Assembly (NCBI RefSeq): GCF_000621805.1
Contig: NZ_JHXH01000004.1
Location: forward strand, 62,001 to 126,000
DNA: 64,000 nt
DNA from: Ruminococcus sp. FC2018
GTDB taxonomy: Bacteria > Bacillota > Clostridia > Oscillospirales > Ruminococcaceae
Direction of reading: 5' to 3'
Part shown: piece after piece, positions 1 to 64,000 of the stretch
Position numbering within the stretch: the stretch's first letter is position 1
Layout: the number at the start of each line of letters is the position of its first letter
The notes under the pieces: generated by a model
What the model was told of the DNA's origin: nothing
Seen by the model: the letters and a program-made list of their open reading frames with translations, nothing else
Databases searched by the model: none
Translations under genes and position numbers: made by a program

Positions 1-1554
1 TATAGCCACAAGCGACACCTCAGGCAGATCAAGACCCTCTCTGAGCAGGTTGATCCCCACAAGCACATCAAACTCACCGAGGCGCAGGTCTCTGATTATC
101 TCCATACGCTCTATGGTATCTATCTCACTGTGCATATAGCGTACCTTTATATCAAAGCCTTTAAGATAATCGGTAAGGTCCTCCGCCATTTTCTTGGTCA
201 GGGTTGTCACAAGCACTCTTTCATTTTTGTCAATGCGCTTGTTTATCTCGCTCATAAGGTCCTCGATCTGTCCTTCGATAGGCTTTACGATAACCTCCGG
301 GTCAAGCAGTCCTGTGGGTCTTATTATCTGCTCCACGATCTGTCCCGACTTTTCCTTTTCAAAGGGTCCCGGGGTGGCAGAGACAAATATCGCCTGGTTT
401 ATGCGCTCATAGAATTCGTCAAATTTCAGCGGTCGGTTGTCAAGTGCCGAGGGCAGTCTGAATCCGTAGTCTACCAGAGTCTGCTTGCGCTGTCTGTCAC
501 CTGCATACATTGCCCGTATCTGGGGCAGGGAAACATGGGACTCGTCTATTATAACAAGGAAGTCCCGGGGAAGATAGTCAAGCAGTGTAAAGGGTGCAGT
601 GCCGGCAGGTCTGCGCTCCAGCACACGTGAATAGTTTTCTATACCGCTGCAAAAGCCTATCTCCTCCAGCATCTCGATGTCATAGTTTGTGCGCTGGGCA
701 ATACGCTCTGCTTCGATGAACATTTCGTTGTCCTTAAAATATTTAACACGCTCATCAAGCTCCTGCTTTATCTCGTGGATAGCATCCTGCATTTTATCCC
801 TGCTTACAACATAGTGACTGGCAGGAAAGATCATGTAGTGCAGATAACTCCCGATCAGTTCCCCTGACACCACGTTTATCTCGCTGATGCGGTCTATCTC
901 GTCACCGAAAAATTCCACTCTTACAGCTATATCTGTGGAGTTGGCAGGCATTATCTCAACGGTATCGCCTCTGACTCTGAACTTTGTTCTTGTAAAGTTT
1001 ATATCGTTTCGCTCGTACTGTATCCCCACCAGCTGTGCGATCAGCTGTTCACGGGAGATCTCCTGTCCTTTGCGTATAGATACCATCATGGACTTGTACT
1101 CCGAGGGGTCGCCCATTGAGTAGATACAGGAAACGCTGGCAACTATTATTACGTCCTTGCGCTCGGCAACAGCGGCGGTTGCAGAATGGCGCAGGCGGTC
1201 GATATCCTCGTTCACATCCGAGTCCTTTTCGATATACACATCCTTGCTGGGCACATACGCCTCAGGCTGATAGTAGTCATAGTAAGACACAAAGTACTCA
1301 ACGGAGTTGTTGGGGAAAAATTCCTTGAACTCGGAGCACAGCTGTGCGGCAAGTATTTTATTGTGGGCAAAAACCAGAGTGGGGCGGTTGACACGCTGGA
1401 TAACATTTGCCATGGTGAAGGTCTTTCCCGAGCCTGTTACTCCCATAAGTGTCTGTTCCTTCATTCCGCTTTCAAGACCTTTTACCAATGCGTCTACAGC
1501 CTCGGGCTGATCCCCGGCAAGCTTATAATCGCTGACAAGTTCAAAGTGATCCAT
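1..1554 (-). CDS. uvrB: Excinuclease ABC subunit B (UvrB), C-terminal part cut by window edge
   Basis: Damage-recognition helicase subunit of nucleotide excision repair; it works with UvrA and UvrC on DNA in the cytoplasm. The 518 visible residues carry the Walker A motif GVTGSGKT at about residues 38-45, the damage-probing beta-hairpin [12 protein letters not shown] at about 91-102, a DESH-type DEAD box and the SATPGPFE segment. The last helicase motifs and the C-terminal UVR domain lie beyond base 1. The ATG at 1552-1554 follows an AAGGAG site. It has its own promoter (1591-1619). A TAAC-N4-GTTA palindrome right after the -10 box resembles a weak SOS operator but lacks the outer G and C of the LexA box. 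Confidence 0.97.
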
Positions 1555-1590
1555 AATAACTCCTTTTGTGCATAACAAACGTTACACATA

Positions 1591-1619
1591 ATTATACTCC
1601 ATAATATTTTTAATGTAAA
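1591..1619 (-). promoter_or_regulatory. Promoter of uvrB
   Basis: On the minus strand: TTTACA, 17 bp, TATAAT. It lies about 40 bp upstream of the uvrB start. Confidence 0.7.
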
Positions 1620-1670
1620 GACTTTTTTGATAAACTTTTCAACAGCACATTCCAACAAGTGCTGCGGCTC

Positions 1671-1699
1671 TTGAAAAACGGTAAAAAATGTGGTACAAT
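1671..1699 (+). promoter_or_regulatory. Promoter of the RluA-family gene
   Basis: TTGAAA (1671-1676), 17 bp, TACAAT (1694-1699), followed by the gene start at 1733. Confidence 0.7.
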
Positions 1700-1732
1700 C
1701 TTTGTTGACAACTCGTGAAAGGACAATGGGCT

Positions 1733-2695
1733 ATGCGTGAATTTGTGATAAACAAAAATGACAGCGGACAAAGGCTTGACAAATTCGTGACCAAGGCGGT
1801 GAAGGACCTGCCGCAAAGCCTGCTGTACAAATATATACGTCTAAAGCGCATAAAGCTTAACGGCAAACGCTGTGCCATTTCCGACAGGCTCAGAGAGGGT
1901 GACGTTTTACAGCTTTACATAAACGATGAGTTCTTTGAGGGCGACACGTCAAAGCCTGCCTTCCTCAAAGCCCCGGATGTACTGGACATTGTGTACGAGG
2001 ACGATAATATCCTTCTTTGCGATAAAAAAACAGGGCTTGTGGTCCATGAGGACGAGAGCGGTGTTAGCGACACCCTTATAAACCGCATACTACACTATCT
2101 TTACAACAAGGGAGAATACGACCCGGAAAAGGAAATCTCATTCGTGCCCGCTCTTTGCAACCGCATAGACCGAAACACCTGCGGCATCGTCATATGTGCA
2201 AAGAACGCACAAAGCCTTCGGATACTCAATCAGAAGGTCAAGGACAGAGAGATAGACAAGCGGTATCTTTGCGTTACTGTGGGTGTCCCGAAAAAGAAAG
2301 AGGACACACTTACAGCCTATCACCAGCGCAACGAAAAGACCAAAGTTGTAAAGATAACCGACTCAAAGACCCCGTATAACAAGACCATGACCACACAGTA
2401 CAAAGTCCTTGACGTGAGCAGCGACGGCAAGCTTGCACTTTTGGAGGTAAGGCTCATAACCGGCAGGACCCATCAGATAAGGGCGCATCTTGCACACATA
2501 GGCTATCCGCTGCTTGGTGACGGGAAGTATGGCATAAACGCCGTAAACCGGGAATATAATGTTAAGACACAAGTCCTTTGCGCTTACAAGCTCACCTTTG
2601 ACTTCCCAACCGATGCAGGCTGTCTTGAATATCTCAGGGGCAGAAGTTTCCAGGTGGAAAAAGTATGGTTTTCAGACAAATATTTCAACCTGTAG
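1733..2695 (+). CDS. RluA-family pseudouridine synthase
   Basis: Isomerises specific uridines in rRNA or tRNA to pseudouridine. The 320-residue protein has an N-terminal S4 RNA-binding domain (about residues 11-65) and a catalytic domain with the RluA motif NRIDRNTCGI. The nucleophilic aspartate is D146, where most relatives read HRLD. GRTHQIRAHLAHIGYPLLGD near residue 255 is the second family signature. The ATG at 1733 is chosen because GAAAGGA sits 9 bases upstream; an in-frame GTG at 1715 overlaps that ribosome site. Which RNA position it modifies cannot be told from sequence (RluC/RluD-like). Confidence 0.9.
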   Translation: MREFVINKNDSGQRLDKFVTKAVKDLPQSLLYKYIRLKRIKLNGKRCAISDRLREGDVLQLYINDEFFEGDTSKPAFLKAPDVLDIVYEDDNILLCDKKTGLVVHEDESGVSDTLINRILHYLYNKGEYDPEKEISFVPALCNRIDRNTCGIVICAKNAQSLRILNQKVKDREIDKRYLCVTVGVPKKKEDTLTAYHQRNEKTKVVKITDSKTPYNKTMTTQYKVLDVSSDGKLALLEVRLITGRTHQIRAHLAHIGYPLLGDGKYGINAVNREYNVKTQVLCAYKLTFDFPTDAGCLEYLRGRSFQVEKVWFSDKYFNL

Positions 2696-2802
2696 TATCT
2701 ATGCCAGATGGGCATTTCTGGCAGTTATGCTGCGGCGTATAGCAATAGCACCAAAAACACAAGCTAAAATTCGACAAAAACACACAATTTTTGTGTGGGT
2801 GC

Positions 2803-2831
2803 TTGATATTGCCCCGAAAATATGATATAAT
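2803..2831 (+). promoter_or_regulatory. Promoter of the PHP gene
   Basis: TTGATA (2803-2808), 17 bp, TATAAT (2826-2831). Spo0A-box-like TGTCGAA heptamers on the minus strand flank it at 2770-2776 and 2847-2853. Confidence 0.75.
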
Positions 2832-2880
2832 CAAACAGTTGAATTTTTCGACAAATACATCACTCTTTGGAGGGTTTACT

Positions 2881-3753
2881 ATGACAGGCGATCTTCACTG
2901 CCATACCACGCTTTCCGACGGAAGCCTCGGTATAGAAGAAACAATCGTTCAGGCTAAAAGAATGGGACTGGATTTTCTTGCCATAACCGACCACGATACC
3001 CTTTCGTCTTCAAGCAGAGCCAAGATCCTGGGCGAAAGATACGGTATTCAGGTAATTCCTGCGGTGGAGCTTTCCGCATGGGATAAAAAGCGCAACAATA
3101 AAGTACATATACTTTGCTACGCTCCCCAGAAACCGGACAGATTGGAAGGACTGTGCATGAAGTCCTGCCAGATAAGGACAGAGTGCGCAAAGGACATGAT
3201 AAAGAAAGTTCTGGACAGATACCCTATCCCTTCCGACTCGGTACAAAAGTACACCAAGGGTTCAAAGAGCATTTATAAATCTCACATCATGAGGGCACTG
3301 GTGAACTACGGATACGCCACCGAGTTTTACGGTTCGGTAAACGACAAGCTTTTTGCATGGCCAAACGGTGAATGCCTTGTTACAAGAGAATATCCGGACG
3401 TTAACTTTGTTATTGATCTTATTCATTCATCAAGGGGAATCGCTGTTATGGCTCACCCTTGTATGTTTGATAACATCGAGCTGCTTAAAGAGCTTATTGC
3501 GGCAGGAAAGATCGACGGCATCGAGGCTTACCATTTCTCTGCTACTGTTCAGAAGCAGCAGATGCTGGAAAAGCTGGCAAAAGACAATGATCTTATCGTT
3601 ACCGGCGGTTCCGATTTCCACGGCCTTTACAACAGCACCATGACCCACATCGGCAAGTTCGTTACCGACCAGGAGAACCTTGACAAGATGTTCAAGCTTA
3701 TCAGCAAAAACTCTCAGAAGACAAACAAGGTACCCCAGAAGACAGAACAGTAA
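2881..3753 (+). CDS. PHP-domain phosphoesterase (YciV/RNase AM-like)
   Basis: A 290-residue metal-dependent phosphoesterase of the PHP family. Metal ligands are visible in order: DLHCHTTLSDGS at the N-terminus, ITDHDT at about residue 40, AHPCMFDN in the middle and GSDFHG near the C-terminus. This layout matches the YciV group, which hydrolyses 3',5'-nucleotide bisphosphates and trims RNA 5' ends in E. coli. The substrate here is inferred from family only. The ATG at 2881 follows GGAGGG at about 2869; an upstream in-frame methionine lies inside the promoter and is rejected. Confidence 0.85.
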   Translation: MTGDLHCHTTLSDGSLGIEETIVQAKRMGLDFLAITDHDTLSSSSRAKILGERYGIQVIPAVELSAWDKKRNNKVHILCYAPQKPDRLEGLCMKSCQIRTECAKDMIKKVLDRYPIPSDSVQKYTKGSKSIYKSHIMRALVNYGYATEFYGSVNDKLFAWPNGECLVTREYPDVNFVIDLIHSSRGIAVMAHPCMFDNIELLKELIAAGKIDGIEAYHFSATVQKQQMLEKLAKDNDLIVTGGSDFHGLYNSTMTHIGKFVTDQENLDKMFKLISKNSQKTNKVPQKTEQ

Positions 3754-3769
3754 AAAAATCAGTATATAA

Positions 3770-3797
3770 GAGGAGCATTACAGGTGTAGTGTTCCTC
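3770..3797 (+). terminator. Possible terminator between the PHP gene and malic enzyme
   Basis: A 12-bp stem (two G-U pairs) with loop AGGT, followed by the weak tract ATATTTATA. It could also be a processing or attenuation hairpin. Confidence 0.4.
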
Positions 3798-3836
3798 ATA
3801 TTTATAGCGAATTTATAGCGAAAGAGGAATGTAATA

Positions 3837-5009
3837 ATGGACGTAATGGAAAAGTCACTTGAAATGCACAGAAAATGGGAGGGCAAGATCGAGGTCATAT
3901 CCCGCACAAAGATAAACAACGCAGAGGATCTTACCCTTGCCTACACACCGGGTGTTGCAAGACCATGCCTTGAAATACAAAAGGATCCCGACCTTTCTTA
4001 CGAGCTTACAAGAAGGGCAAACCTTGTGGCAGTCATCACAGACGGAAGCGCAGTTCTCGGATTGGGCAACATAGGAGGGCTGGCAGGTATGCCGGTAATG
4101 GAGGGAAAATGCGCACTTTTCAAAGAATTTGCAGACGTTGATGCTTTCCCTCTTTGCATAAATTCGAACGATGTGGACGAGATCGTGAACACTATCGCTC
4201 TTATTGGCGACAGCTTCGGAGGCATAAACCTTGAGGACATTGCTGCGCCGAGGTGCTTTGAGATAGAGGCAAAGCTCAAGGAGAAGCTTGATATACCTGT
4301 TTTCCACGATGACCAGCACGGTACGGCTATCGTTGTGGGTGCGGCACTTATGAACGCCTGCAAGGTGGCAGGAAAGAAAATAAGCGACATAACTATCGTT
4401 ATAAACGGAGCGGGTGCAGCAGGCTGCGCCATAGGAAAGCTTATACTCAGCCTTGGAGTGGGCAACCTTATTATGGTGGACCGTGAGGGCATCATCTGTG
4501 AGGGTGACAAAATGCTCAATCAGGCTCACGAGGAGCTTTCAAAGGTAACAAACAAAAACCATATCCGTGGTTCCCTGGCTGATGCAATGAGGGGTGCTGA
4601 CGCATTTATCGGCGTTTCAAAGCCTGACCTTGTAAGCGAGGAAATGGTGAGGTCAATGGCGGATAAACCAATCATATTCGCAATGGCAAACCCTGTTCCC
4701 GAGATAATGCCCGACAAGGCAAAGCAAGCAGGTGCATTTATTGTAGGCACGGGACGTTCGGACTTCCCTAACCAGATAAACAACGTGGTGGCTTTCCCGG
4801 GAATATTCAAGGGTGCTCTTGCGGTAAGGGCAAGGGATATAAACGAGGAGATGAAAATGGCTGCGGCAAAGGCTATCGCAGGCTGCGTGAGCGAAGACCA
4901 GCTTTGTGCGGAGTTTATCCTTCCGAATGCATTTGACAGAAAAGTCCCTGTGGCTGTTGCCGAGGCAGTTGCCCGTGCAGCTCGTGAAACAGGCGTGGCA
5001 AAGATCTGA
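3837..5009 (+). CDS. NAD(P)-dependent malic enzyme
   Basis: Oxidative decarboxylation of malate to pyruvate. The 390 residues fit the short bacterial malic enzymes that lack the phosphotransacetylase tail. AYTPGVARPC at about residue 34 carries the catalytic tyrosine, GKCALFK the lysine, HDDQHGTAIV the metal site, and INGAGAAGCAIG at about 187 the nucleotide-binding loop. Whether it prefers NAD or NADP cannot be read from sequence. GAGGAATG precedes the ATG. The TSCPD gene follows after 14 bp, so the two are probably co-transcribed. Confidence 0.95.
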   Translation: MDVMEKSLEMHRKWEGKIEVISRTKINNAEDLTLAYTPGVARPCLEIQKDPDLSYELTRRANLVAVITDGSAVLGLGNIGGLAGMPVMEGKCALFKEFADVDAFPLCINSNDVDEIVNTIALIGDSFGGINLEDIAAPRCFEIEAKLKEKLDIPVFHDDQHGTAIVVGAALMNACKVAGKKISDITIVINGAGAAGCAIGKLILSLGVGNLIMVDREGIICEGDKMLNQAHEELSKVTNKNHIRGSLADAMRGADAFIGVSKPDLVSEEMVRSMADKPIIFAMANPVPEIMPDKAKQAGAFIVGTGRSDFPNQINNVVAFPGIFKGALAVRARDINEEMKMAAAKAIAGCVSEDQLCAEFILPNAFDRKVPVAVAEAVARAARETGVAKI

Positions 5010-5023
5010 AAGGGGAAAGCTTT

Positions 5024-5269
5024 ATGAAAAAAATCAGCTATATACCAAAGGGCGTATGCTCAAGACAGATACAGTTTGAGCTTGACGGAGATGTTGTCCG
5101 CAGCGTAAAATTCACAGGCGGCTGCAACGGAAATCTCCAGGGCATAGGAAAGCTGGTTGAGGGCATGAATATCGACGATGTTATACAAAAGCTTGACGGC
5201 ATAAACTGCAACGGCAGAGGAACCTCCTGTCCGGATCAGCTTGCCAAGGCTTTGAAGGCGTATAAATAA
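5024..5269 (+). CDS. TSCPD domain-containing protein
   Basis: An 81-residue protein matching the stand-alone TSCPD family. It has conserved cysteines in CSRQ, FTGGCNGN and INCNGRGTSCPDQLAKAL, the last giving the family its name. TSCPD domains also occur at the C-terminus of some adenosylcobalamin-dependent ribonucleotide reductases, where they probably bind metal. The role of the free form is unknown. GGGGAAAG precedes the ATG, and the gene sits directly behind malic enzyme. Confidence 0.85.
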   Translation: MKKISYIPKGVCSRQIQFELDGDVVRSVKFTGGCNGNLQGIGKLVEGMNIDDVIQKLDGINCNGRGTSCPDQLAKALKAYK

Positions 5270-5299
5270 AAGAATGTTCAGGAAAGGGATGCTTTTAAA

Positions 5300-5407
5300 A
5301 TGAAAAACAACAAAAAACCTCTTATGGTGAGAATAATCGCACTGGCTATGGTTGCTCTGCTGGTTCTGGGCGTTGTAGTGGCAGCTATCGCAGGGGCAGT
5401 AAGCTGA
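5300..5407 (+). CDS. 35-residue single-span membrane peptide
   Basis: A short ORF with a good ribosome site (AGGAAAGGGA, 8-10 bases upstream) and a stop at 5405-5407, one base before the ung start. The product has a basic start (MKNNKKPLMVR), then one hydrophobic helix rich in Ala, Val and Leu, and ends in AVS. Nothing is known of its job. Similar tiny membrane proteins in Firmicutes (DUF4044, Prli42-like) have this shape, but I cannot assign it. Its position suggests co-translation with ung. Confidence 0.7.
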   Translation: MKNNKKPLMVRIIALAMVALLVLGVVVAAIAGAVS

Positions 5408-5408
5408 T

Positions 5409-6083
5409 ATGGTCCACATAGGAAACAGCTGGGACGATATTCTCAGTGAGGAGTTTAAAAAGCCGTATTATCTGGAATTAAGAGAGTTTCTGAAGCGTGA
5501 ATATGCAAGGTACAAGGTCTATCCGGATATGTACCACATTTTCAACGCTTTGAAATTCACGCCATATGAAAACGTCAAGGCAGTTATAATCGGTCAGGAC
5601 CCTTATCACGAGCCGGGACAGGCTCACGGTCTGTGCTTTTCGGTGCAAAAGGGCACTCCTCTTCCGCCGTCGCTGCAGAACATCTACAAAGAGCTTCACG
5701 ATGACCTGGGCTGCCCCATATCCCAAAGCGGAGATCTGACCTGCTGGGCTCAGCAGGGCGTGCTTTTGCTCAACACCTCTCTGACCGTAAGACAGGGACA
5801 GGCAAACTCTCACAGCGGCAAAGGCTGGGAGCTGCTCACAGACGAGATCATCAGAAAGCTCAACAACGCTCCTCAGCCCATTGCGTTTATCCTCTGGGGC
5901 TCAAACGCAAGGTCAAAGGCTCAGCTTATCACCAACCCCAATCACGGAGTATTTCAGGCACCTCACCCATCACCGCTTTCGGCATACCGTGGATTTTTCG
6001 GGTGCAGGCATTTTTCAAAGGTAAACAGCTTCCTCTCGCAAAAGGGCGTCGAACCCATCGACTGGGCTGTACGGGAAGTATAA
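5409..6083 (+). CDS. ung: Uracil-DNA glycosylase
   Basis: Removes uracil from DNA as the first step of base excision repair. The 224-residue protein has the family 1 active site GQDPYH at about residue 62, with the catalytic aspartate. It also has the uracil-pocket segment LNTSLTV and the C-terminal loop HPSPLSAYRGFFGC with the catalytic histidine. Its length is normal. The ATG is two bases after the stop of the small membrane peptide gene, so translational coupling is likely. Confidence 0.97.
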   Translation: MVHIGNSWDDILSEEFKKPYYLELREFLKREYARYKVYPDMYHIFNALKFTPYENVKAVIIGQDPYHEPGQAHGLCFSVQKGTPLPPSLQNIYKELHDDLGCPISQSGDLTCWAQQGVLLLNTSLTVRQGQANSHSGKGWELLTDEIIRKLNNAPQPIAFILWGSNARSKAQLITNPNHGVFQAPHPSPLSAYRGFFGCRHFSKVNSFLSQKGVEPIDWAVREV

Positions 6084-6116
6084 ACTGTACGTTTTTTTGT
6101 ACATAAGACAAATTGT

Positions 6117-6155
6117 AAAGGCTCACACCGCTTTTTGGTCTGTGAGCCTTTTTGC
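6117..6155. terminator. Bidirectional terminator between ung and the YolD-like gene
   Basis: Stem AAAGGCTCACA / TGTGAGCCTTT with a 13-nt loop and a T tract on the plus side. The convergent minus-strand gene stops at its edge. Confidence 0.85.
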
Positions 6156-6568
6156 TATTCACAAAATGTTATCTCAAACATATCGTCTATGGGTATCTCC
6201 GACTTGTCGGCAAATATCAGCGTCCTTGCGTACTCATCTATCCTGCGCACAGTCCCGGTTCTGACAACATATCTGCCCCCTGATTTATACTTATCCGGGA
6301 CAAAGTATGTCACCCTTACGGCGGGCATACTGTCACAAGTCTCCAGCAGACGATACAGGTTCTTATTCAGCTCATTCGCCTCGTCCTCGGTAAGCTCCAG
6401 CTTGCTGTCGGTGAGCCTTGCGGTCTCATCCACGGCATCGCCATAGCCTGTCAACGCCGCAAACGGTGAGAACTGCGCTGCCCTGTCGCTCATAGGCATG
6501 GGGTGCAGGTCATAATACCTTGGACGGGAAAGCTGTTTTATATCGTTATAATTATCAGACACATTCAA
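6155..6568 (-). CDS. YolD-like protein
   Basis: A 137-residue protein of the YolD-like family. RYYDLHPMPMSDRAAQFSPFAALTGYGDAV-type N-termini are typical, followed by a small beta-rich domain ending DDMFEITFCE. These proteins are regularly encoded beside Y-family polymerases of the UvrX type in Firmicutes and are thought to assist or regulate them. Their biochemical role is not settled. It lies 63 bp downstream of the polymerase gene on the same strand, almost certainly in the same transcript. Confidence 0.85.
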   Translation of the reverse strand: MNVSDNYNDIKQLSRPRYYDLHPMPMSDRAAQFSPFAALTGYGDAVDETARLTDSKLELTEDEANELNKNLYRLLETCDSMPAVRVTYFVPDKYKSGGRYVVRTGTVRRIDEYARTLIFADKSEIPIDDMFEITFCE

Positions 6569-6631
6569 CCTCCATGTTATTTCTTCAAAGCCTTCAGGTC
6601 AGAGCTTTCGTAACGGTTATGCCCCGGCAGA

Positions 6632-8110
6632 TCATGCCTTATGCCCGCCTATCTGGCGGTTGCGGTCTCTCGCCGTTGCTCCCTGTGTATAGTTCTTTCC
6701 TTTGAGCACAGCGTTTTTCCCGTAGCGGTGCTTTATTTTCAGCATTGCCTCCTGCAGCGCACGCTCCTTTTCAAGTGCCCTGTCACTGTCAGGTCTTGTC
6801 ACATCAAACAGGCTTATCTGCTCAAACCTCTCGTTATCCGGGATATCCTGTTCAGATATAACGCTGCACACCACCAATGTCAGCCTTCGCACCAGCAAAG
6901 TCCTGTCAATTATACGGTCAAAAAGCTCCATTGTGCTGTCCACTATCTTTCTTGTGGACGAGGTATGTCTGTCAAGATTGATCGTGCCGTGGGCGTGCTT
7001 GGGGACGACTCTGCCGTAATAGTCTGTTGTGACCTCGCCTTTGTACTGCCCGTCGGCGAGACTTTCACGGTCATAATTCACCGTAAGCACGATCTGGTTT
7101 GTAACAAGCCCTTTATCAACCAGGTCCAGAGACAGCATATCTGCCATTTCCCACAGGATAAGACGTGTGCGCTCATAGTCGCATGGCTCTTGCAGCACCT
7201 GACCTGATGTGATGCTGTTGCTCTGTGGTCTGTATGCTTTGACCGCCTCCATGGTCGTTGGCTCAATGCCCCAGGCGTGATCTATCAGCAGTTCTGCATT
7301 CTTGCCCAGAGACTTATACAATTTGCCAATGCGGTAGCGGTCAAGGGAATGACGGGCAATGTCACCCATAGTGTAGATGCCCAGCTTTTCAAGCCGTGCC
7401 GCAATTCCCTTTCCAACTCTCCAGAAATCGGTTATCGGTCTGTGATCCCACCAGTTTTCCTTATAGCTTTGCTCGTCAAGCTCGGCGATCCGCACCCCGT
7501 CCTTGTCCGCAGGAATATGCTTTGCCACAATGTCCATCGCCACCTTGCACAGGTACATATTAGTCCCTACACCTGCTGTTGCGGTGATACCCGTGGCGGA
7601 GAGGACGTCCTGTATCAGCATCCTGGCAAAGCCATGTCCGTCGGTATTATATGTGCTCAGATACCCCGTTGCATCAATAAACACCTCGTCTACCGAATAA
7701 GCAAAAATGTCCTCAGGCGCAACGTATTTAAGGTAGATACCGTATATCTGCGCACTTACTGTCATGTAAAGCGACATACGTGGCGTTGCGGTAATGTAGT
7801 CAAGGGCAAGCGAAGGATCTGCCACGACCTCGGAGTGGACGAAACTCTTGCCCGTCAGTCGCTTGCCGGGCGCTCTGCGTGCACGCTCCCTGTTTACCTG
7901 TTCAACCCGGGAAATTACCTCGAAAAGCCTCGCCCTGCCAGATATCCCGTAACTCTTCAGACTCGGCGAAACCGCAAGACATATCGTCTTCTCCGTCCGG
8001 CTGCTGTCCGCTACCACCAGATTTGTGTCCAACGGGTCTAATCCCCGATCTACACATTCTACACTCGCATAAAATGACTTTAAATCTATCGCTATATATA
8101 CCCTCTCCAT
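6632..8110 (-). CDS. Y-family DNA polymerase (UvrX/DinB-like translesion polymerase)
   Basis: Translesion polymerase of the ImpB/MucB/SamB group. At 492 residues it is longer than DinB (about 350-420) and matches the UvrX type. Catalytic acidic residues are visible: IAIDLKSFYASVE at the N-terminus and YSVDEVFIDATGY at about residue 140. Thumb and little-finger regions follow. A zinc-free, lysine-rich tail ends RQIGGHKA. The ATG at 8110 is preferred because AAGGAGG lies 9 bases upstream; an in-frame GTG at 8119 overlaps that site. The promoter is about 390 bp upstream, beyond an inverted-repeat element (8129-8496), and carries LexA-like sites. Confidence 0.92.
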   Translation of the reverse strand: MERVYIAIDLKSFYASVECVDRGLDPLDTNLVVADSSRTEKTICLAVSPSLKSYGISGRARLFEVISRVEQVNRERARRAPGKRLTGKSFVHSEVVADPSLALDYITATPRMSLYMTVSAQIYGIYLKYVAPEDIFAYSVDEVFIDATGYLSTYNTDGHGFARMLIQDVLSATGITATAGVGTNMYLCKVAMDIVAKHIPADKDGVRIAELDEQSYKENWWDHRPITDFWRVGKGIAARLEKLGIYTMGDIARHSLDRYRIGKLYKSLGKNAELLIDHAWGIEPTTMEAVKAYRPQSNSITSGQVLQEPCDYERTRLILWEMADMLSLDLVDKGLVTNQIVLTVNYDRESLADGQYKGEVTTDYYGRVVPKHAHGTINLDRHTSSTRKIVDSTMELFDRIIDRTLLVRRLTLVVCSVISEQDIPDNERFEQISLFDVTRPDSDRALEKERALQEAMLKIKHRYGKNAVLKGKNYTQGATARDRNRQIGGHKA

Positions 8111-8128
8111 CCACTCCACCTCCTTTGC

Positions 8129-8496
8129 TAAATCAGAATTTGTCGGGGTATGCGTGTCGAGCAGCTGGGGGAAACCCTTTTGGAGAAGGGTTCTCCCCCA
8201 GACCCCCTTCCTAAACCTTTTAATGACTTTTCAGCAACGGGAGGCAAAGCTCCCGTCACTGAAAAGTGTTAGAGAGTTCAGAAAAAGAGTTTGAGAAAAA
8301 ACGCTCCCAAGAGAATACCCACAGTTGCTTGACAGGTATACCTCAACAAATGCGGATTTACCGAGGTTTGCACAACACAGCTCTACTCTTGTACAGTTAT
8401 CACAAAGTGAAAGCCCGGAGCGGCACGAAAGCCGCTGCCTGCTCAAACCGATATGCGACGGACAAGCGTGCCGCCGCGGCGGCAAATTCTGATTTA
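8129..8496 (-). repeat. Inverted-repeat element, copy 1 (MITE-like or structured leader)
   Basis: A 368-bp element bounded by the perfect 14-bp inverted repeats TAAATCAGAATTTG (8129-8142) and CAAATTCTGATTTA (8483-8496). Block 8161-8225 contains a long hairpin (GGGGGAA / TTCTCCCCC type) that is also present in copy 2 at 51449-51510. The left 234 bp are themselves an imperfect palindrome ending near 8361. Terminal TA dinucleotides would suit a Tc1/mariner/IS630-type target. In the sense of the minus-strand polymerase transcript the element starts 1 bp after the -10 box and ends 2-3 bp before AAGGAGG. No ORF in it looks real. Confidence 0.8.
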
Positions 8497-8497
8497 C

Positions 8498-8526
8498 ATT
8501 ATAGCACGTATGTTCGAATTTGTCAA
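8498..8526 (-). promoter_or_regulatory. Promoter of the Y-family polymerase operon
   Basis: On the minus strand: TTGACA, 17 bp, TATAAT. It points at the polymerase gene. The element copy 1 begins 1 bp downstream of the -10 box. Confidence 0.75.
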
Positions 8527-8537
8527 ACATTAGTTCG
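8504..8537 (-). promoter_or_regulatory. LexA-like operator sites
   Basis: On the minus strand, CGAACTAATGTTTG (8524-8537) overlaps the -35 box and fits the Firmicute SOS consensus GAAC-N4-GTTY. CGAACATACGTGC (8504-8516) in the spacer is a half-matching second site. That fits SOS control of a translesion polymerase. LexA itself is not in the window. Confidence 0.55.
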
Positions 8538-8614
8538 ATTTTCTTGTAAAAGTCCGTTTTTTTGTACGCATATGTAAAATATATGCAGAAAGAGCTATAT
8601 AGGAAAGAACTTGC

Positions 8615-8643
8615 TTGACAATGTGGGGACATTGGGGTAAAAT
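8615..8643 (+). promoter_or_regulatory. Promoter of the TrmH/SpoU-type gene
   Basis: TTGACA (8615-8620), 17 bp, TAAAAT (8638-8643); the gene starts at 8680. Confidence 0.75.
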
Positions 8644-8679
8644 CAAAGAGAGATAAGCCGGCAAATAAAGGAGAAGAAA

Positions 8680-9513
8680 ATGGCAGAAATAATTGAGATA
8701 ACGGATCTTGGAGCAAAGGAGCTTGAGCCGTATGTCTGCACCAACGAGGTACAGTTAAAGAGATATTATGAGCCCAAACCGGGAATATTTATTGCCGAGA
8801 GTCCGAAGGTGGTACGACGTGCACTTGAAGCGGGATATGAGCCTATATCGCTGCTTTGCGAGAAAAAATACATAGACGGGCAGGCACAGGATATAATCTC
8901 AGCCTGCGACGGTGTAAGGGTATACACCGCAGCCAGCGACGTACTTACGGAACTGACAGGGTTCAAGCTGACGCAGGGGCTGCTCTGCGCCATGAGGCGG
9001 AGGGAGCCGGCAAAGGCTGAGTACATATTGAAAGGCTGCACGAGGGTAGCGGTGCTTGAAAACGTAATGAATCAGACCAATGTAGGTGCCATATTCCGCA
9101 ACGCAGCAGCTTTGGGGATAGACGCTGTCCTTTTGACTAAGGCGTCCAGCGATCCGCTTTACCGCAGGAGCGTAAGGGTGAGCATGGGAACGGTATTTCA
9201 GATACCATGGACATTTCTGGAGCAGCCTGTGCCCGACTACGTGAGATTTTTGAAAGAACATGGCTTTGCCACAGCAGCAATGGCACTTCGCAACAACACG
9301 GTGAGCATAAGCTCTCCGATCATATCCCGGCAGCAAAAGCTTGCTGTGATTCTCGGAACTGAGGGTGAGGGATTGGATCAAATGACGATCTCAGACTGTG
9401 ACTTTACAGTTAAGATACCCATGTATCACGGTGTTGATTCACTCAACGTTGCAACCGCAGGAGCTATCGCATTCTGGGAGCTTACAAAAAACAAAGATAC
9501 CCCGTCCGGCTAA
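8680..9513 (+). CDS. TrmH/SpoU-family RNA 2'-O-methyltransferase
   Basis: Uses S-adenosylmethionine to methylate a ribose 2'-OH in rRNA or tRNA. The 277 residues comprise an N-terminal substrate-binding domain (to about 105) and the SPOUT knot. Motif 1 is NVMNQTNVGAIFRNAAALGI, motif 2 VILGTEGEGL, and motif 3 IPMYHGVDSLNVATAGAIAF. The target nucleotide cannot be inferred. AAAGGAGAAG precedes the ATG. The stop codon lies in the loop of the downstream terminator. Confidence 0.92.
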   Translation: MAEIIEITDLGAKELEPYVCTNEVQLKRYYEPKPGIFIAESPKVVRRALEAGYEPISLLCEKKYIDGQAQDIISACDGVRVYTAASDVLTELTGFKLTQGLLCAMRRREPAKAEYILKGCTRVAVLENVMNQTNVGAIFRNAAALGIDAVLLTKASSDPLYRRSVRVSMGTVFQIPWTFLEQPVPDYVRFLKEHGFATAAMALRNNTVSISSPIISRQQKLAVILGTEGEGLDQMTISDCDFTVKIPMYHGVDSLNVATAGAIAFWELTKNKDTPSG

Positions 9514-9535
9514 CAGCCGAACAGGGTATTTTTTT
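9497..9535. terminator. Terminator after the TrmH/SpoU-type gene
   Basis: ATACCC...GGGTAT stem extended by GT/AC and CGGC/GCCG, then seven T. It also has a T-rich flank on the minus side, so it can serve the convergent gene at 9550. Confidence 0.85.
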
Positions 9536-9549
9536 GTACAGTTTAAATG

Positions 9550-10827
9550 TCAGAAGCCGCCTCTGCCGCTTCTCATTCCGCCTTTTCCGCCGCCGCCCAT
9601 CATGGACTGAGGGATAGAGTCCACCTGGGTGCCGTTGATTATGATAGTACCGCCGTTATAGGCAGCCTTTCCGTCGCAGTCAAAGGAGGACGTTCCTGCG
9701 GTAATATCGATCTTTCCGCCATTTACGGTGATATTTCCATTTGAGTCAATGGCGTCGGTATCGCCCTGTCCCATGGAAATGGTGACCTCACCGTCGTTGA
9801 TCTCAATGTTCGGAGTGCTGTATGCGCTGCTCTTATTAGCAGCGTTTATGCCGTCATCGGTAGCCTGGATATTGATCGTTCCGCCGTTGATAAGCACATA
9901 TGTGGATTCGATACCCTCTCCTGCTTTAAGGTTAAGTGTGCCGCCGTCAACCTGGACATTGGTGTTGCCCTGGATCGCATCGCCGGAGGCATTTATGTTG
10001 AATGTGCCGCCTGAGATATAGATGATACCCTGCGTTGCATTGTCATCGTTTTCACAATGCAGTCCATCCTTACCCGAGGTGATATTGAACGTTCCGCCGC
10101 AGATAGAGATCGTATCGTTTGCCTCAACGCTGTCATTTGCACTGGTTATCTCGTAAGTTCCACCTGTAAATTTAATGTCGTCCTTGCCGGATATGCCATT
10201 GTCGTTTTTGGAAACTATCTTCAGAGTACCCTTACCGTTGAACACCAGGTCGTCCTTTGAAAAGATGACCGCATCGGTATTAGTCTCGCCGTCGGATTTG
10301 AACTCGCCTGTTACGCTGAGGCTGTTTTCCTTTTCGGTGGTGGTCACAAAACACTTATCTGCGGACAAAACATATATTGCCGGGAAATCGTCGTTTATAA
10401 TATTCACCCCGTCAAGCACCAGCTGTACCTTATCTTCACTGCCGGCATTCACCTTAATAGTGCAGTTTGAAGCTGTACCGCTTATAACATACACGCCTTC
10501 CGAGGTTATGTCAATGGTGCTGTTGTCGGAAACGGTGAGCTGCTTGGCATTGGATGTATCGGCTGTCTGCTGAAGGTCACGCTCTGTAAATCTGTCAGAG
10601 TCAGATTTTGTACTGTTTTGTTCCGAAGACGAATCCTCTGTCGAGGATGTGGCCTCTCCTATGCCTGCATTGGCATTAGTGACTGTTCCCTTTGAGGTCT
10701 GTACGGATGAAGTTGTTGTAGAAGAGGTGGCTGTGTTTGCGTCTGTGCTGCTTGATGACTGAGAGCAGCCTGCCATTGCGATTGCAAGCGCCAGTGAGAT
10801 TATTATAGCATAAGTTTTCTTTAACAT
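9550..10827 (-). CDS. Cthe_2159-type carbohydrate-binding lipoprotein (beta-solenoid)
   Basis: A 425-residue secreted lipoprotein. It has a signal peptide with lipobox AMAGC, then a Ser/Thr-rich linker to about residue 95. A long right-handed beta-helix of repeating GGTxNIxSxxDG-type turns follows; such repeats are typical of the Cthe_2159 family, which in Clostridium thermocellum binds acid sugars and cellulose. The Gly-rich tail is MMGGGGKGGMRSGRGGF. The ATG at 10827 is chosen because the first in-frame ATG overlaps the GGAGG site. Binding to plant polysaccharide is inferred from the family. Confidence 0.85.
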   Translation of the reverse strand: MLKKTYAIIISLALAIAMAGCSQSSSSTDANTATSSTTTSSVQTSKGTVTNANAGIGEATSSTEDSSSEQNSTKSDSDRFTERDLQQTADTSNAKQLTVSDNSTIDITSEGVYVISGTASNCTIKVNAGSEDKVQLVLDGVNIINDDFPAIYVLSADKCFVTTTEKENSLSVTGEFKSDGETNTDAVIFSKDDLVFNGKGTLKIVSKNDNGISGKDDIKFTGGTYEITSANDSVEANDTISICGGTFNITSGKDGLHCENDDNATQGIIYISGGTFNINASGDAIQGNTNVQVDGGTLNLKAGEGIESTYVLINGGTINIQATDDGINAANKSSAYSTPNIEINDGEVTISMGQGDTDAIDSNGNITVNGGKIDITAGTSSFDCDGKAAYNGGTIIINGTQVDSIPQSMMGGGGKGGMRSGRGGF

Positions 10828-10925
10828 TTTGAATACCTCCATGTTCTTTGTTCTTGTTTTTCCTTATGTGCTAATAATAATCTGTCTACCTTAAATGGAC
10901 TTTAGATGATTGTGAAAACTTCAAG

Positions 10926-10962
10926 AAAAAAACAAGGAGCCTGTCCAAAACACAAGCTCCTT
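10926..10962 (-). terminator. Terminator of the GGGtGRT operon
   Basis: On the minus strand, stem AAGGAGC / GCTCCTT with a 15-nt loop, then GTTTTTTTC. Confidence 0.8.
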
Positions 10963-10992
10963 ATTATATACAACTTATTATATACAAGTATA

Positions 10993-11994
10993 TTACTTGT
11001 TCATTGCCTCTTCAACTGCAACTGCGCAAGCAACTGTTGCACCAACCATCGGGTTGTTGCCCATACCGATAAGTCCCATCATCTCAACGTGAGCAGGAAC
11101 TGAAGACGAGCCTGCGAACTGTGCATCGGAGTGCATTCTTCCCATTGTATCGGTCATACCGTAGGAAGCAGGACCTGCAGCCATGTTATCCGGGTGCAGA
11201 GTTCTTCCCGTGCCGCCGCCGGAAGCAACAGAGAAATACTTTTTGCCTGCCTCTGTTCTTTCCTTCTTATATGTACCTGCAACAGGGTGCTGGAATCTTG
11301 TAGGGTTGGTAGAGTTACCTGTGATAGAAACGTCAACGTTTTCCTTCCACATGATAGCAACGCCTTCTCTTACGTCGTTTGCACCGTAGCAGTTTACCTT
11401 TGCACGAAGTCCGTCGGAATAAGCCTTGCGGAATACTTCCTTGACCTCGTTCTTCTCGTAATCCATCTCTGTCTCAACATATGTAAAACCGTTGATACGA
11501 GCGATGATCTGGGCAGCGTCCTTTCCAAGACCGTTAAGGATAACTCTCAGAGGCTTCTGTCTAACCTTATTAGCCTTCTCTGCGATACCGATAGCGCCCT
11601 CAGCAGCTGCGAAAGACTCGTGACCTGCCAGGAATGCAAAGCACTCGGTGTCCTCTTCAAGAAGCATCTTGCCCAGGTTGCCGTGACCAAGACCAACCTT
11701 TCTCTGGTCTGCAACAGATCCGGGGATACAGAAAGCCTGAAGTCCCTCGCCGATAGCGGCAGCAGCCTCGGAAGCCTTTGTGCAGCCCTTCTTGATAGCG
11801 ATAGCGCAGCCTACGGTGTAAGCCCACTTAGCGTTCTCAAAACAGATCGGCTGGATCTTCTCTACAAGATGATAGATATCAAGACCTTTTTCCTTGCAGA
11901 CATCTGCGCACTCTTCAATAGAATTTATGCCATACTCTTTGATAACACCAAGTATCTGCTTTTCTCTTCTCTCATATGATTCAAATAATGCCAT
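10993..11994 (-). CDS. GGGtGRT protein (family of unknown function)
   Basis: A 333-residue protein of the GGGtGRT family, named for the motif seen here as SGGGTGRTLHPDN at about residue 255. Other conserved blocks are GLGHGNLGKMLLEEDTECFAFLAGHESFAAAEGAIGIA and the C-terminal GMGNNPMVGATVACAVAVEEA. No enzymatic role has been established. Its start is 14 bp after the stop of the NifU-like gene, and this pair is conserved in many anaerobes, which suggests a shared iron-sulfur task. GGAGG precedes the ATG. Confidence 0.88.
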   Translation of the reverse strand: MALFESYERREKQILGVIKEYGINSIEECADVCKEKGLDIYHLVEKIQPICFENAKWAYTVGCAIAIKKGCTKASEAAAAIGEGLQAFCIPGSVADQRKVGLGHGNLGKMLLEEDTECFAFLAGHESFAAAEGAIGIAEKANKVRQKPLRVILNGLGKDAAQIIARINGFTYVETEMDYEKNEVKEVFRKAYSDGLRAKVNCYGANDVREGVAIMWKENVDVSITGNSTNPTRFQHPVAGTYKKERTEAGKKYFSVASGGGTGRTLHPDNMAAGPASYGMTDTMGRMHSDAQFAGSSSVPAHVEMMGLIGMGNNPMVGATVACAVAVEEAMNK

Positions 11995-12008
11995 AACTCG
12001 TTACCTCC

Positions 12009-12701
12009 TTATTCCTTTCTTGGATCGACAAGCTTAACAGCGTCATCAACTCTGCCGTACTGACCCTGTGCCTTTTCAAATGCTGTATTAGCATCATCGC
12101 CTGCCTTGATGAAGTCCATCATCTTTCCGAAGTTAACGAACTTATAGCCGATGATCTCGTCGTCCGCATTGAGAGCCAGCTTTGTTACATAGCCATCTGT
12201 CATTTCAAGATAACGAGGTCCCTTTGCCAATGTTCCGTACATGGTTCCGATCTGTGAACGAAGTCCCTTTCCAAGGTCCTCAAGACCTGCTCCTACAACA
12301 AGTCCGCCCTCGGAGAATGCGCTCTGCGAACGACCGTAAACGATCTGCAAAAACAGCTCTCTCATAGCAGTGTTGATAGCATCGCAAACCAGGTCTGTGT
12401 TGAGAGCCTCAAGAATAGTTCTTCCGGGAAGGATCTCAGCTGCCATAGCTGCGGAATGGGTCATGCCGGAGCATCCGATAGTTTCTACCAGTGCCTCCTG
12501 GATAACTCCATCCTTAACATTAAGTGTGAGCTTGCAGGTACCCTGCTGAGGTGCACACCAACCGATTCCGTGTGTGAAGCCGGAGATGTCCTTGATCTCT
12601 TTTGCCTTTACCCACTTAGCTTCCTCCGGGATAGGAGCAGCGCCATGAGCAACGCCCTGTGCGATAGGGCACATTGTTTCAACTTCGTGAGAATAAATCA
12701 T
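12009..12701 (-). CDS. NifU-like iron-sulfur scaffold protein
   Basis: A 230-residue protein resembling NifU/IscU N-terminal domains. TIGCSGMTHSAAMAAEIL carries one cluster-ligand cysteine, and GIGWCAPQQGTC and TDLVCDAINTAM contribute others. It is longer than IscU (about 130). It is the fixed partner of the GGGtGRT gene behind it. The likely role is building or delivering iron-sulfur clusters to a partner, by homology; the client is unknown. A good promoter lies at 12754-12782 and GAGGAG precedes the ATG. Confidence 0.8.
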   Translation of the reverse strand: MIYSHEVETMCPIAQGVAHGAAPIPEEAKWVKAKEIKDISGFTHGIGWCAPQQGTCKLTLNVKDGVIQEALVETIGCSGMTHSAAMAAEILPGRTILEALNTDLVCDAINTAMRELFLQIVYGRSQSAFSEGGLVVGAGLEDLGKGLRSQIGTMYGTLAKGPRYLEMTDGYVTKLALNADDEIIGYKFVNFGKMMDFIKAGDDANTAFEKAQGQYGRVDDAVKLVDPRKE

Positions 12702-12753
12702 TTATAAACTCCTCTCATTAAATAGTAAATGTACAGCTCATACATTCATGTAT

Positions 12754-12782
12754 ATTATAAACCATTTGCCGTTTTTTTTCAA
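12754..12782 (-). promoter_or_regulatory. Promoter of the NifU-like/GGGtGRT operon
   Basis: On the minus strand: TTGAAA, 17 bp, TATAAT. Confidence 0.75.
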
Positions 12783-12833
12783 GTGGTTTTGTCTAATTTT
12801 AATAAAATTTACAGCATTTTAAAAGCCGGGCGG

Positions 12834-12866
12834 CAAAAAAAGAGCACCGCTCACAGGCGATGCTCG
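12834..12866 (-). terminator. Terminator of purA
   Basis: On the minus strand, stem GAGCATCGC / GCGGTGCTC with a 7-nt loop and then seven T. Confidence 0.9.
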
Positions 12867-12874
12867 TTGTCTTT

Positions 12875-14164
12875 TTATTTAAGCTTGCTTTCTCTGTAGA
12901 TAATATCGTCTCTTGAGGGTCCGTTGGAGACCATTGTTATCGGGAAGCCGATATGCTGCTCAACAAACTCGATATATTTCTTACAGTTCTCCGGCAGATC
13001 CTCATAATTCTTTATGCCTCTGATATCAGTCTTCCAGCCGTCAAGAACTTCAAGCACAGGCTTGCACTTTTCAAGCACCTGAGTTGTGGGGAAATCATCA
13101 AGGAGCTTGCCCTCGTACTCATAGCCCACGCACACAGGTATCTTATCCAGATAGCCCAGCACATCGATGACCGTAAAGGCAACATCTGTGGTGCCCTGTA
13201 TACGGCAGCCGTACTTTGTGGCAACGCAGTCGAACCAGCCCATTCTTCTTGGTCTGTGAGTGGTTGCGCCATACTCTCCCCCGTCGCCGCCTCTTTTCCT
13301 CAGCTCCTCAGCTTCATCACCAAATATCTCGGAAACGAATGCGCCTGCGCCCACAGCAGAGGAATAAGCCTTTACAACGGTAACGATAGTCTTGATCTCA
13401 TAAGGGGGAAGTCCTGCACCGATAGCACCGTAAGCTGCAAGGGTGGAGGAAGATGTGACCATAGGATAGATCCCGTGGTCGGGGTCCTTCAAGGATCCCA
13501 GCTGACCTTCCAGAAGGACATTCTTACCTTCCTTTATAGCCTTCCACAGATAAGCGGAAACGTCGCACACATAAGGTTCAAGCATTTCCTTATATCTCAT
13601 AAGTGTTTCAAAAAGCTCATCCGGATCAATGGCAGGCTTATGGTAAAGGTGCTCAAGGAGAACATTTTTCTGTTCCAGCACTCTTGCTATCTTGACTTTC
13701 AGAGTATCCTCATGGAAAAGCTCCTGTACCTGGAAACCTATCTTAGCATACTTGTCGGAATAAAAAGGTGCGATACCTGATTTTGTTGAGCCGAAGCTTG
13801 CCTTGCCCAGTCTTTCCTCCTCGTACTGGTCGAAAAGCACATGATAAGGCATTACCATCTGTGCCCTATCGGAGATAAGTATCTTTGGCATAGGCACGCC
13901 CTTTGAGGTGATATCCTTCACCTCGTTGAAAAACTTTTCAACGTCAAGCGCAACGCCGTTGCCTATTATATTTGTGGTATGGTCATAAAAAACTCCCGAA
14001 GGAAGCGTATGAAGGGCAAATTTGCCGTAATGGTTCACAATGGTGTGACCGGCATTTGCACCGCCCTGAAACCTGATTACTATGTCAGACTCCTGGGACA
14101 TCATATCGGTAAGCTTTCCCTTACCCTCGTCGCCCCAGTTAGCACCGACTATCGCTCTAACCAT
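12875..14164 (-). CDS. purA: Adenylosuccinate synthetase
   Basis: Joins IMP and aspartate with GTP to give adenylosuccinate, the first committed step to AMP. Its 429 residues are full length. The N-terminal GTP loop is GANWGDEGKGKLTD with the catalytic aspartate, followed by FQGGANAGHTI with the catalytic histidine. GSTKSGIAPFYSDK and GGEYGATTHRPRRMGWFD bind IMP and GTP. An AAGGAGG site and a promoter (14232-14260) precede it. It is monocistronic and divergent from metK. Confidence 0.97.
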   Translation of the reverse strand: MVRAIVGANWGDEGKGKLTDMMSQESDIVIRFQGGANAGHTIVNHYGKFALHTLPSGVFYDHTTNIIGNGVALDVEKFFNEVKDITSKGVPMPKILISDRAQMVMPYHVLFDQYEEERLGKASFGSTKSGIAPFYSDKYAKIGFQVQELFHEDTLKVKIARVLEQKNVLLEHLYHKPAIDPDELFETLMRYKEMLEPYVCDVSAYLWKAIKEGKNVLLEGQLGSLKDPDHGIYPMVTSSSTLAAYGAIGAGLPPYEIKTIVTVVKAYSSAVGAGAFVSEIFGDEAEELRKRGGDGGEYGATTHRPRRMGWFDCVATKYGCRIQGTTDVAFTVIDVLGYLDKIPVCVGYEYEGKLLDDFPTTQVLEKCKPVLEVLDGWKTDIRGIKNYEDLPENCKKYIEFVEQHIGFPITMVSNGPSRDDIIYRESKLK

Positions 14165-14231
14165 TATTTTTTCCTCCTTGATAGGCTTAACTGATGTAGC
14201 ATACCGTCCATCGGCACGCTCTCACCAAATG

Positions 14232-14260
14232 ATTATAACATATAAAATTTACAATGTAAA
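14232..14260 (-). promoter_or_regulatory. Promoter of purA
   Basis: On the minus strand: TTTACA, 17 bp, TATAAT. Confidence 0.75.
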
Positions 14261-14335
14261 TATCAAGGGATAACTTTTACATTTTTATAACAATTCTCAG
14301 TACATAAAAAATTTACAAAGCATTTGCGTATTGTG

Positions 14336-14364
14336 TTGACAAAGGCAGATATATGTTGTATAAT
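14336..14364 (+). promoter_or_regulatory. Promoter of the SAM riboswitch-metK unit
   Basis: TTGACA (14336-14341), 17 bp, TATAAT (14359-14364). Confidence 0.85.
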
Positions 14365-14384
14365 GTTCCTTGTTAAAATAATAG

Positions 14385-14485
14385 CCTTATCAAGAGTGGC
14401 GGAGGGACAGGTCCTATGAAGCCCGGCAACCTGGGTATTTATTACACAAGGTGCTAAATCCTGCGGAGTTTTCCGAGAGATGAGG
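14385..14485 (+). promoter_or_regulatory. SAM-I (S-box) riboswitch upstream of metK
   Basis: The S-box signature is clear: CTTATCAAGAGTGGCGGAGG, then GGACAGG, CCTATGAAGCCCGGCAACC, AAGGTGCTAAATCC and the P1 closing strand GATGAGG. Binding of S-adenosylmethionine should favour the terminator at 14504-14530 and lower metK expression, a standard feedback loop. Confidence 0.95.
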
Positions 14486-14503
14486 AAATCATTGGTATTT
14501 CAG

Positions 14504-14530
14504 GCATTTCGGAAACGAAGTGCTTTTTTT
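14504..14530 (+). terminator. Attenuator terminator of the SAM riboswitch
   Basis: Stem GCATTTCG / CGAAGTGC (one G-U pair) with loop GAAA and seven T, 18 nt after the aptamer and 66 nt before the metK start. Confidence 0.85.
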
Positions 14531-14596
14531 CGGCTATTTTTGACTCATTCACACGGCGAAAAGCCGGACCCTATTTACATAGAAAGAGGTAAGCAA

Positions 14597-15766
14597 ATGT
14601 CTAAATTTCTTTTTACATCCGAGTCGGTAACACAGGGACATCCTGACAAGATATGCGACCAGGTGTCTGATGCTATTCTTGACGCTATGCTTGAGCAGGA
14701 CCCTATGTCAAGGGTCGCCTGCGAAACTGTGACCACAACTGGAATGATAATGTGCATGGGTGAGATAACCACAAAAGCTGTGGTGGATATTCCCCAGATA
14801 GTGAGGGACACTGTAAACGAGATAGGATATAACGATTCAAAGACTGGTTTTGACTGCAACACCTGTGCGGTGATCACCACGATAGATAAGCAGTCACCTG
14901 ACATTGCCATGGGTGTGGACAATGCACTCGAGGGCAGAGATGCTGGAGAAAATGACACCGGTGCAGGCGACCAGGGAATAATGTTCGGATTTGCCTGCAA
15001 CGAGACTCCCGAGCTTATGCCAATGCCTATATCTCTTGCGCACAAGCTCGCCATGAGGCTCACCGCTGTCCGCAAGGACGGCACGATGGGTTATCTGCGT
15101 CCTGACGGAAAAACACAGGTCACTGTGGAATACGACGGCGGCAAACCCGTAAGAGTAGACACAGTGGTAGTATCCTCACAGCACGATGAAGAAGTTACTC
15201 TGGAGCAGATAAGAGCAGATATTATCGAAAATGTGGTAAAGCCTGTTATCCCCCCGGAGCTGCTTGTGGACACCAAGTATTTCATCAACCCCACGGGACG
15301 GTTTGTTGTGGGCGGACCTCAGGGAGACAGCGGTCTTACAGGCAGAAAGATAATCGTTGACACCTACGGCGGATACGCACGCCACGGCGGCGGAGCATTT
15401 TCCGGAAAGGACCCCACAAAGGTTGACAGGTCGGCAACTTACGCCGCAAGATACGTTGCAAAGAACATTGTTGCCGCAGGTCTTGCAGACAAGTGCGAGG
15501 TGGAGATAGCCTACGCTATCGGTGTGGCACGACCGGTTTCCGTTATGGTGGACAGCTTCGGCACGGGAAAGGTCAGCGATGAAAAGCTTTCACAGGCTGT
15601 AAATAAGGTATTTGACCTTCGTCCGTCGGCAATTATCCGGATGCTTGAGCTTCGTAAACCACAGTACAAGGCACTTGCCGCTTACGGTCACATGGGTCGT
15701 GAGGATCTTGGTGTGGCATGGGAAAAGACCGACAAGGTGGACGCTTTGCTTGAGGCGGTAAAATAA
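14597..15766 (+). CDS. metK: S-adenosylmethionine synthetase
   Basis: Makes S-adenosylmethionine from methionine and ATP. The 389 residues start at [22 protein letters not shown], which holds the conserved ATP and methionine contacts. [12 protein letters not shown] is signature 1 and [17 protein letters not shown] signature 2 (P-loop-like). The ATG at 14597 follows GAAAGAGG. The reading frame is open 39 codons further upstream through the riboswitch terminator, but that part is untranslated leader. No gene follows in the transcript. Confidence 0.98.
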
Positions 15767-15779
15767 AGACAACATAAAA

Positions 15780-15815
15780 CAGGAGAACAGCAATGCGCTG
15801 CTCTCCTGCTTTTTT
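15780..15815 (+). terminator. Terminator of metK
   Basis: Stem CAGGAGAACAGC / GCTGCTCTCCTG with loop AATGC, followed by CTTTTTTATTTT. Its far side touches the stop of the convergent ATPase gene. Confidence 0.9.
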
Positions 15816-16875
15816 ATTTTGCGGATATTTCCCCGGAAATTGTCTTGTATATTTTTCCAACGGCTTTGAAATCCATGGCATTTATATAATAGCTTTCTAT
15901 CACGTCGTGCTGTTGCTTTGCTTTGTCCATTGTTCGTCCGGCGGCGTCTTTCAGCGCACGGACAAGGGTGGCATTTTCTTTCAGGCGGCTTTTGTTTTCC
16001 GACCAAAGAGCCTTGTGGTAAAATCTTGACATATTTATCTTTTTGCCAGCTGCATCAAGTCCATTGAGAGGGCTTGCGGACACCAGAGCAACCCCTATCT
16101 CGTCAATGAGAATGTGCTCATATACCGTGTTTCCAAAGAGCAGGCACGGGGACAGCTTCACATCGTAGCCCCTTTGCATTGCGTAGTTTGCAACGGCTGA
16201 AATAAACATATCCGATGCGGCAAAGGCGTCATCGCAGAGATAATACACATCAAGATAATTTTCCAGGGTCTCACGGAATGTGATGTACCCGTATCGTGTC
16301 ATTGTGCTGAGATAGCGGACAAAGCTCCTGCCCCGGTGTCCACGTGCTTTGCCGAAGAGCTTTTTACAGAAACGCTTTGAGAAGCCCTCCAGCTTCTGCT
16401 TATCAAGACAATCCTGAGCGCAGCAAAGAGTATCCTCGCATATTTTCCCCAGAGCAGCTGAATATTTTGCTGCGCTTGTCATAAGTGCCTTGTTTTTCCT
16501 CACCGCCCGGACAATACTGTCCTTTTTATCCTTCAGCATACTGTTATCCCAGCAGCTTCCCAGGTCGATTATCCTCTGACAGGCACCCGGATACACCGGG
16601 TCAAAAACGTGGGGGGCTGTCCCGTCAACTATAACAGTCTTTGAACTGTGCAGCACCACACCGTCCAGCGAATCCGGGTCCGACGAGCAGTAATAGCGGG
16701 TAACATTTTCGCTTTCCTCAAAGCTGTCTGCAAGGCGTTTCATAAGCGAGGACTTTCCTGTTCCCGCTCCTCCTTTCAGAATATAAGTATAATAGCTATC
16801 AGAATTCACATATTCACCGAACTGCGTTACAAACCCCTTGGGTGTCATTGAGCCGAGAAAGAATTTTTCCGACAT
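15814..16875 (-). CDS. P-loop ATPase of the PRK06851-like family
   Basis: A 353-residue protein with an N-terminal Walker A loop, LKGGAGTGKSSLMKRL, at about residues 33-48. A conserved TVIVDGTAPHVFDP segment follows at about 80. Similar proteins in Clostridia are annotated only as ATPases; some relatives have two P-loop halves. Here only the first half has a clear Walker A motif, and the second half (residues 200-353) shows none that I can see. Substrate and role are unknown. The ATG at 16875 follows AGGAGGAT, so the longer reading frame upstream is not used. Confidence 0.7.
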   Translation of the reverse strand: MSEKFFLGSMTPKGFVTQFGEYVNSDSYYTYILKGGAGTGKSSLMKRLADSFEESENVTRYYCSSDPDSLDGVVLHSSKTVIVDGTAPHVFDPVYPGACQRIIDLGSCWDNSMLKDKKDSIVRAVRKNKALMTSAAKYSAALGKICEDTLCCAQDCLDKQKLEGFSKRFCKKLFGKARGHRGRSFVRYLSTMTRYGYITFRETLENYLDVYYLCDDAFAASDMFISAVANYAMQRGYDVKLSPCLLFGNTVYEHILIDEIGVALVSASPLNGLDAAGKKINMSRFYHKALWSENKSRLKENATLVRALKDAAGRTMDKAKQQHDVIESYYINAMDFKAVGKIYKTISGEISAK

Positions 16876-16950
16876 ACGATATCCTCCTGTTTCGTCCGCC
16901 AAAACGGACGTTATTTTGTATATAGTATGTTATTGAGCCGAAAAGGGACA

Positions 16951-16983
16951 CAAAAACAGCTGTACAAATAAATGTACAGCTGT
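16951..16983 (-). terminator. Terminator after the VanY-like gene and its clover structure
   Basis: Stem ACAGCTGTACA / TGTACAGCTGT with loop TTTATT, then TTTTTG on the minus strand. It lies about 140 nt past the VanY-like stop codon. Confidence 0.8.
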
Positions 16984-17012
16984 TCGTTAAGCGGCAGCAC
17001 TGCGTCATTAAG

Positions 17013-17112
17013 GCACGACCCGGCGTAAGCCTCAGTCTTTCGGCGGGGAGCTATTCCCCTGACGAAAGACTGAAATGACCTCCGCCTTTCAGGCGGAGGT
17101 CATGGGTCGTGC
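17013..17112 (-). ncRNA. Clover-like two-hairpin structure in the 3' region of the VanY-like transcript
   Basis: A 9-bp perfect closing stem (GCACGACCC 17013-17021 with GGGTCGTGC 17104-17112) encloses two perfect hairpins. One is CAGTCTTTCG/CGAAAGACTG (17033-17042 and 17063-17072), itself extended by GGGGAG/CTCCCC-like pairing. The other is ATGACCTCCGCCT/AGGCGGAGGTCAT (17075-17087 and 17091-17103). It lies between the stop codon and the terminator of the minus-strand gene. It is not a tRNA: there is no anticodon arm layout and no CCA or T-loop. Confidence 0.6.
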
Positions 17113-17120
17113 TTGACTAT

Positions 17121-18248
17121 CTATTCTGTTTTCTCGCTCTGGGTCTCCGACTTGGAAGACTCCTCGTCAGGCGGCGTAACACTTACACCTATGTCGGCAC
17201 ATATAAATACCCTGCCGCCGCCGTTTCCGGTTATCTCATAGCCCATATCAGATTTGGAAGTCTCCGGGGTGGGTATTGTCGTAGTGGAGTTTTCCTTATC
17301 AAGCTCTGCGCTGTATATCATTCTTTGTTTGCCGTCTGATGTGGTTATCACAAGGGGCTGTTCATATGTATACTTGCTGAGAAAGTCGTAAAGCTCCTCC
17401 AGCACCAGGTCGTTGTCGTGCATCACCTTGGCATAAGCCTGCCCCACATAGCGATAGTGGTTTTTCTTGCCCTCCACACCGGTCACGCTCAGCTTTTCAG
17501 CAGGGTATCTCAGCACAAAGCCGTACTTCCAGCAATTTTCATTTATCCATGCATATTTGCCTTCTCCGGTGAACTCCGGATAAGTTCCCTTATCCATTTC
17601 GTAAAGCTGAAGATCCACCGCAAGTCCCGTGAGATGCTCAAAGCACCCTGCGGATGACGGGGTATTCCCACTTTCAGTCTTCTCCTGGGCTTCTTTGGGT
17701 TCTTCTTTTGCCTTATCGTCCTGTGTCTGCTGAGCAGGGATATCATATTGCGTCTTGTAGACCTTTCCGTCCAGCAGGTAAGATGAGTTGGTGACCATTA
17801 TGGTGCGAAGCGAGGTAGCCGCAGCAAAATCACTTATCATCGAGTTCAGGTGGGCAAACATATCTTTATTGCCCGAAACATTCATACTGCTGGTGGTCAT
17901 CACCTGTTCGCCCTTTGCGTTGAACAGATACGAATAAATAGGAACAAGGTCCTGGGCATTTGCGGTATAGGAATGGACCTTGTTATCCAGCACAAGAAAA
18001 CCTGTATTATTCACCTTGTCATTTTCAAATTTTTCATACTTGGTCTCATAGCTTTTCTTTTCCGCAGCGGAAGATGTGCCGCTTTCAGAGGAACTTGACG
18101 AGTTATCTGCACTTGCGGTTTTTTCCACCGGGTGGGTTGTCAAAGCAAGGAAAAAGATCAAAAGCGCAGCAAGTGTCAAGCCTGTTCTTCTGCACAAAGT
18201 CCTTGTCCAACGTATCTTTTTATACTTTTCTTTCAGCTTTTCAAGCAT
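17121..18248 (-). CDS. VanY-like D-alanyl-D-alanine carboxypeptidase (M15 family), membrane-anchored
   Basis: A 375-residue protein with a basic N-terminus and one membrane anchor (LTLAALLIFFLALTT, about residues 27-41), then a Ser-rich linker. The catalytic domain has CFEHLTGLAVDLQLY, matching the zinc site SxHxxGxAxD except that the usual Ser/Arg position is Cys-Phe. KKNHYRYVGQAYAKVM corresponds to the ExxWHFRYVG block, with the tryptophan lost. Trimming of peptidoglycan stem peptides outside the membrane is the likely role. The changed metal-site neighbours make activity less certain. The ATG at 18248 is chosen over a GTG that abuts the ribosome site. Confidence 0.78.
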   Translation of the reverse strand: MLEKLKEKYKKIRWTRTLCRRTGLTLAALLIFFLALTTHPVEKTASADNSSSSSESGTSSAAEKKSYETKYEKFENDKVNNTGFLVLDNKVHSYTANAQDLVPIYSYLFNAKGEQVMTTSSMNVSGNKDMFAHLNSMISDFAAATSLRTIMVTNSSYLLDGKVYKTQYDIPAQQTQDDKAKEEPKEAQEKTESGNTPSSAGCFEHLTGLAVDLQLYEMDKGTYPEFTGEGKYAWINENCWKYGFVLRYPAEKLSVTGVEGKKNHYRYVGQAYAKVMHDNDLVLEELYDFLSKYTYEQPLVITTSDGKQRMIYSAELDKENSTTTIPTPETSKSDMGYEITGNGGGRVFICADIGVSVTPPDEESSKSETQSEKTE

Positions 18249-18405
18249 TTGAAGCACCGCCTTTCGGAAAAGAGATACAACTACAAGTACATTGTATCAC
18301 ATTATACAACGATAGTACACAACTTTTTGGGGGAATGCCAAACTTTTGTATACTTTAACAAATAGATCATCACAGGATTGTGCAATAATGCAAGCACAGA
18401 GGCGG

Positions 18406-18434
18406 TTGAAAAAGCGCACAGAATATGTTATCAT
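18406..18434 (+). promoter_or_regulatory. Promoter of dprA
   Basis: TTGAAA (18406-18411), 17 bp, TATCAT (18429-18434). Confidence 0.6.
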
Positions 18435-18469
18435 CAATATATGAAAAAACCGGGAAGGAGGCAGGGAAA

Positions 18470-19294
18470 ATGGCGGACAGCCTGATAAAATGGATAGAAT
18501 GTTCCTTAGCATTTCGTGGCAAAGAACAGCTTTTCAGGGAGCTTTTTGAAAAACATTCAAGCCCGGAAAAAGCTTTGGATCACGCCCATCAGTCAAAGCT
18601 GCCTCTTGGGAAGGTCAGCGTGGGAACAGCAGAAAGTATACTGGATAACTGCCGCAAAAGCGGTGTAAAGATAATAACTTTGAAGGACATTTCCTACCTC
18701 CGCAGCTTTGGTGCTGTGCCTGCGCCGATAGTTTTATACGTCAAAGGCGACCCTGACACGCTTTTATCAAGTGATGCTGTGGGAATAATCGGTGCAAGGC
18801 ACCCAAGCGACTATTCTGTGAAAATATGCAGCAGATTTTCAAGCGAGCTTGCCCGCAGCGGCAGGGTGATAATCAGCGGATTTGCCTCAGGCATAGACAG
18901 ATGTGCTCATCTGAGCTGTATCCGTTCAGGTTCCCGTACAGTTGCAGTCCTTGGCTGCGGAATAGGCTGCGATTATCCTTACGGCAGCCTTGAAATACAA
19001 AAAGAGATCGCCGCATCGGGTGCAGTGATCTCGGAGTATCCGCCGTATTCAGAGCCTGTTCGCAGCAATTTTACACAGCGCAACAGGCTTATCGCAGCGC
19101 TGAGTTCAAAGCTTCTTGTGGTGGAAGCTTCGGCAAAAAGCGGCTGTCTCAACACAGTTTCCCATGCTCTTACAGCAGGCACGGATGTTTTCGTTATCCC
19201 GCCCTATCAGACGGACAGTGAAAGATACCGTGGTCAGACAGAGCTTATCCGTGAGGGTGCTCAGATAGCCTTTGAGCCTTCCGATCTGCTTTAA
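18470..19294 (+). CDS. dprA: DNA-processing protein DprA (Smf)
   Basis: Loads RecA on single-stranded DNA taken up in transformation. The 274 residues cover a short N-terminal region and the Rossmann-like core: GARHPSDYS, SGFASGIDRCAH, TVAVLGCGIGCDYP, FTQRNRLIAALSSKLLVVEA and KSGCLNTVSHAL are all conserved. The C-terminal winged-helix domain of longer DprA proteins is absent. The ATG at 18470 follows GGAGG; an earlier in-frame ATG overlaps the promoter. Its stop overlaps that of the convergent glgB by 3 bases. Confidence 0.92.
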   Translation: MADSLIKWIECSLAFRGKEQLFRELFEKHSSPEKALDHAHQSKLPLGKVSVGTAESILDNCRKSGVKIITLKDISYLRSFGAVPAPIVLYVKGDPDTLLSSDAVGIIGARHPSDYSVKICSRFSSELARSGRVIISGFASGIDRCAHLSCIRSGSRTVAVLGCGIGCDYPYGSLEIQKEIAASGAVISEYPPYSEPVRSNFTQRNRLIAALSSKLLVVEASAKSGCLNTVSHALTAGTDVFVIPPYQTDSERYRGQTELIREGAQIAFEPSDLL

Positions 19295-21087
19295 CCCTTT
19301 TTCCTCAGCATTACTGCGGACATTGGTGCAAGGCAGATATTCAGCTTATATCCGTTTGCGATACAGTGCTCGTTGAGACAGTTTGAACCGCTGTATATAT
19401 CACGGTCAGAGTTGAGCATTTCCTCGTACTCCCCGTTCATATGCACATTAAGCACATAGTTCTGTCTGCTTGCAGAGAAATTGAAAACGCAGTATATAAG
19501 ATGTCCCTCAAGGTCATTTCGCTGGAATGCGAAAATACATCTTCCACGGTTGTCAGCATCCACCCAGCGGAAGGATGCGGCATTGTAATCGTATTTATAA
19601 AGTGCAGGCTCGGTCAGGTAGATCTGATTGAGCCTTTTTATATACCGGTGCAGGGAATCGTGAGCGGGGTACGAAAGAATGTTCCAGCCAAGCTCCTTTT
19701 CCTCACGCCACTCCATATATTCTCCGATCTCATTTCCCATAAAGTTAAGCTTTTTCCCCGGGTGTGTCATCTGCCACATATAAAGCGCCCTTATGGTTGC
19801 CATTTGGTCCTCCTGGGATCCGAACGCTTTGTCAAGCATTGTTTTTTTGCCGTGGACCACCTCGTCATGGGAATAAGGGAGCATATACAGATTGCTGTAA
19901 AAATAGCTCATGGAAAAGGTCATTTTGTGGTGATGCTTCGGTCTCTGGACAGGTGGTGTTTTGATATAGTTTATGGTATCATTCATAAAGCCCAGGTCCC
20001 ATTTGTAATCAAAGCCGAGACCGCCGAACTCCACCGGTGCGGTGACCTTTTCATAGCCTGTGGAGTCCTCCGCAAAGAACATAACATCCGGGTGAAGTCT
20101 TTGCATTGTGTAGTTGGTATCACGCACGAACCACAGTCCGCTGTCGTTGTACGGCATATCCTGCCTGCCCTGCTGGTATATAAGATTTGCCACAGCATCG
20201 TACCGTATGCCGTCAACGTGATATTTATCTATCCAGAAATTTACCGCCGACTTCATAAAGCTGAGCACATGGGGCTTTGAGTAGTCAAAAAGTGCAGTGT
20301 TCCACTCACTGTAACGCTTCATCGGGTCTTGGCTTTCAAAAACATATCCCCCGTCATACATATGCAGGGCAAAAAAGTCCCTTGCAAAGTGTACGGGGAC
20401 AAAGTCCAGAACAACACCGATGCCCTGTGTGTGACAGCGGTCGATAAAGTATTTCAGACCGTTGGGTTCGCCGTATCTTGATGTGGCGGAAAAATAGCCT
20501 GTTGCCTGATACCCCCACGAGCCGTCAAAAGGATGCTCTGTCAGAGGCAGCAGCTCAATATGGGTATACCCCATATCCTTCACGTAGCCGATAAGCATAT
20601 CCGCCAGCTCATAGTAAGAATAAAACCTCTGTGCGTCCTGCATTCCCTCTTTTATTTTCCAGCTGCCAAAGTGTACCTCATATATATTCACGGGACGCTC
20701 GTAGCTTTTATCACGCCGGCTCATCCAGCTTTCATCGTTCCAGTTAAAATTGTCCATATCATAGACTATGGAGGCATTCTTAGGGCGAAGCTCGCTGTAA
20801 AAGGCAAAGGGGTCCGAGCGGTAATGCTGTTCAAGGGTCTTGGTGGTGATAACATACTGATAGATATCCCCCTGCTTTGCCCCTTGGCAAAAGGCGGTCC
20901 ACACTCCCCTGTCATCACGCTGCATATCGTAAAAACTACCGTTGAGCATCAGTCTGACATTTTCGGCGTTGGGGGCAAAGGTGGCAAAATGCACACCCCC
21001 GTCACACAGGTGAGCACCCATATATTCGTAAGCATCATAGCTCAAGCCGTTTAAAAAGCCGCTCACTCTGCTAAAGTCAAAGCCCAA
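19291..21087 (-). CDS. glgB: 1,4-alpha-glucan branching enzyme
   Basis: Creates alpha-1,6 branches in glycogen (GH13). The 598 residues include a single N-terminal CBM48-type domain (YMGAHLCDGGVHFATFAPNA at about 22-41) and the TIM barrel. GIRYDAVANLIY holds the nucleophile aspartate, FFAEDSTG the acid/base glutamate, and YSHDEVVHGKKTM the third acidic residue. It lacks the extra N1 domain of longer GlgB. The start is TTG at 21087, directly after a TAG in frame, with AAAGGA 9 bases upstream. It is coupled to the yfhO-like stop 4 bp away. No other glg gene is present. Confidence 0.93.
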   Translation of the reverse strand: MGFDFSRVSGFLNGLSYDAYEYMGAHLCDGGVHFATFAPNAENVRLMLNGSFYDMQRDDRGVWTAFCQGAKQGDIYQYVITTKTLEQHYRSDPFAFYSELRPKNASIVYDMDNFNWNDESWMSRRDKSYERPVNIYEVHFGSWKIKEGMQDAQRFYSYYELADMLIGYVKDMGYTHIELLPLTEHPFDGSWGYQATGYFSATSRYGEPNGLKYFIDRCHTQGIGVVLDFVPVHFARDFFALHMYDGGYVFESQDPMKRYSEWNTALFDYSKPHVLSFMKSAVNFWIDKYHVDGIRYDAVANLIYQQGRQDMPYNDSGLWFVRDTNYTMQRLHPDVMFFAEDSTGYEKVTAPVEFGGLGFDYKWDLGFMNDTINYIKTPPVQRPKHHHKMTFSMSYFYSNLYMLPYSHDEVVHGKKTMLDKAFGSQEDQMATIRALYMWQMTHPGKKLNFMGNEIGEYMEWREEKELGWNILSYPAHDSLHRYIKRLNQIYLTEPALYKYDYNAASFRWVDADNRGRCIFAFQRNDLEGHLIYCVFNFSASRQNYVLNVHMNGEYEEMLNSDRDIYSGSNCLNEHCIANGYKLNICLAPMSAVMLRKKG

Positions 21088-21090
21088 CTA

Positions 21091-23664
21091 TCACACATCC
21101 TTTTCGGTAGTTTTGTTCTTCCTCTTATTGCTTAAAAGCTCGACAGTGATAAGCACTCCCAGCACAGCCACGCCTGATGCGGACATAAGAAGTCCTGCAT
21201 TTTTAAGGGGAGCGGTAAAGGTTATTCTGATATCGTGGTGACCTTTTGTAATGGCAAAGCCCACAAAGGCGGTGTCCACACATTCAACTTCCGTTTTTTC
21301 TCCGTCAACATAAGCGGTAAAGCCCCGGGCGTAAGGAACAGAGAGCTTGAAATATCCGTCATTTGAAACGTCGATGCTTCCCTCTATATTATCGCCCTTG
21401 GTCTTTTGCTTGTCAAACACGAACTCGTCCACCTGCATAAGCTCGCTTATATCCATAACATAGCACTTTATGTTTTTGATATCGTAGTTGCCACTCATAA
21501 GTTTCAATTTAAGGGTATCAATATCCTTTCCGTCTGTTGAGGACACAACGAATTTAAAGGTCGTATTATTGTTATAGTATTTCCAGCTGGGATCGGTAAG
21601 GTTATTCTTTATGCCGTTTATAAATATCTTTGCATCATCTGAGGAAAGCCCCTTGCCGGACATATCATTGTCCATATCCATAGTTACCAGCAAAAGCTTA
21701 TCTCCGCTCACCTTCCGGGGAAGATCAATTACAAACTCGTCTGTCTTTTCCAGCCTTATCTCGTAGCCGTCACCGGATCTGCTGATACCTGTTCTGCTGG
21801 GCAGCTCAAAGGACGGGAACGAACTTATCATATTACACTCATAGCTGTCCTTACCTCCTTGCGCAACAACGATATTGTTCATAAGGGCGCAAAGGGATTG
21901 GGGATAATCCATATCAAGCAACGCCTTTTCATTGAGTGTGGCAGAGGTGCTGTATCCTATGGGGAAGACTTTGTCACACTTGTAAAGTGATAGCTCCCCT
22001 GACTGTTTTATCTTCTTATATTCATGGGAAGGAAGTGCCTTGTCATCGTTTGTTATCAGGTATTTCTGTCCCATATAGATCTGATAGAGCAGACTCTGTG
22101 ACTGGGTCGTGAAGGCAGGATTCCTGAACTCATTTTCGTTATATATGTGTGTAAAGTAAAAGTCGTTGTACTTTCTGTTATGCAAAGAGGAATAGATATT
22201 GCTTACAAGATAATCGTTGTTGTAGACATAATTCACCGTATCACTGCGGCTTATAAGGTTGGCAGTACGCACCTGTTTGTCATCCTGGCTTATGGTGTCG
22301 GTAAGGGCATACATATCCTGTGAGAACCAACTGTCAAGATCTTTGAGCTTAATAAGGGAATCGCTGCAGTTGACTATAACTCCTGCAAAGACCGCCACTG
22401 CCACCAGCCCGCCTCTTAAAATAATCTTCTTTTTCAGCTTAAAAAACAGCACGCCTATAACCAGCATAGCCCCAAGATCTGCCACCGCAGCCTTGACTAT
22501 CTGCTTGTTTACGCTGTTGTAATCTCCGCTTTCTCCGAAAACGGCAGCCAGGGCGATAATAACTGCTGTGACAGCAAGGCACCACTTGTAATTGAAGCTC
22601 TTGTCAGATATCTGCTCAAGAAGTCTTCCCACCAGCAGCAGACAAACAGGCACAAAGGGAATAAGCACCTTTGCGTCAACGTACAGTCCGCCGTTGATAA
22701 CAAGAAGAAATACAGGCAGTGACATAAGCACCAGCATGGTAATGCCCAGAAAGCGTGTGTGCTTTTTGTTTTTGGAGATCACCGCATTCAATATGGCGAT
22801 CAGGGCAACAATAGTCAGCCCCATTCCGTAGCTGTCATAGCAGAAAAAGCCGATATTTGCCTTGGGGATAAGACCTGACAGATCTATCTTGGTGTTTCCA
22901 GCGTCACGTCCGCTGAGCATACAATTCAGCGTGGGCACCAAAAGTATTCCCGCCATGAGAACCGCAGTTATTATCCTGCCCGCAAAGTGGGAGCCTTTTT
23001 TGAAAAAGTCCTTGAATGTAACCTTTTCCGTAGTCCGCAGATATTCGTACACCCCGTAGACCACAATAGCTGCCAGGGCAGCAACTCCGAAAAAGTAGCA
23101 GCACATGATGCACAGAAAAGTATAGATGACCAGGGAGAACTTGCGCCTGCCCTGAAAATAATCCTCGATCGCACCAAAGGCAAGGATAAGAAACGGCATA
23201 TAGCTGACAAACATAATATGTCTGTGGCTGTGCAGAGAATAGCCCGACGAAAACTCAAACATAACCGTGAGCACAAAGGCTGTTGCGGCACCGAATTTTC
23301 TGTTTACCCAGCGGTAGAAAAGGAATATGCTTATGCACATCCCCAGGACAGAGACGATCTGTATGTAAATATACATTGGAACAAAGGGGAAAAGGTAGGA
23401 AAGCAATATAACGGGAGAAAACAGTCCGTAATAGGACAGATTGTATATGTTTTCACCTGCTCCCAGATTTAAAAGAAAGCTGGGGAAAAGCTCACCGGAC
23501 TCATAAAAGGATCGTCTGAAGTTATCCGGGATAGCAAAGTGCTGTGCGCCCCAGTCCAGAGTCGAGCCGTATGCATAGGTGAATCTGGTTATACAAAGCA
23601 CCATTAACAGATACATTCCCATAAGAATGAGAATATGTATATAATTTTTCTTCTTAAGCTTCAT
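21091..23664 (-). CDS. YfhO-family polytopic membrane protein
   Basis: An 857-residue membrane protein. An N-terminal GT-C-like set of a dozen or so hydrophobic helices runs to about residue 440. A large extracellular domain follows (about 440-825), then one last helix (MSASGVAVLGVLITVELL) and a basic tail. The early loop DWGAQHFAIPDNFRRSF matches YfhO. YfhO proteins transfer sugars from lipid carriers to cell-wall polymers such as lipoteichoic acid. The acceptor here is unknown. It lies between a PIG-L deacetylase and glgB on one transcript. Confidence 0.85.
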   Translation of the reverse strand: MKLKKKNYIHILILMGMYLLMVLCITRFTYAYGSTLDWGAQHFAIPDNFRRSFYESGELFPSFLLNLGAGENIYNLSYYGLFSPVILLSYLFPFVPMYIYIQIVSVLGMCISIFLFYRWVNRKFGAATAFVLTVMFEFSSGYSLHSHRHIMFVSYMPFLILAFGAIEDYFQGRRKFSLVIYTFLCIMCCYFFGVAALAAIVVYGVYEYLRTTEKVTFKDFFKKGSHFAGRIITAVLMAGILLVPTLNCMLSGRDAGNTKIDLSGLIPKANIGFFCYDSYGMGLTIVALIAILNAVISKNKKHTRFLGITMLVLMSLPVFLLVINGGLYVDAKVLIPFVPVCLLLVGRLLEQISDKSFNYKWCLAVTAVIIALAAVFGESGDYNSVNKQIVKAAVADLGAMLVIGVLFFKLKKKIILRGGLVAVAVFAGVIVNCSDSLIKLKDLDSWFSQDMYALTDTISQDDKQVRTANLISRSDTVNYVYNNDYLVSNIYSSLHNRKYNDFYFTHIYNENEFRNPAFTTQSQSLLYQIYMGQKYLITNDDKALPSHEYKKIKQSGELSLYKCDKVFPIGYSTSATLNEKALLDMDYPQSLCALMNNIVVAQGGKDSYECNMISSFPSFELPSRTGISRSGDGYEIRLEKTDEFVIDLPRKVSGDKLLLVTMDMDNDMSGKGLSSDDAKIFINGIKNNLTDPSWKYYNNNTTFKFVVSSTDGKDIDTLKLKLMSGNYDIKNIKCYVMDISELMQVDEFVFDKQKTKGDNIEGSIDVSNDGYFKLSVPYARGFTAYVDGEKTEVECVDTAFVGFAITKGHHDIRITFTAPLKNAGLLMSASGVAVLGVLITVELLSNKRKNKTTEKDV

Positions 23665-23686
23665 ATCATTACCCCTGTTTCAAGGA

Positions 23687-24466
23687 TCATTTTCTGTAAG
23701 TTGGGTTTTCACTGTACTGCTCATACTGTGTCCACATCTCATATGGTCCCATATGCCACAGTTTTTTCACCGTGTTCTCCTGGGACTCATACACCTTTAC
23801 AAGCTCGTCCTTATACTTAAAACGCTCCTGGCTGACTTTAGTCATCTCGCTCTCATGATCGGGAAGTTTTTTCGGTGAGTAATAGGTCCCGAAATTGTAA
23901 AGAGGCTGGGTCATGGACAGTCTGTCATATATCTCGGTAACAATGGTGTGAGAATACTTATGATGCTGATGTCCGTACTCCCCTGCCTTGTTGTGGGTAA
24001 CAATAAGCTCCCACTTCTTGCAGCTCATTATTCTTTCAAGGTCGTTTTTTATCTTGTCCCAGACATAGGTCCACTCATCACGCTCGCCAAGCACCTTGTC
24101 GGGATATTCAAGAATGATACCGCTGTTGCCTGACTTTTCAAGCATTTTTTCAAACTCCGGTCTTCTGGTGTCGTTTCTTCCGTTGGTTATGCACACAACG
24201 TAGTAATCACCGTCCATAAGGTGCGCTCCGCCCCAGATAACATCGTCGTCCGGGTGCGCTACCACCATAAGCTTTTTAGCCTTGGAGTTGTCCCTTATTT
24301 TCTGTATCTGTATATCCGTAAGAGGCTTGACATCATATGCCTTCTGCCTTGCAGACTTGCGCAAAAGACCATGTACAGTGTAAAATGCCAACGCTGCCGT
24401 CAATGCCACAGCCAACACAAGGCAAACAGTTGTCAATATTTTGTTTTTCTTTCCAAACAGCTTCAT
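23687..24466 (-). CDS. PIG-L (LmbE-like) family deacetylase, membrane-anchored
   Basis: A 259-residue zinc-dependent N-deacetylase. One N-terminal membrane helix (TVCLVLAVALTAALAFYTV) is followed by a catalytic domain with the zinc motif AHPDDDVIWGGAHL and the histidine-rich HNKAGEYGHQHHKYSH segment. Family members remove acetyl groups from GlcNAc-containing glycolipids or small thiols. The anchor puts this one outside the membrane, in line with its operon partner YfhO. The ATG at 24466 follows AGGAAT. It is the first gene of the operon. Confidence 0.87.
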   Translation of the reverse strand: MKLFGKKNKILTTVCLVLAVALTAALAFYTVHGLLRKSARQKAYDVKPLTDIQIQKIRDNSKAKKLMVVAHPDDDVIWGGAHLMDGDYYVVCITNGRNDTRRPEFEKMLEKSGNSGIILEYPDKVLGERDEWTYVWDKIKNDLERIMSCKKWELIVTHNKAGEYGHQHHKYSHTIVTEIYDRLSMTQPLYNFGTYYSPKKLPDHESEMTKVSQERFKYKDELVKVYESQENTVKKLWHMGPYEMWTQYEQYSENPTYRK

Positions 24467-24511
24467 TATATTCCATTCCTCATCTATATCGCAATTTAAA
24501 CATACACCATT

Positions 24512-24540
24512 ATTATATAACAAATACAGTCTTCTGTCAA
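24512..24540 (-). promoter_or_regulatory. Promoter of the PIG-L/YfhO/GlgB operon
   Basis: On the minus strand: TTGACA, 17 bp, TATAAT. Confidence 0.85.
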
Positions 24541-24592
24541 CGCTTGCCACCCCGGGGGATATATAAACAAAATGTTAAATTTCGTAAAAAGC

Positions 24593-24621
24593 TTGACAAG
24601 GCGGTCGGTGGTGGTTATAAT
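24593..24621 (+). promoter_or_regulatory. Promoter of the T-box-leuA unit
   Basis: TTGACA (24593-24598), 17 bp, TATAAT (24616-24621). Confidence 0.85.
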
Positions 24622-24664
24622 TATTGTATATTCTAAATATTGTATATTTTAAATGCTTTGATAG

Positions 24665-24895
24665 GAAGAAAAGCAGGTGCGTACTGCACAGAGAGCCAGC
24701 GGTCGGTGTAAGCCTGGCGTGTACGGTCTGTAATAGCTCATCCTTGAGCAGGAGCGGTGAAAATGTTTTGTTGTAGTCGCTTCCGGGGTTCCGCCGTTAA
24801 AAGGAAAGCACATTGTTTGGATGTGACTGAGGTGTACAGTGTGAGCTGTATGCGAATGAGAGTGGTAACACGGGTAATCTCGTCTCTCCTGTTTT
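24665..24895 (+). promoter_or_regulatory. T-box riboswitch upstream of leuA (leucine)
   Basis: The leader has the Stem I AGAGAGCC and GGTGTAAGCCTGG elements and the T-box itself, AGAGTGGTAACACGGG at 24860-24875, followed by CTCGTCTCTC. The most likely specifier is CTC at 24737-24739, followed by a purine, which reads leucine and fits leuA. Uncharged leucyl-tRNA should promote read-through. The specifier choice is inference. Confidence 0.88.
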
Positions 24896-24965
24896 CGGGG
24901 GAAGGCGATTTTTTATTTCCCCGTACAAACGATTTTAAATCACAAAAGAGAAAGGAATTGTTGGT

Positions 24966-26639
24966 ATGGAAAACTACAAGAAGTATTCGGTCGGTTATTT
25001 TCTGCCGCCGGAAAGATGTATGGAATGGACACAGAAGGATCATGTGGACAAGGCACCTGTATGGTGCTCGGTAGACCTGCGTGACGGAAACCAGGCACTT
25101 GTTATACCTATGAACCTGGAAGAAAAACTGGAGTTCTTCAAGCACCTTGTAAAGATAGGATTCAAGGAGATCGAGATCGGCTTTCCTGCTGCGTCGGAAA
25201 CAGAGTATGAGTTCTGCCGCACACTTATCGAGCAGGATCTGATACCCGATGACGTGACGATCCAGGTGCTCACACAGTCAAGAGAGCACATCATCAAAAA
25301 GACATTTGAAGCACTCAAGGGAGTTAAGAACGCTATCGTTCACCTTTACAACTCCACCTCCGTGGCTCAGAGAGAACAGGTGTTCAGAAAGAGCAAGGAG
25401 GAGATCATAAAGATCGCTACCGACGGAGCCGAGCTGCTCAACAAGTACAGAGAGATGTACAAAGGCGAGTCCAATTTCAGATTTGAGTACTCTCCCGAAA
25501 GCTTTACCGGCACTGAGATGGAGTTTGCAAGAGACATATGCAACGCTGTTATCGACATCTGGAAGCCTACGGCTGAGGACAAGGTGATAATCAACCTGCC
25601 TGTTACTGTTGAGGTGTCCATGCCTCACGTTTATGCACAGCAGATAGAGTATATGTGCAAGACTATGCACAACAGAGAAAACCTTATCGTTTCCCTGCAC
25701 CCGCATAACGATAGAGGCTGCGCAGTTGCTGACTGCGAAATGGGACTGCTGGCAGGCGGTGACAGAATAGAAGGTACCTGCTTCGGAAACGGTGAAAGAA
25801 CAGGCAACGCCGATATTGTTACCGTTGCAATGAATATGTTTTCACAGGGTATAGACCCTATGCTGGATTTCTCGGATATGCCTACTCTGGTCGAGCTTTA
25901 TGAAAGAGTAACAAGAATGTCCGTCAGCCCAAGAAGTCCATACTCCGGTGCACTGGTATTCGCTGCATTCTCAGGCTCTCATCAGGACGCTATCGCAAAG
26001 GGCATGAACTGGCGCAAGGAAAAAGGGATCGACGCATGGACCGTTCCTTATCTGCCTATCGACCCCCACGATGTGGGCAGAGAGTACGACGCAGACGTTA
26101 TCCGTATCAATTCCCAGTCGGGCAAGGGCGGTATCGGCTTTGTGCTCCAGACTCAGTTTGGCTACGACCTGCCCAAGAAGATGCGCGAGGACTTCGGCTA
26201 CAAGGTAAAGAGCGTTTCCGATCATCTGCACAAAGAGCTTAAACCTGATGAGGTCTACGAAATATTCAAGAAAGAGTACCTCAACAAAGCAACATTTGTC
26301 AACGCAACTCAGGAGCACTACACTCAGCTTGAAGGTGAGCGTATCCTGGCAAAGGTAACTGCATCTGTGGGCGGCGGCGAGGCAAAGATATACGAGGGCG
26401 AGGGCAACGGACGTCTTGACGCTGTGGCAAACGCTCTGCGTAAGGCTATCGGATTTGAGTTTGCACTTGAATCCTATCAGGAGCACGCTATCGAAAGAAA
26501 GACAAACTCCGAGGCTGTGTCCTACGTTTCCATATCAAAGGACGGTAAGACCTACTGGGGCGCAGGCAGACACTCAGACATCATCGTATCCTCGATAAGA
26601 GCTCTGCTTTCGGCTATCAACAACGCAAACGAACAGTAA
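24966..26639 (+). CDS. leuA: 2-isopropylmalate synthase (long, yeast-like type)
   Basis: First committed enzyme of leucine synthesis: acetyl-CoA plus 2-oxoisovalerate gives 2-isopropylmalate. The 557 residues are the long, yeast-like form. The HMGL-like barrel opens with WCSVDLRDGNQAL and has SLHPHNDRGCAVAD metal ligands and GTCFGNGERTGNADIV. The C-terminal regulatory domain (about 430-557) should bind leucine for feedback inhibition. It stands alone behind its T-box, without leuB, leuC or leuD. Confidence 0.96.
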   Translation: MENYKKYSVGYFLPPERCMEWTQKDHVDKAPVWCSVDLRDGNQALVIPMNLEEKLEFFKHLVKIGFKEIEIGFPAASETEYEFCRTLIEQDLIPDDVTIQVLTQSREHIIKKTFEALKGVKNAIVHLYNSTSVAQREQVFRKSKEEIIKIATDGAELLNKYREMYKGESNFRFEYSPESFTGTEMEFARDICNAVIDIWKPTAEDKVIINLPVTVEVSMPHVYAQQIEYMCKTMHNRENLIVSLHPHNDRGCAVADCEMGLLAGGDRIEGTCFGNGERTGNADIVTVAMNMFSQGIDPMLDFSDMPTLVELYERVTRMSVSPRSPYSGALVFAAFSGSHQDAIAKGMNWRKEKGIDAWTVPYLPIDPHDVGREYDADVIRINSQSGKGGIGFVLQTQFGYDLPKKMREDFGYKVKSVSDHLHKELKPDEVYEIFKKEYLNKATFVNATQEHYTQLEGERILAKVTASVGGGEAKIYEGEGNGRLDAVANALRKAIGFEFALESYQEHAIERKTNSEAVSYVSISKDGKTYWGAGRHSDIIVSSIRALLSAINNANEQ

Positions 26640-26660
26640 ATATCGCATATAACAAGAAAG

Positions 26661-26695
26661 GCTGCTGTACAAAAAAATGTACAGCAGCTCTTTTG
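26661..26695. terminator. Terminator of leuA, also usable by the convergent GNAT gene
   Basis: Stem GCTGCTGTACA / TGTACAGCAGC with an A6 loop, T-rich on the plus side. Confidence 0.85.
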
Positions 26696-26698
26696 TTT

Positions 26699-27166
26699 TT
26701 ATCTGAACTTTTCAAGTCTGTAAAGCAGTCTGTCCTCTGGCTGTTCAGCTCCGTTTTTAAAAGCGTAGCCCATTTTCCTGTAAAAATCCACAGCGGTAAG
26801 AGAAGCAGGTATCTCTATACGCTTTGCCCTGAAAAAGAACTCATCCTGCTCAAGCGTTTCAATAATTTTTCTCCCAACACCATTGCCCTGATATTCGGGA
26901 AGAACAAAAATCGTCAGCAGGATACTTTCTGTAACGCTCCCCCAGTAGGGTGCGATGCAGCCGCAGCCGATTATCCTTTCGCCGTGGCAGGCAACGTAAA
27001 AATGCCCCTGCTCCGCCCTTTCGACAATGACCTCGGAGGAATGTGTATCAATATTCATCTGAATGTATTTTTCGGGATAATCCTTGCTGTTGCTTATCCT
27101 CAGCGTGTGAGCGATAAGCTGTGCAACTTCATCGGCATCACGATTCCTGAATCTTCTTATTTCCAT
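26699..27166 (-). CDS. GNAT-family N-acetyltransferase
   Basis: A 155-residue acetyl-CoA-dependent acetyltransferase. The acetyl-CoA loop is seen as VLPEYQGNGVGRKIIETLE (Q-x-x-G-x-G) at about residues 92-110, and the C-terminal strand as AVDFYRKMGYAFKNG. The substrate is unknown. It is the last gene of the ddl-argS operon, 12 bp behind the DUF218 gene. Its ribosome site is weak (GTGAG), so translation may rely on coupling. Confidence 0.85.
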   Translation of the reverse strand: MEIRRFRNRDADEVAQLIAHTLRISNSKDYPEKYIQMNIDTHSSEVIVERAEQGHFYVACHGERIIGCGCIAPYWGSVTESILLTIFVLPEYQGNGVGRKIIETLEQDEFFFRAKRIEIPASLTAVDFYRKMGYAFKNGAEQPEDRLLYRLEKFR

Positions 27167-27178
27167 TGTAACTCACTG

Positions 27179-27970
27179 TCAGCTTCCCAGAATAAAGAAT
27201 TTCGTCAGCGCAAACCACTCTCTCACCCAGTGCGAAGCAACGTGCCTGAACTCGGTATCTGCGCCGTAGTAGGTTACGCTGTCCGCCCCCTGCTGCTTGG
27301 CAATAAGACCTGCACGGTACAGATGATATCCGTCGGTAACTATGGTAATATCACGGCTTATGCCCAGCTCGTCAAGCTTTTCCATAGTGAATTTCATATT
27401 TTCAAAAGTAGTCGCAGACTTGTCCTCAACGATTATCCTGTCCTGAGAAATGCCCTTTTCAACAAGATAGTTTTTCATGCACTCCGCCTCGGATATTTTC
27501 TCGTCGCTGCCTTTTCCACCGGACACAACACACTTTACATCGGGGTACTCATCAAGCAGCTTTATTGCCGCATCAAGGCGCAGACGAAGCATCTTTGACG
27601 GACTTTCTCCTCTGACTTTACAGCCAAGCACCACAACTACATTGGGCTTGTCCGGCTTGCTGTAAATAGCTCGCAGCATCATTACACTAAGTATTGCGAA
27701 ATAAACTGCCGCAACAGCGACCACCACAATGCCCGATATGACCACGCCTTTGCCTGCACCGCTTTTCCACAGTCCTTTTAAAACCCCGGTAAAGCCATTC
27801 CACTTCAATATAAGCACAATAAGGGCACAGCACATCAGACCGCCTATGACTGTTCCCGCATTGCCAAAGGGAAACGCCGCCGCAAACCAGAGCAGCAGTA
27901 AAAGCTCAATGACCAGCAGCACCCAGCGCACTGCAGTCATTGACCCAAACAGATCTTTAATAAATCCCAT
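27179..27970 (-). CDS. DUF218 (YdcF/SanA-like) membrane protein
   Basis: A 263-residue protein with three N-terminal hydrophobic helices (to about residue 100) and an extracytoplasmic DUF218 domain. Conserved parts are VVVLGCKVRGESPSKMLRLRLDAA, CVVSGGKGSDEKISEAECMKNYL and TVTDGYHLYRA-like segments. Relatives (SanA, ElyC, YdcF) act in envelope integrity or lipid-carrier metabolism, with no settled reaction. The start codon overlaps the argS stop (TAATG). Confidence 0.85.
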   Translation of the reverse strand: MGFIKDLFGSMTAVRWVLLVIELLLLLWFAAAFPFGNAGTVIGGLMCCALIVLILKWNGFTGVLKGLWKSGAGKGVVISGIVVVAVAAVYFAILSVMMLRAIYSKPDKPNVVVVLGCKVRGESPSKMLRLRLDAAIKLLDEYPDVKCVVSGGKGSDEKISEAECMKNYLVEKGISQDRIIVEDKSATTFENMKFTMEKLDELGISRDITIVTDGYHLYRAGLIAKQQGADSVTYYGADTEFRHVASHWVREWFALTKFFILGS

Positions 27971-29739
27971 TACATTGACTCCGGACAGGTGATCTTCAGC
28001 ATATCAAGAATGTTTGCAATAACCTGTTTTACTGCCAGCGACAAAGACAATCTTGCCTGCATAAGTGCCTCTTCCTCGCCTTTGATACGGCAGGAATTAT
28101 AGAACTTATGGAACAGCGTTGCAAGGTCGATGACATACTTTGTAACCTTTGCAGGGTCGTAGTTTCTTGCGCTATCGTTGATAACATTGGGCAGATTAGC
28201 CAGCAGCTTGATGATCTCCTTTTCCTCAGCACTTTCAAGCAGCTTTGCGCTGCTGTCGTCAAACGGCTTGACCGTTATGCCCTCCTCTGCAAGCTTTTTA
28301 ATTACCGAGCAGATACGTGCATGGGCATACTGTACGTAGTAAACCGGATTCTGACTTGATTCGGAAACCGCAAGGTCAAGGTCAAAATCAAACTGGGAAT
28401 TAGGCTCACGCAGATTAAAGAAAAATCTTGCTGCATCAATAGGTATCTCATCAAGCAGAGTGTTAAGGGTTATTGCCTTGCCGGAACGCTTTGAAAGCTT
28501 GTAAGCCTCACCGTTCTTAACCAGTCTTACCATCTGCATTATAACAATGTCAAGCTTCTTTTCGTCGACTCCGAGAGCAGTCATGGAAGCCTTTATTCTG
28601 GGTATATATCCGTGGTGGTCGGCACCGAAAATGTCCACCGCCTTATCGAATTTTCTAACAGCCAGTTTGTTGTAATGGTACGCAATATCAGGTACAAGGT
28701 AGGTAGGGATACCGTTTTCACGCACAAGCACCCTGTCCTTTTCGTCGCCGAAATCAGTGGTCCTGAACCACAGCGCACCGTCCTGCTCATAGGTATGACC
28801 GCTTTCTTTAAGCTTCTGGATTATTTCCTTGACAGAGCCGTCGTTGTGCAGAGTGCTCTCTCTGAACCATGTATCATATGTTATGCGGTACTTCTCAAGG
28901 TCACGGTGCAGTCCCTCTATATTCACAGGCAAAGCGAAATCAACAAGCGCCTTTCGTCTGTCCTCCTCGGACATTTCCCCTGCTATTCTTCCGAACTTGT
29001 CATAATAATTCTTGGCATGGGCGATTATATCCATTCCCAGATATACGTCCTCCGGCATCGGGAACTCAGGTCTGTTTCCGTCCTCACCGTAGATCTCTTT
29101 GCAGAAATCCTCTATGTCAAGGTCCTTGGCAGCAACAGCTTGTCCCGCATCGCTGAGTATCTGCATATAGCGCAGGGAAAGGGATTTGCCGAATTTTTCT
29201 ATCTGGTTTCCCGCATCGTTTACATAAAACTCACGCTCGACCTCATAACCTGCTTTTTCAAGTACAGCCGCAAGACAGTCACCAATAGCTCCGCCTCTTG
29301 CGTTTCCTATGTGCATAGGTCCTGTGGGGTTGGCGGAAACGAACTCAACAAGAACTCTTTTGCCCTTGCCCATATCCGTGGTGCCGTAGCTCTGCTTTTC
29401 ATCAAGCACAGCCTGCATCACCTGTGCATACCACACGGGAGAATAGAAAAAGTTGATAAATCCCGGACCTGCCACCTCGCATCTTTCAAAGCAGGAGCCT
29501 TCAAGCCTTATCTTTTCAACTATATTCTGTGCAATAGCCCTGGGGTTGTTCCTGAAAGGTCTTGCACAGACCATTGCCGCATTGGTGGATACATCGCCGT
29601 TCTTGGGGTCGGCGGGTATCTCGGAAATAAAAGCAGGTATAGGCTCCTGAGGGAAAGTGCCCTCTGCCACCAGCTCTCCCAGAGCGGTCATAACAAGCTC
29701 CTTTACCTGCATAAACGCATCATTAACAAGATTTGTCAT
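27970..29739 (-). CDS. argS: Arginyl-tRNA synthetase
   Basis: Charges tRNA-Arg. The 589 residues are normal for bacterial ArgRS. The N-terminal additional domain is followed by the class I signature SANPTGPMHIGNARGGAIGD, with HIGN at about residue 138. The second signature is YKLSKRSGKAITL, in place of KMSKS, as is usual for ArgRS. The C-terminal DALR anticodon-binding domain has YYVQYAHARICSV. It is the fourth gene after ddl, murI and a DUF1934 gene. Confidence 0.97.
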   Translation of the reverse strand: MTNLVNDAFMQVKELVMTALGELVAEGTFPQEPIPAFISEIPADPKNGDVSTNAAMVCARPFRNNPRAIAQNIVEKIRLEGSCFERCEVAGPGFINFFYSPVWYAQVMQAVLDEKQSYGTTDMGKGKRVLVEFVSANPTGPMHIGNARGGAIGDCLAAVLEKAGYEVEREFYVNDAGNQIEKFGKSLSLRYMQILSDAGQAVAAKDLDIEDFCKEIYGEDGNRPEFPMPEDVYLGMDIIAHAKNYYDKFGRIAGEMSEEDRRKALVDFALPVNIEGLHRDLEKYRITYDTWFRESTLHNDGSVKEIIQKLKESGHTYEQDGALWFRTTDFGDEKDRVLVRENGIPTYLVPDIAYHYNKLAVRKFDKAVDIFGADHHGYIPRIKASMTALGVDEKKLDIVIMQMVRLVKNGEAYKLSKRSGKAITLNTLLDEIPIDAARFFFNLREPNSQFDFDLDLAVSESSQNPVYYVQYAHARICSVIKKLAEEGITVKPFDDSSAKLLESAEEKEIIKLLANLPNVINDSARNYDPAKVTKYVIDLATLFHKFYNSCRIKGEEEALMQARLSLSLAVKQVIANILDMLKITCPESM

Positions 29740-29759
29740 CTTTTTCGTCCTCTCTGTGT

Positions 29760-30182
29760 TTAACTTTTTACCTCGATATAAACGTCAAAATCTCCCACAT
29801 AACTGGAATTGACGTCGATAACATATTTGAAATCCAGCTTTCCGCCCTTTTCGTCCAGCTCCGAATCAATGGACTTTGCATTCACGCCCACCATAAAATC
29901 TCCGTATGGTGTGCCGTAAACGCAATGATGCTTTGTACCAAGCTCAACTATCAGATTGGAGCTTACCGAGCCTGTGCGGGACATAACAACCTTTTTCCCC
30001 TCAAAAAGCTCGATGGTCGTGGTGCTTCCCTCATAGCCGGTAGCCTCCGACTCGTCATAAGTCAGTTTATATCCGCTGATCGTTTTTTCATATATTGCTC
30101 TGGAAAGCAGCTCAGTGGACTCCTTTTTGTCCCCGTCCGACTGACTGCTCACCAGTTTCATAGAAACATCCTGTTTTCGCAA
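29760..30182 (-). CDS. DUF1934 (YwiB-like) beta-barrel protein
   Basis: A 140-residue protein of the DUF1934 family, a small calycin-like beta-barrel often encoded just before argS. The body shows alternating strands such as YKLTYDESEATGYEGSTTTI and HHCVYGTPYGDFMVGV. No function is established. The start is TTG at 30182, 7 bases after AAGGAGG; the next ATG, seven codons inside, is too far from that site. Confidence 0.82.
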   Translation of the reverse strand: MRKQDVSMKLVSSQSDGDKKESTELLSRAIYEKTISGYKLTYDESEATGYEGSTTTIELFEGKKVVMSRTGSVSSNLIVELGTKHHCVYGTPYGDFMVGVNAKSIDSELDEKGGKLDFKYVIDVNSSYVGDFDVYIEVKS

Positions 30183-30194
30183 TTCTTATCCTCC

Positions 30195-31013
30195 TTAAAA
30201 TTTAAGGGTACATTTTGAAATCTTTGCATTTATATTTGTATCCATTAGCTTTTGGACATTTTCTCTGAAAAGCTCCTCACTGTCGGTACAGTAAAGCTCC
30301 AGCTCGCCGGGACAGTCCCTGCCGCACAGAGCGTCATTGTAGCTGAGGGTCTTCAGGGCGTGCTTTGCAAGCTCTGCACCGGAAGATATAAGCGTTACCT
30401 CCGTTCCCATAATATCCGAGATAAGCTCGCTCAGGTGGGGATAATGGGTACAGCCCAGTATAAGTGTGTCCACCTGCTCCCGCTTCATTATCTCCAGATA
30501 CTGGTTTGCAAAAAAACGTGCAGGCTCGCAGTCCTTTGCGGTATACCCGTTCTCGACCAGCGGCACGAACATGGGGCACGCCATGCCAACTACCTTAACA
30601 TCAGACATTATCTCATGCATTACCTTTCCGTAGCTGCCGCTTTTTATGGTAGCACTGGTGCCGATAACACCGATACGCTTGTTCTTTGTGGCTGCACAGG
30701 CTGCGTGTGCAGCAGGCAGCACAACTCCGCTTTTCAGCTCTGTGGTGCTGTCCTCGAACACAGGCATGGACATCATCACCGATGATACCGTGCCGCAGGC
30801 AACAAGTATCATTTTCACATCGTGCTGCTCCAGAAAAGCAATATCCTGCTTTGCGTAAGAATAGATCGTGTGCTTGCTTTTGGTGCCATAGGGTATCCTT
30901 GCCGTATCGCCCAGATAGATTATATTCTCGTTTGGCATAAGCTTTCTCAGCTCGTCAACGCAAGTCAGTCCCCCAACGCCCGAATCAAAAACTCCGATAG
31001 CCGAATTATTCAT
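30195..31013 (-). CDS. murI: Glutamate racemase
   Basis: Makes D-glutamate for peptidoglycan. The 272 residues are typical. The N-terminal loop is IGVFDSGVGGLTCVDELRK, the tyrosine segment ARIPYG, and the second catalytic cysteine is in LGCTHYPHLSEL. The first catalytic cysteine sits in VACGTVSS, where nearly all racemases read VACNTASA. A glycine thus replaces a substrate-binding asparagine. Its start overlaps the end of ddl by 8 bases, which fits coupled synthesis of two wall precursors. Confidence 0.92.
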   Translation of the reverse strand: MNNSAIGVFDSGVGGLTCVDELRKLMPNENIIYLGDTARIPYGTKSKHTIYSYAKQDIAFLEQHDVKMILVACGTVSSVMMSMPVFEDSTTELKSGVVLPAAHAACAATKNKRIGVIGTSATIKSGSYGKVMHEIMSDVKVVGMACPMFVPLVENGYTAKDCEPARFFANQYLEIMKREQVDTLILGCTHYPHLSELISDIMGTEVTLISSGAELAKHALKTLSYNDALCGRDCPGELELYCTDSEELFRENVQKLMDTNINAKISKCTLKF

Positions 31014-32085
31014 AGTCTACCCCTGCTCTTTCAAGGGCAAGTCTTATCAGCCTGTCCTCCTGCTGTTCAAAAGTCATGCCGTCATGTTCCATAAGCTTGG
31101 GATACATACTTATGGATGTATGTCCGGGCATGGTATTTATCTCGTTGAGCACCACTGTTGAGTCATCACAAAGGAAGAAATCCACCCTTGCAAGTCCGGA
31201 GCAGCCCATAGCCCTGTAAGCTTTAAGGGCTGTCTGTCTTATTTCCTCTATCCTGTCCTGGGGTATCCTTGCGGGAATATAAGTCTTGGAACCGCAGTTG
31301 CAGTATTTTGCATCGTAATCGTAAAACTCGTTGGCAGCCTCTATCTCGCCTGCTGACGAAGCGGTAAGCTTGTCGTTGCCCATAACGGCGCACTCACATT
31401 CCTTACCCTTGACCTCCTGCTCCACGATAACCTTCCTGTCGTGTGCAAAAGCCATTTTTATGCCGTTTTTAAGGCTATCAAGGTCCGTGGCTTTGGATAT
31501 TCCCACCGAAGAGCCGCAGTTTGCAGGCTTAACGTACATGGGATATCTGAGCTTTTCCTCAATAAGTGTGCACTTTTCATCAAGCTGCGAAAGGTCTGCA
31601 TATGTCACAGCCACGTATTCAGCCATTTTTACACCGTGGCTTCCAAGAACGATATGGGTAAGCTCCTTATCCATGCAGTTTGCAGAGCTTATATGGTCGC
31701 AGCCCACAAAGGGGATCTGTGCCATTTCCAGAAGTCCCTGAATAGTGCCGTCCTCTCCGTTTTTACCGTGAAGAACAGGAAAAACGCAGTCCACCTTCAC
31801 ACGGCTGACATCACCGTCGTCATTTATCGCAATAAATCCCTTGTCCATAGGGTCCGGGCTGAGCACGCAAGGAACATTGTCCGGGTGTTTTTCCCACTTG
31901 CCTCCGGGGATATCCTCAACATCACCTATATATTTGAGCCAATGACCCTTCTTTGTTATACCGATACACACCACGGAATATTTATCCTTGGGTATATTTT
32001 TTATTACATGAGTCGCCGAAACCAGCGATATGTCATGCTCGTTGGACTTACCTCCGAATATGACAGCTACACGGATCTTAGCCAT
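31006..32085 (-). CDS. ddl: D-alanine--D-alanine ligase
   Basis: Joins two D-alanines for the peptidoglycan stem. The 359-residue ATP-grasp enzyme has FGGKSNEHDISLVSA at the N-terminus, HGKNGEDGTIQG, the omega-loop tyrosine in YDYDAKY (the D-Ala-D-Ala rather than D-Ala-D-Lac type) and the metal-binding VVLNEINTMPGHTS near residue 315. It opens the ddl-murI-DUF1934-argS-DUF218-GNAT operon and has its own promoter. Confidence 0.96.
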   Translation of the reverse strand: MAKIRVAVIFGGKSNEHDISLVSATHVIKNIPKDKYSVVCIGITKKGHWLKYIGDVEDIPGGKWEKHPDNVPCVLSPDPMDKGFIAINDDGDVSRVKVDCVFPVLHGKNGEDGTIQGLLEMAQIPFVGCDHISSANCMDKELTHIVLGSHGVKMAEYVAVTYADLSQLDEKCTLIEEKLRYPMYVKPANCGSSVGISKATDLDSLKNGIKMAFAHDRKVIVEQEVKGKECECAVMGNDKLTASSAGEIEAANEFYDYDAKYCNCGSKTYIPARIPQDRIEEIRQTALKAYRAMGCSGLARVDFFLCDDSTVVLNEINTMPGHTSISMYPKLMEHDGMTFEQQEDRLIRLALERAGVDYE

Positions 32086-32134
32086 TTCTGATCTCTTCCC
32101 TTCGATGTGATATTACCAAAAAAGTTATCAATAT

Positions 32135-32163
32135 ATTTTACCACAAAACGCCCGTGATTGCAA
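32135..32163 (-). promoter_or_regulatory. Promoter of the ddl operon
   Basis: On the minus strand: TTGCAA, 17 bp, TAAAAT. Confidence 0.65.
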
Positions 32164-32226
32164 ATATATTTCCTACAAATAACGCCGAAAATACATCTCA
32201 ATATTGTTGCTTTTGCCTAAGTGGTT

Positions 32227-32997
32227 CTATTTGTATCCGGCTATGCGCTCAAAGCTCATATCTCCGCCGAAAATATCAAGCGCCGACCCCACGGTGAAAT
32301 CCACCTTTTCGCTGCCCAGCACCCTTAGCTTTTCGATGTCTTCAAAGCTTGAAATACCCCCTGCATAGGTAGAGGGCACAGGTGAATACTTACCCAGTAT
32401 TATTGCCACATCGTCCCGGATGCCCCCGGATTTGCCCTCAACGTCCGCCGCATGGACAAGAAACTCATCGCAATACCCCGAAAGAGTGTCAAGTGTCCTG
32501 TCATCAAGCTCCACGTCAGTGAATTTCTGCCAGCGATCGGTAACGATATAGTACCTTCCGTCCTTTTCACGGCAGGACAGATCAAGCACAAGACGCTGCC
32601 TGCCAACGGTCTTTACAAGCTTTTCAAGATTGTCCCAGGCGATCTGTCCGTCTTTGAAAACATAGCTGGTAACGATAACATGGCTGGCACCGCTGTCAAG
32701 AAACTGCTTTGCATTTTCTGCATTTATCCCGCCGCCGATCTGCAAGCCGCCCTCCCAGGCTCTGAGCGCAGAAAGGGCCTGTTTCAGGTCAGCCTCATAA
32801 TAGGGGCTTTCCTTGGGATTCAATATTATTATATGCCCTCCTCTGAGGCCATATTTCCTGTAAAGCTTTGCATAATATGCGCCGTCCTGCTGTGACACGA
32901 AATTATCGAGGGCAAAATCTCCCTTGTCGGCAAGACTTGAACCTACTATCTGTTTTACGCTTGCGTTGTGTATGTCTATGCAAGGTCTGAACCTCAT
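32227..32997 (-). CDS. HisA-type isomerase, eukaryotic (HIS6-like) form
   Basis: Isomerises ProFAR to PRFAR in histidine synthesis. The 256 residues resemble the plant and fungal HIS6 type rather than the common bacterial HisA. They start RFRPCIDIHNASVKQIVGSSL and have QIGGGINAENAKQFLDSGASHVIVTSYVF and YAGGISSFEDIEKL. A (beta-alpha)8 barrel with two phosphate loops (GGGI and GGIS) is visible. It is monocistronic, with no other his gene nearby. AGGGGGAA precedes the ATG. Confidence 0.88.
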   Translation of the reverse strand: MRFRPCIDIHNASVKQIVGSSLADKGDFALDNFVSQQDGAYYAKLYRKYGLRGGHIIILNPKESPYYEADLKQALSALRAWEGGLQIGGGINAENAKQFLDSGASHVIVTSYVFKDGQIAWDNLEKLVKTVGRQRLVLDLSCREKDGRYYIVTDRWQKFTDVELDDRTLDTLSGYCDEFLVHAADVEGKSGGIRDDVAIILGKYSPVPSTYAGGISSFEDIEKLRVLGSEKVDFTVGSALDIFGGDMSFERIAGYK

Positions 32998-33034
32998 ATA
33001 CGTTCCCCCTTATCGCCCTGTATTTACCCTACTT

Positions 33035-33063
33035 ATTATATATTATACTGCCTGTCCTGTCAA
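33035..33063 (-). promoter_or_regulatory. Promoter of the HisA-type gene
   Basis: On the minus strand: TTGACA, 17 bp, TATAAT. Confidence 0.8.
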
Positions 33064-33122
33064 GAAATGCCCCGTGTGTCCACTGTCTGAGGAAAAATTG
33101 ACCCGGGCGGTGAGCTCGATTC

Positions 33123-33151
33123 TTGACAAAAAGCGGATTTTGAGGTAAAAT
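33123..33151 (+). promoter_or_regulatory. Promoter of the aconitase operon
   Basis: TTGACA (33123-33128), 17 bp, TAAAAT (33146-33151). Confidence 0.8.
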
Positions 33152-33190
33152 GATAGTATATGATTTTTAACAAGAAAGGTGTTTTAAATT

Positions 33191-35131
33191 ATGGGACTTA
33201 CTTTGACTGAAAAGATACTGAAAGCGCACCTTGTTGACGGCGAATTCGTCAAGGGCAGCGAGATAGGTATCCGCATCGACCAGACTCTTACCCAGGACGC
33301 TACGGGAACTATGGCTTATCTGGAATATGAGGCTATGGGTGTTCCCCGTGTAAAGACAGAAAAAAGCGTGGCATACATTGACCACAATACTTTGCAGTCG
33401 GGATTTGAAAATGCCGACGACCACAGATTTATCGGCTCTGTGTGCAAAAAGCACGGCGTATATTTCTCCCGCCCCGGAAACGGCATATGCCACCAGGTGC
33501 ATCTTGAAAGATTCGGTATCCCCGGAAAGACCCTTATAGGCTCTGACAGCCACACCCCCACAGGCGGCGGTATCGGCATGATCGCTATCGGCGCAGGCGG
33601 ACTGGACGTTGCGGTTGCAATGGGCGGCGGCGCATATTACATAACATACCCGCAGATAGTCAAGGTAAATCTTACAGGCAAGCTTTCACCATGGGTATCC
33701 GCTAAGGACGTTATCCTTGAAGTGCTCAGACGCATCTCCGTAAAAGGCGGAGTAGGCAAGGTAATGGAATACTGCGGCGAGGGTGTAAAGACCCTTTCCG
33801 TTCCCGAGAGAGCTACCATAACAAACATGGGTGCAGAGCTTGGTGCTACCACCTCTATCTTCCCTTCCGACGAGATAACAAAAGCCTTCCTCAAGGCACA
33901 GGACAGAGGTGAGGTCTGGACCGAGCTTAAAGCAGACGACGATGCAGTTTACGACGAGGTCATTGACATCGACCTTGGTGCACTGGTTCCTCAGGCAGCC
34001 TGCCCTCACTCCCCCGATAATGTGAAGAACATGGAGGAGATAGGAAAGCTGAAGGTCGACCAGGTGTGCATAGGTTCATGCACAAACTCGTCTTACGTTG
34101 ATATGATGAAAGTTGCGTATATCCTCAAAGGCAAGACAGTTGACCCAAGCGTTTCCCTGGCTATTGCCCCGGGCTCAAAACAGGTGCTGAATATGCTGGC
34201 TTCCAACGGCGCACTCGCAACAATGATAGATGCAGGCGCAAGGATACTTGAATCTGCCTGCGGTCCGTGCATCGGAATGGGACAGGCTCCCAACTCCGGC
34301 GGAGTTTCGCTGAGAACGTTCAACAGAAACTTCCTGGGAAGAAGCGGAACAAAGGACGGACAGATCTACCTCGTATCTCCCGAGACCGCTGCTGCTTCTG
34401 CACTTACCGGCTATCTCACAGACCCCAGGACTCTGGGAGAAATGCCTGAGATAAAAGTTCCCGACCAGTTCAAGATAAACGACAATATGGTCGTTGCTCC
34501 CGCAAGCGTGGAGGAAATGGACAGCGTTGAGGTCCTCAGAGGACCAAACATCAAGCCTTATCCCGAGACTGCACCGCTGGTGGACAATATTGAGTGTCAG
34601 GTATCTTTGAAAGTCGGCGACAACATTACCACAGACCACATCATGCCAGCAGGCGCAAAGATACTGCCGCTGCGTTCAAATATTCCTGCTATCTCACAGC
34701 ACTGCTTTACAGTATGTGACGAGGATTTCCCAAGACGTGCAAAGAATATGGGCAGGTCCATAATCGTAGGCGGGACCAACTACGGTCAGGGCAGCTCCCG
34801 TGAGCACGCTGCACTTGCTCCGCTTTATCTTGGCATCAAGGCTGTGCTTGTAAAGAGCTTTGCAAGAATACACAGAGCTAACCTTATAAACGCAGGTATC
34901 CTGCCCCTTACTTTTGTAAACGAGACAGATTATGATAAGATAAGCCAGGGCGACGAAATAAGCATAGAAAACGTGCGTGCAGATATACAAAGCGGCAAAA
35001 CTCAGCTCACAGTAAAGAATAAGACAACAGGTGCTGAGATACCGGTTCTGTGTGAGCTTACAGGAAGAACAAAGGACATTATTCTGGCAGGAGGTCTGCT
35101 TGATTACACAAGAGAACAACTTTCAAAGTGA
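33191..35131 (+). CDS. Aconitate hydratase
   Basis: Interconverts citrate and isocitrate with a [4Fe-4S] cluster. The 646 residues fit the short bacterial aconitase class (shorter than AcnA, about 890). Cluster cysteines are in CIGSCTNSSYVDM and ESACGPCIGMGQ. The swivel domain has NYGQGSSREHAALAP. It is followed by a membrane protein gene (22 bp) and NADP isocitrate dehydrogenase, so the operon drives citrate to 2-oxoglutarate, probably for glutamate supply in an anaerobe. Citrate synthase is not in the window. Confidence 0.95.
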   Translation: MGLTLTEKILKAHLVDGEFVKGSEIGIRIDQTLTQDATGTMAYLEYEAMGVPRVKTEKSVAYIDHNTLQSGFENADDHRFIGSVCKKHGVYFSRPGNGICHQVHLERFGIPGKTLIGSDSHTPTGGGIGMIAIGAGGLDVAVAMGGGAYYITYPQIVKVNLTGKLSPWVSAKDVILEVLRRISVKGGVGKVMEYCGEGVKTLSVPERATITNMGAELGATTSIFPSDEITKAFLKAQDRGEVWTELKADDDAVYDEVIDIDLGALVPQAACPHSPDNVKNMEEIGKLKVDQVCIGSCTNSSYVDMMKVAYILKGKTVDPSVSLAIAPGSKQVLNMLASNGALATMIDAGARILESACGPCIGMGQAPNSGGVSLRTFNRNFLGRSGTKDGQIYLVSPETAAASALTGYLTDPRTLGEMPEIKVPDQFKINDNMVVAPASVEEMDSVEVLRGPNIKPYPETAPLVDNIECQVSLKVGDNITTDHIMPAGAKILPLRSNIPAISQHCFTVCDEDFPRRAKNMGRSIIVGGTNYGQGSSREHAALAPLYLGIKAVLVKSFARIHRANLINAGILPLTFVNETDYDKISQGDEISIENVRADIQSGKTQLTVKNKTTGAEIPVLCELTGRTKDIILAGGLLDYTREQLSK

Positions 35132-35152
35132 CTTTAAAAGGAGACACAAAAT

Positions 35153-35941
35153 ATGAAAGACTCGTATGATCCCTTAGATTGGAACAACGGTCAGAAAACA
35201 CAGGGCTATGACCAGTATTCACAGTCGGATTATGATAATTTTGCAAACAACCCCACATATCGCAGCAACAGTGCGGACGATACCGCAGCTTATCAGGACA
35301 GCGGATACTATCAGGACGACTACAGCGCATACAACACAGCGCAATCATACGGCACCGATAACAATACCTACTACGACAGCGCCCAGATGGGTGATGCTTA
35401 CCAGAGCTACGACGGTTATCAGCAGGGCTATGACAACACCTATCAGCAGCCGCAGAATAACTATTACAGCTCTCCCGCTCAGGGTGCTCCCAGGTATACT
35501 CAGGCTGATTACGATTATATGGCGCAAAACCCCACCAATCTTCGTGAGGACCCCAACAGAATGGCTCCCGACCAGTTTTTCAGCATGGTACAGGAGCAGG
35601 ACAGGCGTAAGAACAGACAGGAACAAATAGCTATGTTTGCGCTTACAAGCAAGACACGCCATCTTTACAGGGCATGTGGAGAGGGCTCCGGAGAGATAAG
35701 CAAGGATTTTCTACTTTATCTCGTTGCTCTGGGTCTGGGCGCAGGCATTGCAGGACTATTCCACGCATCATTTTACCTGTTCCCGCTGATAGCTTCCCTT
35801 ATTGCGCTTATCGTGTTCGTTGTCAAATCTCTTGTGATCGACAACACATCTCCCATTGAGGCAATGAAGGCTGATGCACTGCCGATAGTCGGTTTTGTGC
35901 TGGGAATAATCTTTACTATCGTCCTTTACAACAAACGATAA
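35153..35941 (+). CDS. Low-complexity Tyr/Gln/Asn-rich membrane protein of unknown function
   Basis: A 262-residue protein I do not recognise. Residues 1-130 are highly polar and repetitive: Tyr, Asp, Ser, Gln and Asn dominate and there is almost no Lys, as in prion-like or phase-separating tails. SYDGYQQGYDNTYQQPQNNY is representative. A charged helix (residues 135-165) and two to three hydrophobic segments (about 185-260) follow. The N-terminus is probably cytoplasmic. It sits between aconitase and isocitrate dehydrogenase with short gaps and a good ribosome site (AAAAGGAGA), so it is made with them. Confidence 0.8.
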   Translation: MKDSYDPLDWNNGQKTQGYDQYSQSDYDNFANNPTYRSNSADDTAAYQDSGYYQDDYSAYNTAQSYGTDNNTYYDSAQMGDAYQSYDGYQQGYDNTYQQPQNNYYSSPAQGAPRYTQADYDYMAQNPTNLREDPNRMAPDQFFSMVQEQDRRKNRQEQIAMFALTSKTRHLYRACGEGSGEISKDFLLYLVALGLGAGIAGLFHASFYLFPLIASLIALIVFVVKSLVIDNTSPIEAMKADALPIVGFVLGIIFTIVLYNKR

Positions 35942-35979
35942 ATAATGCATACTGATTTTATAATACGGAGGAATGTAAA

Positions 35980-37194
35980 ATGGACAAAATTCAGATGAAA
36001 ACACCGCTGGTTGAAATGGACGGCGACGAGATGACAAGGATCATCTGGCAGGAAATAAAGGATATCCTGCTGCTGCCCTATATCGACCTCAAGACCGAAT
36101 ATTACGATCTCGGACTGGTACACAGGAACGAGACCAACGACCAGGTAACTATCGACTCGGCTAACGCTACAAAGAAGTACGGCGTTGCAGTAAAGTGCGC
36201 AACTATCACTCCTAACGCTGCAAGAATGCCTGAGTACAACCTGAAGGAAATGTGGAAATCTCCTAACGGTACTATCAGAGCAATGCTTGACGGAACAGTG
36301 TTCAGAACACCTATCCTCGTTAAGGGCATCACACCTTACATTCCTACCTGGACAAAGCCTATAACCATTGCCCGTCACGCTTACGGCGACGTTTACAAGA
36401 ACGTTGAAATGAAGTGTCCGCAGGGCTCAAAGGCTGAGCTCGTCCTCACCGATAAGGACGGCAAGGAAACAAGAGAGCAGATCTTTGATTTTGAAAACAC
36501 TCCCGGCATAATCCAGGGACTGCATAACAGAGAGGACTCCATTTCTTCCTTTGCAAGAGCCTGCTTCAACTTCGCCCTCGACACCAAGAAAGACCTCTGG
36601 TTCGCTACAAAGGATACTATCTCCAAAAAGTACGACCACACCTTCAAGGACATCTTTGCAGAGATATTTGAAAAAGAGTACAAGGAGAAATTCGAGGCTG
36701 CTGGTATTGAGTATTTCTACACCCTTATCGACGACGCTGTTGCAAGAGTTATCCGTTCAAACGGCGGCTACATCTGGGCTTGCAAGAACTACGACGGCGA
36801 CGTTATGAGCGATATGGTTGCTACCGCTTACGGCTCGCTGGCTATGATGACATCGGTCCTCGTTTCGCCTGACGGAGTTTACGAGTACGAGGCTGCTCAC
36901 GGCACAGTACAGCGTCACTACTACAAGCACCTCAAGGGCGAGGAGACCTCGACAAACTCAGTTGCTACTCTGTTTGCATGGACAGGCGCACTGAGAAAGA
37001 GAGGCGAGCTTGATGAGCTTCCCGAGCTTATGAACTTTGCTGATTCGCTTGAAAAGGCTACTATCCAGACTATCGAGGACGGCGTAATGACAGGCGACCT
37101 TTACCTGCTCTCCACACTTGAAAACAAGACCAAGGTAAACACCGAGGATTTCCTCAAGGCTGTAAACGAGAGACTTGTAAAGATATTAGGGTAA
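35980..37194 (+). CDS. icd: NADP-dependent isocitrate dehydrogenase, eukaryotic-type
   Basis: Oxidative decarboxylation of isocitrate to 2-oxoglutarate. The 404 residues belong to the dimeric type II family shared with eukaryotic IDH1 and IDH2, not the E. coli Icd type. Signs are [13 protein letters not shown] at the N-terminus, [19 protein letters not shown] (substrate-binding serine), [14 protein letters not shown] and [18 protein letters not shown] (NADP binding). GGAGG precedes the ATG. It is the last gene of the aconitase operon. Confidence 0.95.
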
Positions 37195-37214
37195 AATTTT
37201 GGATAGTTAAAAGC

Positions 37215-37247
37215 AGAGGACTTCCCGCTTGGGAAGCCCTCTTTTTG
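37215..37247 (+). terminator. Terminator of the aconitase-icd operon
   Basis: Stem AGAGGACTTCCC / GGGAAGCCCTCT with loop GCTT, then five T. Confidence 0.9.
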
Positions 37248-37266
37248 GGTACATATTTTTGGACAG

Positions 37267-38253
37267 TTACTTTCTCTTGAACTCTCTGTTTTTGAACGTC
37301 ACAGACTCGACCTTGTCAACATCGACCATTGTTCTGAAAGCCTGACGGAATCCTACGTCTGTATCATCAAGCATCAAACCTAAGCCACCTGCTTCCATAT
37401 TTTCATCCCAGTTTGTTTTTACTGTACCGTCTTTGAACTTGATCTTAAAGTCGAGATCATATTCGCCTTTTTCTACAAGCATCTTGTGTTCTGCCTCGCT
37501 CTTTGCTATCGGCATTGAAACAAGTGCAACAAAACCGGTTTCGGAGAGATAAAGCTCTTTTCCGTCATCAGAATATAGCTTTACATCTTTCAGCTTTTGC
37601 GCCTGAGGAATATCCAGAACTATGCCGTCAAGAAGCTTTTCATCTTTATACGGTTTGTTATTCAGATCATTTTCAGCTTGCTTGAATTCAAGCCTTATCG
37701 GTCTTGAGAAATCAACATTTCTCTTGCCATAATGGGCGGTTATATCTAATTCAAAATTGAGTGATTTATCACCCTTTTTATATTCTTTCCAGCCCCATGA
37801 TGTAAGCGCGCTCATATATAGTGCCTCGTTATTGTCAGCGTAAAATGCATCAGCATCAAACCCCATAACCTTTTCAAGATAATCCTGTGCCTTTTCATCA
37901 AGCGGCTCGACAGCAAATATGCAGCTGCAAACATAGTCATCCTTTATAACGCTTTGCATGTTGAAACGGAAGTGCTCATTTTCACTCGTCTTGCCAGAAA
38001 GCATTCCCCTGCTTTCCATTTTGCTGACTGCGCTTGAGTCGTAAAACTCGCGTACACCTTCCTTATTCGACAGCTTTGCCACCGCTACCGCACCTGCGGT
38101 GACGGTCATTACCGCTGCTGCTGCGGCAACAGCTACAAACTTTGCCGAGATTTTACGGCGGTGCTTTGTCTGTTTTATCTGTCCCTCTCCTTGTGCTTCA
38201 TGCAGGTATTTTTCATCTGCAAGTCCTATAATATCAAGTATCTTATTGTTCAT
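37267..38253 (-). CDS. Anti-sigma factor-like membrane protein
   Basis: A 328-residue protein encoded directly behind an ECF sigma factor with an ATGA overlap. The cytoplasmic N-terminal 35 residues should bind the sigma factor, followed by one membrane helix (FVAVAAAAAVMTVTAGAVAVA, about 39-59). An extracellular domain of about 265 residues contains NMQSVIKDDYVCSCIFAVEPL and repeated beta strands, like the DUF4179-type anti-sigma factors of Firmicutes. The sensed signal is unknown. I see no ZAS zinc motif. Confidence 0.8.
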   Translation of the reverse strand: MNNKILDIIGLADEKYLHEAQGEGQIKQTKHRRKISAKFVAVAAAAAVMTVTAGAVAVAKLSNKEGVREFYDSSAVSKMESRGMLSGKTSENEHFRFNMQSVIKDDYVCSCIFAVEPLDEKAQDYLEKVMGFDADAFYADNNEALYMSALTSWGWKEYKKGDKSLNFELDITAHYGKRNVDFSRPIRLEFKQAENDLNNKPYKDEKLLDGIVLDIPQAQKLKDVKLYSDDGKELYLSETGFVALVSMPIAKSEAEHKMLVEKGEYDLDFKIKFKDGTVKTNWDENMEAGGLGLMLDDTDVGFRQAFRTMVDVDKVESVTFKNREFKRK

Positions 38254-38807
38254 AACAATCCCTCTCTTTCCAATAGTTTTTTCAGTTTGACCCTGGTGCG
38301 GTGCAAACTTACCTTGACCTTGCTCTGGGAGATCTCAAGCTTTTGCGCTATCTCCCGGACAGTATGCATATACCAATACCGCAGCAGGAAAATACGCCTT
38401 TGTTCCGGTTTCAGTGAGCCGAGAAAGCTGTTGAACGCCTCTCTGAGCGCAAGTGTGTCATCCAGCTTTTCCAGTGCGCTTTCCGAAGCAGCCTCATCCG
38501 AAAGCTCCTCCAACAGCAGCTCTATATGCCCCGAGCCGCGCTTCTGGGCGTGCTTTCTGCGCCATAGATTTATTGCGGTGTTTCTTGTTATCTCCGCTAT
38601 GTACATTTTCAGATCCTCCGGCTTACCGGGAGGTATGCTGTTCCACACACTGAGATAAACGTCGTTAAGACATTCCTGTGTATCCTCCCTGCTGCGCAGA
38701 ATATTCATAGCAATGCTTTTACAGTATCCACCGTATTTGTTTTCCAGTTCCACAAGAGCATTTTTGTCCTTGACCTCCAGCAAAGCTATCAATTCGTCGT
38801 TGGACAT
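38250..38807 (-). CDS. ECF-type RNA polymerase sigma factor
   Basis: A 185-residue group IV sigma factor. Region 2 covers about residues 8-80, with ECLNDVYLSVWNSIPP recognising the -10 element. Region 4 covers about 120-180, with the helix-turn-helix YMHTVREIAQKLEISQSKVKVSLHRTRVKLK recognising the -35. Its stop overlaps the anti-sigma start (ATGA), so the two are co-translated. A sequence resembling an ECF promoter lies upstream, which suggests autoregulation. Confidence 0.93.
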   Translation of the reverse strand: MSNDELIALLEVKDKNALVELENKYGGYCKSIAMNILRSREDTQECLNDVYLSVWNSIPPGKPEDLKMYIAEITRNTAINLWRRKHAQKRGSGHIELLLEELSDEAASESALEKLDDTLALREAFNSFLGSLKPEQRRIFLLRYWYMHTVREIAQKLEISQSKVKVSLHRTRVKLKKLLEREGLL

Positions 38808-38848
38808 TTATCTTCCTCCGTTCCGTTTCTGAAGCGCCTCACTTATAT

Positions 38849-38877
38849 AGACACATATCCATAGCAGAAGGTTACAA
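38849..38877 (-). promoter_or_regulatory. Candidate ECF-type promoter of the sigma/anti-sigma pair
   Basis: On the minus strand, TTGTAACCTT with the AAC core, about 18 bp, then GTCTATATA. It resembles AAC/GTC-type ECF promoters more than a housekeeping one. Confidence 0.45.
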
Positions 38878-38892
38878 CTTTAACGCAAAAAA

Positions 38893-38925
38893 ACTGCCGC
38901 AATAAATGCAGCAGTCTTTTTTATC
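38893..38925 (-). terminator. Terminator of the lipoprotein gene at 38967
   Basis: On the minus strand, stem ACTGCTGCA / TGCGGCAGT with loop TTTAT, then seven T. The plus side is also T-rich. Confidence 0.85.
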
Positions 38926-38966
38926 GTGTATGAAAATTAAAATAGAAATAGGCTTGTCAACATATC

Positions 38967-39389
38967 TTACGCAGCAGGCGTATATGCCTTTCCGTCCTGC
39001 CTTGTAAACACCTTGCTGTCGGATACGCTTACGGCAACATCAGCAACGTGGTCAAACTTTTCGTCCTTGCAGTCATATACCTTGAAGCAGTAGCAATCTG
39101 CCCCGTTCACCTTGTCCTTGCCCATATAACCGAAGGATCTCTGATAGTCCTTCTGTGCGGGATAAGCAATATCTGCGCTTTTAGCCGCAGCGTCAAGAGC
39201 CTTTTCTGCACCCTCGGGCAAAACGCTGAACATCCTGCTGTCAGGCTGAGTCTGTGATGACTCTTCAACAGCCACGCTCTGCTGTGCAGGAACGATATCG
39301 CTTGTATCTTCGTTTGAACCTGTCTCACCACAGCTTACGCAAAGTGCAGCAACGGCAGACATAAGTGCTATAATCAAAAACTTTTTCAT
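38967..39389 (-). CDS. Small lipoprotein of unknown function
   Basis: A 140-residue lipoprotein: basic start MKKFLIIALMSAVAALCVSC with the lipobox cysteine at residue 20, a Ser/Glu/Gln linker and a compact C-terminal domain (about residues 60-140). The domain contains YMGKDKVNGADCYCFKVYD and ends RQDGKAYTPAA. It resembles small extracellular domains of gut Firmicutes but has no assigned role. The start is uncertain: the only GGAG is 28 bases upstream of this ATG. A small hairpin (GGTGG/CCGCC) between them would shorten the distance to about 11. Confidence 0.72.
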   Translation of the reverse strand: MKKFLIIALMSAVAALCVSCGETGSNEDTSDIVPAQQSVAVEESSQTQPDSRMFSVLPEGAEKALDAAAKSADIAYPAQKDYQRSFGYMGKDKVNGADCYCFKVYDCKDEKFDHVADVAVSVSDSKVFTRQDGKAYTPAA

Positions 39390-39508
39390 ATCAACAAAGG
39401 CGGAAACCCCACCTTCTCCTTTCAAAAATACTATATGTTATCTTTCATTCCAAATTATAACACAACATATGTCAGTTGTAAAGGAATTGCACCGAATTGT
39501 TACCAAAA

Positions 39509-39540
39509 ATGCCGATAGTGAACAAAAACACTACCGGCAT
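39509..39540 (-). terminator. Terminator of the kinase-like gene at 39617
   Basis: Stem ATGCCGATAGTG / CACTACCGGCAT (one mismatch) with an 8-nt loop, then TTTTTGG on the minus strand. Confidence 0.75.
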
Positions 39541-39616
39541 AAAATCTTTTTGTACAATATTGCACAAAGACAGGTTACTGATTTATTACATTTTCACAAT
39601 GCTATCACATTTGCTC

Positions 39617-40375
39617 TCAGGAATAGTCCACAACATCTATCCAGCGCATAAGAAGCTCCCTTTCTTCGGGCTTGCCTTTTATAAGCTGTGCAGCCGCAAC
39701 GATCGGCAGCCACGCCTGAACATACTGCTTCGATGTTCCGCTCTTGAGACAGTACTTATCAAGGTAAGGTTCGGCGATCTCAGGGTCGTTAAGACACAAA
39801 AGCAGATATGTCCTTGCCACATCGGCAGAAGCATTGCCCTGTCTTGCAGAGCCCCAGTTAATAACATATGTACCCTCGTCATTGATGATTATGTTCTTCG
39901 GAGCAAAATTGCCGTGACACAGCTTAATGTGCTTTGGCATGGAATCCAGCCTTGTAAGCAGCTCATATTTCTTTATCTCGTCTATCTGTCCCAGAGATTT
40001 GATCTGCCTTGTCATCTTGTCCTTGAGCTTTGAAAGCAGCGGCATATACTGTGCGTGTATCTCCGTCTGTATGTCGATAAACTGGTTCAGGTATTTGTCC
40101 ATATTCTCCGGGTTCTCTTCCATAAGCTGCTGCATGGTCTTTCCCTTAATGAAATCCATAGTCACCGACCACCTGCCGTCAACCACTGAGACCTCATGCA
40201 AAGTAGGTATCTTTATAAAGGAGTTGACCAGCGTGGTCTCCACCCTGGCATGGGTCAGAGCCGCATAAAGGCACTTTTCTTTGTACATATTATCCTTGTA
40301 CTCTCTTACGGCAAATCCGTCACGCTCATAAACATCATATATATCGCTTTGCGCCAGTAATCTTTTTTCGCTCAT
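39617..40375 (-). CDS. Aminoglycoside/choline-kinase-like phosphotransferase
   Basis: A 252-residue protein with a protein-kinase-like fold of the APH/choline kinase type. The catalytic loop is LCHGNFAPKNIII (consensus HGDxxxxN; the aspartate position is Asn here). The metal loop is VINWGSARQGNASADVA, where DW would be expected and NW is seen. Both key acidic residues are thus changed to asparagine, so activity is doubtful or the substrate is unusual. No resistance role can be claimed. It is monocistronic with its own promoter. Confidence 0.75.
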   Translation of the reverse strand: MSEKRLLAQSDIYDVYERDGFAVREYKDNMYKEKCLYAALTHARVETTLVNSFIKIPTLHEVSVVDGRWSVTMDFIKGKTMQQLMEENPENMDKYLNQFIDIQTEIHAQYMPLLSKLKDKMTRQIKSLGQIDEIKKYELLTRLDSMPKHIKLCHGNFAPKNIIINDEGTYVINWGSARQGNASADVARTYLLLCLNDPEIAEPYLDKYCLKSGTSKQYVQAWLPIVAAAQLIKGKPEERELLMRWIDVVDYS

Positions 40376-40443
40376 AATTTTTATCCTTTCTGTCTTTTGG
40401 CTCGTATAGGACGCACCTCTTTTCGCAGTCCTTTACTGTCTAT

Positions 40444-40471
40444 ATTATACACTCTTTTTCAACAATGTCAA
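40444..40471 (-). promoter_or_regulatory. Promoter of the kinase-like gene
   Basis: On the minus strand: TTGACA, 16 bp, TATAAT. Confidence 0.75.
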
Positions 40472-40648
40472 GACTTAATTCGTTATTATCACAAGTGTAT
40501 ATATTTTAGATTTAAAATAATCAAAAAAAATTCACACAATTTGATCCTCGGCATACTTTTTCCCCGCAACAGCATTCACCACAGGTCTTTTATTGACAAA
40601 GTAACCAAGAAAAGTGTTGAAATATGCTGAAAAATCTATGTTTTAAAA

Positions 40649-40677
40649 TTGACAAAAAATCTCGGCTGTTGTATAAT
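40649..40677 (+). promoter_or_regulatory. Promoter of adhE
   Basis: TTGACA (40649-40654), 17 bp, TATAAT (40672-40677); the gene starts at 40736. Confidence 0.85.
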
Positions 40678-40735
40678 GTATTAAATATAATATGGTGCAA
40701 AATTGCACTTAAATACTGACAGGAGGACGTATATT

Positions 40736-43345
40736 ATGGCTGCAGCAGAAAATGCTCCGTTCGTCGTTGATAATGTACCCGCACTGGAAAAGAAAATAGC
40801 ACAGCTCAGAGAGGCTCAGCAGAAGTTTTCTGCCTTCTCACAGCAGCAGGTGGATAAGATATTCAGAGCCGCAGCTCTGGCTGCCAATAAAGCCCGTATC
40901 CCACTTGCAAAGCTTGCAGTTGAGGAGACCGGCATGGGCATAGTTGAGGACAAGGTCATAAAGAATCACTATGCCAGCGAGTATATATACAATAAATACA
41001 AAAATGTAAAGACCTGTGATGTGATAGACCGTGACGAGGTTTACGGCACTACGACTCTTGCAGAGCCTATCGGTGTTATCGCTGCGGTAATACCCACCAC
41101 CAACCCCACGTCAACAGCCATCTTCAAGGCGCTTTTGTGCTTAAAGACAAGAAACGCCATTATCATATCTCCCCACCCCAGGGCTAAAAATTCCACAATT
41201 GAGGCTGCCAGAGTAGTTCTTGATGCTGCGGTGGCGGCAGGGGCACCGGAGGGTATAATCGGCTGGATAGACATTCCTTCACTTGAGCTTACCCAGACGG
41301 TGATGCGGGAAGCTGACTGTATCCTTGCCACAGGCGGTCCGGGAATGGTCAAGGCTGCGTATTCAAGCGGAAAGCCTGCTATCGGCGTAGGCGCAGGAAA
41401 CACTCCCGCCATAATAGACAGCTCCGCCGACATACTGCTGGCGGTATCTTCCGTGATACACTCAAAGACCTTTGACAACGGTATGATATGCGCTTCGGAG
41501 CAGTCGGTCATCGTTGACAGGCAGATATATGATGCGGTGAAAAAAGAATTCAAGCTCCGGGGATGTTATTTCCTGAAAAAAGATGAGATAGACAAAGTCA
41601 GAAAGACTATTATCATAAATGGCTCGCTCAACGCCAAAATAGTTGGTCAGTCGGCTCACCGGATCGCAGAGCTGGCAGGAGTCAGTGTGCCTGAGGACAC
41701 CAAGATCCTTATCGGAGAGGTCACAAGCGTTGACATAAGCGAGGAATTTGCACACGAAAAGCTCTCACCTGTTCTTGCAATGTACAAGGCAAAGGATTTT
41801 GACGATGCCCTTGACAAAGCAGACAGACTTATAAAAGACGGAGGCATTGGACATACCTCATCTATCTACTGCAATGTGCTTACGGAAAAAGAAAAGCTGG
41901 AGAAATTCCAGAATCGGATGAAGACCTGCCGTATTCTTGTAAATACGCCTTCTTCTCACGGCGGTATCGGTGACCTGTACAACTTTAAAATGACACCTTC
42001 GCTGACATTGGGCTGCGGCTCATGGGGAGGCAATTCCGTTTCGGAAAATGTAGGCGTGAAACATCTTCTGAACATCAAGACCGTTGCGGAGAGGAGAGAG
42101 AATATGCTTTGGTTCAGAGCACCGGAAAAGGTCTACTTTAAAAACGGCAGTCTGCCTGTTGCCCTTGAAGAGCTTGGTGAGATGGGTAAAAAAAGAGCAT
42201 TTGTTGTTACGGACAATTTCCTGTACAAAAGCGGATTTTCAAAATGTATAACCAACAAGCTTGAAGAGCTTGGCATAGCACACCATGTATTTTCAAATGT
42301 TCAGCCCGACCCTACGCTGGCAAATGCTACCGAGGGATCCCACGAGATGGCTGAGTTTGAGCCGGACGTTATCATCGCCCTGGGCGGCGGCTCAGCTATG
42401 GACGCAGCAAAAATAATGTGGGTACTTTACGAGCACCCGGATGTTAGCTTTGAGGATATGTCCATGGACTTTATGGATATCAGAAAGAGAATATTCAAGT
42501 TCCCGAAAATGGGCGAAAAAGCGTATTTTGTTGCCGTTCCCACATCGGCAGGCACAGGCTCGGAGGTCACGCCGTTTGCTATTATAACCGACCAGGAGAC
42601 AGGAACAAAGTACCCTATCGCAGACTACGAGCTTCTGCCTGATATGGCTATAGTTGATGCGGATATGATGATGAACGCACCAAAAGGACTGACCTGTGCA
42701 TCGGGTATCGACGTGCTGACCCATGCTCTGGAAGCATACGCTTCTGTTATGGCATCTGACTACACCGATGCTCTGGCATTAAAGGCTGCAAAGCAGGTGT
42801 TTGAATACCTGCCGTCGGCTTATATTAACGGTGCTAACGACCCTGTGGCAAGGGAGAAAATGGCAAATGCAGCCTGCATGGCAGGTATGGCTTTTGCAAA
42901 CGCATTCCTTGGCGTAAATCACTCAATGGCGCATAAGCTCGGCGCTTATCATCACCTGCCGCACGGCATTGCAAATGCGCTTATCCTTACAAGAGTTATG
43001 CGCTACAATGCCGATCCCACACCGAGAAAAATGGGTACTTTCTCCCAGTATCAGTACCCGCACACACTGGAAAGATACGCAGAGGTCGCACGCTACTGCG
43101 GCTTTGGCGGCAAGAATGATAAGGAGTCCTTTGATAACCTTCTCAAGGAGATAGAAAAACTCAAGAAGACTATCGAGATAAAGCCGACTATCGCAGATTA
43201 CGGCATCAAGGAGGAAGACTTCCTGGCAACGCTGGACGATATGGTAGAAAACGCTTTCAACGACCAGTGCACAGGTGCAAACCCGAGATACCCGCTGATG
43301 AGCGAGATCAAGGAGATCTACCTGGCAGCATACTACGGAAAATAA
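40736..43345 (+). CDS. adhE: Bifunctional acetaldehyde-CoA/alcohol dehydrogenase
   Basis: Reduces acetyl-CoA to acetaldehyde and then to ethanol, regenerating NAD in fermentation. The 869 residues comprise an N-terminal aldehyde dehydrogenase domain (to about 440, catalytic cysteine in NGMICASEQS) and a C-terminal iron-dependent alcohol dehydrogenase (about 455-869). The latter has GGGSAMDAAK for NAD and iron-binding histidines in NHSMAHKLGAYHHLPHG. The ATG at 40736 follows AGGAGG. The enzyme family forms long spirosome filaments. It is monocistronic. Confidence 0.97.
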   Translation: MAAAENAPFVVDNVPALEKKIAQLREAQQKFSAFSQQQVDKIFRAAALAANKARIPLAKLAVEETGMGIVEDKVIKNHYASEYIYNKYKNVKTCDVIDRDEVYGTTTLAEPIGVIAAVIPTTNPTSTAIFKALLCLKTRNAIIISPHPRAKNSTIEAARVVLDAAVAAGAPEGIIGWIDIPSLELTQTVMREADCILATGGPGMVKAAYSSGKPAIGVGAGNTPAIIDSSADILLAVSSVIHSKTFDNGMICASEQSVIVDRQIYDAVKKEFKLRGCYFLKKDEIDKVRKTIIINGSLNAKIVGQSAHRIAELAGVSVPEDTKILIGEVTSVDISEEFAHEKLSPVLAMYKAKDFDDALDKADRLIKDGGIGHTSSIYCNVLTEKEKLEKFQNRMKTCRILVNTPSSHGGIGDLYNFKMTPSLTLGCGSWGGNSVSENVGVKHLLNIKTVAERRENMLWFRAPEKVYFKNGSLPVALEELGEMGKKRAFVVTDNFLYKSGFSKCITNKLEELGIAHHVFSNVQPDPTLANATEGSHEMAEFEPDVIIALGGGSAMDAAKIMWVLYEHPDVSFEDMSMDFMDIRKRIFKFPKMGEKAYFVAVPTSAGTGSEVTPFAIITDQETGTKYPIADYELLPDMAIVDADMMMNAPKGLTCASGIDVLTHALEAYASVMASDYTDALALKAAKQVFEYLPSAYINGANDPVAREKMANAACMAGMAFANAFLGVNHSMAHKLGAYHHLPHGIANALILTRVMRYNADPTPRKMGTFSQYQYPHTLERYAEVARYCGFGGKNDKESFDNLLKEIEKLKKTIEIKPTIADYGIKEEDFLATLDDMVENAFNDQCTGANPRYPLMSEIKEIYLAAYYGK

Positions 43346-43354
43346 GACAAACAT

Positions 43355-43385
43355 AAAAGCGGTGCTTTGCTGGCACCGCTTTTGT
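43355..43385 (+). terminator. Terminator of adhE
   Basis: Stem AAAAGCGGTGC / GCACCGCTTTT with a 7-nt loop. Confidence 0.85.
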
Positions 43386-43394
43386 ATTTTCTTT

Positions 43395-44132
43395 TTATGA
43401 AATTTCGAATGTGATTTTTAGAGTCTTAGAATCTGTACTTTTTCCTATTTCTGCATAACCAATTTTACTGTCTCTAAAATCAAAAGCATATCTCACACCG
43501 GCTTTTTGTAACGTTATAGATTTACCAGCTCCAAAACCGCACTTTTCAAAGTATGATTTGATTTCCTCTCTTTTATCATCAATGTCATTCCCAGGTATAT
43601 CTGTTTCAAGGCTTATATAAGCCAAAGTATTTTCGTATAAACCAGTTACACCGTCCAATAAATAAACCGTGATTTTAGTGAATCTTATTCCGTTGATAGT
43701 CTTATCCATTTCCCAAATGTATTCTTTTCTTGTATATATTCCGTTTGAACTTGATTCATCTTTCCTTTGTGATGTAATACCAAACGTCTTTACAACAATA
43801 CTGCCGAGTTTGTCAATATCTGTATTATTTTTCCCGAACTGTTCGAGATGGGATCCAATGGCATCATTTAGTGTTTTCAACTCATTGTCAGTGGAAAAAT
43901 CTTCGCTGCTTTCAGAGGTTTGTGTGGTCGTTTCTGTTGTAGTCTCTGTCGTTGTTTCAGATTCCTTGGTCGTTTCAGATACAGTTGTCGTCACCGCAGA
44001 ACTGTCTGCACTGCCTGTGCTGCTCTTATCGCCTGAACTACTGTTGTTGCTGCTTTTTTCCGATTCACCACAGGCGGTCATAGACATCATTACTATTGCT
44101 GCGAGAACCGCAAGCGTTCTTTTGAGCTTCAT
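43395..44132 (-). CDS. Thr/Ser-rich lipoprotein of unknown function
   Basis: A 245-residue lipoprotein: signal peptide with lipobox SMTACGES, then a linker of about 60 residues made almost only of Ser, Thr and Glu (SETTKESETTTETTTETTTQ), probably an exposed and perhaps glycosylated stalk. A C-terminal domain (about 90-245) with beta strands such as YIWEMDKTINGIRFTKITVYL follows. I do not recognise that domain. GGAGG precedes the ATG. It is monocistronic and convergent with adhE. Confidence 0.75.
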   Translation of the reverse strand: MKLKRTLAVLAAIVMMSMTACGESEKSSNNSSSGDKSSTGSADSSAVTTTVSETTKESETTTETTTETTTQTSESSEDFSTDNELKTLNDAIGSHLEQFGKNNTDIDKLGSIVVKTFGITSQRKDESSSNGIYTRKEYIWEMDKTINGIRFTKITVYLLDGVTGLYENTLAYISLETDIPGNDIDDKREEIKSYFEKCGFGAGKSITLQKAGVRYAFDFRDSKIGYAEIGKSTDSKTLKITFEIS

Positions 44133-44317
44133 AATTGTAATCCTCCGTTCACTATTTCAAATATTAACTGTTATAGCATATATGTATATATATATCAGAT
44201 GTTTTGTTAAATAACTGTTAATTTGCCTCTTGTTTTACAAGCCTTACACCCTTCGCAATAATGCTTTTGCATTCAGTAAAAAAGTTTAAAAAGCCTTTAA
44301 AATATGCCGATTTTGTG

Positions 44318-44346
44318 TTGAATTTTGCGGATAAATGTGTTATACT
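44318..44346 (+). promoter_or_regulatory. Promoter of the nadBC operon
   Basis: TTGAAT (44318-44323), 17 bp, TATACT (44341-44346). No clear NrtR or NiaR operator was recognised. Confidence 0.65.
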
Positions 44347-44413
44347 AAAATAAGTATATTTACTTGAAATTCTCGCTTTGGTCTAAATCTGAAAGGTCAA
44401 GAGGTTTTTGAAT

Positions 44414-45904
44414 ATGAACAGAAATTATGATGTTATAATCGCCGGTAGCGGCGCAGCAGGTCTGTATGGAGCGCTTAACCTTCCAAAGGAGCTTCGTGTG
44501 CTTGTGCTGTCAAAAATGCAAAAGGACCTTTGCAACACCGCTCTTGCCCAGGGCGGCATCGCAGGTGTTTACAACAGCCCCGAGGACAGCCCCGAATTTC
44601 ACAAACACGATACCTTTGTGGCAGGTGGCTTTGAAAACGACCCGGTCTCAACGGATATACTTGTAAACGAGGCTAAAACCGACATTGCAAAGCTCATCCA
44701 GCTGGGCTGCGACTTTGACAAAAAGCCTGACGGCGACTATCACAGGACACTTGAGGGTGGTCACGGCAAACACCGTATCTTCCACCATAAAGATTCCACA
44801 GGTGCAGAGATAGAACGCACGCTTATCGCAGCTGTACAGAAGCTTGAAAATGTGACTATCCTGGAGAACGCAGTTATATGCGATGTGAAAAGAACTAAGA
44901 CAGGATTTTCTTTCCTTGTGCTGCGTAACAATGATTTCACTACCTACAACTGCCACTATTCTATTTTTGCCACAGGCGGCATAGGCAGGGTGTATGAGTT
45001 CACAACCAACTCCCCTATTGCCACAGGCGACGGTATCACAATGGCATACAATATGGGTGCTGAGATAAAGCATCTGAGTTATATACAGTTCCACCCCACA
45101 GCCTTCAACGACGAGCATACCAGACAGTGTTTTCTTATCTCCGAAGCCGTCAGAGGCGAGGGCGCATACCTGCGCAACTGCAACAAACAGCGGTTTATGC
45201 ACAACTATGACAAGCGTCTGGAGCTTGCACCCAGAGATGTGGTGTCCCACTCCATAATCTTTGAGGCAAAGCGTACCGGCTCAAATAAATTCTACCTGGA
45301 CATCACCCACAAGGACCCCGATTTTATCAGAAATCGCTTCCCAATGATATACAAAAACCTCAAGGATGCCGGGATAGATATGACAAAAGACCTTATCCCT
45401 ATTTTCCCGTGCCACCACTATCTTATGGGCGGCATAAACGTTGATACCTATGCACGTACCAATATTCCAGGGCTGTATGCCTGCGGCGAATGCTCACACA
45501 CGGGAGTACACGGAAACAACCGCCTTGCAAGCAACTCTCTGCTTGAGGCTCTGGTATTTTCAAGACGTGCAGCAGGAGATATTGCAGCTAATATCAAAGA
45601 ATGCACAGACGACTTTGAGGAGTATAAGTTCACCGTTGACAAAGATGCTCCCCATATGCCAAAGGGTCTGCGCACACAGATAAGAGCCATAATGCAAAAG
45701 GCATATTTTGTCCTGCCAAATGTAAAGGAGCTGGGACCGGGGCTTGAAAAGGTCACACAGATAAAGGATATGCTTTATAAGCAAAGCTATCAGCTGGATA
45801 AGGACCTTGTGGAGGCACGTTCACTGGCAACGGTGGCATATATCGTCCTGACAGAGGCATTCAAAATAGCCACGGAAAACGCAGAGATGAATATAGATAA
45901 ATAA
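44414..45904 (+). CDS. nadB: L-aspartate oxidase
   Basis: Oxidises aspartate to iminoaspartate, the first step of de novo NAD synthesis. The 496-residue flavoprotein has the FAD loop VIIAGSGAAGLYGAL at the N-terminus, ALAQGGIAGV, the substrate loop EGGHGKHRIFHHKDSTGAEI, and YACGECSHTGVHGNNRLASNSLLEALVF. In anaerobes such enzymes use fumarate as electron acceptor. The ATG at 44414 is chosen over a TTG two codons earlier because GAGG lies 9 bases before it. nadA is not in this operon. Confidence 0.95.
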   Translation: MNRNYDVIIAGSGAAGLYGALNLPKELRVLVLSKMQKDLCNTALAQGGIAGVYNSPEDSPEFHKHDTFVAGGFENDPVSTDILVNEAKTDIAKLIQLGCDFDKKPDGDYHRTLEGGHGKHRIFHHKDSTGAEIERTLIAAVQKLENVTILENAVICDVKRTKTGFSFLVLRNNDFTTYNCHYSIFATGGIGRVYEFTTNSPIATGDGITMAYNMGAEIKHLSYIQFHPTAFNDEHTRQCFLISEAVRGEGAYLRNCNKQRFMHNYDKRLELAPRDVVSHSIIFEAKRTGSNKFYLDITHKDPDFIRNRFPMIYKNLKDAGIDMTKDLIPIFPCHHYLMGGINVDTYARTNIPGLYACGECSHTGVHGNNRLASNSLLEALVFSRRAAGDIAANIKECTDDFEEYKFTVDKDAPHMPKGLRTQIRAIMQKAYFVLPNVKELGPGLEKVTQIKDMLYKQSYQLDKDLVEARSLATVAYIVLTEAFKIATENAEMNIDK

Positions 45905-45935
45905 CGGCAGCTGCCGCACAGAAAGGAAAAACGTT

Positions 45936-46775
45936 ATGAAGCTTATGCAGTTTCAGATAGACGATATTATAAAAACAGCCCTTGCGGAGGATATAAACTA
46001 TATCGACGTTACCACCGACTACCTTGTTGATGAACGCAGTATTTCCACAGCAAGATATGTTTCAAAGGACGATGGAGTTCTGTGCGGTATAGATATTGCC
46101 CTGAGAGTGTTTGAGCTGCTGGACAAAGATGTAAAAACACAGGTTCTTATCCACGACGGAGAAAAGGTGAAAAAGGGCGACATCATCGCAAGGATAACAG
46201 GCTCCACAAGAGCACTTCTGAAAGGCGAGAGAACAGCTCTGAACCTTGTTCAGCATATGTCCGGCATCGCCACTGCAACAAACAAATGCGTTGAGCTTGT
46301 AAAGGGCACAAAGGCGTCTATCGCCGATACCAGAAAAACTCTCCCGGGACTGCGTGTGCTGCAGAAATATGCAGTCACTGTCGGCGGAGGAAAGAACCAC
46401 AGATATAATCTCTCTGACTGTGCCATGCTCAAGGACACTCACCTTGACGCATACGGCTCCATGACCGGTGCTGTCAACGCCCTGCGTGAAAAAATGGGGC
46501 ACACGGTAAAGATAGAAGTCGAGGTCTCAGACCTTGAACAGCTTAATGAGGCACTTGATCTGGGCGTTGAGATAATTATGCTGGACAATATGTCATGCGA
46601 GGATATGACAAAGGCTGTGGAGATAACCGCAGGCAGAGCAAAGCTTGAAGCATCGGGCAACGTTACCGAAAAGACTATTGCGGCTATCGCTCAGACGGGT
46701 GTGGATATTATCTCTCTCGGTGCGCTGACACATTCGGTAAAGGCTTTTGACATATCAATGAAAATGGATAAATAA
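45936..46775 (+). CDS. nadC: Nicotinate-nucleotide pyrophosphorylase (quinolinate phosphoribosyltransferase)
   Basis: Converts quinolinate and PRPP to nicotinate mononucleotide. The 279 residues show GERTALNLVQHMSGIAT, DTRKTLPGLRVLQKYAVTVGGGKNHR with the PRPP- and quinolinate-binding arginines and lysine, and LKDTHLDAYG, where IKDNH is usual. EASGNVTEKTIAAIAQTGVDIISLG completes the phosphate site. It lies 31 bp behind nadB with an AAAGGAA site. Confidence 0.95.
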   Translation: MKLMQFQIDDIIKTALAEDINYIDVTTDYLVDERSISTARYVSKDDGVLCGIDIALRVFELLDKDVKTQVLIHDGEKVKKGDIIARITGSTRALLKGERTALNLVQHMSGIATATNKCVELVKGTKASIADTRKTLPGLRVLQKYAVTVGGGKNHRYNLSDCAMLKDTHLDAYGSMTGAVNALREKMGHTVKIEVEVSDLEQLNEALDLGVEIIMLDNMSCEDMTKAVEITAGRAKLEASGNVTEKTIAAIAQTGVDIISLGALTHSVKAFDISMKMDK

Positions 46776-46776
46776 A

Positions 46777-47202
46777 ATGAAATGGTACACAGATAAGTAT
46801 TACGATCTGCAAAACGCAAAGCCGATAATCTCGCTGTGCGGAGACGACTGTGCGGTTTGCCCTCGTTATCTCGCCAAAACAGACCAGCAGCTTCACGAAA
46901 CAGCAGTTTTCTGGCACAAGGCGGGTTGGCGTGACAGGATCGTTTCAAACGAGGAGATAAGCTGCACAGGCTGCGGAAGCAAGGGAGTCTGCGCATTCGG
47001 ACTGCTGGAATGTGTGAAAAGGCACGGTGTCAGCAGATGCAGTGAATGCAGGGAGTTTGTATGTGAAAAGATAAAGAAAGCTATGGAAAACTCCGATGCA
47101 AAAAAAGCGGCTTGCAAAAATGCATGCCAGTCGGAAAAAGAATTTGAACTGTTCATCAGGTCATTTTACGAGAAAGAGAAAAACATTTACAATGAAGTAT
47201 GA
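46777..47202 (+). CDS. Cysteine-rich DUF3795 protein
   Basis: A 141-residue protein with the DUF3795 cysteine pattern: CGDDCAVCPRYLA near residue 21, CTGCGSKGVCAFGLLECVKRHGVSRCSECREFVCEKI in the middle and KKAACKNACQ near the end. The spacing suggests a zinc or iron-sulfur site. The function is unknown. Its ATG follows the nadC stop by one base, so it is translated as part of the nad operon, though a direct role in NAD synthesis is not shown. Confidence 0.82.
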   Translation: MKWYTDKYYDLQNAKPIISLCGDDCAVCPRYLAKTDQQLHETAVFWHKAGWRDRIVSNEEISCTGCGSKGVCAFGLLECVKRHGVSRCSECREFVCEKIKKAMENSDAKKAACKNACQSEKEFELFIRSFYEKEKNIYNEV

Positions 47203-47238
47203 AAAACTTTCATTGCTTTGATTTAAGGAGTTGAGCAC

Positions 47239-48030
47239 ATGGCAAGCCTAATTGATACTGAAAGACAATTCCATATCGCCACGCTTCCAAGCGAGGTCGG
47301 CGGATATGTGATACTCCCCGGCGACCCGTTCAGAGTACCGAAGATAGCAGCTTACATCGACGACGCCAATCAGGTGGCTCACAACCGTGAGTTCAACGTG
47401 TACACGGGTACGCTTGACGGCGAGAAGGTCAGCATCTGCTCAACGGGTATCGGCGGACCGTCAACAGCGATCGCAGTTGAGGAGCTTGTAAAATGCGGCG
47501 CACATACCTTTATAAGAATAGGCACCTGCGGCGGAATGAATGATAAAGTCAGCGCAGGCGACCTTATTATAGCCACTGCTGCCGTCCGGGGTGAAGGCAC
47601 GTCATACGAATATATGCCGTCCACATATCCTGCCGCTGCCGATTTCACGGCGGTTACGGCACTTGTCGAGGCAGCAAAAGCATTAAGCGATAACCGCAAA
47701 GGCAATGGCTGGCACGCAGGCGTTGTCCACAGCAAGGACAGCTTTTACGGACAGCTGGAGCCTGACAACTCCCCTGTCAGCGACAAAGTAAAAGGTCGCT
47801 GGGATTCCTATATAAGGCTCGGCTGCCTTGCGTCGGAAATGGAATGTGCTGCTCTTTTCTCTGTGGGACAGGCAAGAAATGTCCGCTGCGGTGCGGTGCT
47901 TGCAAGCCTGTGGAACTGCCAGAAAAACCTTAACGAGGGTGCTGATGAGAGCATAACCCTTGACACAGACAGAGCAATACGCTGCAGCGTGGAAGCCATA
48001 AAACTGCTTATAAAAGCCGACAAGTCATAA
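47239..48030 (+). CDS. Nucleoside phosphorylase, uridine phosphorylase-like
   Basis: A 263-residue hexameric-type nucleoside phosphorylase. It has YVILPGDPFRVPKIA (phosphate loop), STGIGGPSTAIAVEEL, RIGTCGGM and CLASEMECAALFSVG with the ribose-binding ExE motif. This is the uridine phosphorylase pattern rather than the DeoD one, but the exact base cannot be fixed from sequence. It follows the DUF3795 gene by 36 bp and may share the nad transcript, linking nucleoside salvage to PRPP use. Confidence 0.88.
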   Translation: MASLIDTERQFHIATLPSEVGGYVILPGDPFRVPKIAAYIDDANQVAHNREFNVYTGTLDGEKVSICSTGIGGPSTAIAVEELVKCGAHTFIRIGTCGGMNDKVSAGDLIIATAAVRGEGTSYEYMPSTYPAAADFTAVTALVEAAKALSDNRKGNGWHAGVVHSKDSFYGQLEPDNSPVSDKVKGRWDSYIRLGCLASEMECAALFSVGQARNVRCGAVLASLWNCQKNLNEGADESITLDTDRAIRCSVEAIKLLIKADKS

Positions 48031-48037
48031 CAAAAAA

Positions 48038-48065
48038 CCTCGGAGCTCCAAACTCCGAGGTCGTT
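48038..48065. terminator. Terminator after the nucleoside phosphorylase gene
   Basis: Stem CCTCGGAG / CTCCGAGG with a 7-nt loop, then TCGTTTTTATT; A-rich on the other side, so it may also serve the convergent gene. Confidence 0.85.
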
Positions 48066-48066
48066 T

Positions 48067-49374
48067 TTATTCGCCTATTTTATATTCCTTTATGTCCTCA
48101 TCGCCCTCGAACTTTATCTCGTTCACCTCATCGGCGGTGGGGATAACTATCTTCTCAAGCTCCTCAACTGTCAGCGGTTTCTTCTTTTCCGGCTTAGCAT
48201 AAAGATGCTCGATATCCTGCTTGTAATACTCTGTTGTTACAGGCAGCTTCTTCCTTCTCAGCTTGTTTTCGACCCATGACCTTGTAAAGCTGTACAAAAG
48301 TGCGAACATCGGAACTGCAAGAACCATTCCCGCAAATCCGAAAAGTCCTCCGCATATAATAAGGGAAACAAGCACCCAGAATCCGGGAAGACCCGTGGAA
48401 TCTCCCAGTATCTTCGGTCCAAGAACGTTTCCGTCAAACTGCTGAAGTATAAGGATGAATATAAACAGAAGTATTGCTTTCTTCGGATCGACGATCACCA
48501 TAAGGATAGTCGACGGCACGGCACCGATGATCGGACCGAAGAACGGGATAATATTGGTTACGCCCACGATAACCGCTATCATAATGTTATAAGGCATACC
48601 CATAAGAGTAAGACCGATAAAGCACAAAAGACCAATGATTATGGAGTCTATTATCTTTCCTGTGATAAATCCGGAGAAAACCTTGTTTGCCTGCGCCGAA
48701 ACATTCATTATCTTTGCGCAGGTGGATTTTTTGGTTATGGATACAATGGTCTTTTTTATCTGCGCAAGCAAAGTTTCCTTGTTGCACAGCATATAAATTG
48801 AAACGATAAAGCCCAGAGCAAAGTCCTTGATAAACGAAAGAACGTCCCATGCTCCCGAAACAAGATCGTCCATCATTGGCTGGATCTTCTCAAATATAAC
48901 CGAGGCATCTTTGGTAAAATCGTCTATCTTCTCGGTGGCAGTCCTTACAAGACTGGGGTAATTGCTGAAAGTGTTTTTTATCCAGTTTTCAAGCTTATCC
49001 CGCAGATCTCCCATGTTGTTGAAAAGATCCTTGATCGACTTGACCAGCTCAGGTACTACTATCACAAGAAGTCCTACCACAATGCCAATGAACACAAGGG
49101 ATGCCACTGTTACGGAAAAGGCACGCATAAGCTTGCCGGAGCCGCCATTTTTTTTCTTCTTGAAAAGCTTTTCCGTGTTGACCATTATCGGGTTCATCAG
49201 AAATGCGATGATAAGTCCCCAGATCACAGGGCTGAGCACCTTCATCAGAGTACCGAAGACGTTTGCTATGGCATCAAATTTGAGTATGGCAACAATAAGC
49301 AGCACATTTGCCGCAATCACCAACGCCGCATACAACGCCACGGTATTGTATTTTTTGTTAGGTACTATCTTCAT
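48067..49374 (-). CDS. AI-2E family transporter-like membrane protein
   Basis: A 435-residue polytopic protein of the AI-2E (TqsA/YdiK/PerM) family. There are hydrophobic helices at both ends and a long amphipathic middle (about 95-185, FNNMGDLRDKLENWIKNTFS). The family signature NIIPFFGPIIGAVPSTILMVI is near residue 270 and LAVPMFALLYSF near 360. Despite the family name most members are not AI-2 exporters; several act as sodium/proton or metabolite antiporters. The acidic C-terminal tail (about 395-435) is cytoplasmic. Confidence 0.9.
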   Translation of the reverse strand: MKIVPNKKYNTVALYAALVIAANVLLIVAILKFDAIANVFGTLMKVLSPVIWGLIIAFLMNPIMVNTEKLFKKKKNGGSGKLMRAFSVTVASLVFIGIVVGLLVIVVPELVKSIKDLFNNMGDLRDKLENWIKNTFSNYPSLVRTATEKIDDFTKDASVIFEKIQPMMDDLVSGAWDVLSFIKDFALGFIVSIYMLCNKETLLAQIKKTIVSITKKSTCAKIMNVSAQANKVFSGFITGKIIDSIIIGLLCFIGLTLMGMPYNIMIAVIVGVTNIIPFFGPIIGAVPSTILMVIVDPKKAILLFIFILILQQFDGNVLGPKILGDSTGLPGFWVLVSLIICGGLFGFAGMVLAVPMFALLYSFTRSWVENKLRRKKLPVTTEYYKQDIEHLYAKPEKKKPLTVEELEKIVIPTADEVNEIKFEGDEDIKEYKIGE

Positions 49375-49423
49375 TCTACCACTCCGTTATGCCTTTATGG
49401 CATTTACATACATATACATATTT

Positions 49424-49452
49424 AGTATACACCTTTTCAGGCAGAAATGCAA
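49424..49452 (-). promoter_or_regulatory. Promoter of the AI-2E family gene
   Basis: On the minus strand: TTGCAT, 17 bp, TATACT. Confidence 0.65.
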
Positions 49453-49558
49453 CCTTTTTGAAAAATATTTTATCTTTTTCACCATATCAAGCATATCTGC
49501 TCCCGCTTTCGTTCACATAATATTAAAACATTCCTGCCCCAAGGGGCGCAATAAGCTG

Positions 49559-49587
49559 TTGACAAAGCATCAAAAAAAGAATATAAT
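49559..49587 (+). promoter_or_regulatory. Promoter of the T-box-trpS unit
   Basis: TTGACA (49559-49564), 17 bp, TATAAT (49582-49587). Confidence 0.85.
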
Positions 49588-49607
49588 GATAGGTGAAATA
49601 TGATAAA

Positions 49608-49865
49608 TCCTGTGACCGGGAGTAAGTAGCCGTGGATAAACCTTTCAGAGAGCTGCCGTTTGGGTGCGAGGCAGCAGGCAGACCTTGTGCGAATGGACCT
49701 GTGAGGAGCTGCGGGAACGCTTTATCTTTAAAGCAAGTATCGCCTGCCGTGTTCCCTGCGTTAAAGCGGACGGATATGTAAGTATCCTTTAAATGCCATT
49801 GGGTGGCAAAACGGTGTTCTATCGTCCCATAGCGGAGGATAGGGCTTATTTTTTTTACGGCAAAT
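49608..49865 (+). promoter_or_regulatory. T-box riboswitch upstream of trpS (tryptophan)
   Basis: The AGTA element (GGGAGTAAG), the Stem I CAGAGAGCTGCCG/GGTGCGAGGCAGC segment and the specifier context GAATGGA are all present. The specifier TGG at 49694-49696 reads tryptophan and matches the gene. The T-box is GGGTGGCAAAACGG (49801-49814), followed by the terminator at 49819-49856. Confidence 0.95.
49819..49856 (+). terminator. T-box attenuator terminator of trpS
   Basis: Stem CTATCGTCC / GGAGGATAG with a 6-nt loop, GGCTTA, then eight T. Confidence 0.9.
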
Positions 49866-49914
49866 AAGACAGCAAAAAATCAGTTGTACAATAATCTTGA
49901 TAAGGAGTAAAAAC

Positions 49915-50991
49915 ATGGAAAACAATATTATTCTCACAGGCGACCGCCCCACCGGGTCACTTCACCTTGGACACTATGTGGGTTCTCTGCGAAAAAGAGT
50001 CGAGATGCAAAACACAGGCAAGTATCAGCAGTTTGTAATGATAGCTGACCTGCAGGCGCTTACCGACAATGCCGACAACCCGCAGAAAATACGTGATAAC
50101 ATTATGGAGGTAATGCTTGACTACTTAGCCGCCGGGCTTACCCCGGACAAAACTACTTTCCTTGTCCAGTCACATATTCCTGCCCTTTATGAGCTGCCAA
50201 TGTACTACTCAAACCTTGTTACAATGTCAAGACTTGAGCGTAACCCCACTATAAAAAACGAGATAAAAATGCGTAACTTCGAGCGCAGCATTCCCGTGGG
50301 CTTTATGACCTACCCCATAAGCCAGGCTGCGGACATAACCGCTTTCAAGGCAAAATACGTTCCCGTTGGAGAGGACCAGCTGCCTATGCTGGAACAGGCA
50401 AGAGAGATCGTAAACAGCTTCAACAGAGTGTATAACTGCGATATCCTCGTTGAGCCTGAGGCTGTGCTCCCCGATTCGGACAGCTGCAACAGACTTGTTG
50501 GCACCGACGGAAACGCCAAAATGAGTAAGTCACTTGGAAACTGCATTTACCTCAAGGACGATGAAAAGACTATCAAGACAAAGATAATGTCCATGTTCAC
50601 CGACCCCACTCACATAAACGTCACCGACCCGGGTCACACCGAAAATAACCCTGTTTTCCTTTATCTCGAGGCATTTTCAACAGATGAGGACTTTAAAAAG
50701 TATCTCCCCGATTATGCTAACCTTCAGGAAATGAAGGAGCATTATGAGCGTGGCGGACTTGGAGATATGAAGTGCAAGAAACTGCTAAACAGCGTAATGC
50801 AGGAGTATCTCGCACCTATCAGAGCAAGACGTGAGGAGTACGCAAAGGACATGGGAGAGGTGCTCAATATGCTCAGAAAAGGCACCGAAAAGGCAGTTGA
50901 GGTTTCAAATGAAACTGTCAACGAGGTGCGCAACGCTATCGGTATCAACTATTTCAACGACAAGACCTTTATGGATAAGATTTTCAAATAA
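49915..50991 (+). CDS. trpS: Tryptophanyl-tRNA synthetase
   Basis: Charges tRNA-Trp. The 358-residue class I enzyme has TGDRPTGSLHLGHYVGSL (HIGH-type motif) at the N-terminus and GNAKMSKSLGN at about residue 203. The N-terminal form with RPTGSLHLGHYVGSL belongs to the longer TrpRS subgroup. The ATG at 49915 follows AAGGAG; a reading frame open six codons further upstream is not used. It is controlled by the upstream T-box and is followed by its own terminator. Confidence 0.96.
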   Translation: MENNIILTGDRPTGSLHLGHYVGSLRKRVEMQNTGKYQQFVMIADLQALTDNADNPQKIRDNIMEVMLDYLAAGLTPDKTTFLVQSHIPALYELPMYYSNLVTMSRLERNPTIKNEIKMRNFERSIPVGFMTYPISQAADITAFKAKYVPVGEDQLPMLEQAREIVNSFNRVYNCDILVEPEAVLPDSDSCNRLVGTDGNAKMSKSLGNCIYLKDDEKTIKTKIMSMFTDPTHINVTDPGHTENNPVFLYLEAFSTDEDFKKYLPDYANLQEMKEHYERGGLGDMKCKKLLNSVMQEYLAPIRARREEYAKDMGEVLNMLRKGTEKAVEVSNETVNEVRNAIGINYFNDKTFMDKIFK

Positions 50992-50999
50992 TACTTTTG

Positions 51000-51025
51000 G
51001 GCTGCGAGCTTCGCAGCCTTTTTTT
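51000..51025 (+). terminator. Terminator of trpS
   Basis: Stem GGCTGCGA / TCGCAGCC with loop GCT and seven T. Confidence 0.9.
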
Positions 51026-51026
51026 G

Positions 51027-51055
51027 TTGACATACCTTTTCAAGTATATTATAAT
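51027..51055 (+). promoter_or_regulatory. Promoter ahead of element copy 2 and the 51564 operon
   Basis: TTGACA (51027-51032), 17 bp, TATAAT (51050-51055). The inverted-repeat element begins at 51057, one base after it. Confidence 0.8.
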
Positions 51056-51056
51056 A

Positions 51057-51542
51057 TAAATCAGAATTTATCATCATACGTTTGGCGAATACTCGGGGAG
51101 GACCCTTTTGAAAGAAGGTTGGAGAATGGCATCGCCATTCTCCCGAGTAACCGTGGTAACGGTTACTCCATCTCCCCCAAACCCCACCCCTAAAACTTTT
51201 ATTGCTTTTTCTGCACAAGATGTCTGCGACATCTTGCACTGAAAAAGTAGTGAGAGTTCAGGAGGAGAGATTAAGGGAAACACTTTCAAGAGGTCAACCC
51301 AAATATTTACCAAACGTATGATGATAACTCGGATTTACCACATTATCCTTGCGTAGTAGTTGGGGATTTCTCTTAAGGGGGTTCTCATATCTCCTTAGGA
51401 CTTATAGTTATTTTTTCCTGCCCCGTCGCAGACGGGGTGGGGAAAAATCATTAATAGGTTTCTGAGGGGGTCTGGGGGAACTCTTCTCTTAAAAGAGTTC
51501 CCCCAGCTGCTACCCAAGGGTACTGCGGTAAATTCTGGTTTA
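51057..51542 (+). repeat. Inverted-repeat element, copy 2 (MITE-like or structured leader)
   Basis: A 486-bp element bounded by TAAATCAGAATTTA (51057-51070) and TAAATTCTGGTTTA (51529-51542), inverted with one mismatch. It is built of two palindromic modules. The first (51057-51340) has the perfect internal pair ATCATCATACGTTTGG / CCAAACGTATGATGAT and the hairpin GCACAAGATGTC/GACATCTTGCAC. The second (51331-51542) has arms such as TTTACC-CA-TA-CCTTG-GTAG. Block 51449-51510 matches 8161-8225 of copy 1 in the same transcript sense. It ends 7 bp before AAGGAGG of the next gene. No convincing ORF is present. Confidence 0.8.
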
Positions 51543-51563
51543 ACAAAGTAAGGAGGCAGGCAA

Positions 51564-51920
51564 ATGCTCGGATACGGTGACAAGGAAAAGCGGCTGATAG
51601 AAAGCGGCTTTGACAATGTAAAGTCGGTACTTCTCGGTGATGACATTGAACAGGCTCGCAGGGTACTTTTCTGCCTTGACAGGTACCTTGACCCTTATCA
51701 CAGAAACAGGCTTTCTTATGAAAACGAGCTGTGTGAGCTGCTGGAGAATATAGTTATCACCAGTGATGAGGACGGACTAATTGATGACTGTTTACAGCTT
51801 CTTGGGGACTATGCCGTCATACCTCTTACGATTCTTGAGGAGAACATTGAGAGCGTAAAGAAAAATATGCGTTCACAGGCAAGATACGTGATAAATATGC
51901 AGACAGAATCTTTTGTTTGA
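51564..51920 (+). CDS. Conserved small protein of unknown function
   Basis: A 118-residue, mostly helical acidic protein that I do not recognise (starts [20 protein letters not shown]). It has no signal peptide and no membrane segment. Leu-rich heptads in [21 protein letters not shown] suggest a small helical bundle. An AAGGAGG site lies 7 bases before the ATG. It is followed by rnhA (13 bp) and mnmA, so it is the first gene of a three-gene operon whose leader contains element copy 2. Confidence 0.75.
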
Positions 51921-51933
51921 AACGGAGAGCAGT

Positions 51934-52374
51934 ATGAAAGAAGTTGAGATATTTACCGATGGTGCCTGTTCGGGCAATCCGGGTCCCGGAGGCTACGGTG
52001 CGATTTTAAAATACAAGGGAGTGGAAAAAGAGATCTCCGGCGGCGAAGCACACACCACCAACAACCGCATGGAGATGACCGCCGTGATCACCGCCCTTGA
52101 AATGCTCAAAGAGCCCTGCAAGGTCACATTGTACAGCGACTCAAAATACGTTATTGATTCGGTAACAAAGGGCTGGGTCAAGAACTGGGAGAAAAAGAAC
52201 TGGATGAGAGGCAGCGAAAAGGTGCCTAACACAGAGCTTTGGAAAAAGCTGCTCGCACTTCTTGATAAGCACAAGGTCGAGTTCGTATGGGTAAAGGGAC
52301 ACGCAGGTCACCCGGAAAACGAACGCTGCGACAGGCTTGCGGTGGAACAGTCGCAAAAGTTTAAGGAACCCTGA
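51934..52374 (+). CDS. rnhA: Ribonuclease HI
   Basis: Cleaves the RNA strand of RNA-DNA hybrids. The 146 residues carry the four catalytic acidic residues: [17 protein letters not shown] at the N-terminus, [26 protein letters not shown] and [15 protein letters not shown]. The basic handle [14 protein letters not shown] is present, as in the E. coli type. The ATG at 51934 follows GGAGAG. The gene overlaps neither neighbour and lies 13 bp from each. Confidence 0.96.
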
Positions 52375-52387
52375 TACTGGAGGTCAT

Positions 52388-53428
52388 ATGGAAAAAAGCA
52401 AAAAAGTTCTTGTGGCAATGTCGGGAGGCGTTGACAGCTCTGTCTGCGCAAAATTGCTGATAGAAAAAAATTTTGAAGTCGCAGGCGCAACGATGAGCCT
52501 TTGTCCCGAGCACGAGCAGGACGTTGCCGATGCACGCAGCGTCGCTGAAAAACTCGGTATCCCCTTTTATGTTTTCGACTTTGCAGACGAGTTCAGAACT
52601 CATGTCACAGACAGATTCGTGAATACCTATCTCAGCGGCGGCACGCCAAATCCCTGTGTTGACTGCAACCGTCATCTCAAATTCGGAAAGTTTCTCAACA
52701 GAGCGCAGGAGCTTGGTTTTGATTACATTGCAACGGGGCACTATGTTACCAAGGTAAGAGACGAGAAAACAGGTAGGTGGCTTCTGAAGCGCTCGGCGGA
52801 CAGAAAAAAAGACCAGACCTATGTGCTGTATTCTCTCACACAGGATCAGCTGGAGCACAGCCTGTTCCCTGTGGGCGAGATGAACAAGGACGAGATCAGG
52901 GCGATCGCCGATGAAAACCAACTTGTAAATGCAGACAAGCCCGATTCACAGGACATCTGCTTTATCCCCGACGGCAGCTACGCAGACTTTATAACTGCAC
53001 GCACGGGTGAGCAAGCGGGCGGCGATATCGTTCTGACCACAGGGGAAAAGCTGGGCACGCACAAGGGACTTATATATTACACTGTCGGACAGCGCAGAGG
53101 CGTTGGCGTTTCATACAGCGAACCGCTGTTTGTTATAGAAAAAGACTGCGCAGGCAACAGGCTCGTTATGGGCACTCCCGATAAGCTGCTGCGCTCGACG
53201 CTGACAGCGTGCGATGTGAATATGCTCACCACAGACGAGCTTAACAGTCCAATTAAATGTACAGCTTGCACGAGATACCACCAGCAGGATATGCCCTGCA
53301 CGGTAACGCCCATAGGCGAAAAGCGTGTAAGAGTGGACTTTGAGCAGCCGCACAAGGCGATCTGCAAGGGACAGGCAGTAGTATTCTATGACGGGGACTA
53401 TCTTATAGGCGGAGGAACGATAGAATAA
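52388..53428 (+). CDS. mnmA: tRNA-specific 2-thiouridylase MnmA
   Basis: Thiolates U34 of tRNAs for Lys, Glu and Gln, using sulfur from a cysteine desulfurase relay. The 346 residues have the PP-loop VAMSGGVDSSVCAKLL, the catalytic cysteine in NPCVDCNRHLKFG, ATGHYVTK, the second catalytic cysteine in DSQDICFIPDG, and C-terminal beta-barrel domains. The ATG at 52388 follows GGAGG. It is the last gene of the 51564 operon. Confidence 0.96.
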   Translation: MEKSKKVLVAMSGGVDSSVCAKLLIEKNFEVAGATMSLCPEHEQDVADARSVAEKLGIPFYVFDFADEFRTHVTDRFVNTYLSGGTPNPCVDCNRHLKFGKFLNRAQELGFDYIATGHYVTKVRDEKTGRWLLKRSADRKKDQTYVLYSLTQDQLEHSLFPVGEMNKDEIRAIADENQLVNADKPDSQDICFIPDGSYADFITARTGEQAGGDIVLTTGEKLGTHKGLIYYTVGQRRGVGVSYSEPLFVIEKDCAGNRLVMGTPDKLLRSTLTACDVNMLTTDELNSPIKCTACTRYHQQDMPCTVTPIGEKRVRVDFEQPHKAICKGQAVVFYDGDYLIGGGTIE

Positions 53429-53444
53429 ATAATGGTACAAAAAA

Positions 53445-53478
53445 ACGGACTTGAAATCAAATCAAGTCCGTCTCTTTT
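53445..53478. terminator. Bidirectional terminator between mnmA and thrH
   Basis: Stem ACGGACTTGA / TCAAGTCCGT with a 7-nt loop and T tracts on both sides. Confidence 0.9.
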
Positions 53479-53488
53479 TGTAAGTTTA

Positions 53489-54097
53489 TCAATCCATTGC
53501 GTTTTTGATAGCCTCATAAAGCTCGTCATAAGTCTCATACGCAGGGATATCGGGGTTTTCTGCCTTGATGTTGTCAGGGCTCTTGAAAAGGAAGCCTGCT
53601 TTGCTTGCCTTTATCATGCCAAGGTCGTTGTGGCTGTCGCCGGATGCGATAGTCTCAAAGCCTATGGACTGCAAAGCCTTGACAGTGGTGTACTTGGACT
53701 TCTCCACTCTCATCTTGTAACCTGTTATATCCCCGTTTTCAGCTACCTCAAGGGTGTTGCAGAATATAGTGGGCATACCCAGCTTTTTCATCAAAGGCTT
53801 TGCAAACTGTGTGAATGTATCGCTTATGATGATGACCTGTGAAAGATCTCTGAGCTTATCCAGAAACTCCTTTGCGCCCGGCATAGGATCTATTTTAGCA
53901 ATAGTTTCCTGGATCTCTTTAAGTCCCAGACCGTGCTCTTTGAGTATGGCAAGTCGGTACTTCATCAGCTTGTCGTAATCAGGCTCATCACGGGTGGTCT
54001 TTCTCAGCTCCGGGATACCGCTTGCCTCAGCAAAGGCTATCCATATCTCGGGAACCAGCACTCCTTCAAGATCCAGACAGGTGATATACATTGACAT
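53489..54097 (-). CDS. thrH: ThrH-type phosphoserine phosphatase/homoserine phosphotransferase
   Basis: A 202-residue HAD-family enzyme. The N-terminal catalytic motif reads CLDLEGVLVPEIW, the hallmark of ThrH in place of DxDGT. IISDTFTQFAKPL is motif II and ASGDSHNDLGMIKAS motif IV. ThrH dephosphorylates phosphoserine and can transfer the phosphate to homoserine, linking serine and threonine synthesis. GGAGG lies 8 bases before the first ATG. It is monocistronic. Confidence 0.93.
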   Translation of the reverse strand: MSMYITCLDLEGVLVPEIWIAFAEASGIPELRKTTRDEPDYDKLMKYRLAILKEHGLGLKEIQETIAKIDPMPGAKEFLDKLRDLSQVIIISDTFTQFAKPLMKKLGMPTIFCNTLEVAENGDITGYKMRVEKSKYTTVKALQSIGFETIASGDSHNDLGMIKASKAGFLFKSPDNIKAENPDIPAYETYDELYEAIKNAMD

Positions 54098-54150
54098 TTT
54101 ACATTCCTCCCATTAGAAGATATACGGAAATCACATTCCTTACATCAATG

Positions 54151-54179
54151 ATTATACCACACTGTGGCCACACATTCAA
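54151..54179 (-). promoter_or_regulatory. Promoter of thrH
   Basis: On the minus strand: TTGAAT, 17 bp, TATAAT. Confidence 0.75.
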
Positions 54180-54193
54180 GGATATTTTGTGAA

Positions 54194-55555
54194 TTATTGA
54201 ACGCTTGGGTCACACATTGTACCCATAAATACAGGCAGTCCTGTTTCGGTGTCCATTATTGCATATGCAAAAGGTCTGTCCAGATAAACTCTTTTAGTCT
54301 CTGTCTCTTCCAAAGCACATTTGGCATCCATTGTAACAACTGTTGCAGCCGCAGCCTTGGTCCCCTTTGCGTCCAGCTCGATATGTGTTTTGTGCAGCAC
54401 TGAGCCTATATAAAGGGACTTGTCCCCGGTCATATTGGAGAAATCCGCATTCATTGTAAAGGCTTCCTCCATGCCCATATCACTGAGTGCCTTATTGAGA
54501 GTAATATCATAGTCATACTTGAACTGCGGTGTCCTTGTAATCACCTCATATCTGCCTGTTCTGCTCTTGTAAAGCTTTGCAAAGCTATCCGCAGTAAGAG
54601 ATGATACATATTCGGATATGCTTGTGCCCTCGTTCGGGAGAATTGCCATAAAAGCATACTTTCCGCCGCTGTAAGTTTTTACAAAGCCCGTTTCGTGCTC
54701 TCCGCTAACAAAGCTTTTCTCCGTTGAACAAAGCATTGTGCAGTCTATCTTTTTACCACTTGCATTGGTAAAGCTGCTGTTTTCCTCTATCTGGTCGTCC
54801 TCGTACGGAACTGCCCACTTTGCATCAAAAGCTATACAGTTTACAAGCACAGCTCTTGCGTCTGCGTCCAGTTTTTCCAGTATCTTTGGGATCATCTTGT
54901 CGGTCTTTTCGTTTACCCAGCTGTTGATATTTTCAACTGTGCCCTCATCAAAGGGTGCTTTGAACATTTCCGCATTGAATTGCTCCTTACAGGTCCTTGC
55001 GAAGCTCTCCGACAGTGTCAGCCCCTTCATATCCTTCAGCCATATGGAATTTGCAATGTTCAGCTTTGAATTCTCGGTGTTATTATTATGTGCATCTGAA
55101 ATGAGCAGGTGCATATTCTTGTTGAAATCCTCCATGCTCACGCCCTTGCACAAAACCTCCTGCATCTGCTTCAGCGTGTTTTCATTTGCACCGTTTGCTG
55201 TCATGCCAAGAGCAAAGGCTACCGACTCGGGAGATACCAGTGTATTCTTCCCCTGCTCCAGATCCTGTCTTACAGACTGCTTGAAAAGCTCCACGGAAAA
55301 GCTGTTCATGCCCTGGGCAAACTCATTTGTTATCTCCTCGTTTTTCGATGCAGGGGCAAAGGAATAGTTTGCCGTCGGCTGTAAAGCATTTCCGCCGACT
55401 GTTACAGCAGGCGGTTCTGGCTCACTTGGCTGTGGCCGGGTAACTATTGAAGGTGTGGGAGCTGCGGTCAGCTGTGATGAAGCCTGCTCGCTGCAGGAAC
55501 ACATACCCATTACCATTGTTATTGCTATAACTGCGCTTATTATCTTTTTAAACAT
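54194..55555 (-). CDS. Serpin-family protease inhibitor, lipoprotein
   Basis: A 453-residue serpin. A lipoprotein signal peptide (lipobox MGMCS) and a Pro/Ser/Thr linker to about residue 60 place it on the cell surface. Serpin landmarks are NTLVSPESVAFALGMTANGA, NSIWLKD, LVNCIAFDAKWAVPY and the C-terminal DRPFAYAIMDTETGLPVFMG. The reactive-loop hinge is GTKAAAATVV, with the small residues expected of an inhibitory serpin. By counting from the hinge the P1-P1' bond may be Lys-Cys, which would target a trypsin-like protease, but the loop is a few residues longer than in antitrypsin. Two hairpin strands in its leader can cover the ribosome site. Confidence 0.93.
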   Translation of the reverse strand: MFKKIISAVIAITMVMGMCSCSEQASSQLTAAPTPSIVTRPQPSEPEPPAVTVGGNALQPTANYSFAPASKNEEITNEFAQGMNSFSVELFKQSVRQDLEQGKNTLVSPESVAFALGMTANGANENTLKQMQEVLCKGVSMEDFNKNMHLLISDAHNNNTENSKLNIANSIWLKDMKGLTLSESFARTCKEQFNAEMFKAPFDEGTVENINSWVNEKTDKMIPKILEKLDADARAVLVNCIAFDAKWAVPYEDDQIEENSSFTNASGKKIDCTMLCSTEKSFVSGEHETGFVKTYSGGKYAFMAILPNEGTSISEYVSSLTADSFAKLYKSRTGRYEVITRTPQFKYDYDITLNKALSDMGMEEAFTMNADFSNMTGDKSLYIGSVLHKTHIELDAKGTKAAAATVVTMDAKCALEETETKRVYLDRPFAYAIMDTETGLPVFMGTMCDPSVQ

Positions 55556-55562
55556 AAAAACA

Positions 55563-55617
55563 CTCCTTATTCGTTATCTGCTTGCTTAACGTTTACAACA
55601 GATATACGAACAAGGAG
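55563..55617 (-). promoter_or_regulatory. Hairpin covering the serpin ribosome site (attenuator-like)
   Basis: In the minus-strand transcript CTCCTTGTTCGT (55606-55617) can pair with ACGAATAAGGAG (55563-55574), which contains the AAGGAG site of the serpin gene. Twelve pairs form (one G-U), with a 31-nt loop, followed by TGTTTTTATG. It may hide the ribosome site or act as a terminator of the upstream FkbM transcript. Confidence 0.5.
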
Positions 55618-55679
55618 CGTGTTTTTTATTGTGACGTTTTACACAAAGTTAAAGATTTATTTTTGTGAAAGCTGACATT

Positions 55680-56753
55680 TTACCGTGGCACGCAGTAAAG
55701 ATTGGTCTCCCAGCACGGGTAATATCTTGACTGGCGCAAATAGAATCTGTAATCGCTGTTTATTTTGTTTATCATCAGAGGCAGAAGAAAATAGTCATAG
55801 GGCTTGTGATAAAGTGCAGCGCATATCTTAGGGGAATATTTCCTGATGGTTTTTATGCTGCCGGCAAGTGCCTCATAATCCGCCCCCTCAACGTCGTATT
55901 TCACATAGGTACAACCGTTTTGCGCAATGCTGTCCAGAGTCAGCGTATCTACAAGTTCACCTTTCTCGGAAACCTTAGCCTGCCTTCCGGCTCCTGCTGA
56001 AAAAAGCAGCTGTGTCTGCACATTCCACGCAGCAGCGTTGTAAAGGGTGATGTTCGGATATTTTCCGGTGTTTTGCACGCACTTTTTAAAGTTGCGTCTG
56101 TTGGGCTCCACTCCTGTTATGCTCTTATATTGTCCGTTGGTGCGGGCAACAAAGCTTTCTATGGTGTCCCCACGGTAAGCCCCCAGGTCGAAATACATCT
56201 CCCGGCTCCCCAGCTGCAAAAGGCTCTGTGCCTCCTGCTCGTCGCAAAAGCACTCACGCAGATACCTCCCCTGTCCTGTTATCTTGAATGCGGTGATGCA
56301 CTCAAATGTCCTGCGGGAAAAATCGTCCTCCAGCAGCGAGTATGCCCTTTGCGCCTTTGAGTACAGGTCAAGAAATCTCTGCCTGCAAAAATATCCCTTA
56401 TCTGTCACGGATATTTCCGGGATAACAAGCTCGTATCTGTCCTCAATGCTCTCTATGCGCCTCATTATCTCATCAAGGCTGCTGCCGAAGCCCAGCACCA
56501 CCAGCTTGTCCCGGGAGTCCTGCATAACATCGCTGAATTTCTCCACCCTGTACCCGCAGAAGCTCTGTCCTCTTACAAAATCATCGCTGGCAAAGATCCC
56601 TTTGCAGCTTATTCCCATACGCCTGAAAAGCCCCAGCAGCTTTTCGCTCCCGTTTCCCATTCCGTAGATGTATATGGGTTTGTCCGTGCGCTCAAGCCGC
56701 CCCCAGCAATCCTCAAGACTCTCAAAAGAATTCCTGTCAAGTCCGTTCAACAT
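55680..56753 (-). CDS. FkbM-family methyltransferase with N-terminal Rossmann-like domain
   Basis: A 357-residue protein. The N-terminal part (to about 110) looks like a nucleotide-binding fold (YIYGMGNGSEKLLGLFRRMG). The C-terminal part is an FkbM methyltransferase: YFDLGAYRGDTIESF is the SAM loop, VEPNRRNFKKC follows, and VKYDVEGADYEALAGS is the FkbM signature. Such two-part proteins are common near surface glycan loci in Clostridia and probably methylate a sugar; the substrate is unknown. GGAGG precedes the ATG. The serpin gene follows 125 bp later on the same strand. Confidence 0.85.
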   Translation of the reverse strand: MLNGLDRNSFESLEDCWGRLERTDKPIYIYGMGNGSEKLLGLFRRMGISCKGIFASDDFVRGQSFCGYRVEKFSDVMQDSRDKLVVLGFGSSLDEIMRRIESIEDRYELVIPEISVTDKGYFCRQRFLDLYSKAQRAYSLLEDDFSRRTFECITAFKITGQGRYLRECFCDEQEAQSLLQLGSREMYFDLGAYRGDTIESFVARTNGQYKSITGVEPNRRNFKKCVQNTGKYPNITLYNAAAWNVQTQLLFSAGAGRQAKVSEKGELVDTLTLDSIAQNGCTYVKYDVEGADYEALAGSIKTIRKYSPKICAALYHKPYDYFLLPLMINKINSDYRFYLRQSRYYPCWETNLYCVPR

Positions 56754-56768
56754 CTTTACCTCCGAAAA

Positions 56769-56794
56769 AAGGCGGAAAACTCAATTTCCGCCTT
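56769..56794 (-). terminator. Terminator between the PH-like gene and the FkbM gene
   Basis: On the minus strand, stem AAGGCGGAAA / TTTCCGCCTT with a 6-nt loop, then TTTTCGG. Confidence 0.75.
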
Positions 56795-56804
56795 AAAGTC
56801 AATA

Positions 56805-57233
56805 TCAATAATAATAACCGTCTGAATCAATGTCACCTTCGATGAAAGCATCGTCCGAATGATCGCCAAAGGAACCTCCAACCATATCTCTGCCTCTTAC
56901 ACGGTACTTGTCACGGTTGATATTGATGTATTTATCCAGCTGCTCAAGAACCTCCCTTGGCTTCTTCACAGACTTTACTATTTTTATAGGTGTATCTACA
57001 TCACGCACGTGCATCTGTATAGTGCCGCACTTGAACAATCTCTGTCCCAGAGTTAGGATAAGCTTTTTATCGGTAACTCTGTAAAGCTCCAGCTCATCCT
57101 CCTGCACTCTCAGCACACCGCTGCGGGTAATAAACTTTGTTTCGGTGAGAAAATATCTTGTAAACGAAAGAGGCAAACCGAAAAGAGTGCGTTTTTTATC
57201 TGTCCAGATGTAATTGAACATATCTTTTTTCAT
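56805..57233 (-). CDS. PH-like (YdbS/bPH-type) domain protein
   Basis: A 142-residue protein with a bacterial PH-like beta-sandwich: RYFLTETKFITRSGVLRVQEDELELYRVTDKKLILTLGQRLF-type strands followed by IQMHVRDVDTPIKIVKSVKKP and a helix, REVLEQLDKYININRDKYR. The tail is acidic and Gly/Asp-rich (DDAFIEGDIDSDGYYY). No membrane segment is seen, unlike most YdbS proteins. The function is unknown. It is monocistronic with its own promoter and terminator. Confidence 0.72.
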   Translation of the reverse strand: MKKDMFNYIWTDKKRTLFGLPLSFTRYFLTETKFITRSGVLRVQEDELELYRVTDKKLILTLGQRLFKCGTIQMHVRDVDTPIKIVKSVKKPREVLEQLDKYININRDKYRVRGRDMVGGSFGDHSDDAFIEGDIDSDGYYY

Positions 57234-57298
57234 TGTCCTGACCCCCCGATAATTTTTAAACAGCTGCGCACAAAGATCTGCGCTTTTGTTACAGGTTT

Positions 57299-57327
57299 AG
57301 TTTAGCACAACAACACTGTTTTGTCAA
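57299..57327 (-). promoter_or_regulatory. Promoter of the PH-like gene
   Basis: On the minus strand: TTGACA, 17 bp, TAAACT. Confidence 0.65.
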
Positions 57328-57557
57328 GCACCGCAATATCACGCTAACGAGCTTTGGGTATGATCCAGACTTATCATGACTCAAAGCACAACTGCCTGCG
57401 ATCATCATACAAAAAGCAACCTACATTTCTCCCCTTGGGGCATTGTCGAAAAATATCGTTTTATGCGACCGGTGTTAAGTTGTTATTAATAATCGTTAAC
57501 GTTGAGATTAAATCAAGATTTAGTTTTTGATAACACAGCCAATTGGTGCGCTTATTA
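57328..57557. other. Intergenic stretch ahead of the Spo0A-like gene
   Basis: No gene is seen here. It contains a consensus Spo0A box TGTCGAA at 57444-57450 (within TTGTCGAAAAA) and an AT-rich palindromic stretch around 57480-57500 (GTTATTAATAATCGTTAAC). Both may bind regulators. Confidence 0.4.
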
Positions 57558-57566
57558 TGATATAAT
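57558..57566 (+). promoter_or_regulatory. Extended -10 promoter of the Spo0A-like gene
   Basis: TGATATAAT (TG-N-TATAAT) with no good -35 hexamer, which suggests activator dependence or extended -10 recognition. Confidence 0.5.
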
Positions 57567-57610
57567 AGCATATTGTGACAATCAAAAGTTACATGGAGGG
57601 AAATAGAAAA

Positions 57611-58336
57611 ATGAATGAAGAAAAGATCAGTATCCTTATCGGAAGGGATCACGGCAAAGCACTGCAGCTGGGGCAGGTGCTTGCCTCAAGCGGAGCGTTT
57701 ATCAGCTATACCGAGGACAGCGTTCTGCACATACTCAACGATTTTATGCGTATCAGACCCCACGCCCTTATTCTTTCAAGCCTGACAGGTAAGTACGATG
57801 AGCTTTGCGCTCTTCTCAAAAGGTCAGAACGACCGCCGTATATCGTCCTGATCTGTGAAAACCACAACACCAACGGCTGCGGCTGCGTGTACGCCGACCT
57901 TATCCTTGACCCGCAGGACAAAAACATAGTTGACAAGCTGCGTGTGCACTTGTTTGACCCATACCGGTTCCCCACAGGCAATAAAGATAAAAAGATGAAC
58001 GACGCCGTTATTGCCGATGTTCTTTTTGACCTTTGCGTCACCAAGAACTATACGGGCTACATATTTATTCTGGAAGCCATTAAAATGGCTCTTGAAACGT
58101 CTAATTTCACACGCTGCGTCTCAAAAGAGATATACCCCGCTATCGCTGCCCGATTCAATGTATCTCCCGGGAGCGTGGAGAGAAACATACGCACAGCTAT
58201 CCAGAGCGCATGGACCCGCACAGGTATGTCTGTAAAGCGGGAGTATTTCGGGACCTTTGCTCACGATGAAAGATGGCGTCCAACAAACAGCCAGTTTATC
58301 TTCATAATTGCAGACAGACTTTCCGCAAGAGCATAA
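57611..58336 (+). CDS. Spo0A-like DNA-binding regulator with degenerate receiver domain
   Basis: A 241-residue protein. The C-terminal half (about 130-241) aligns with the Spo0A DNA-binding domain. GYIFILEAIKMALE, SKEIYPAIAARFNVSPGSVERNIRTAIQSAW and RPTNSQFIFIIADRL match the Spo0A blocks, including the recognition helix and PTNSEFIAM. The N-terminal half has receiver-like length and strands, but the acceptor region reads HALILSSLTGK, so the phosphorylatable aspartate is missing. It may act without phosphorylation, or be tuned by another ligand. GGAGGG precedes the ATG. It is not clear that this organism sporulates. Confidence 0.82.
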   Translation: MNEEKISILIGRDHGKALQLGQVLASSGAFISYTEDSVLHILNDFMRIRPHALILSSLTGKYDELCALLKRSERPPYIVLICENHNTNGCGCVYADLILDPQDKNIVDKLRVHLFDPYRFPTGNKDKKMNDAVIADVLFDLCVTKNYTGYIFILEAIKMALETSNFTRCVSKEIYPAIAARFNVSPGSVERNIRTAIQSAWTRTGMSVKREYFGTFAHDERWRPTNSQFIFIIADRLSARA

Positions 58337-58349
58337 TATAAATCAAAAA

Positions 58350-58380
58350 GGAGCCGGATAAAACCGACTCCATATTTTTT
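58350..58380 (+). terminator. Terminator of the Spo0A-like gene
   Basis: Stem GGAGCCGG / CCGACTCC (one mismatch) with a 6-nt loop, then ATATTTTTT. Confidence 0.8.
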
Positions 58381-58501
58381 CGGCAGTCTGCTCCCCGCAC
58401 CGCCTGTTCGGGCTGTTCTGCGGACAAGCCGATAACTGCGCCTTGCCACCCGAAGCGCTGCAAGGCATAACTGCCGCTATGCTATACTATGCGCTCAGCG
58501 G
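58381..58501. other. GC-rich multi-hairpin intergenic region
   Basis: A closing stem CGGCAGT (58381-58387) / ACTGCCG (58470-58476) encloses GGCT/AGCC and CCTTGC/GCAAGG hairpins; CCGCT/AGCGG (58474-58478 and 58497-58501) forms a further overlapping hairpin. It lies between a terminator and the next promoter. No ORF of note and no known RNA family was recognised. Confidence 0.4.
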
Positions 58502-58521
58502 ATGCGTGGTGCCTCGGGGTA

Positions 58522-58550
58522 TTGACTAAGCTGCAAAAAAGTGGTATTAT
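58522..58550 (+). promoter_or_regulatory. Promoter of the CAP-domain lipoprotein gene
   Basis: TTGACT (58522-58527), 17 bp, TATTAT (58545-58550). Confidence 0.65.
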
Positions 58551-58573
58551 TTACATGATAAGGGGTGGTCTTC

Positions 58574-59602
58574 ATGACAAAGAAAATAATTAGTGCATTA
58601 CTCGGACTCACTGTGCTGTTTATGACAGGGTGCAGTGGGGACAGCGTGGACGATACAAGTAAGACCGAGAACAGTTTGGCAACCGATACTACAACTACTG
58701 TGGTGACTGAAAGCAATAAAGACTGGACACCCGATCTGATAGCTTCTGCTCCTGCGGATACATCTAAAAAAGAGGAAAAGAACACGACAAAGACCGAGGA
58801 CAAAAACAGCAAAGGTGATAACCAGACAGACGCAACCACAACGACCGCTAAGGCGCAGGCAGATACCACCACAAAGCAAGCTGCGGCTACCATCAAGTCA
58901 ACTGTAAAAGCTACTACGAAGACCACTACAAAAGCACAAGCCACTAATTACATCGGTAAGTGCCACGCTTGCGGAAGTGGTGTAACATCAAGCAATTGCG
59001 TAAAACTCGGTGATGGTACATTTTATTGCAATGCTTGCAAAAATGCTCACAAATGCTATAACTGTGGAAAGGTATGCAGCTCCTCAAATGGAATAGAAGC
59101 TTGGACACCTTGGGGAACTATATATCAATGCTACTCCTGCCGTCCTGACCTCAAACCAGAACCTTTGCCTAAAGATATAAAGGGGACAGATGCAGAAGCG
59201 AGAACAGAAGCACAGATAGTTGTAGACCTTACGAACAAGCTTCGTGCTTCGTATGGATTTGGCTCACTTAAAACGGATAGCAGACTTACAGCGGCAGCTA
59301 TGGCGAGAGCAAAAGAGCTGGCAACATTGTATAGTCATACAAGACCGAACGGTAACAGCGGGGGGACTATTTCGCTCGAATATAATAGAAACGCTTGTCC
59401 AAATGGGGAGAATATACAGATGCAATGTTCTACAGGCTATGAAGAAGGCAAAGATATTTACCAAGCGTGGGAAAACAGTCCTGGACATAAAGCTACAATG
59501 TTGGATAAAAGCAGCACATATATCGGAGTCGGGATATATTATGTATATAAAAACGGAAGTAAGTACACCTATTCCGTGCAACTCTTTTTAAACGGCATTT
59601 AA
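58574..59602 (+). CDS. CAP (SCP-like) domain lipoprotein with LIM-like zinc-knuckle region
   Basis: A 342-residue lipoprotein: signal peptide with lipobox FMTGCSG, then a linker of about 100 residues rich in Thr, Lys and Asp. A double cysteine module (about 130-195) has CHACGSGV, YCNACKNAHKCYNCGKVC and YQCYSC; its spacing recalls LIM/zinc-ribbon knuckles. The C-terminal CAP domain (about 215-342) has TRPNGNSGG, CPNGENIQM and YQAWENSPGHKATML. CAP domains bind or cleave peptides or lipids; here the role is unknown. The ATG at 58574 follows AAGGGGTGG; an ATG-less extension of three codons is rejected. Confidence 0.85.
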   Translation: MTKKIISALLGLTVLFMTGCSGDSVDDTSKTENSLATDTTTTVVTESNKDWTPDLIASAPADTSKKEEKNTTKTEDKNSKGDNQTDATTTTAKAQADTTTKQAAATIKSTVKATTKTTTKAQATNYIGKCHACGSGVTSSNCVKLGDGTFYCNACKNAHKCYNCGKVCSSSNGIEAWTPWGTIYQCYSCRPDLKPEPLPKDIKGTDAEARTEAQIVVDLTNKLRASYGFGSLKTDSRLTAAAMARAKELATLYSHTRPNGNSGGTISLEYNRNACPNGENIQMQCSTGYEEGKDIYQAWENSPGHKATMLDKSSTYIGVGIYYVYKNGSKYTYSVQLFLNGI

Positions 59603-59610
59603 ACCAAAAA

Positions 59611-59642
59611 AGGACTCGAAAAATTTACGGGTCCTTTTTTTG
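59611..59642 (+). terminator. Terminator of the CAP-domain gene
   Basis: Stem AGGACTCG / CGGGTCCT with a 9-nt loop, then seven or eight T. Confidence 0.9.
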
Positions 59643-59702
59643 TTCTCTCGGAATATTGCTATGTTCACTTTATGTTTTCAATATAACATACATAGCGCAA
59701 AA

Positions 59703-59730
59703 AAAGCGAGGCTCATAAGAACCTCGCTTT
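59703..59730 (-). terminator. Terminator of a short minus-strand unit
   Basis: On the minus strand, stem AAAGCGAGG / CCTCGCTTT with a 10-nt loop, then further T. It implies a transcript from 59751-59990. Confidence 0.75.
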
Positions 59731-59750
59731 AACACATACCGTGTGGTACG

Positions 59751-59954
59751 CTAAAAAATAACCGCCTTGCCGTCGCACAGTTGATAAAACCCGCTCTCGC
59801 AGGTGGGTACCAGCCCAATGACTTCTCGCTCCCAGCGTCCGTACATACACGGCACAAAGTCGGCGTATGCCGGGAGGTCTGCAATCCGTTTCTCGGAGAC
59901 CCGGTTCCCTTTTATTTGTGTGTTGGATTTATAATGACCGTGCTTAACGCACAA
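59751..59954 (-). CDS. Possible small protein of 67 residues, unknown
   Basis: An uninterrupted minus-strand frame with four cysteines (CVKHGHYK, FVPCMYGRWE, VPTCESGFYQLC) and balanced composition, followed by a good terminator (59703-59730). The start is unclear: the TTG at 59954 has no ribosome site. A possible extended -10 element, TGGTATTAT, lies about 35 bases upstream. It could be a short gene with an unusual start, the remnant of one, or a small RNA. I do not recognise the product. Confidence 0.35.
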   Translation of the reverse strand: MCVKHGHYKSNTQIKGNRVSEKRIADLPAYADFVPCMYGRWEREVIGLVPTCESGFYQLCDGKAVIF

Positions 59955-60059
59955 GGCAGAAATCTTATTTACTGTTATTATAATACCACATTTTCGTCAA
60001 TTATTCAAGTATGATTTTATACAAATTATTGTACGAATATTTGTACAATAAACCGGTCA

Positions 60060-60401
60060 TCAGCTGAAATGCTTATCGTCTGCGCCCTGAGTCTCTTCCT
60101 CGTCGTCAAAGTCAAACATCTCCTCGATGCGCTTCATGAATATGTCGCCGATGCGCTCATACTCCTCCTCGTCATCTATGGACGCAAGGATCTCATCGTT
60201 GTTTTCATCAAACTCAGATCTTAAAATGACCACCTCTCCTGAGTCATCAAGCATATTCTCAAGGTCATCCTCATCATAATATGGAGTCAGCGCATAGTAT
60301 TTCTCGCCCTCATACTCCATTACATCAAGAAGCTCGAAGCTCTGCTTGTTTCCCTGCTCGTCCTCAAGCTCGTAAAGATCCGGTGTGTATTCTTCATTCA
60401 T
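60060..60401 (-). CDS. DUF1292 (YrzB-like) protein
   Basis: A 113-residue acidic protein of the DUF1292 family (YrzB of Bacillus). The body, LYELEDEQGNKQSFELLDVMEYEGEKYYALTPY and onward, is the family's small beta domain, with long Asp/Glu runs after it. These proteins usually follow ruvX in Firmicutes; here the gene stands alone. The function is unknown. The promoter is 160 bp upstream and its spacer is an 18-bp palindrome; the leader is unusually G-rich. Confidence 0.85.
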   Translation of the reverse strand: MNEEYTPDLYELEDEQGNKQSFELLDVMEYEGEKYYALTPYYDEDDLENMLDDSGEVVILRSEFDENNDEILASIDDEEEYERIGDIFMKRIEEMFDFDDEEETQGADDKHFS

Positions 60402-60559
60402 GTCCGCCTTCAGCCCCCGCCTTTGCGGAAGCCTCCCCCTTTCCGATATAAATGATCCGCCCCCCGAGCCTGTCCCGCCCGGTCAGAAACTACCCTAATA
60501 TACAGCAAAACGGCTAAACAAAAAGGCTATCAAGCCAACTTGCCCGCCGCAACTATATC
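60402..60559 (-). promoter_or_regulatory. G-rich 5' leader of the DUF1292 gene
   Basis: About 150 nt between promoter and start. In the transcript sense it holds several G runs (GGGCGGG, GGGGGG, GGGGG, GGGGG). They could form a G-quadruplex or strong hairpins (GGAGGCTTCC, GGCGGGGGC). GAAGGCGG just before the ATG is the ribosome site. Confidence 0.4.
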
Positions 60560-60588
60560 ATTATACTACATCTTATATAAGATGTCAA
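60560..60588 (-). promoter_or_regulatory. Promoter of the DUF1292 gene with an operator-like palindrome
   Basis: On the minus strand: TTGACA, 17 bp, TATAAT. The perfect 18-bp palindrome ACATCTTATATAAGATGT (60568-60585) fills the spacer and touches the -35 box, a classic repressor position. Confidence 0.75.
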
Positions 60589-60647
60589 GGGTTTGTTTGT
60601 AAAAGTAATATTAAATATAATTTTTTAGAAAATGTTGAAAAAAACTA

Positions 60648-60676
60648 TTGACAAGTAACAAAAAGTGTGCTATATT
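60648..60676 (+). promoter_or_regulatory. Promoter of the large gene-free transcription unit
   Basis: TTGACA (60648-60653), 17 bp, TATATT (60671-60676). The next stable ORF on this strand is beyond the terminator at 62041. Confidence 0.8.
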
Positions 60677-60979
60677 ATGTACAAGAAATCAAAGACCGAA
60701 CAACTCACTTGGAGGTGAGGCTGAACACAGGCGGAAAGAGCGGTGCACCGGCGCAGGCGCACACAGCGTTCGCAGGTGGTTTTGTATAGTAGGCAGATGG
60801 CTGCATACATCCGACCGATGTTTCTGTAGCGAAGCCGAAGACAGACGGTTTGAGATTACTTTGATCGTGAACTATACCGGGTTGAAGTGAACACGCTGCG
60901 AGCTCTTGATGTTATCGGGAGTTATGGATACAGCGAGGAACTCCGTGAAGTTTAATCAGACACGAAAGGAGCGAGTCCC

Positions 60980-61036
60980 ATGGGCGCACTGGATATTAAG
61001 AGTGGTAGCCATAGGCTCGGCGGTTTAGGTAATTAA
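60980..61036 (+). CDS. Possible 18-residue peptide inside the large RNA
   Basis: ATG at 60980, 9 bases after GAAAGGAG, gives MGALDIKSGSHRLGGLGN and a stop. It has the best start context of the short frames in this RNA, but may be part of the repeated RNA motif rather than a gene. Confidence 0.3.
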   Translation: MGALDIKSGSHRLGGLGN

Positions 61037-61332
61037 GAGGATCGGGACACGGACGTAAGAGCCGTCAGATCAAAATTCAATGATTTACATAAGACTTTAC
61101 CGCCTTGCCTGATGGAACACGAACTAATTTCAGACCTTCAAAGCAAGGCTGCCATATTTTACAACTGAATATTTACGGCTTGGATGCCAAATTGACGTAA
61201 CGTTTTTATTATATTGGAATGGAGTTGTTTCCCATGCACGATTTTGATTATTTTGACGAGAAAGAAATATGATGAAAGAGTGATTCCGGTGTAATATGTA
61301 TTTTAGCTTGTAATATCTCGTATATATGTTTT

Positions 61333-61532
61333 AGGAGTGATGCACTATGAAAATAGTTTGCACAAGGTTCTTGAACATCTGAAATTAAGGAGTGAGTCCG
61401 CCAAGACATTTACGAGTTTGAAGCTCTTTTTAAAAGAATTCTGAACTATTTTTACAGACGGGAGTGGTGCACTATGAAAATGCTGTGCACAAAGTGTTTG
61501 AATATTTGACAGACAGGAGTGAGACCGCCAGA
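61333..61532 (+). repeat. Direct repeat of a 73-nt unit within the large RNA
   Basis: Units 61333-61405 and 61460-61532 are about 75 percent identical and 127 nt apart. Each has GGAGTG, a TGCAC...GTGCAC or TGCA...TGCA hairpin around ATGAAAAT, TTGAA, a TGA and GGAGTGAG-CCGCCA. Both could encode an 11-residue peptide (MKIVCTRFLNI and MKMLCTKCLNI). Confidence 0.75.
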
Positions 61533-62040
61533 AAGTTCAGTTTTTAAGCTTTAGTTGAAAGCTTTACTTGATTTGATATCATTCTATCCGAAAGGAAATT
61601 AAACCAATGGCTTGATTAAACGCATTTTACAATGCACGTACTTAAATTATTACTTTTACCATGTCCGCAGATCTCATATTTCCATAGGTAATAAATCCGG
61701 CAGGTCGGTGTTTTTTCGACAGCCCGGACCTTTTCGGAGATTGATCCGAGAGAAATAGCTGATTTCTGTCGACGAAATTCTATGAAGGGCGTGAGTCCAA
61801 AGTACAATTTATGATTTCAATTTGACTTTACGATAATTAACCGAAAGGTGTGAGTCCGAAATTCTGTTTTAAATGAATGATGTGAACAGCGTTTGTTCAC
61901 TCACAGGACGTTTAATTCTACGAAAGGTGTAAAGTCCAATGGCTTAATTTGATTTCAAACCAATTATTCTTTTTGATTGGAGTGAGTTGCGATGTGCTAA
62001 CCAATTTTAGTACATATGCATTTAGATAGTTGAAATATAC

Positions 62041-62070
62041 AGAGAGCAGCGTTTTTGCTGCTCTCTTTTG
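62041..62070 (+). terminator. Terminator of the large gene-free unit
   Basis: Stem AGAGAGCAGC / GCTGCTCTCT with a 6-nt T-rich loop, then TTTTG. Confidence 0.9.
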
Positions 62071-62096
62071 CTTGTATGCTAATGTATACAATAAAA

Positions 62097-62123
62097 TGCC
62101 CACTGCCTGAATGACAGTGGGCA
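62097..62123 (-). terminator. Terminator of the aldo/keto reductase gene
   Basis: On the minus strand, stem TGCCCACTG / CAGTGGGCA with a 9-nt loop, then TTTTATTG. Confidence 0.85.
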
Positions 62124-62133
62124 TAGATCGTTG

Positions 62134-63102
62134 TCATATCTTGTTTTCAAGAAATGCTACCGTTTTTTCATCGTACCTCAGATCCTGAGCAGCCATGTTT
62201 TCTTCTATCTGCCACGGTCTGGAAGCCGCAAACACAGAGGTTACAAAAAACGGCTGGCTGGAAAGATATCCAAAGGGTATTACTGCCGGAGATGCGCCGG
62301 TCCTTGCACTGAGTTCCTTTACCCTGGCAAGCCTTGCAAGGTTTGCAGTGCTTGCATACTGACCCTCCGGGAGATACTGGGCAGCGTCGCCCTTGGCAAG
62401 CTTTGAAAAGAAGCCCTTAGCCTGCGGTGAAAACGCCATAAGCGGAAATTTGTTCTCGCTGTACCAGCGAAACTCCCTTGTGTCCATGCAAACAAGTGTG
62501 GGATCGCCCAGAATACTGCTGCTTGCGTGTGCAAGGCTGTAATAGATCTGACTTATCCTGATCGGCTCCATGCCGTTTTTTGCTGCAAAATCATTTGCCG
62601 CCTGTATCCTCTGGCATGACCAGTTTGATACGCCGATAAAGTGCGCCTTTCCGCTTTGGTATATATCATTGAGCACAGGCATTATCTCCTCAACAGGGAC
62701 CTTTGTATCGTCACGGTGCAGGAAAAATATATCCACATGATCTGTGCCAAGACATTCAAGGCTGTCATTTATGTCCTTTTCAAGGTCTTCCCTGCTCAGT
62801 CGGTTCTCGTCCATGTGTCCCATGGCAGGGTGACCGCCCTTTGTCGCCAGAACTATTTTATCACGGTTATTGCGTGCCTTTATCCACCGCCCGATAACTC
62901 CCTCGCTTGAATTATGACCGTCCTCCAGCCAGTCGCAGTAGACCCTTGCGGTATCTATAAACCAACCACCGCAGGAGCAATATGTATCCAGAAGCTCAAA
63001 ATACACATCGTCATTGTCGTGGCGCATGAAATCACTTGTGCCAAAAGTGAGCGAAGGCAGCTCTATCTGGTATTTTTCGTTTTTCAGCGTGTAGCTTATC
63101 AT
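62134..63102 (-). CDS. Aldo/keto reductase
   Basis: A 322-residue NADPH-dependent oxidoreductase with a (beta-alpha)8 barrel. Catalytic residues are in FIDTARVYCDW (Asp and Tyr), ATKGGHP (Lys) and FFLHRDDTKVPVEE (His). GKAHFIGVSNWSCQRIQ is the family signature and ASTANLARLARVKELSARTGASPAVIPFGYL the cofactor region. The substrate is unknown; similar proteins are often annotated near sugar metabolism. The ATG at 63102 is chosen because AAGGGGGAG precedes it; an ATG three codons earlier overlaps that site. Confidence 0.92.
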   Translation of the reverse strand: MISYTLKNEKYQIELPSLTFGTSDFMRHDNDDVYFELLDTYCSCGGWFIDTARVYCDWLEDGHNSSEGVIGRWIKARNNRDKIVLATKGGHPAMGHMDENRLSREDLEKDINDSLECLGTDHVDIFFLHRDDTKVPVEEIMPVLNDIYQSGKAHFIGVSNWSCQRIQAANDFAAKNGMEPIRISQIYYSLAHASSSILGDPTLVCMDTREFRWYSENKFPLMAFSPQAKGFFSKLAKGDAAQYLPEGQYASTANLARLARVKELSARTGASPAVIPFGYLSSQPFFVTSVFAASRPWQIEENMAAQDLRYDEKTVAFLENKI

Positions 63103-63267
63103 ATTACACATCTCCCCCTTATATAATTCAATCAACTACAAGAAAAGTATATCATAAATTTTACGCCAATTTCAAAATTTTTTGTTAAATTATTCACAAC
63201 ATATTGGTACAACAAATATATGCTTTTAATCAACAGCATATGATTTTTTAGCAACGGAGGTTTTATC

Positions 63268-63525
63268 ATGGAAGATATCGAATACAGATACGATACCCAG
63301 CTTCTTATTGATGCTGAAAACCTTGACGAGGACGAGGTAAGCGAATACTTTGAGAAAAACTTTAAAGGCGACTGCCTGCTGGCTATAGGTGACGAAGAGG
63401 TAATGAAGATACATTATCACACCAATGAGCCATGGAAGGTCCTGGAGTACTGCGCAAGCCTGGGAGAGATCTATGATATCGTCGTTGAGGATATGGACAG
63501 ACAGTCAAGAGGTCTGAAGGGTTGA
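63268..63525 (+). CDS. Stand-alone FakA-type C-terminal domain protein (DAK phosphatase-like)
   Basis: An 85-residue protein resembling the domain that follows DhaL in FakA, the fatty-acid kinase. YRYDTQLLIDAENLDEDEV, KGDCLLAIGDEEVMKIHYHTNEPWKVLEYCASLGEIYDI and VVEDMDRQ match the pattern YDTEFLI / GDSLVVVGDDDLVKVHVHTNDPG / IENM--Q. The DhaL kinase domain is absent, so this is not a kinase by itself. It may be a relic or a regulatory subunit. The ribosome site GGAGG and the terminator overlapping its stop argue that it is a real gene. Confidence 0.75.
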   Translation: MEDIEYRYDTQLLIDAENLDEDEVSEYFEKNFKGDCLLAIGDEEVMKIHYHTNEPWKVLEYCASLGEIYDIVVEDMDRQSRGLKG

Positions 63526-63540
63526 ACCCTTCGGACTTTT
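63510..63540 (+). terminator. Terminator of the FakA-type domain gene
   Basis: Stem GTCTGAAGGG / CCCTTCGGAC with a 5-nt loop holding the stop codon, then five T. Confidence 0.9.
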
Positions 63541-63601
63541 TGCTTTTGATGGCGCAGATACGCTGTTTTTGCCCTTGTGAAGAAAAAATTGCGAAAAGGG
63601 C

Positions 63602-63630
63602 TTGACAAGTAAGTTTACTTGATATATAAT
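63602..63630 (+). promoter_or_regulatory. Promoter of ylxM
   Basis: TTGACA (63602-63607), 17 bp, TATAAT (63625-63630). AAGTAA-GT-TTACTT (63607-63620) forms a small palindrome in the spacer. Confidence 0.85.
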
Positions 63631-63684
63631 TAGATGTGTTGTAAAGGCAATCAGCTTTACATTTTTGGAAAGGAGACGGTCTTC

Positions 63685-64000
63685 TTGAGCAAGAATTTAG
63701 GAATGTGTCAGCTTCTTGATCTGTATGGCGGTCTGCTTACCGAGAAACAGCGTGACATAATGGATATGTACTATAACGATGATTTTTCACTTGGCGAGAT
63801 CGCAGACCATTACGATATTTCCCGCCAGGGTGTCCACGATGCGATCAAGCGGGGTGATGAAGCCCTTGAGGAATACGAAAGCAAGCTGGGACTGCTGGAC
63901 GCAGACAACGCTCACAAGCAGGAAATACTTGAATACAAAAAGCTTGCGCTGGATGCATTCAACGAGTGTAATGCCCATCGCTCCTTCCGCTCGGTAGCCG
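63685..64000 (+). CDS. ylxM: YlxM family signal-recognition-particle-associated protein, 3' end cut
   Basis: The first 105 residues are visible. The helix-turn-helix core EKQRDIMDMYYNDDFSLGEIADHYDISRQGVHDAIKRGDEAL is the YlxM (UPF0122) signature. YlxM is encoded next to ffh in Firmicutes and modulates the signal recognition particle GTPase, so ffh is expected just past base 64000. The start is TTG at 63685, 10 bases after AAGGAG; the next in-frame ATG is at 63703 and lacks a ribosome site. The usual length is about 110-120 residues, so little is missing. Confidence 0.92.
   Translation, partial: MSKNLGMCQLLDLYGGLLTEKQRDIMDMYYNDDFSLGEIADHYDISRQGVHDAIKRGDEALEEYESKLGLLDADNAHKQEILEYKKLALDAFNECNAHRSFRSVA

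Follow-up and report, generated by a model that had tools for sequence, protein, structure and literature searches.

Which kind of RNA, if any, is made from a stretch of DNA that is enclosed by a promoter and a terminator and harbours no conventional gene? This question is raised by positions 60648-62066 of the window, i.e. the 64,000 nucleotides of Ruminococcus sp. FC2018 that were analysed. An earlier note on this DNA had proposed a large, ornate non-coding RNA. The comparison of homologous copies points to a tandem array of ribosome-binding sites, each followed by a very short reading frame.

A gene-free unit between promoter and terminator

The promoter with its perfect spacing and the strong intrinsic terminator, both described in the earlier note, were recovered (Table 1). 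The aldo/keto-reductase gene behind the terminator is located on the minus strand and is therefore convergent with the unit, which is thus not a leader, as had been stated before. The promoter scan as a whole yielded 12 promoter-like sites in 4.5 kb in comparison to 9.4 in shuffled sequences, and the weight of the promoter call therefore rests on its conservation: TTGACA-17-TATANT with a preceding TG was present in all 32 full-length copies, with 1 to 12 mismatches to the 39-nt consensus. These copies have a length of 959-1813 nt and comprise the window, 24 others of the genus and seven from other records (L041, L044-L049). A terminator-like end was detected in 30 of them by the terminator scan; for L039 and L042 the end was placed by eye. 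From promoter and terminator, we infer that the unit is transcribed.

Two additional promoters with a 12/12 match were noticed. One (60560-60588, minus strand) faces the DUF1292 gene and stands back to back with the array promoter; the other (63602-63630, plus strand) lies upstream of a frame near 63697, which by its look is presumably YlxM-like. Furthermore, the window contains a SAM riboswitch at 14384-14486 (plus strand, 84.8 bits).

Table 1. Positions of the array unit's elements and of its neighbours in the window
Feature	Position	Strand	Basis or remark
6S RNA, same strand as the DUF1292 gene and downstream of it	59755-59965	-	RF00013, 61.4 bits
DUF1292 protein gene, divergent from the array, syntenic partner	60060-60401	-	PF06949, E=9e-18
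Sigma-70-type promoter TTGACA-17-TATATT, extended -10 TG	60648-60676	+	match 11/12
Micro-ORF 1, 18 codons, MGALDIKSGSHRLGGLGN-stop	60980-61036	+	SD GAAAGGAGCGAGTCC at 60964-60978, dG -8.2
Micro-ORF 2, 12 codons, MHDFDYFDEKEI-stop	61234-61272	+	SD-led
SD GAAAGAGTGATTCC with start-stop GTG TAA	61274-61294	+	alignment of close copies
Hairpin-class micro-ORF, 11 codons, MKIVCTRFLNI-stop, start in possible hairpin	61347-61382	+	class-U unit, model R1 match
GTG-started 9-codon frame MSPPRHLRV-stop within GTGAGTCCGCC.. motif	61392-61421	+	candidate start
Hairpin-class micro-ORF, 11 codons, MKMLCTKCLNI-stop	61474-61509	+	second class-U unit, model R1 match
GTG-started frame, 11 codons, stop weakly conserved	61519-61554	+	candidate start
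Two-codon micro-ORF ATG GCT TGA	61607-61615	+	SD GAAAGG at 61590-61595
SD-like site, without start codon in the window and in L031	61687-61708	+	alignment of close copies
Possible GTG-started 7-codon frame MSPKYNL-stop	61791-61814	+	read from sequence
Possible GTG-started 8-codon frame MSPKFCFK-stop	61850-61876	+	read from sequence
Two-codon micro-ORF ATG GCT TAA	61939-61947	+	SD GAAAGG at 61922-61927
Two-codon micro-ORF ATG TGC TAA	61992-62000	+	SD TTGGAGTGAG; L037 reads ATG TGC TGA
Intrinsic terminator stem	62041-62066	+	terminator scan
Aldo/keto-reductase gene	62134-63135	-	behind the terminator of the array unit

The longest ORF starting within the unit comprises 80 aa and overlaps the promoter. 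Neither this ORF nor a second one of 63 aa showed a match to Pfam or another protein family, which upholds the view that a conventional coding ORF is missing; the micro-ORFs are too short for any such match. At gathering threshold the unit matched no Rfam family, and nothing credible appeared up to E=5 (best E 0.026, far below the gathering score of that model), in agreement with the impression that it resembles no recognisable RNA family. Models of OLE, GOLLD, ROOL, raiA and HEARO are included in Rfam 15, and none of these covariance models matched the unit.

OLE, GOLLD and ROOL are large stand-alone bacterial RNAs. The unit shares this build, and its size, its discreteness and its strong conservation would be consistent with a large structured non-coding RNA of this sort, as would the fact that some windows and one of three hairpin units fold better than shuffled sequences. 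On average, however, the fold is little better than that of shuffles: the mean folding z of 150-nt windows ranged from -0.38 to -0.86 across six homologues (single windows from -3.8 to +2.4), and in these windows no extensive stable secondary structure like that of OLE, GOLLD or ROOL was found. When single elements were folded, z values of 0.62 (window), -0.36 and -2.54 resulted for the three hairpin units, -0.01 for one mini site and 0.97 for one GTG site; the hairpin around the ATG is visible by eye and in some, not all, of the folds. Since, in addition, no Rfam family matches, the conservation tracks reading frames and the array is apparently translated, a structured RNA of this kind is highly improbable. 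The term 'ornate' and the likeness to OLE, GOLLD and ROOL therefore had to be given up, as the conserved part is an array of initiation sites with micro-ORFs and not a compact structure.

Ribosome-binding sites and conserved micro-ORFs

The recurring motif GAAAGG-N-GTGAGTCC, to which the earlier note had drawn attention, is real. Allowing at most one mismatch, GGNGTGAGTCC occurs five times in the 64 kb with both strands counted, each time inside the unit, even though the count alone lies within chance (2.6 expected; five reached by 11 of 100 shuffles). Comparison of divergent copies revealed that the motif is a Shine-Dalgarno (SD) stretch with its spacer, followed by an ATG and a near-immediate stop. 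The minimal frame types are ATG GCT TAA (Met-Ala-stop) and ATG TAA.

The 32 full-length copies contain 359 SD-led ATGs (SD of -4 kcal/mol or better, 5-17 nt upstream of the ATG) in comparison to 156±12 in 40 dinucleotide shuffles (maximum 176), and 157 of them are followed by a stop within three codons in comparison to 26 in the shuffles (maximum 38); because the related copies are not independent, these controls overstate the significance. A stop within 20 codons was present for 341 of the 359 SD-led ATGs and for 436 of 577 other ATGs. The lengths of the SD-led frames peak at 2 (101 frames) and 10-11 codons (90 frames), with smaller peaks at 16 and 18. With a looser SD cut-off of -3.3, 200 mini-ORFs of up to four codons, representing 59 different sequences, were counted in 36 copies (the 32 full-length ones and L052-L055); their stops are TAA (118), TGA (41) and TAG (41).

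The window alone possesses seven SD-led ATGs with frames of 18, 12, 11, 11, 2, 2 and 2 codons. When 1200-nt windows of the 64 kb are scored by a generic density of SD-led frames, those with the highest value for a maximum length of 13 codons (six frames) fall in the unit; at a maximum of three codons, the unit scores three and a stretch of ordinary genes near 46.8-48 kb four. A single genome thus gives a modest signal, and it is the comparison among copies that carries the case.

The frames of the window recur in its relatives. A first frame of 16-21 codons, often of the form MD..E..S.., was found in most copies, and a frame starting with MH.. or MY.., the counterpart of micro-ORF 2, in many. 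In L037 the nucleotides of the MH frame are kept and the frame is altered by compensating frame shifts, so that here the nucleotides rather than the peptide seem to be conserved. ATG and GTG interchange at the start-stop site at 61274, where six of eight close copies read ATG TAA and L031 reads GTGGGA... At the SD-like site at 61687, L033-L038 have an ATG-led short frame. The two class-U units of the window share 80% identity. In the best-ordered copies (e.g. L073 and L075), a 10-codon hairpin frame and a Met-Ala-stop frame 137-139 nt later, with a GTG frame between these two ATG frames, make up a module that is repeated up to four or five times.

Evidence for translation was obtained from the hairpin class, whose units were gathered by nucleotide anchors from the 36 copies. 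The 63 5' anchors, three of them without a 3' anchor, gave 55 distinct units from 31 copies. These frames typically have 10-11 codons, start with an ATG in the hairpin and end with ..LNI-stop. In all 55 units the ATG frame closes 0-14 nt ahead of the GTGA..CC motif that follows. A stop in the +1 frame comes earlier in every unit, and 38 units have no stop in the +2 frame ahead of the motif. The distance from ATG to motif is 1 mod 3 in 53 of the 55, across lengths of 9, 10, 11, 12 and 16 codons. All three stop codons are used (TGA 39, TAA 9, TAG 7), the last codon is mostly ATT (29) or ATC (21), and the penultimate one AAT (35), AAC (11) or GAT (3). In these two codons the third positions are the more variable ones, with entropies of 1.09 and 1.42 in comparison to 0.13-0.66 at the first and second positions. 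When 35 units of the 55 were aligned with MAFFT, omitting near-duplicates and the 12- and 16-codon units, gaps measured 3 or 6 nt inside the frame and 1-2 nt outside.

The GTG frames of GTGAGTCC close after eight codons in 30 of the 55 units, after nine in 9 and otherwise in 16, and their SD lies closer to the GTG than a textbook start allows. That GTG is the real start everywhere was rejected: at this place mini sites may read GTGTAA, TTGAG or ATGAG or lack an NTG altogether, which favours ATG as their start. Conservation of the frame at the codon level, as in a translated polycistronic message, was thus found for the hairpin class, with the MH frame of L037 as an exception, and is weaker for the GTG frames. 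Judged from these sequence patterns, the micro-ORFs are very probably translated. The designation 'non-coding' in the earlier note accordingly does not fit, as the recurring motif is a ribosome-binding site leading into tiny conserved frames.

It might be assumed that the unit is a polycistronic message for functional peptides of 10-12 and 16-21 codons (M.M..RLLNI, MD.SES..SI..), with the two-codon frames coupling or insulating translation. This would account for the LNI-like C-terminal end and the N-terminal MD..E, which recur in many copies. However, the peptides are freely variable in their central part and differ even between tandem copies of the same RNA, and many frames specify one or two residues; we therefore regard this explanation as unlikely.

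The context of the mini sites differs from that of ordinary starts. CC at positions -3 and -2 was found in 85% of 139 distinct mini sites in comparison to 1.2% of 82 CDS starts, and GCN as the second codon in 48% in comparison to 15%. Alanine at position 2 is a mark of highly expressed proteins (PMC1397820). The core SD is weaker at the mini sites (-5.85) than at the CDS starts (-8.32). With the full 16S tail GGATCACCTCCTTTCT, taken from the organism's own genome, the mini sites pair at -12.4 kcal/mol in comparison to -9.9 (sd 0.15) after shuffling of the spacer; the effect of the spacer is smaller at CDS starts (-10.65 and -9.66). Folding of a random 150 of 315 sites indicated that, relative to the expectation from base composition, accessibility is slightly reduced for the SD of mini sites (0.42 vs 0.50; 61 sites) and increased for the ATG of the 8-13-codon class (0.61 vs 0.47; 59 sites).

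Because spacer shuffling weakens the pairing of the mini sites with the full tail, a second explanation stays alive: the repeated GGNGUGAGUCC(A/G) could be a base-pairing decoy for the 16S 3' tail (anti-SD) or for an anti-SD-like small RNA, and the start and stop codons would be secondary. The spacer-specific complementarity to GGAUCACCUCCUUUCU, the marked preference for CC and several motif copies without ATG are in line with this. A decoy leaves unexplained, however, the in-frame stops of three kinds, the length changes of 3 nt and the interchange of ATG with GTG and of wobble positions, and is considered unlikely.

Distribution and neighbourhood of the array

By blastn and promoter searches, a homologous stretch extending beyond the promoter was detected in 26 of the 28 other genomes of the genus (24 full-length, two cut by contig ends in G010 and G023). 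The bracketing by promoter and terminator and this recurrence in congeners corroborate the discrete, gene-free unit of the earlier note. No homologue was found in G017 (86% complete) and G025 (80% complete); in G025 a promoter-like match occurs alone.

Array-like promoters without an array (8-11 mismatches over 39 nt) also exist elsewhere in the genus, namely L027/L079 (G025:C2), L080 (G021:C10) and L081-L083. The site in G025 was rejected as an array, as it precedes an ordinary gene pair, by its look presumably of the NfeD/SPFH type, and L080-L083 have at most one or two mini frames on the promoter strand. Opposite the promoter strand, L081 has five short SD-led frames and L082 three. The promoter-only matches L029 and L030 from other families are likewise not accompanied by an array.

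The search for DUF1292 in named genomes yielded 33 loci, and in 21 of these (L031-L051, L046 being from another genus of the family) the opposite strand carries the promoter block at a distance of 144-243 bp upstream of the DUF1292 match. A sequence-only model of the hairpin unit matched in 29 of 148 genomes of the family, representing 25 of 123 genera (E≤0.01, many matches weak). Of 20 such places examined, 15 have a DUF1292 match at all, and in 13, which belong to 12 genera, an array-like stretch adjoins a DUF1292 gene in divergent orientation. Among these 13, L113 and L120 are the already counted loci L046 and L052, and L127 has one SD-led short frame and three motifs, nothing more. The family thus contains at least 12 further genera in which array and divergent DUF1292 gene are neighbours. 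In a sample of 245 genomes of the order, searched with stricter filters, no match but the window's own was obtained at E≤0.001. The taxonomic limit is not sharp, since L054 and L055, which are not assigned to a family, have short forms of about 450-590 nt beside DUF1292. These forms are possibly ancestral or reduced arrays.

Beyond the DUF1292 gene, 6S RNA was identified at gathering threshold in 9 of 16 other loci and below it (E<0.01) in five of the remaining seven, giving 14 of 16; no 6S RNA match was found there in L053 and L124. A phage origin was considered as well, and GAAAGGNGTGAGTCCRATGG was searched in viral contigs. Four stretches were obtained, and because each has merely one or two SD-led short frames within 900 nt, none of them is an array.

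A possible role in ribosome capture

CsrB and RsmZ are stand-alone sponge RNAs in which purine-rich GGA motifs are repeated in tandem. The array shares these features, and a Csr/Rsm-type protein sponge, or one for another GGA-binding protein, would explain its many GGA-containing repeats. In the array, however, the motifs come together with start and stop codons that are in frame. Moreover, CsrA was found in none of the 18 genomes of the genus searched (the organism's own and 17 others), as far as these are complete, and E. coli, B. subtilis and two other genomes of the order gave positive results in the same search. Due to this absence the array is not a Csr sponge in our reading, and the probability of a sponge of the Csr/Rsm type is close to zero; a different protein that binds GGA is conceivable.

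Bacteria keep RNA polymerase in check via 6S RNA and park ribosomes via proteins such as HPF. We know of no RNA that seems designed for loading numerous ribosomes onto frames as short as one to a few codons. 6S RNA shares the locus with the array, and a hypothetical parallel is the occupation of a core machine; 6S RNA is a structured decoy of RNA polymerase, whereas the array is open and apparently translated.

Phage lambda bar is a minigene. Like bar and the two-codon mg2 of axe-txe (for mg2, PMC8708949), the array sites consist of an SD, an AUG, one or a few further codons and a stop, with immediate termination. Known minigenes occur singly or in pairs inside leaders or genes, whereas the array carries many in tandem within its own promoter-to-terminator unit and without a downstream gene. 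Leader-peptide and uORF attenuators (trpL and erm, PMC8708949; uORF motifs, PMC8632094) share short translated frames and, in some cases, starts in a hairpin, but the regulated gene lies downstream on their transcript, whereas the array is followed by a terminator and a convergent gene. Pipelines for structured RNAs do pick up uORFs (PMC8632094, PMC6429828), and the word 'Ruminococcus' does not occur in the main texts of these two papers. Full-text searches of open-licence papers brought up no title or abstract opening in which such an array is described.

According to our proposal, the strong promoter would give rise to an RNA that ends at the terminator, both elements being visible in the sequence. 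In each module an SD and a start codon would lead into a micro-ORF with a length of 1-21 codons, the translation of which is backed by the codon-level conservation. The peptides are probably for the most part not the product, because many frames give fMet-Ala or fMet alone. Each site may capture an initiating 30S or 70S ribosome, which would terminate almost at once and might be recaptured at the next site. Since sites of this kind would capture, release and recapture ribosomes, the RNA could gauge the pool of free ribosomes or act as a sink for it, and might be the translational counterpart of 6S RNA, which is encoded in this locus too and occupies RNA polymerase. We give an even chance to the complete statement, a stand-alone transcript of tandem micro-ORF initiation modules that captures ribosomes; that this capture is the function, in partnership with the neighbouring 6S RNA, is put forward tentatively. 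The link between array and 6S RNA is one of proximity, and instead of ribosome capture the purpose may be a peptide or an antisense partner.

Minigene frames can tie up tRNA as peptidyl-tRNA, minigenes or strong SDs can stabilise RNA in cis, and a strong SD allows re-initiation without the ribosome leaving (all PMC8708949). Given these published effects, and because a one- or two-codon frame is not likely to yield a useful peptide, we favour the sink or gauge. The stabilisation in cis would also agree with another explanation, namely that ribosome occupancy shields the RNA itself, as it does with single minigenes of leaders, and the transcript has an unrelated job, performed by its 5' third or its 3' end. 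However, the relative L055 of roughly 450 nt retains little besides micro-ORFs, and in all but close relatives the conservation of the 5' third is poor; this explanation is distinctly unlikely.

The tandem micro-ORF array RNA may therefore represent a new type of bacterial RNA, one made for engaging ribosomes. It is conceivable, albeit with less than even probability, that it represents a new class, a ribosome trap or gauge with some 5 to 20 tandem sites opposite DUF1292 and next to 6S RNA, in a locus that would provide decoys for both RNA polymerase and the ribosome. If this is true, gut and rumen bacteria would buffer or sense their translation capacity by means of an RNA, conserved two-codon ORFs would become recognised functional elements, and DUF1292 would gain a testable context. 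Furthermore, kilobase-sized 'non-coding' RNAs may be translated and yet be missed when all of their ORFs fall below the annotation cut-offs.
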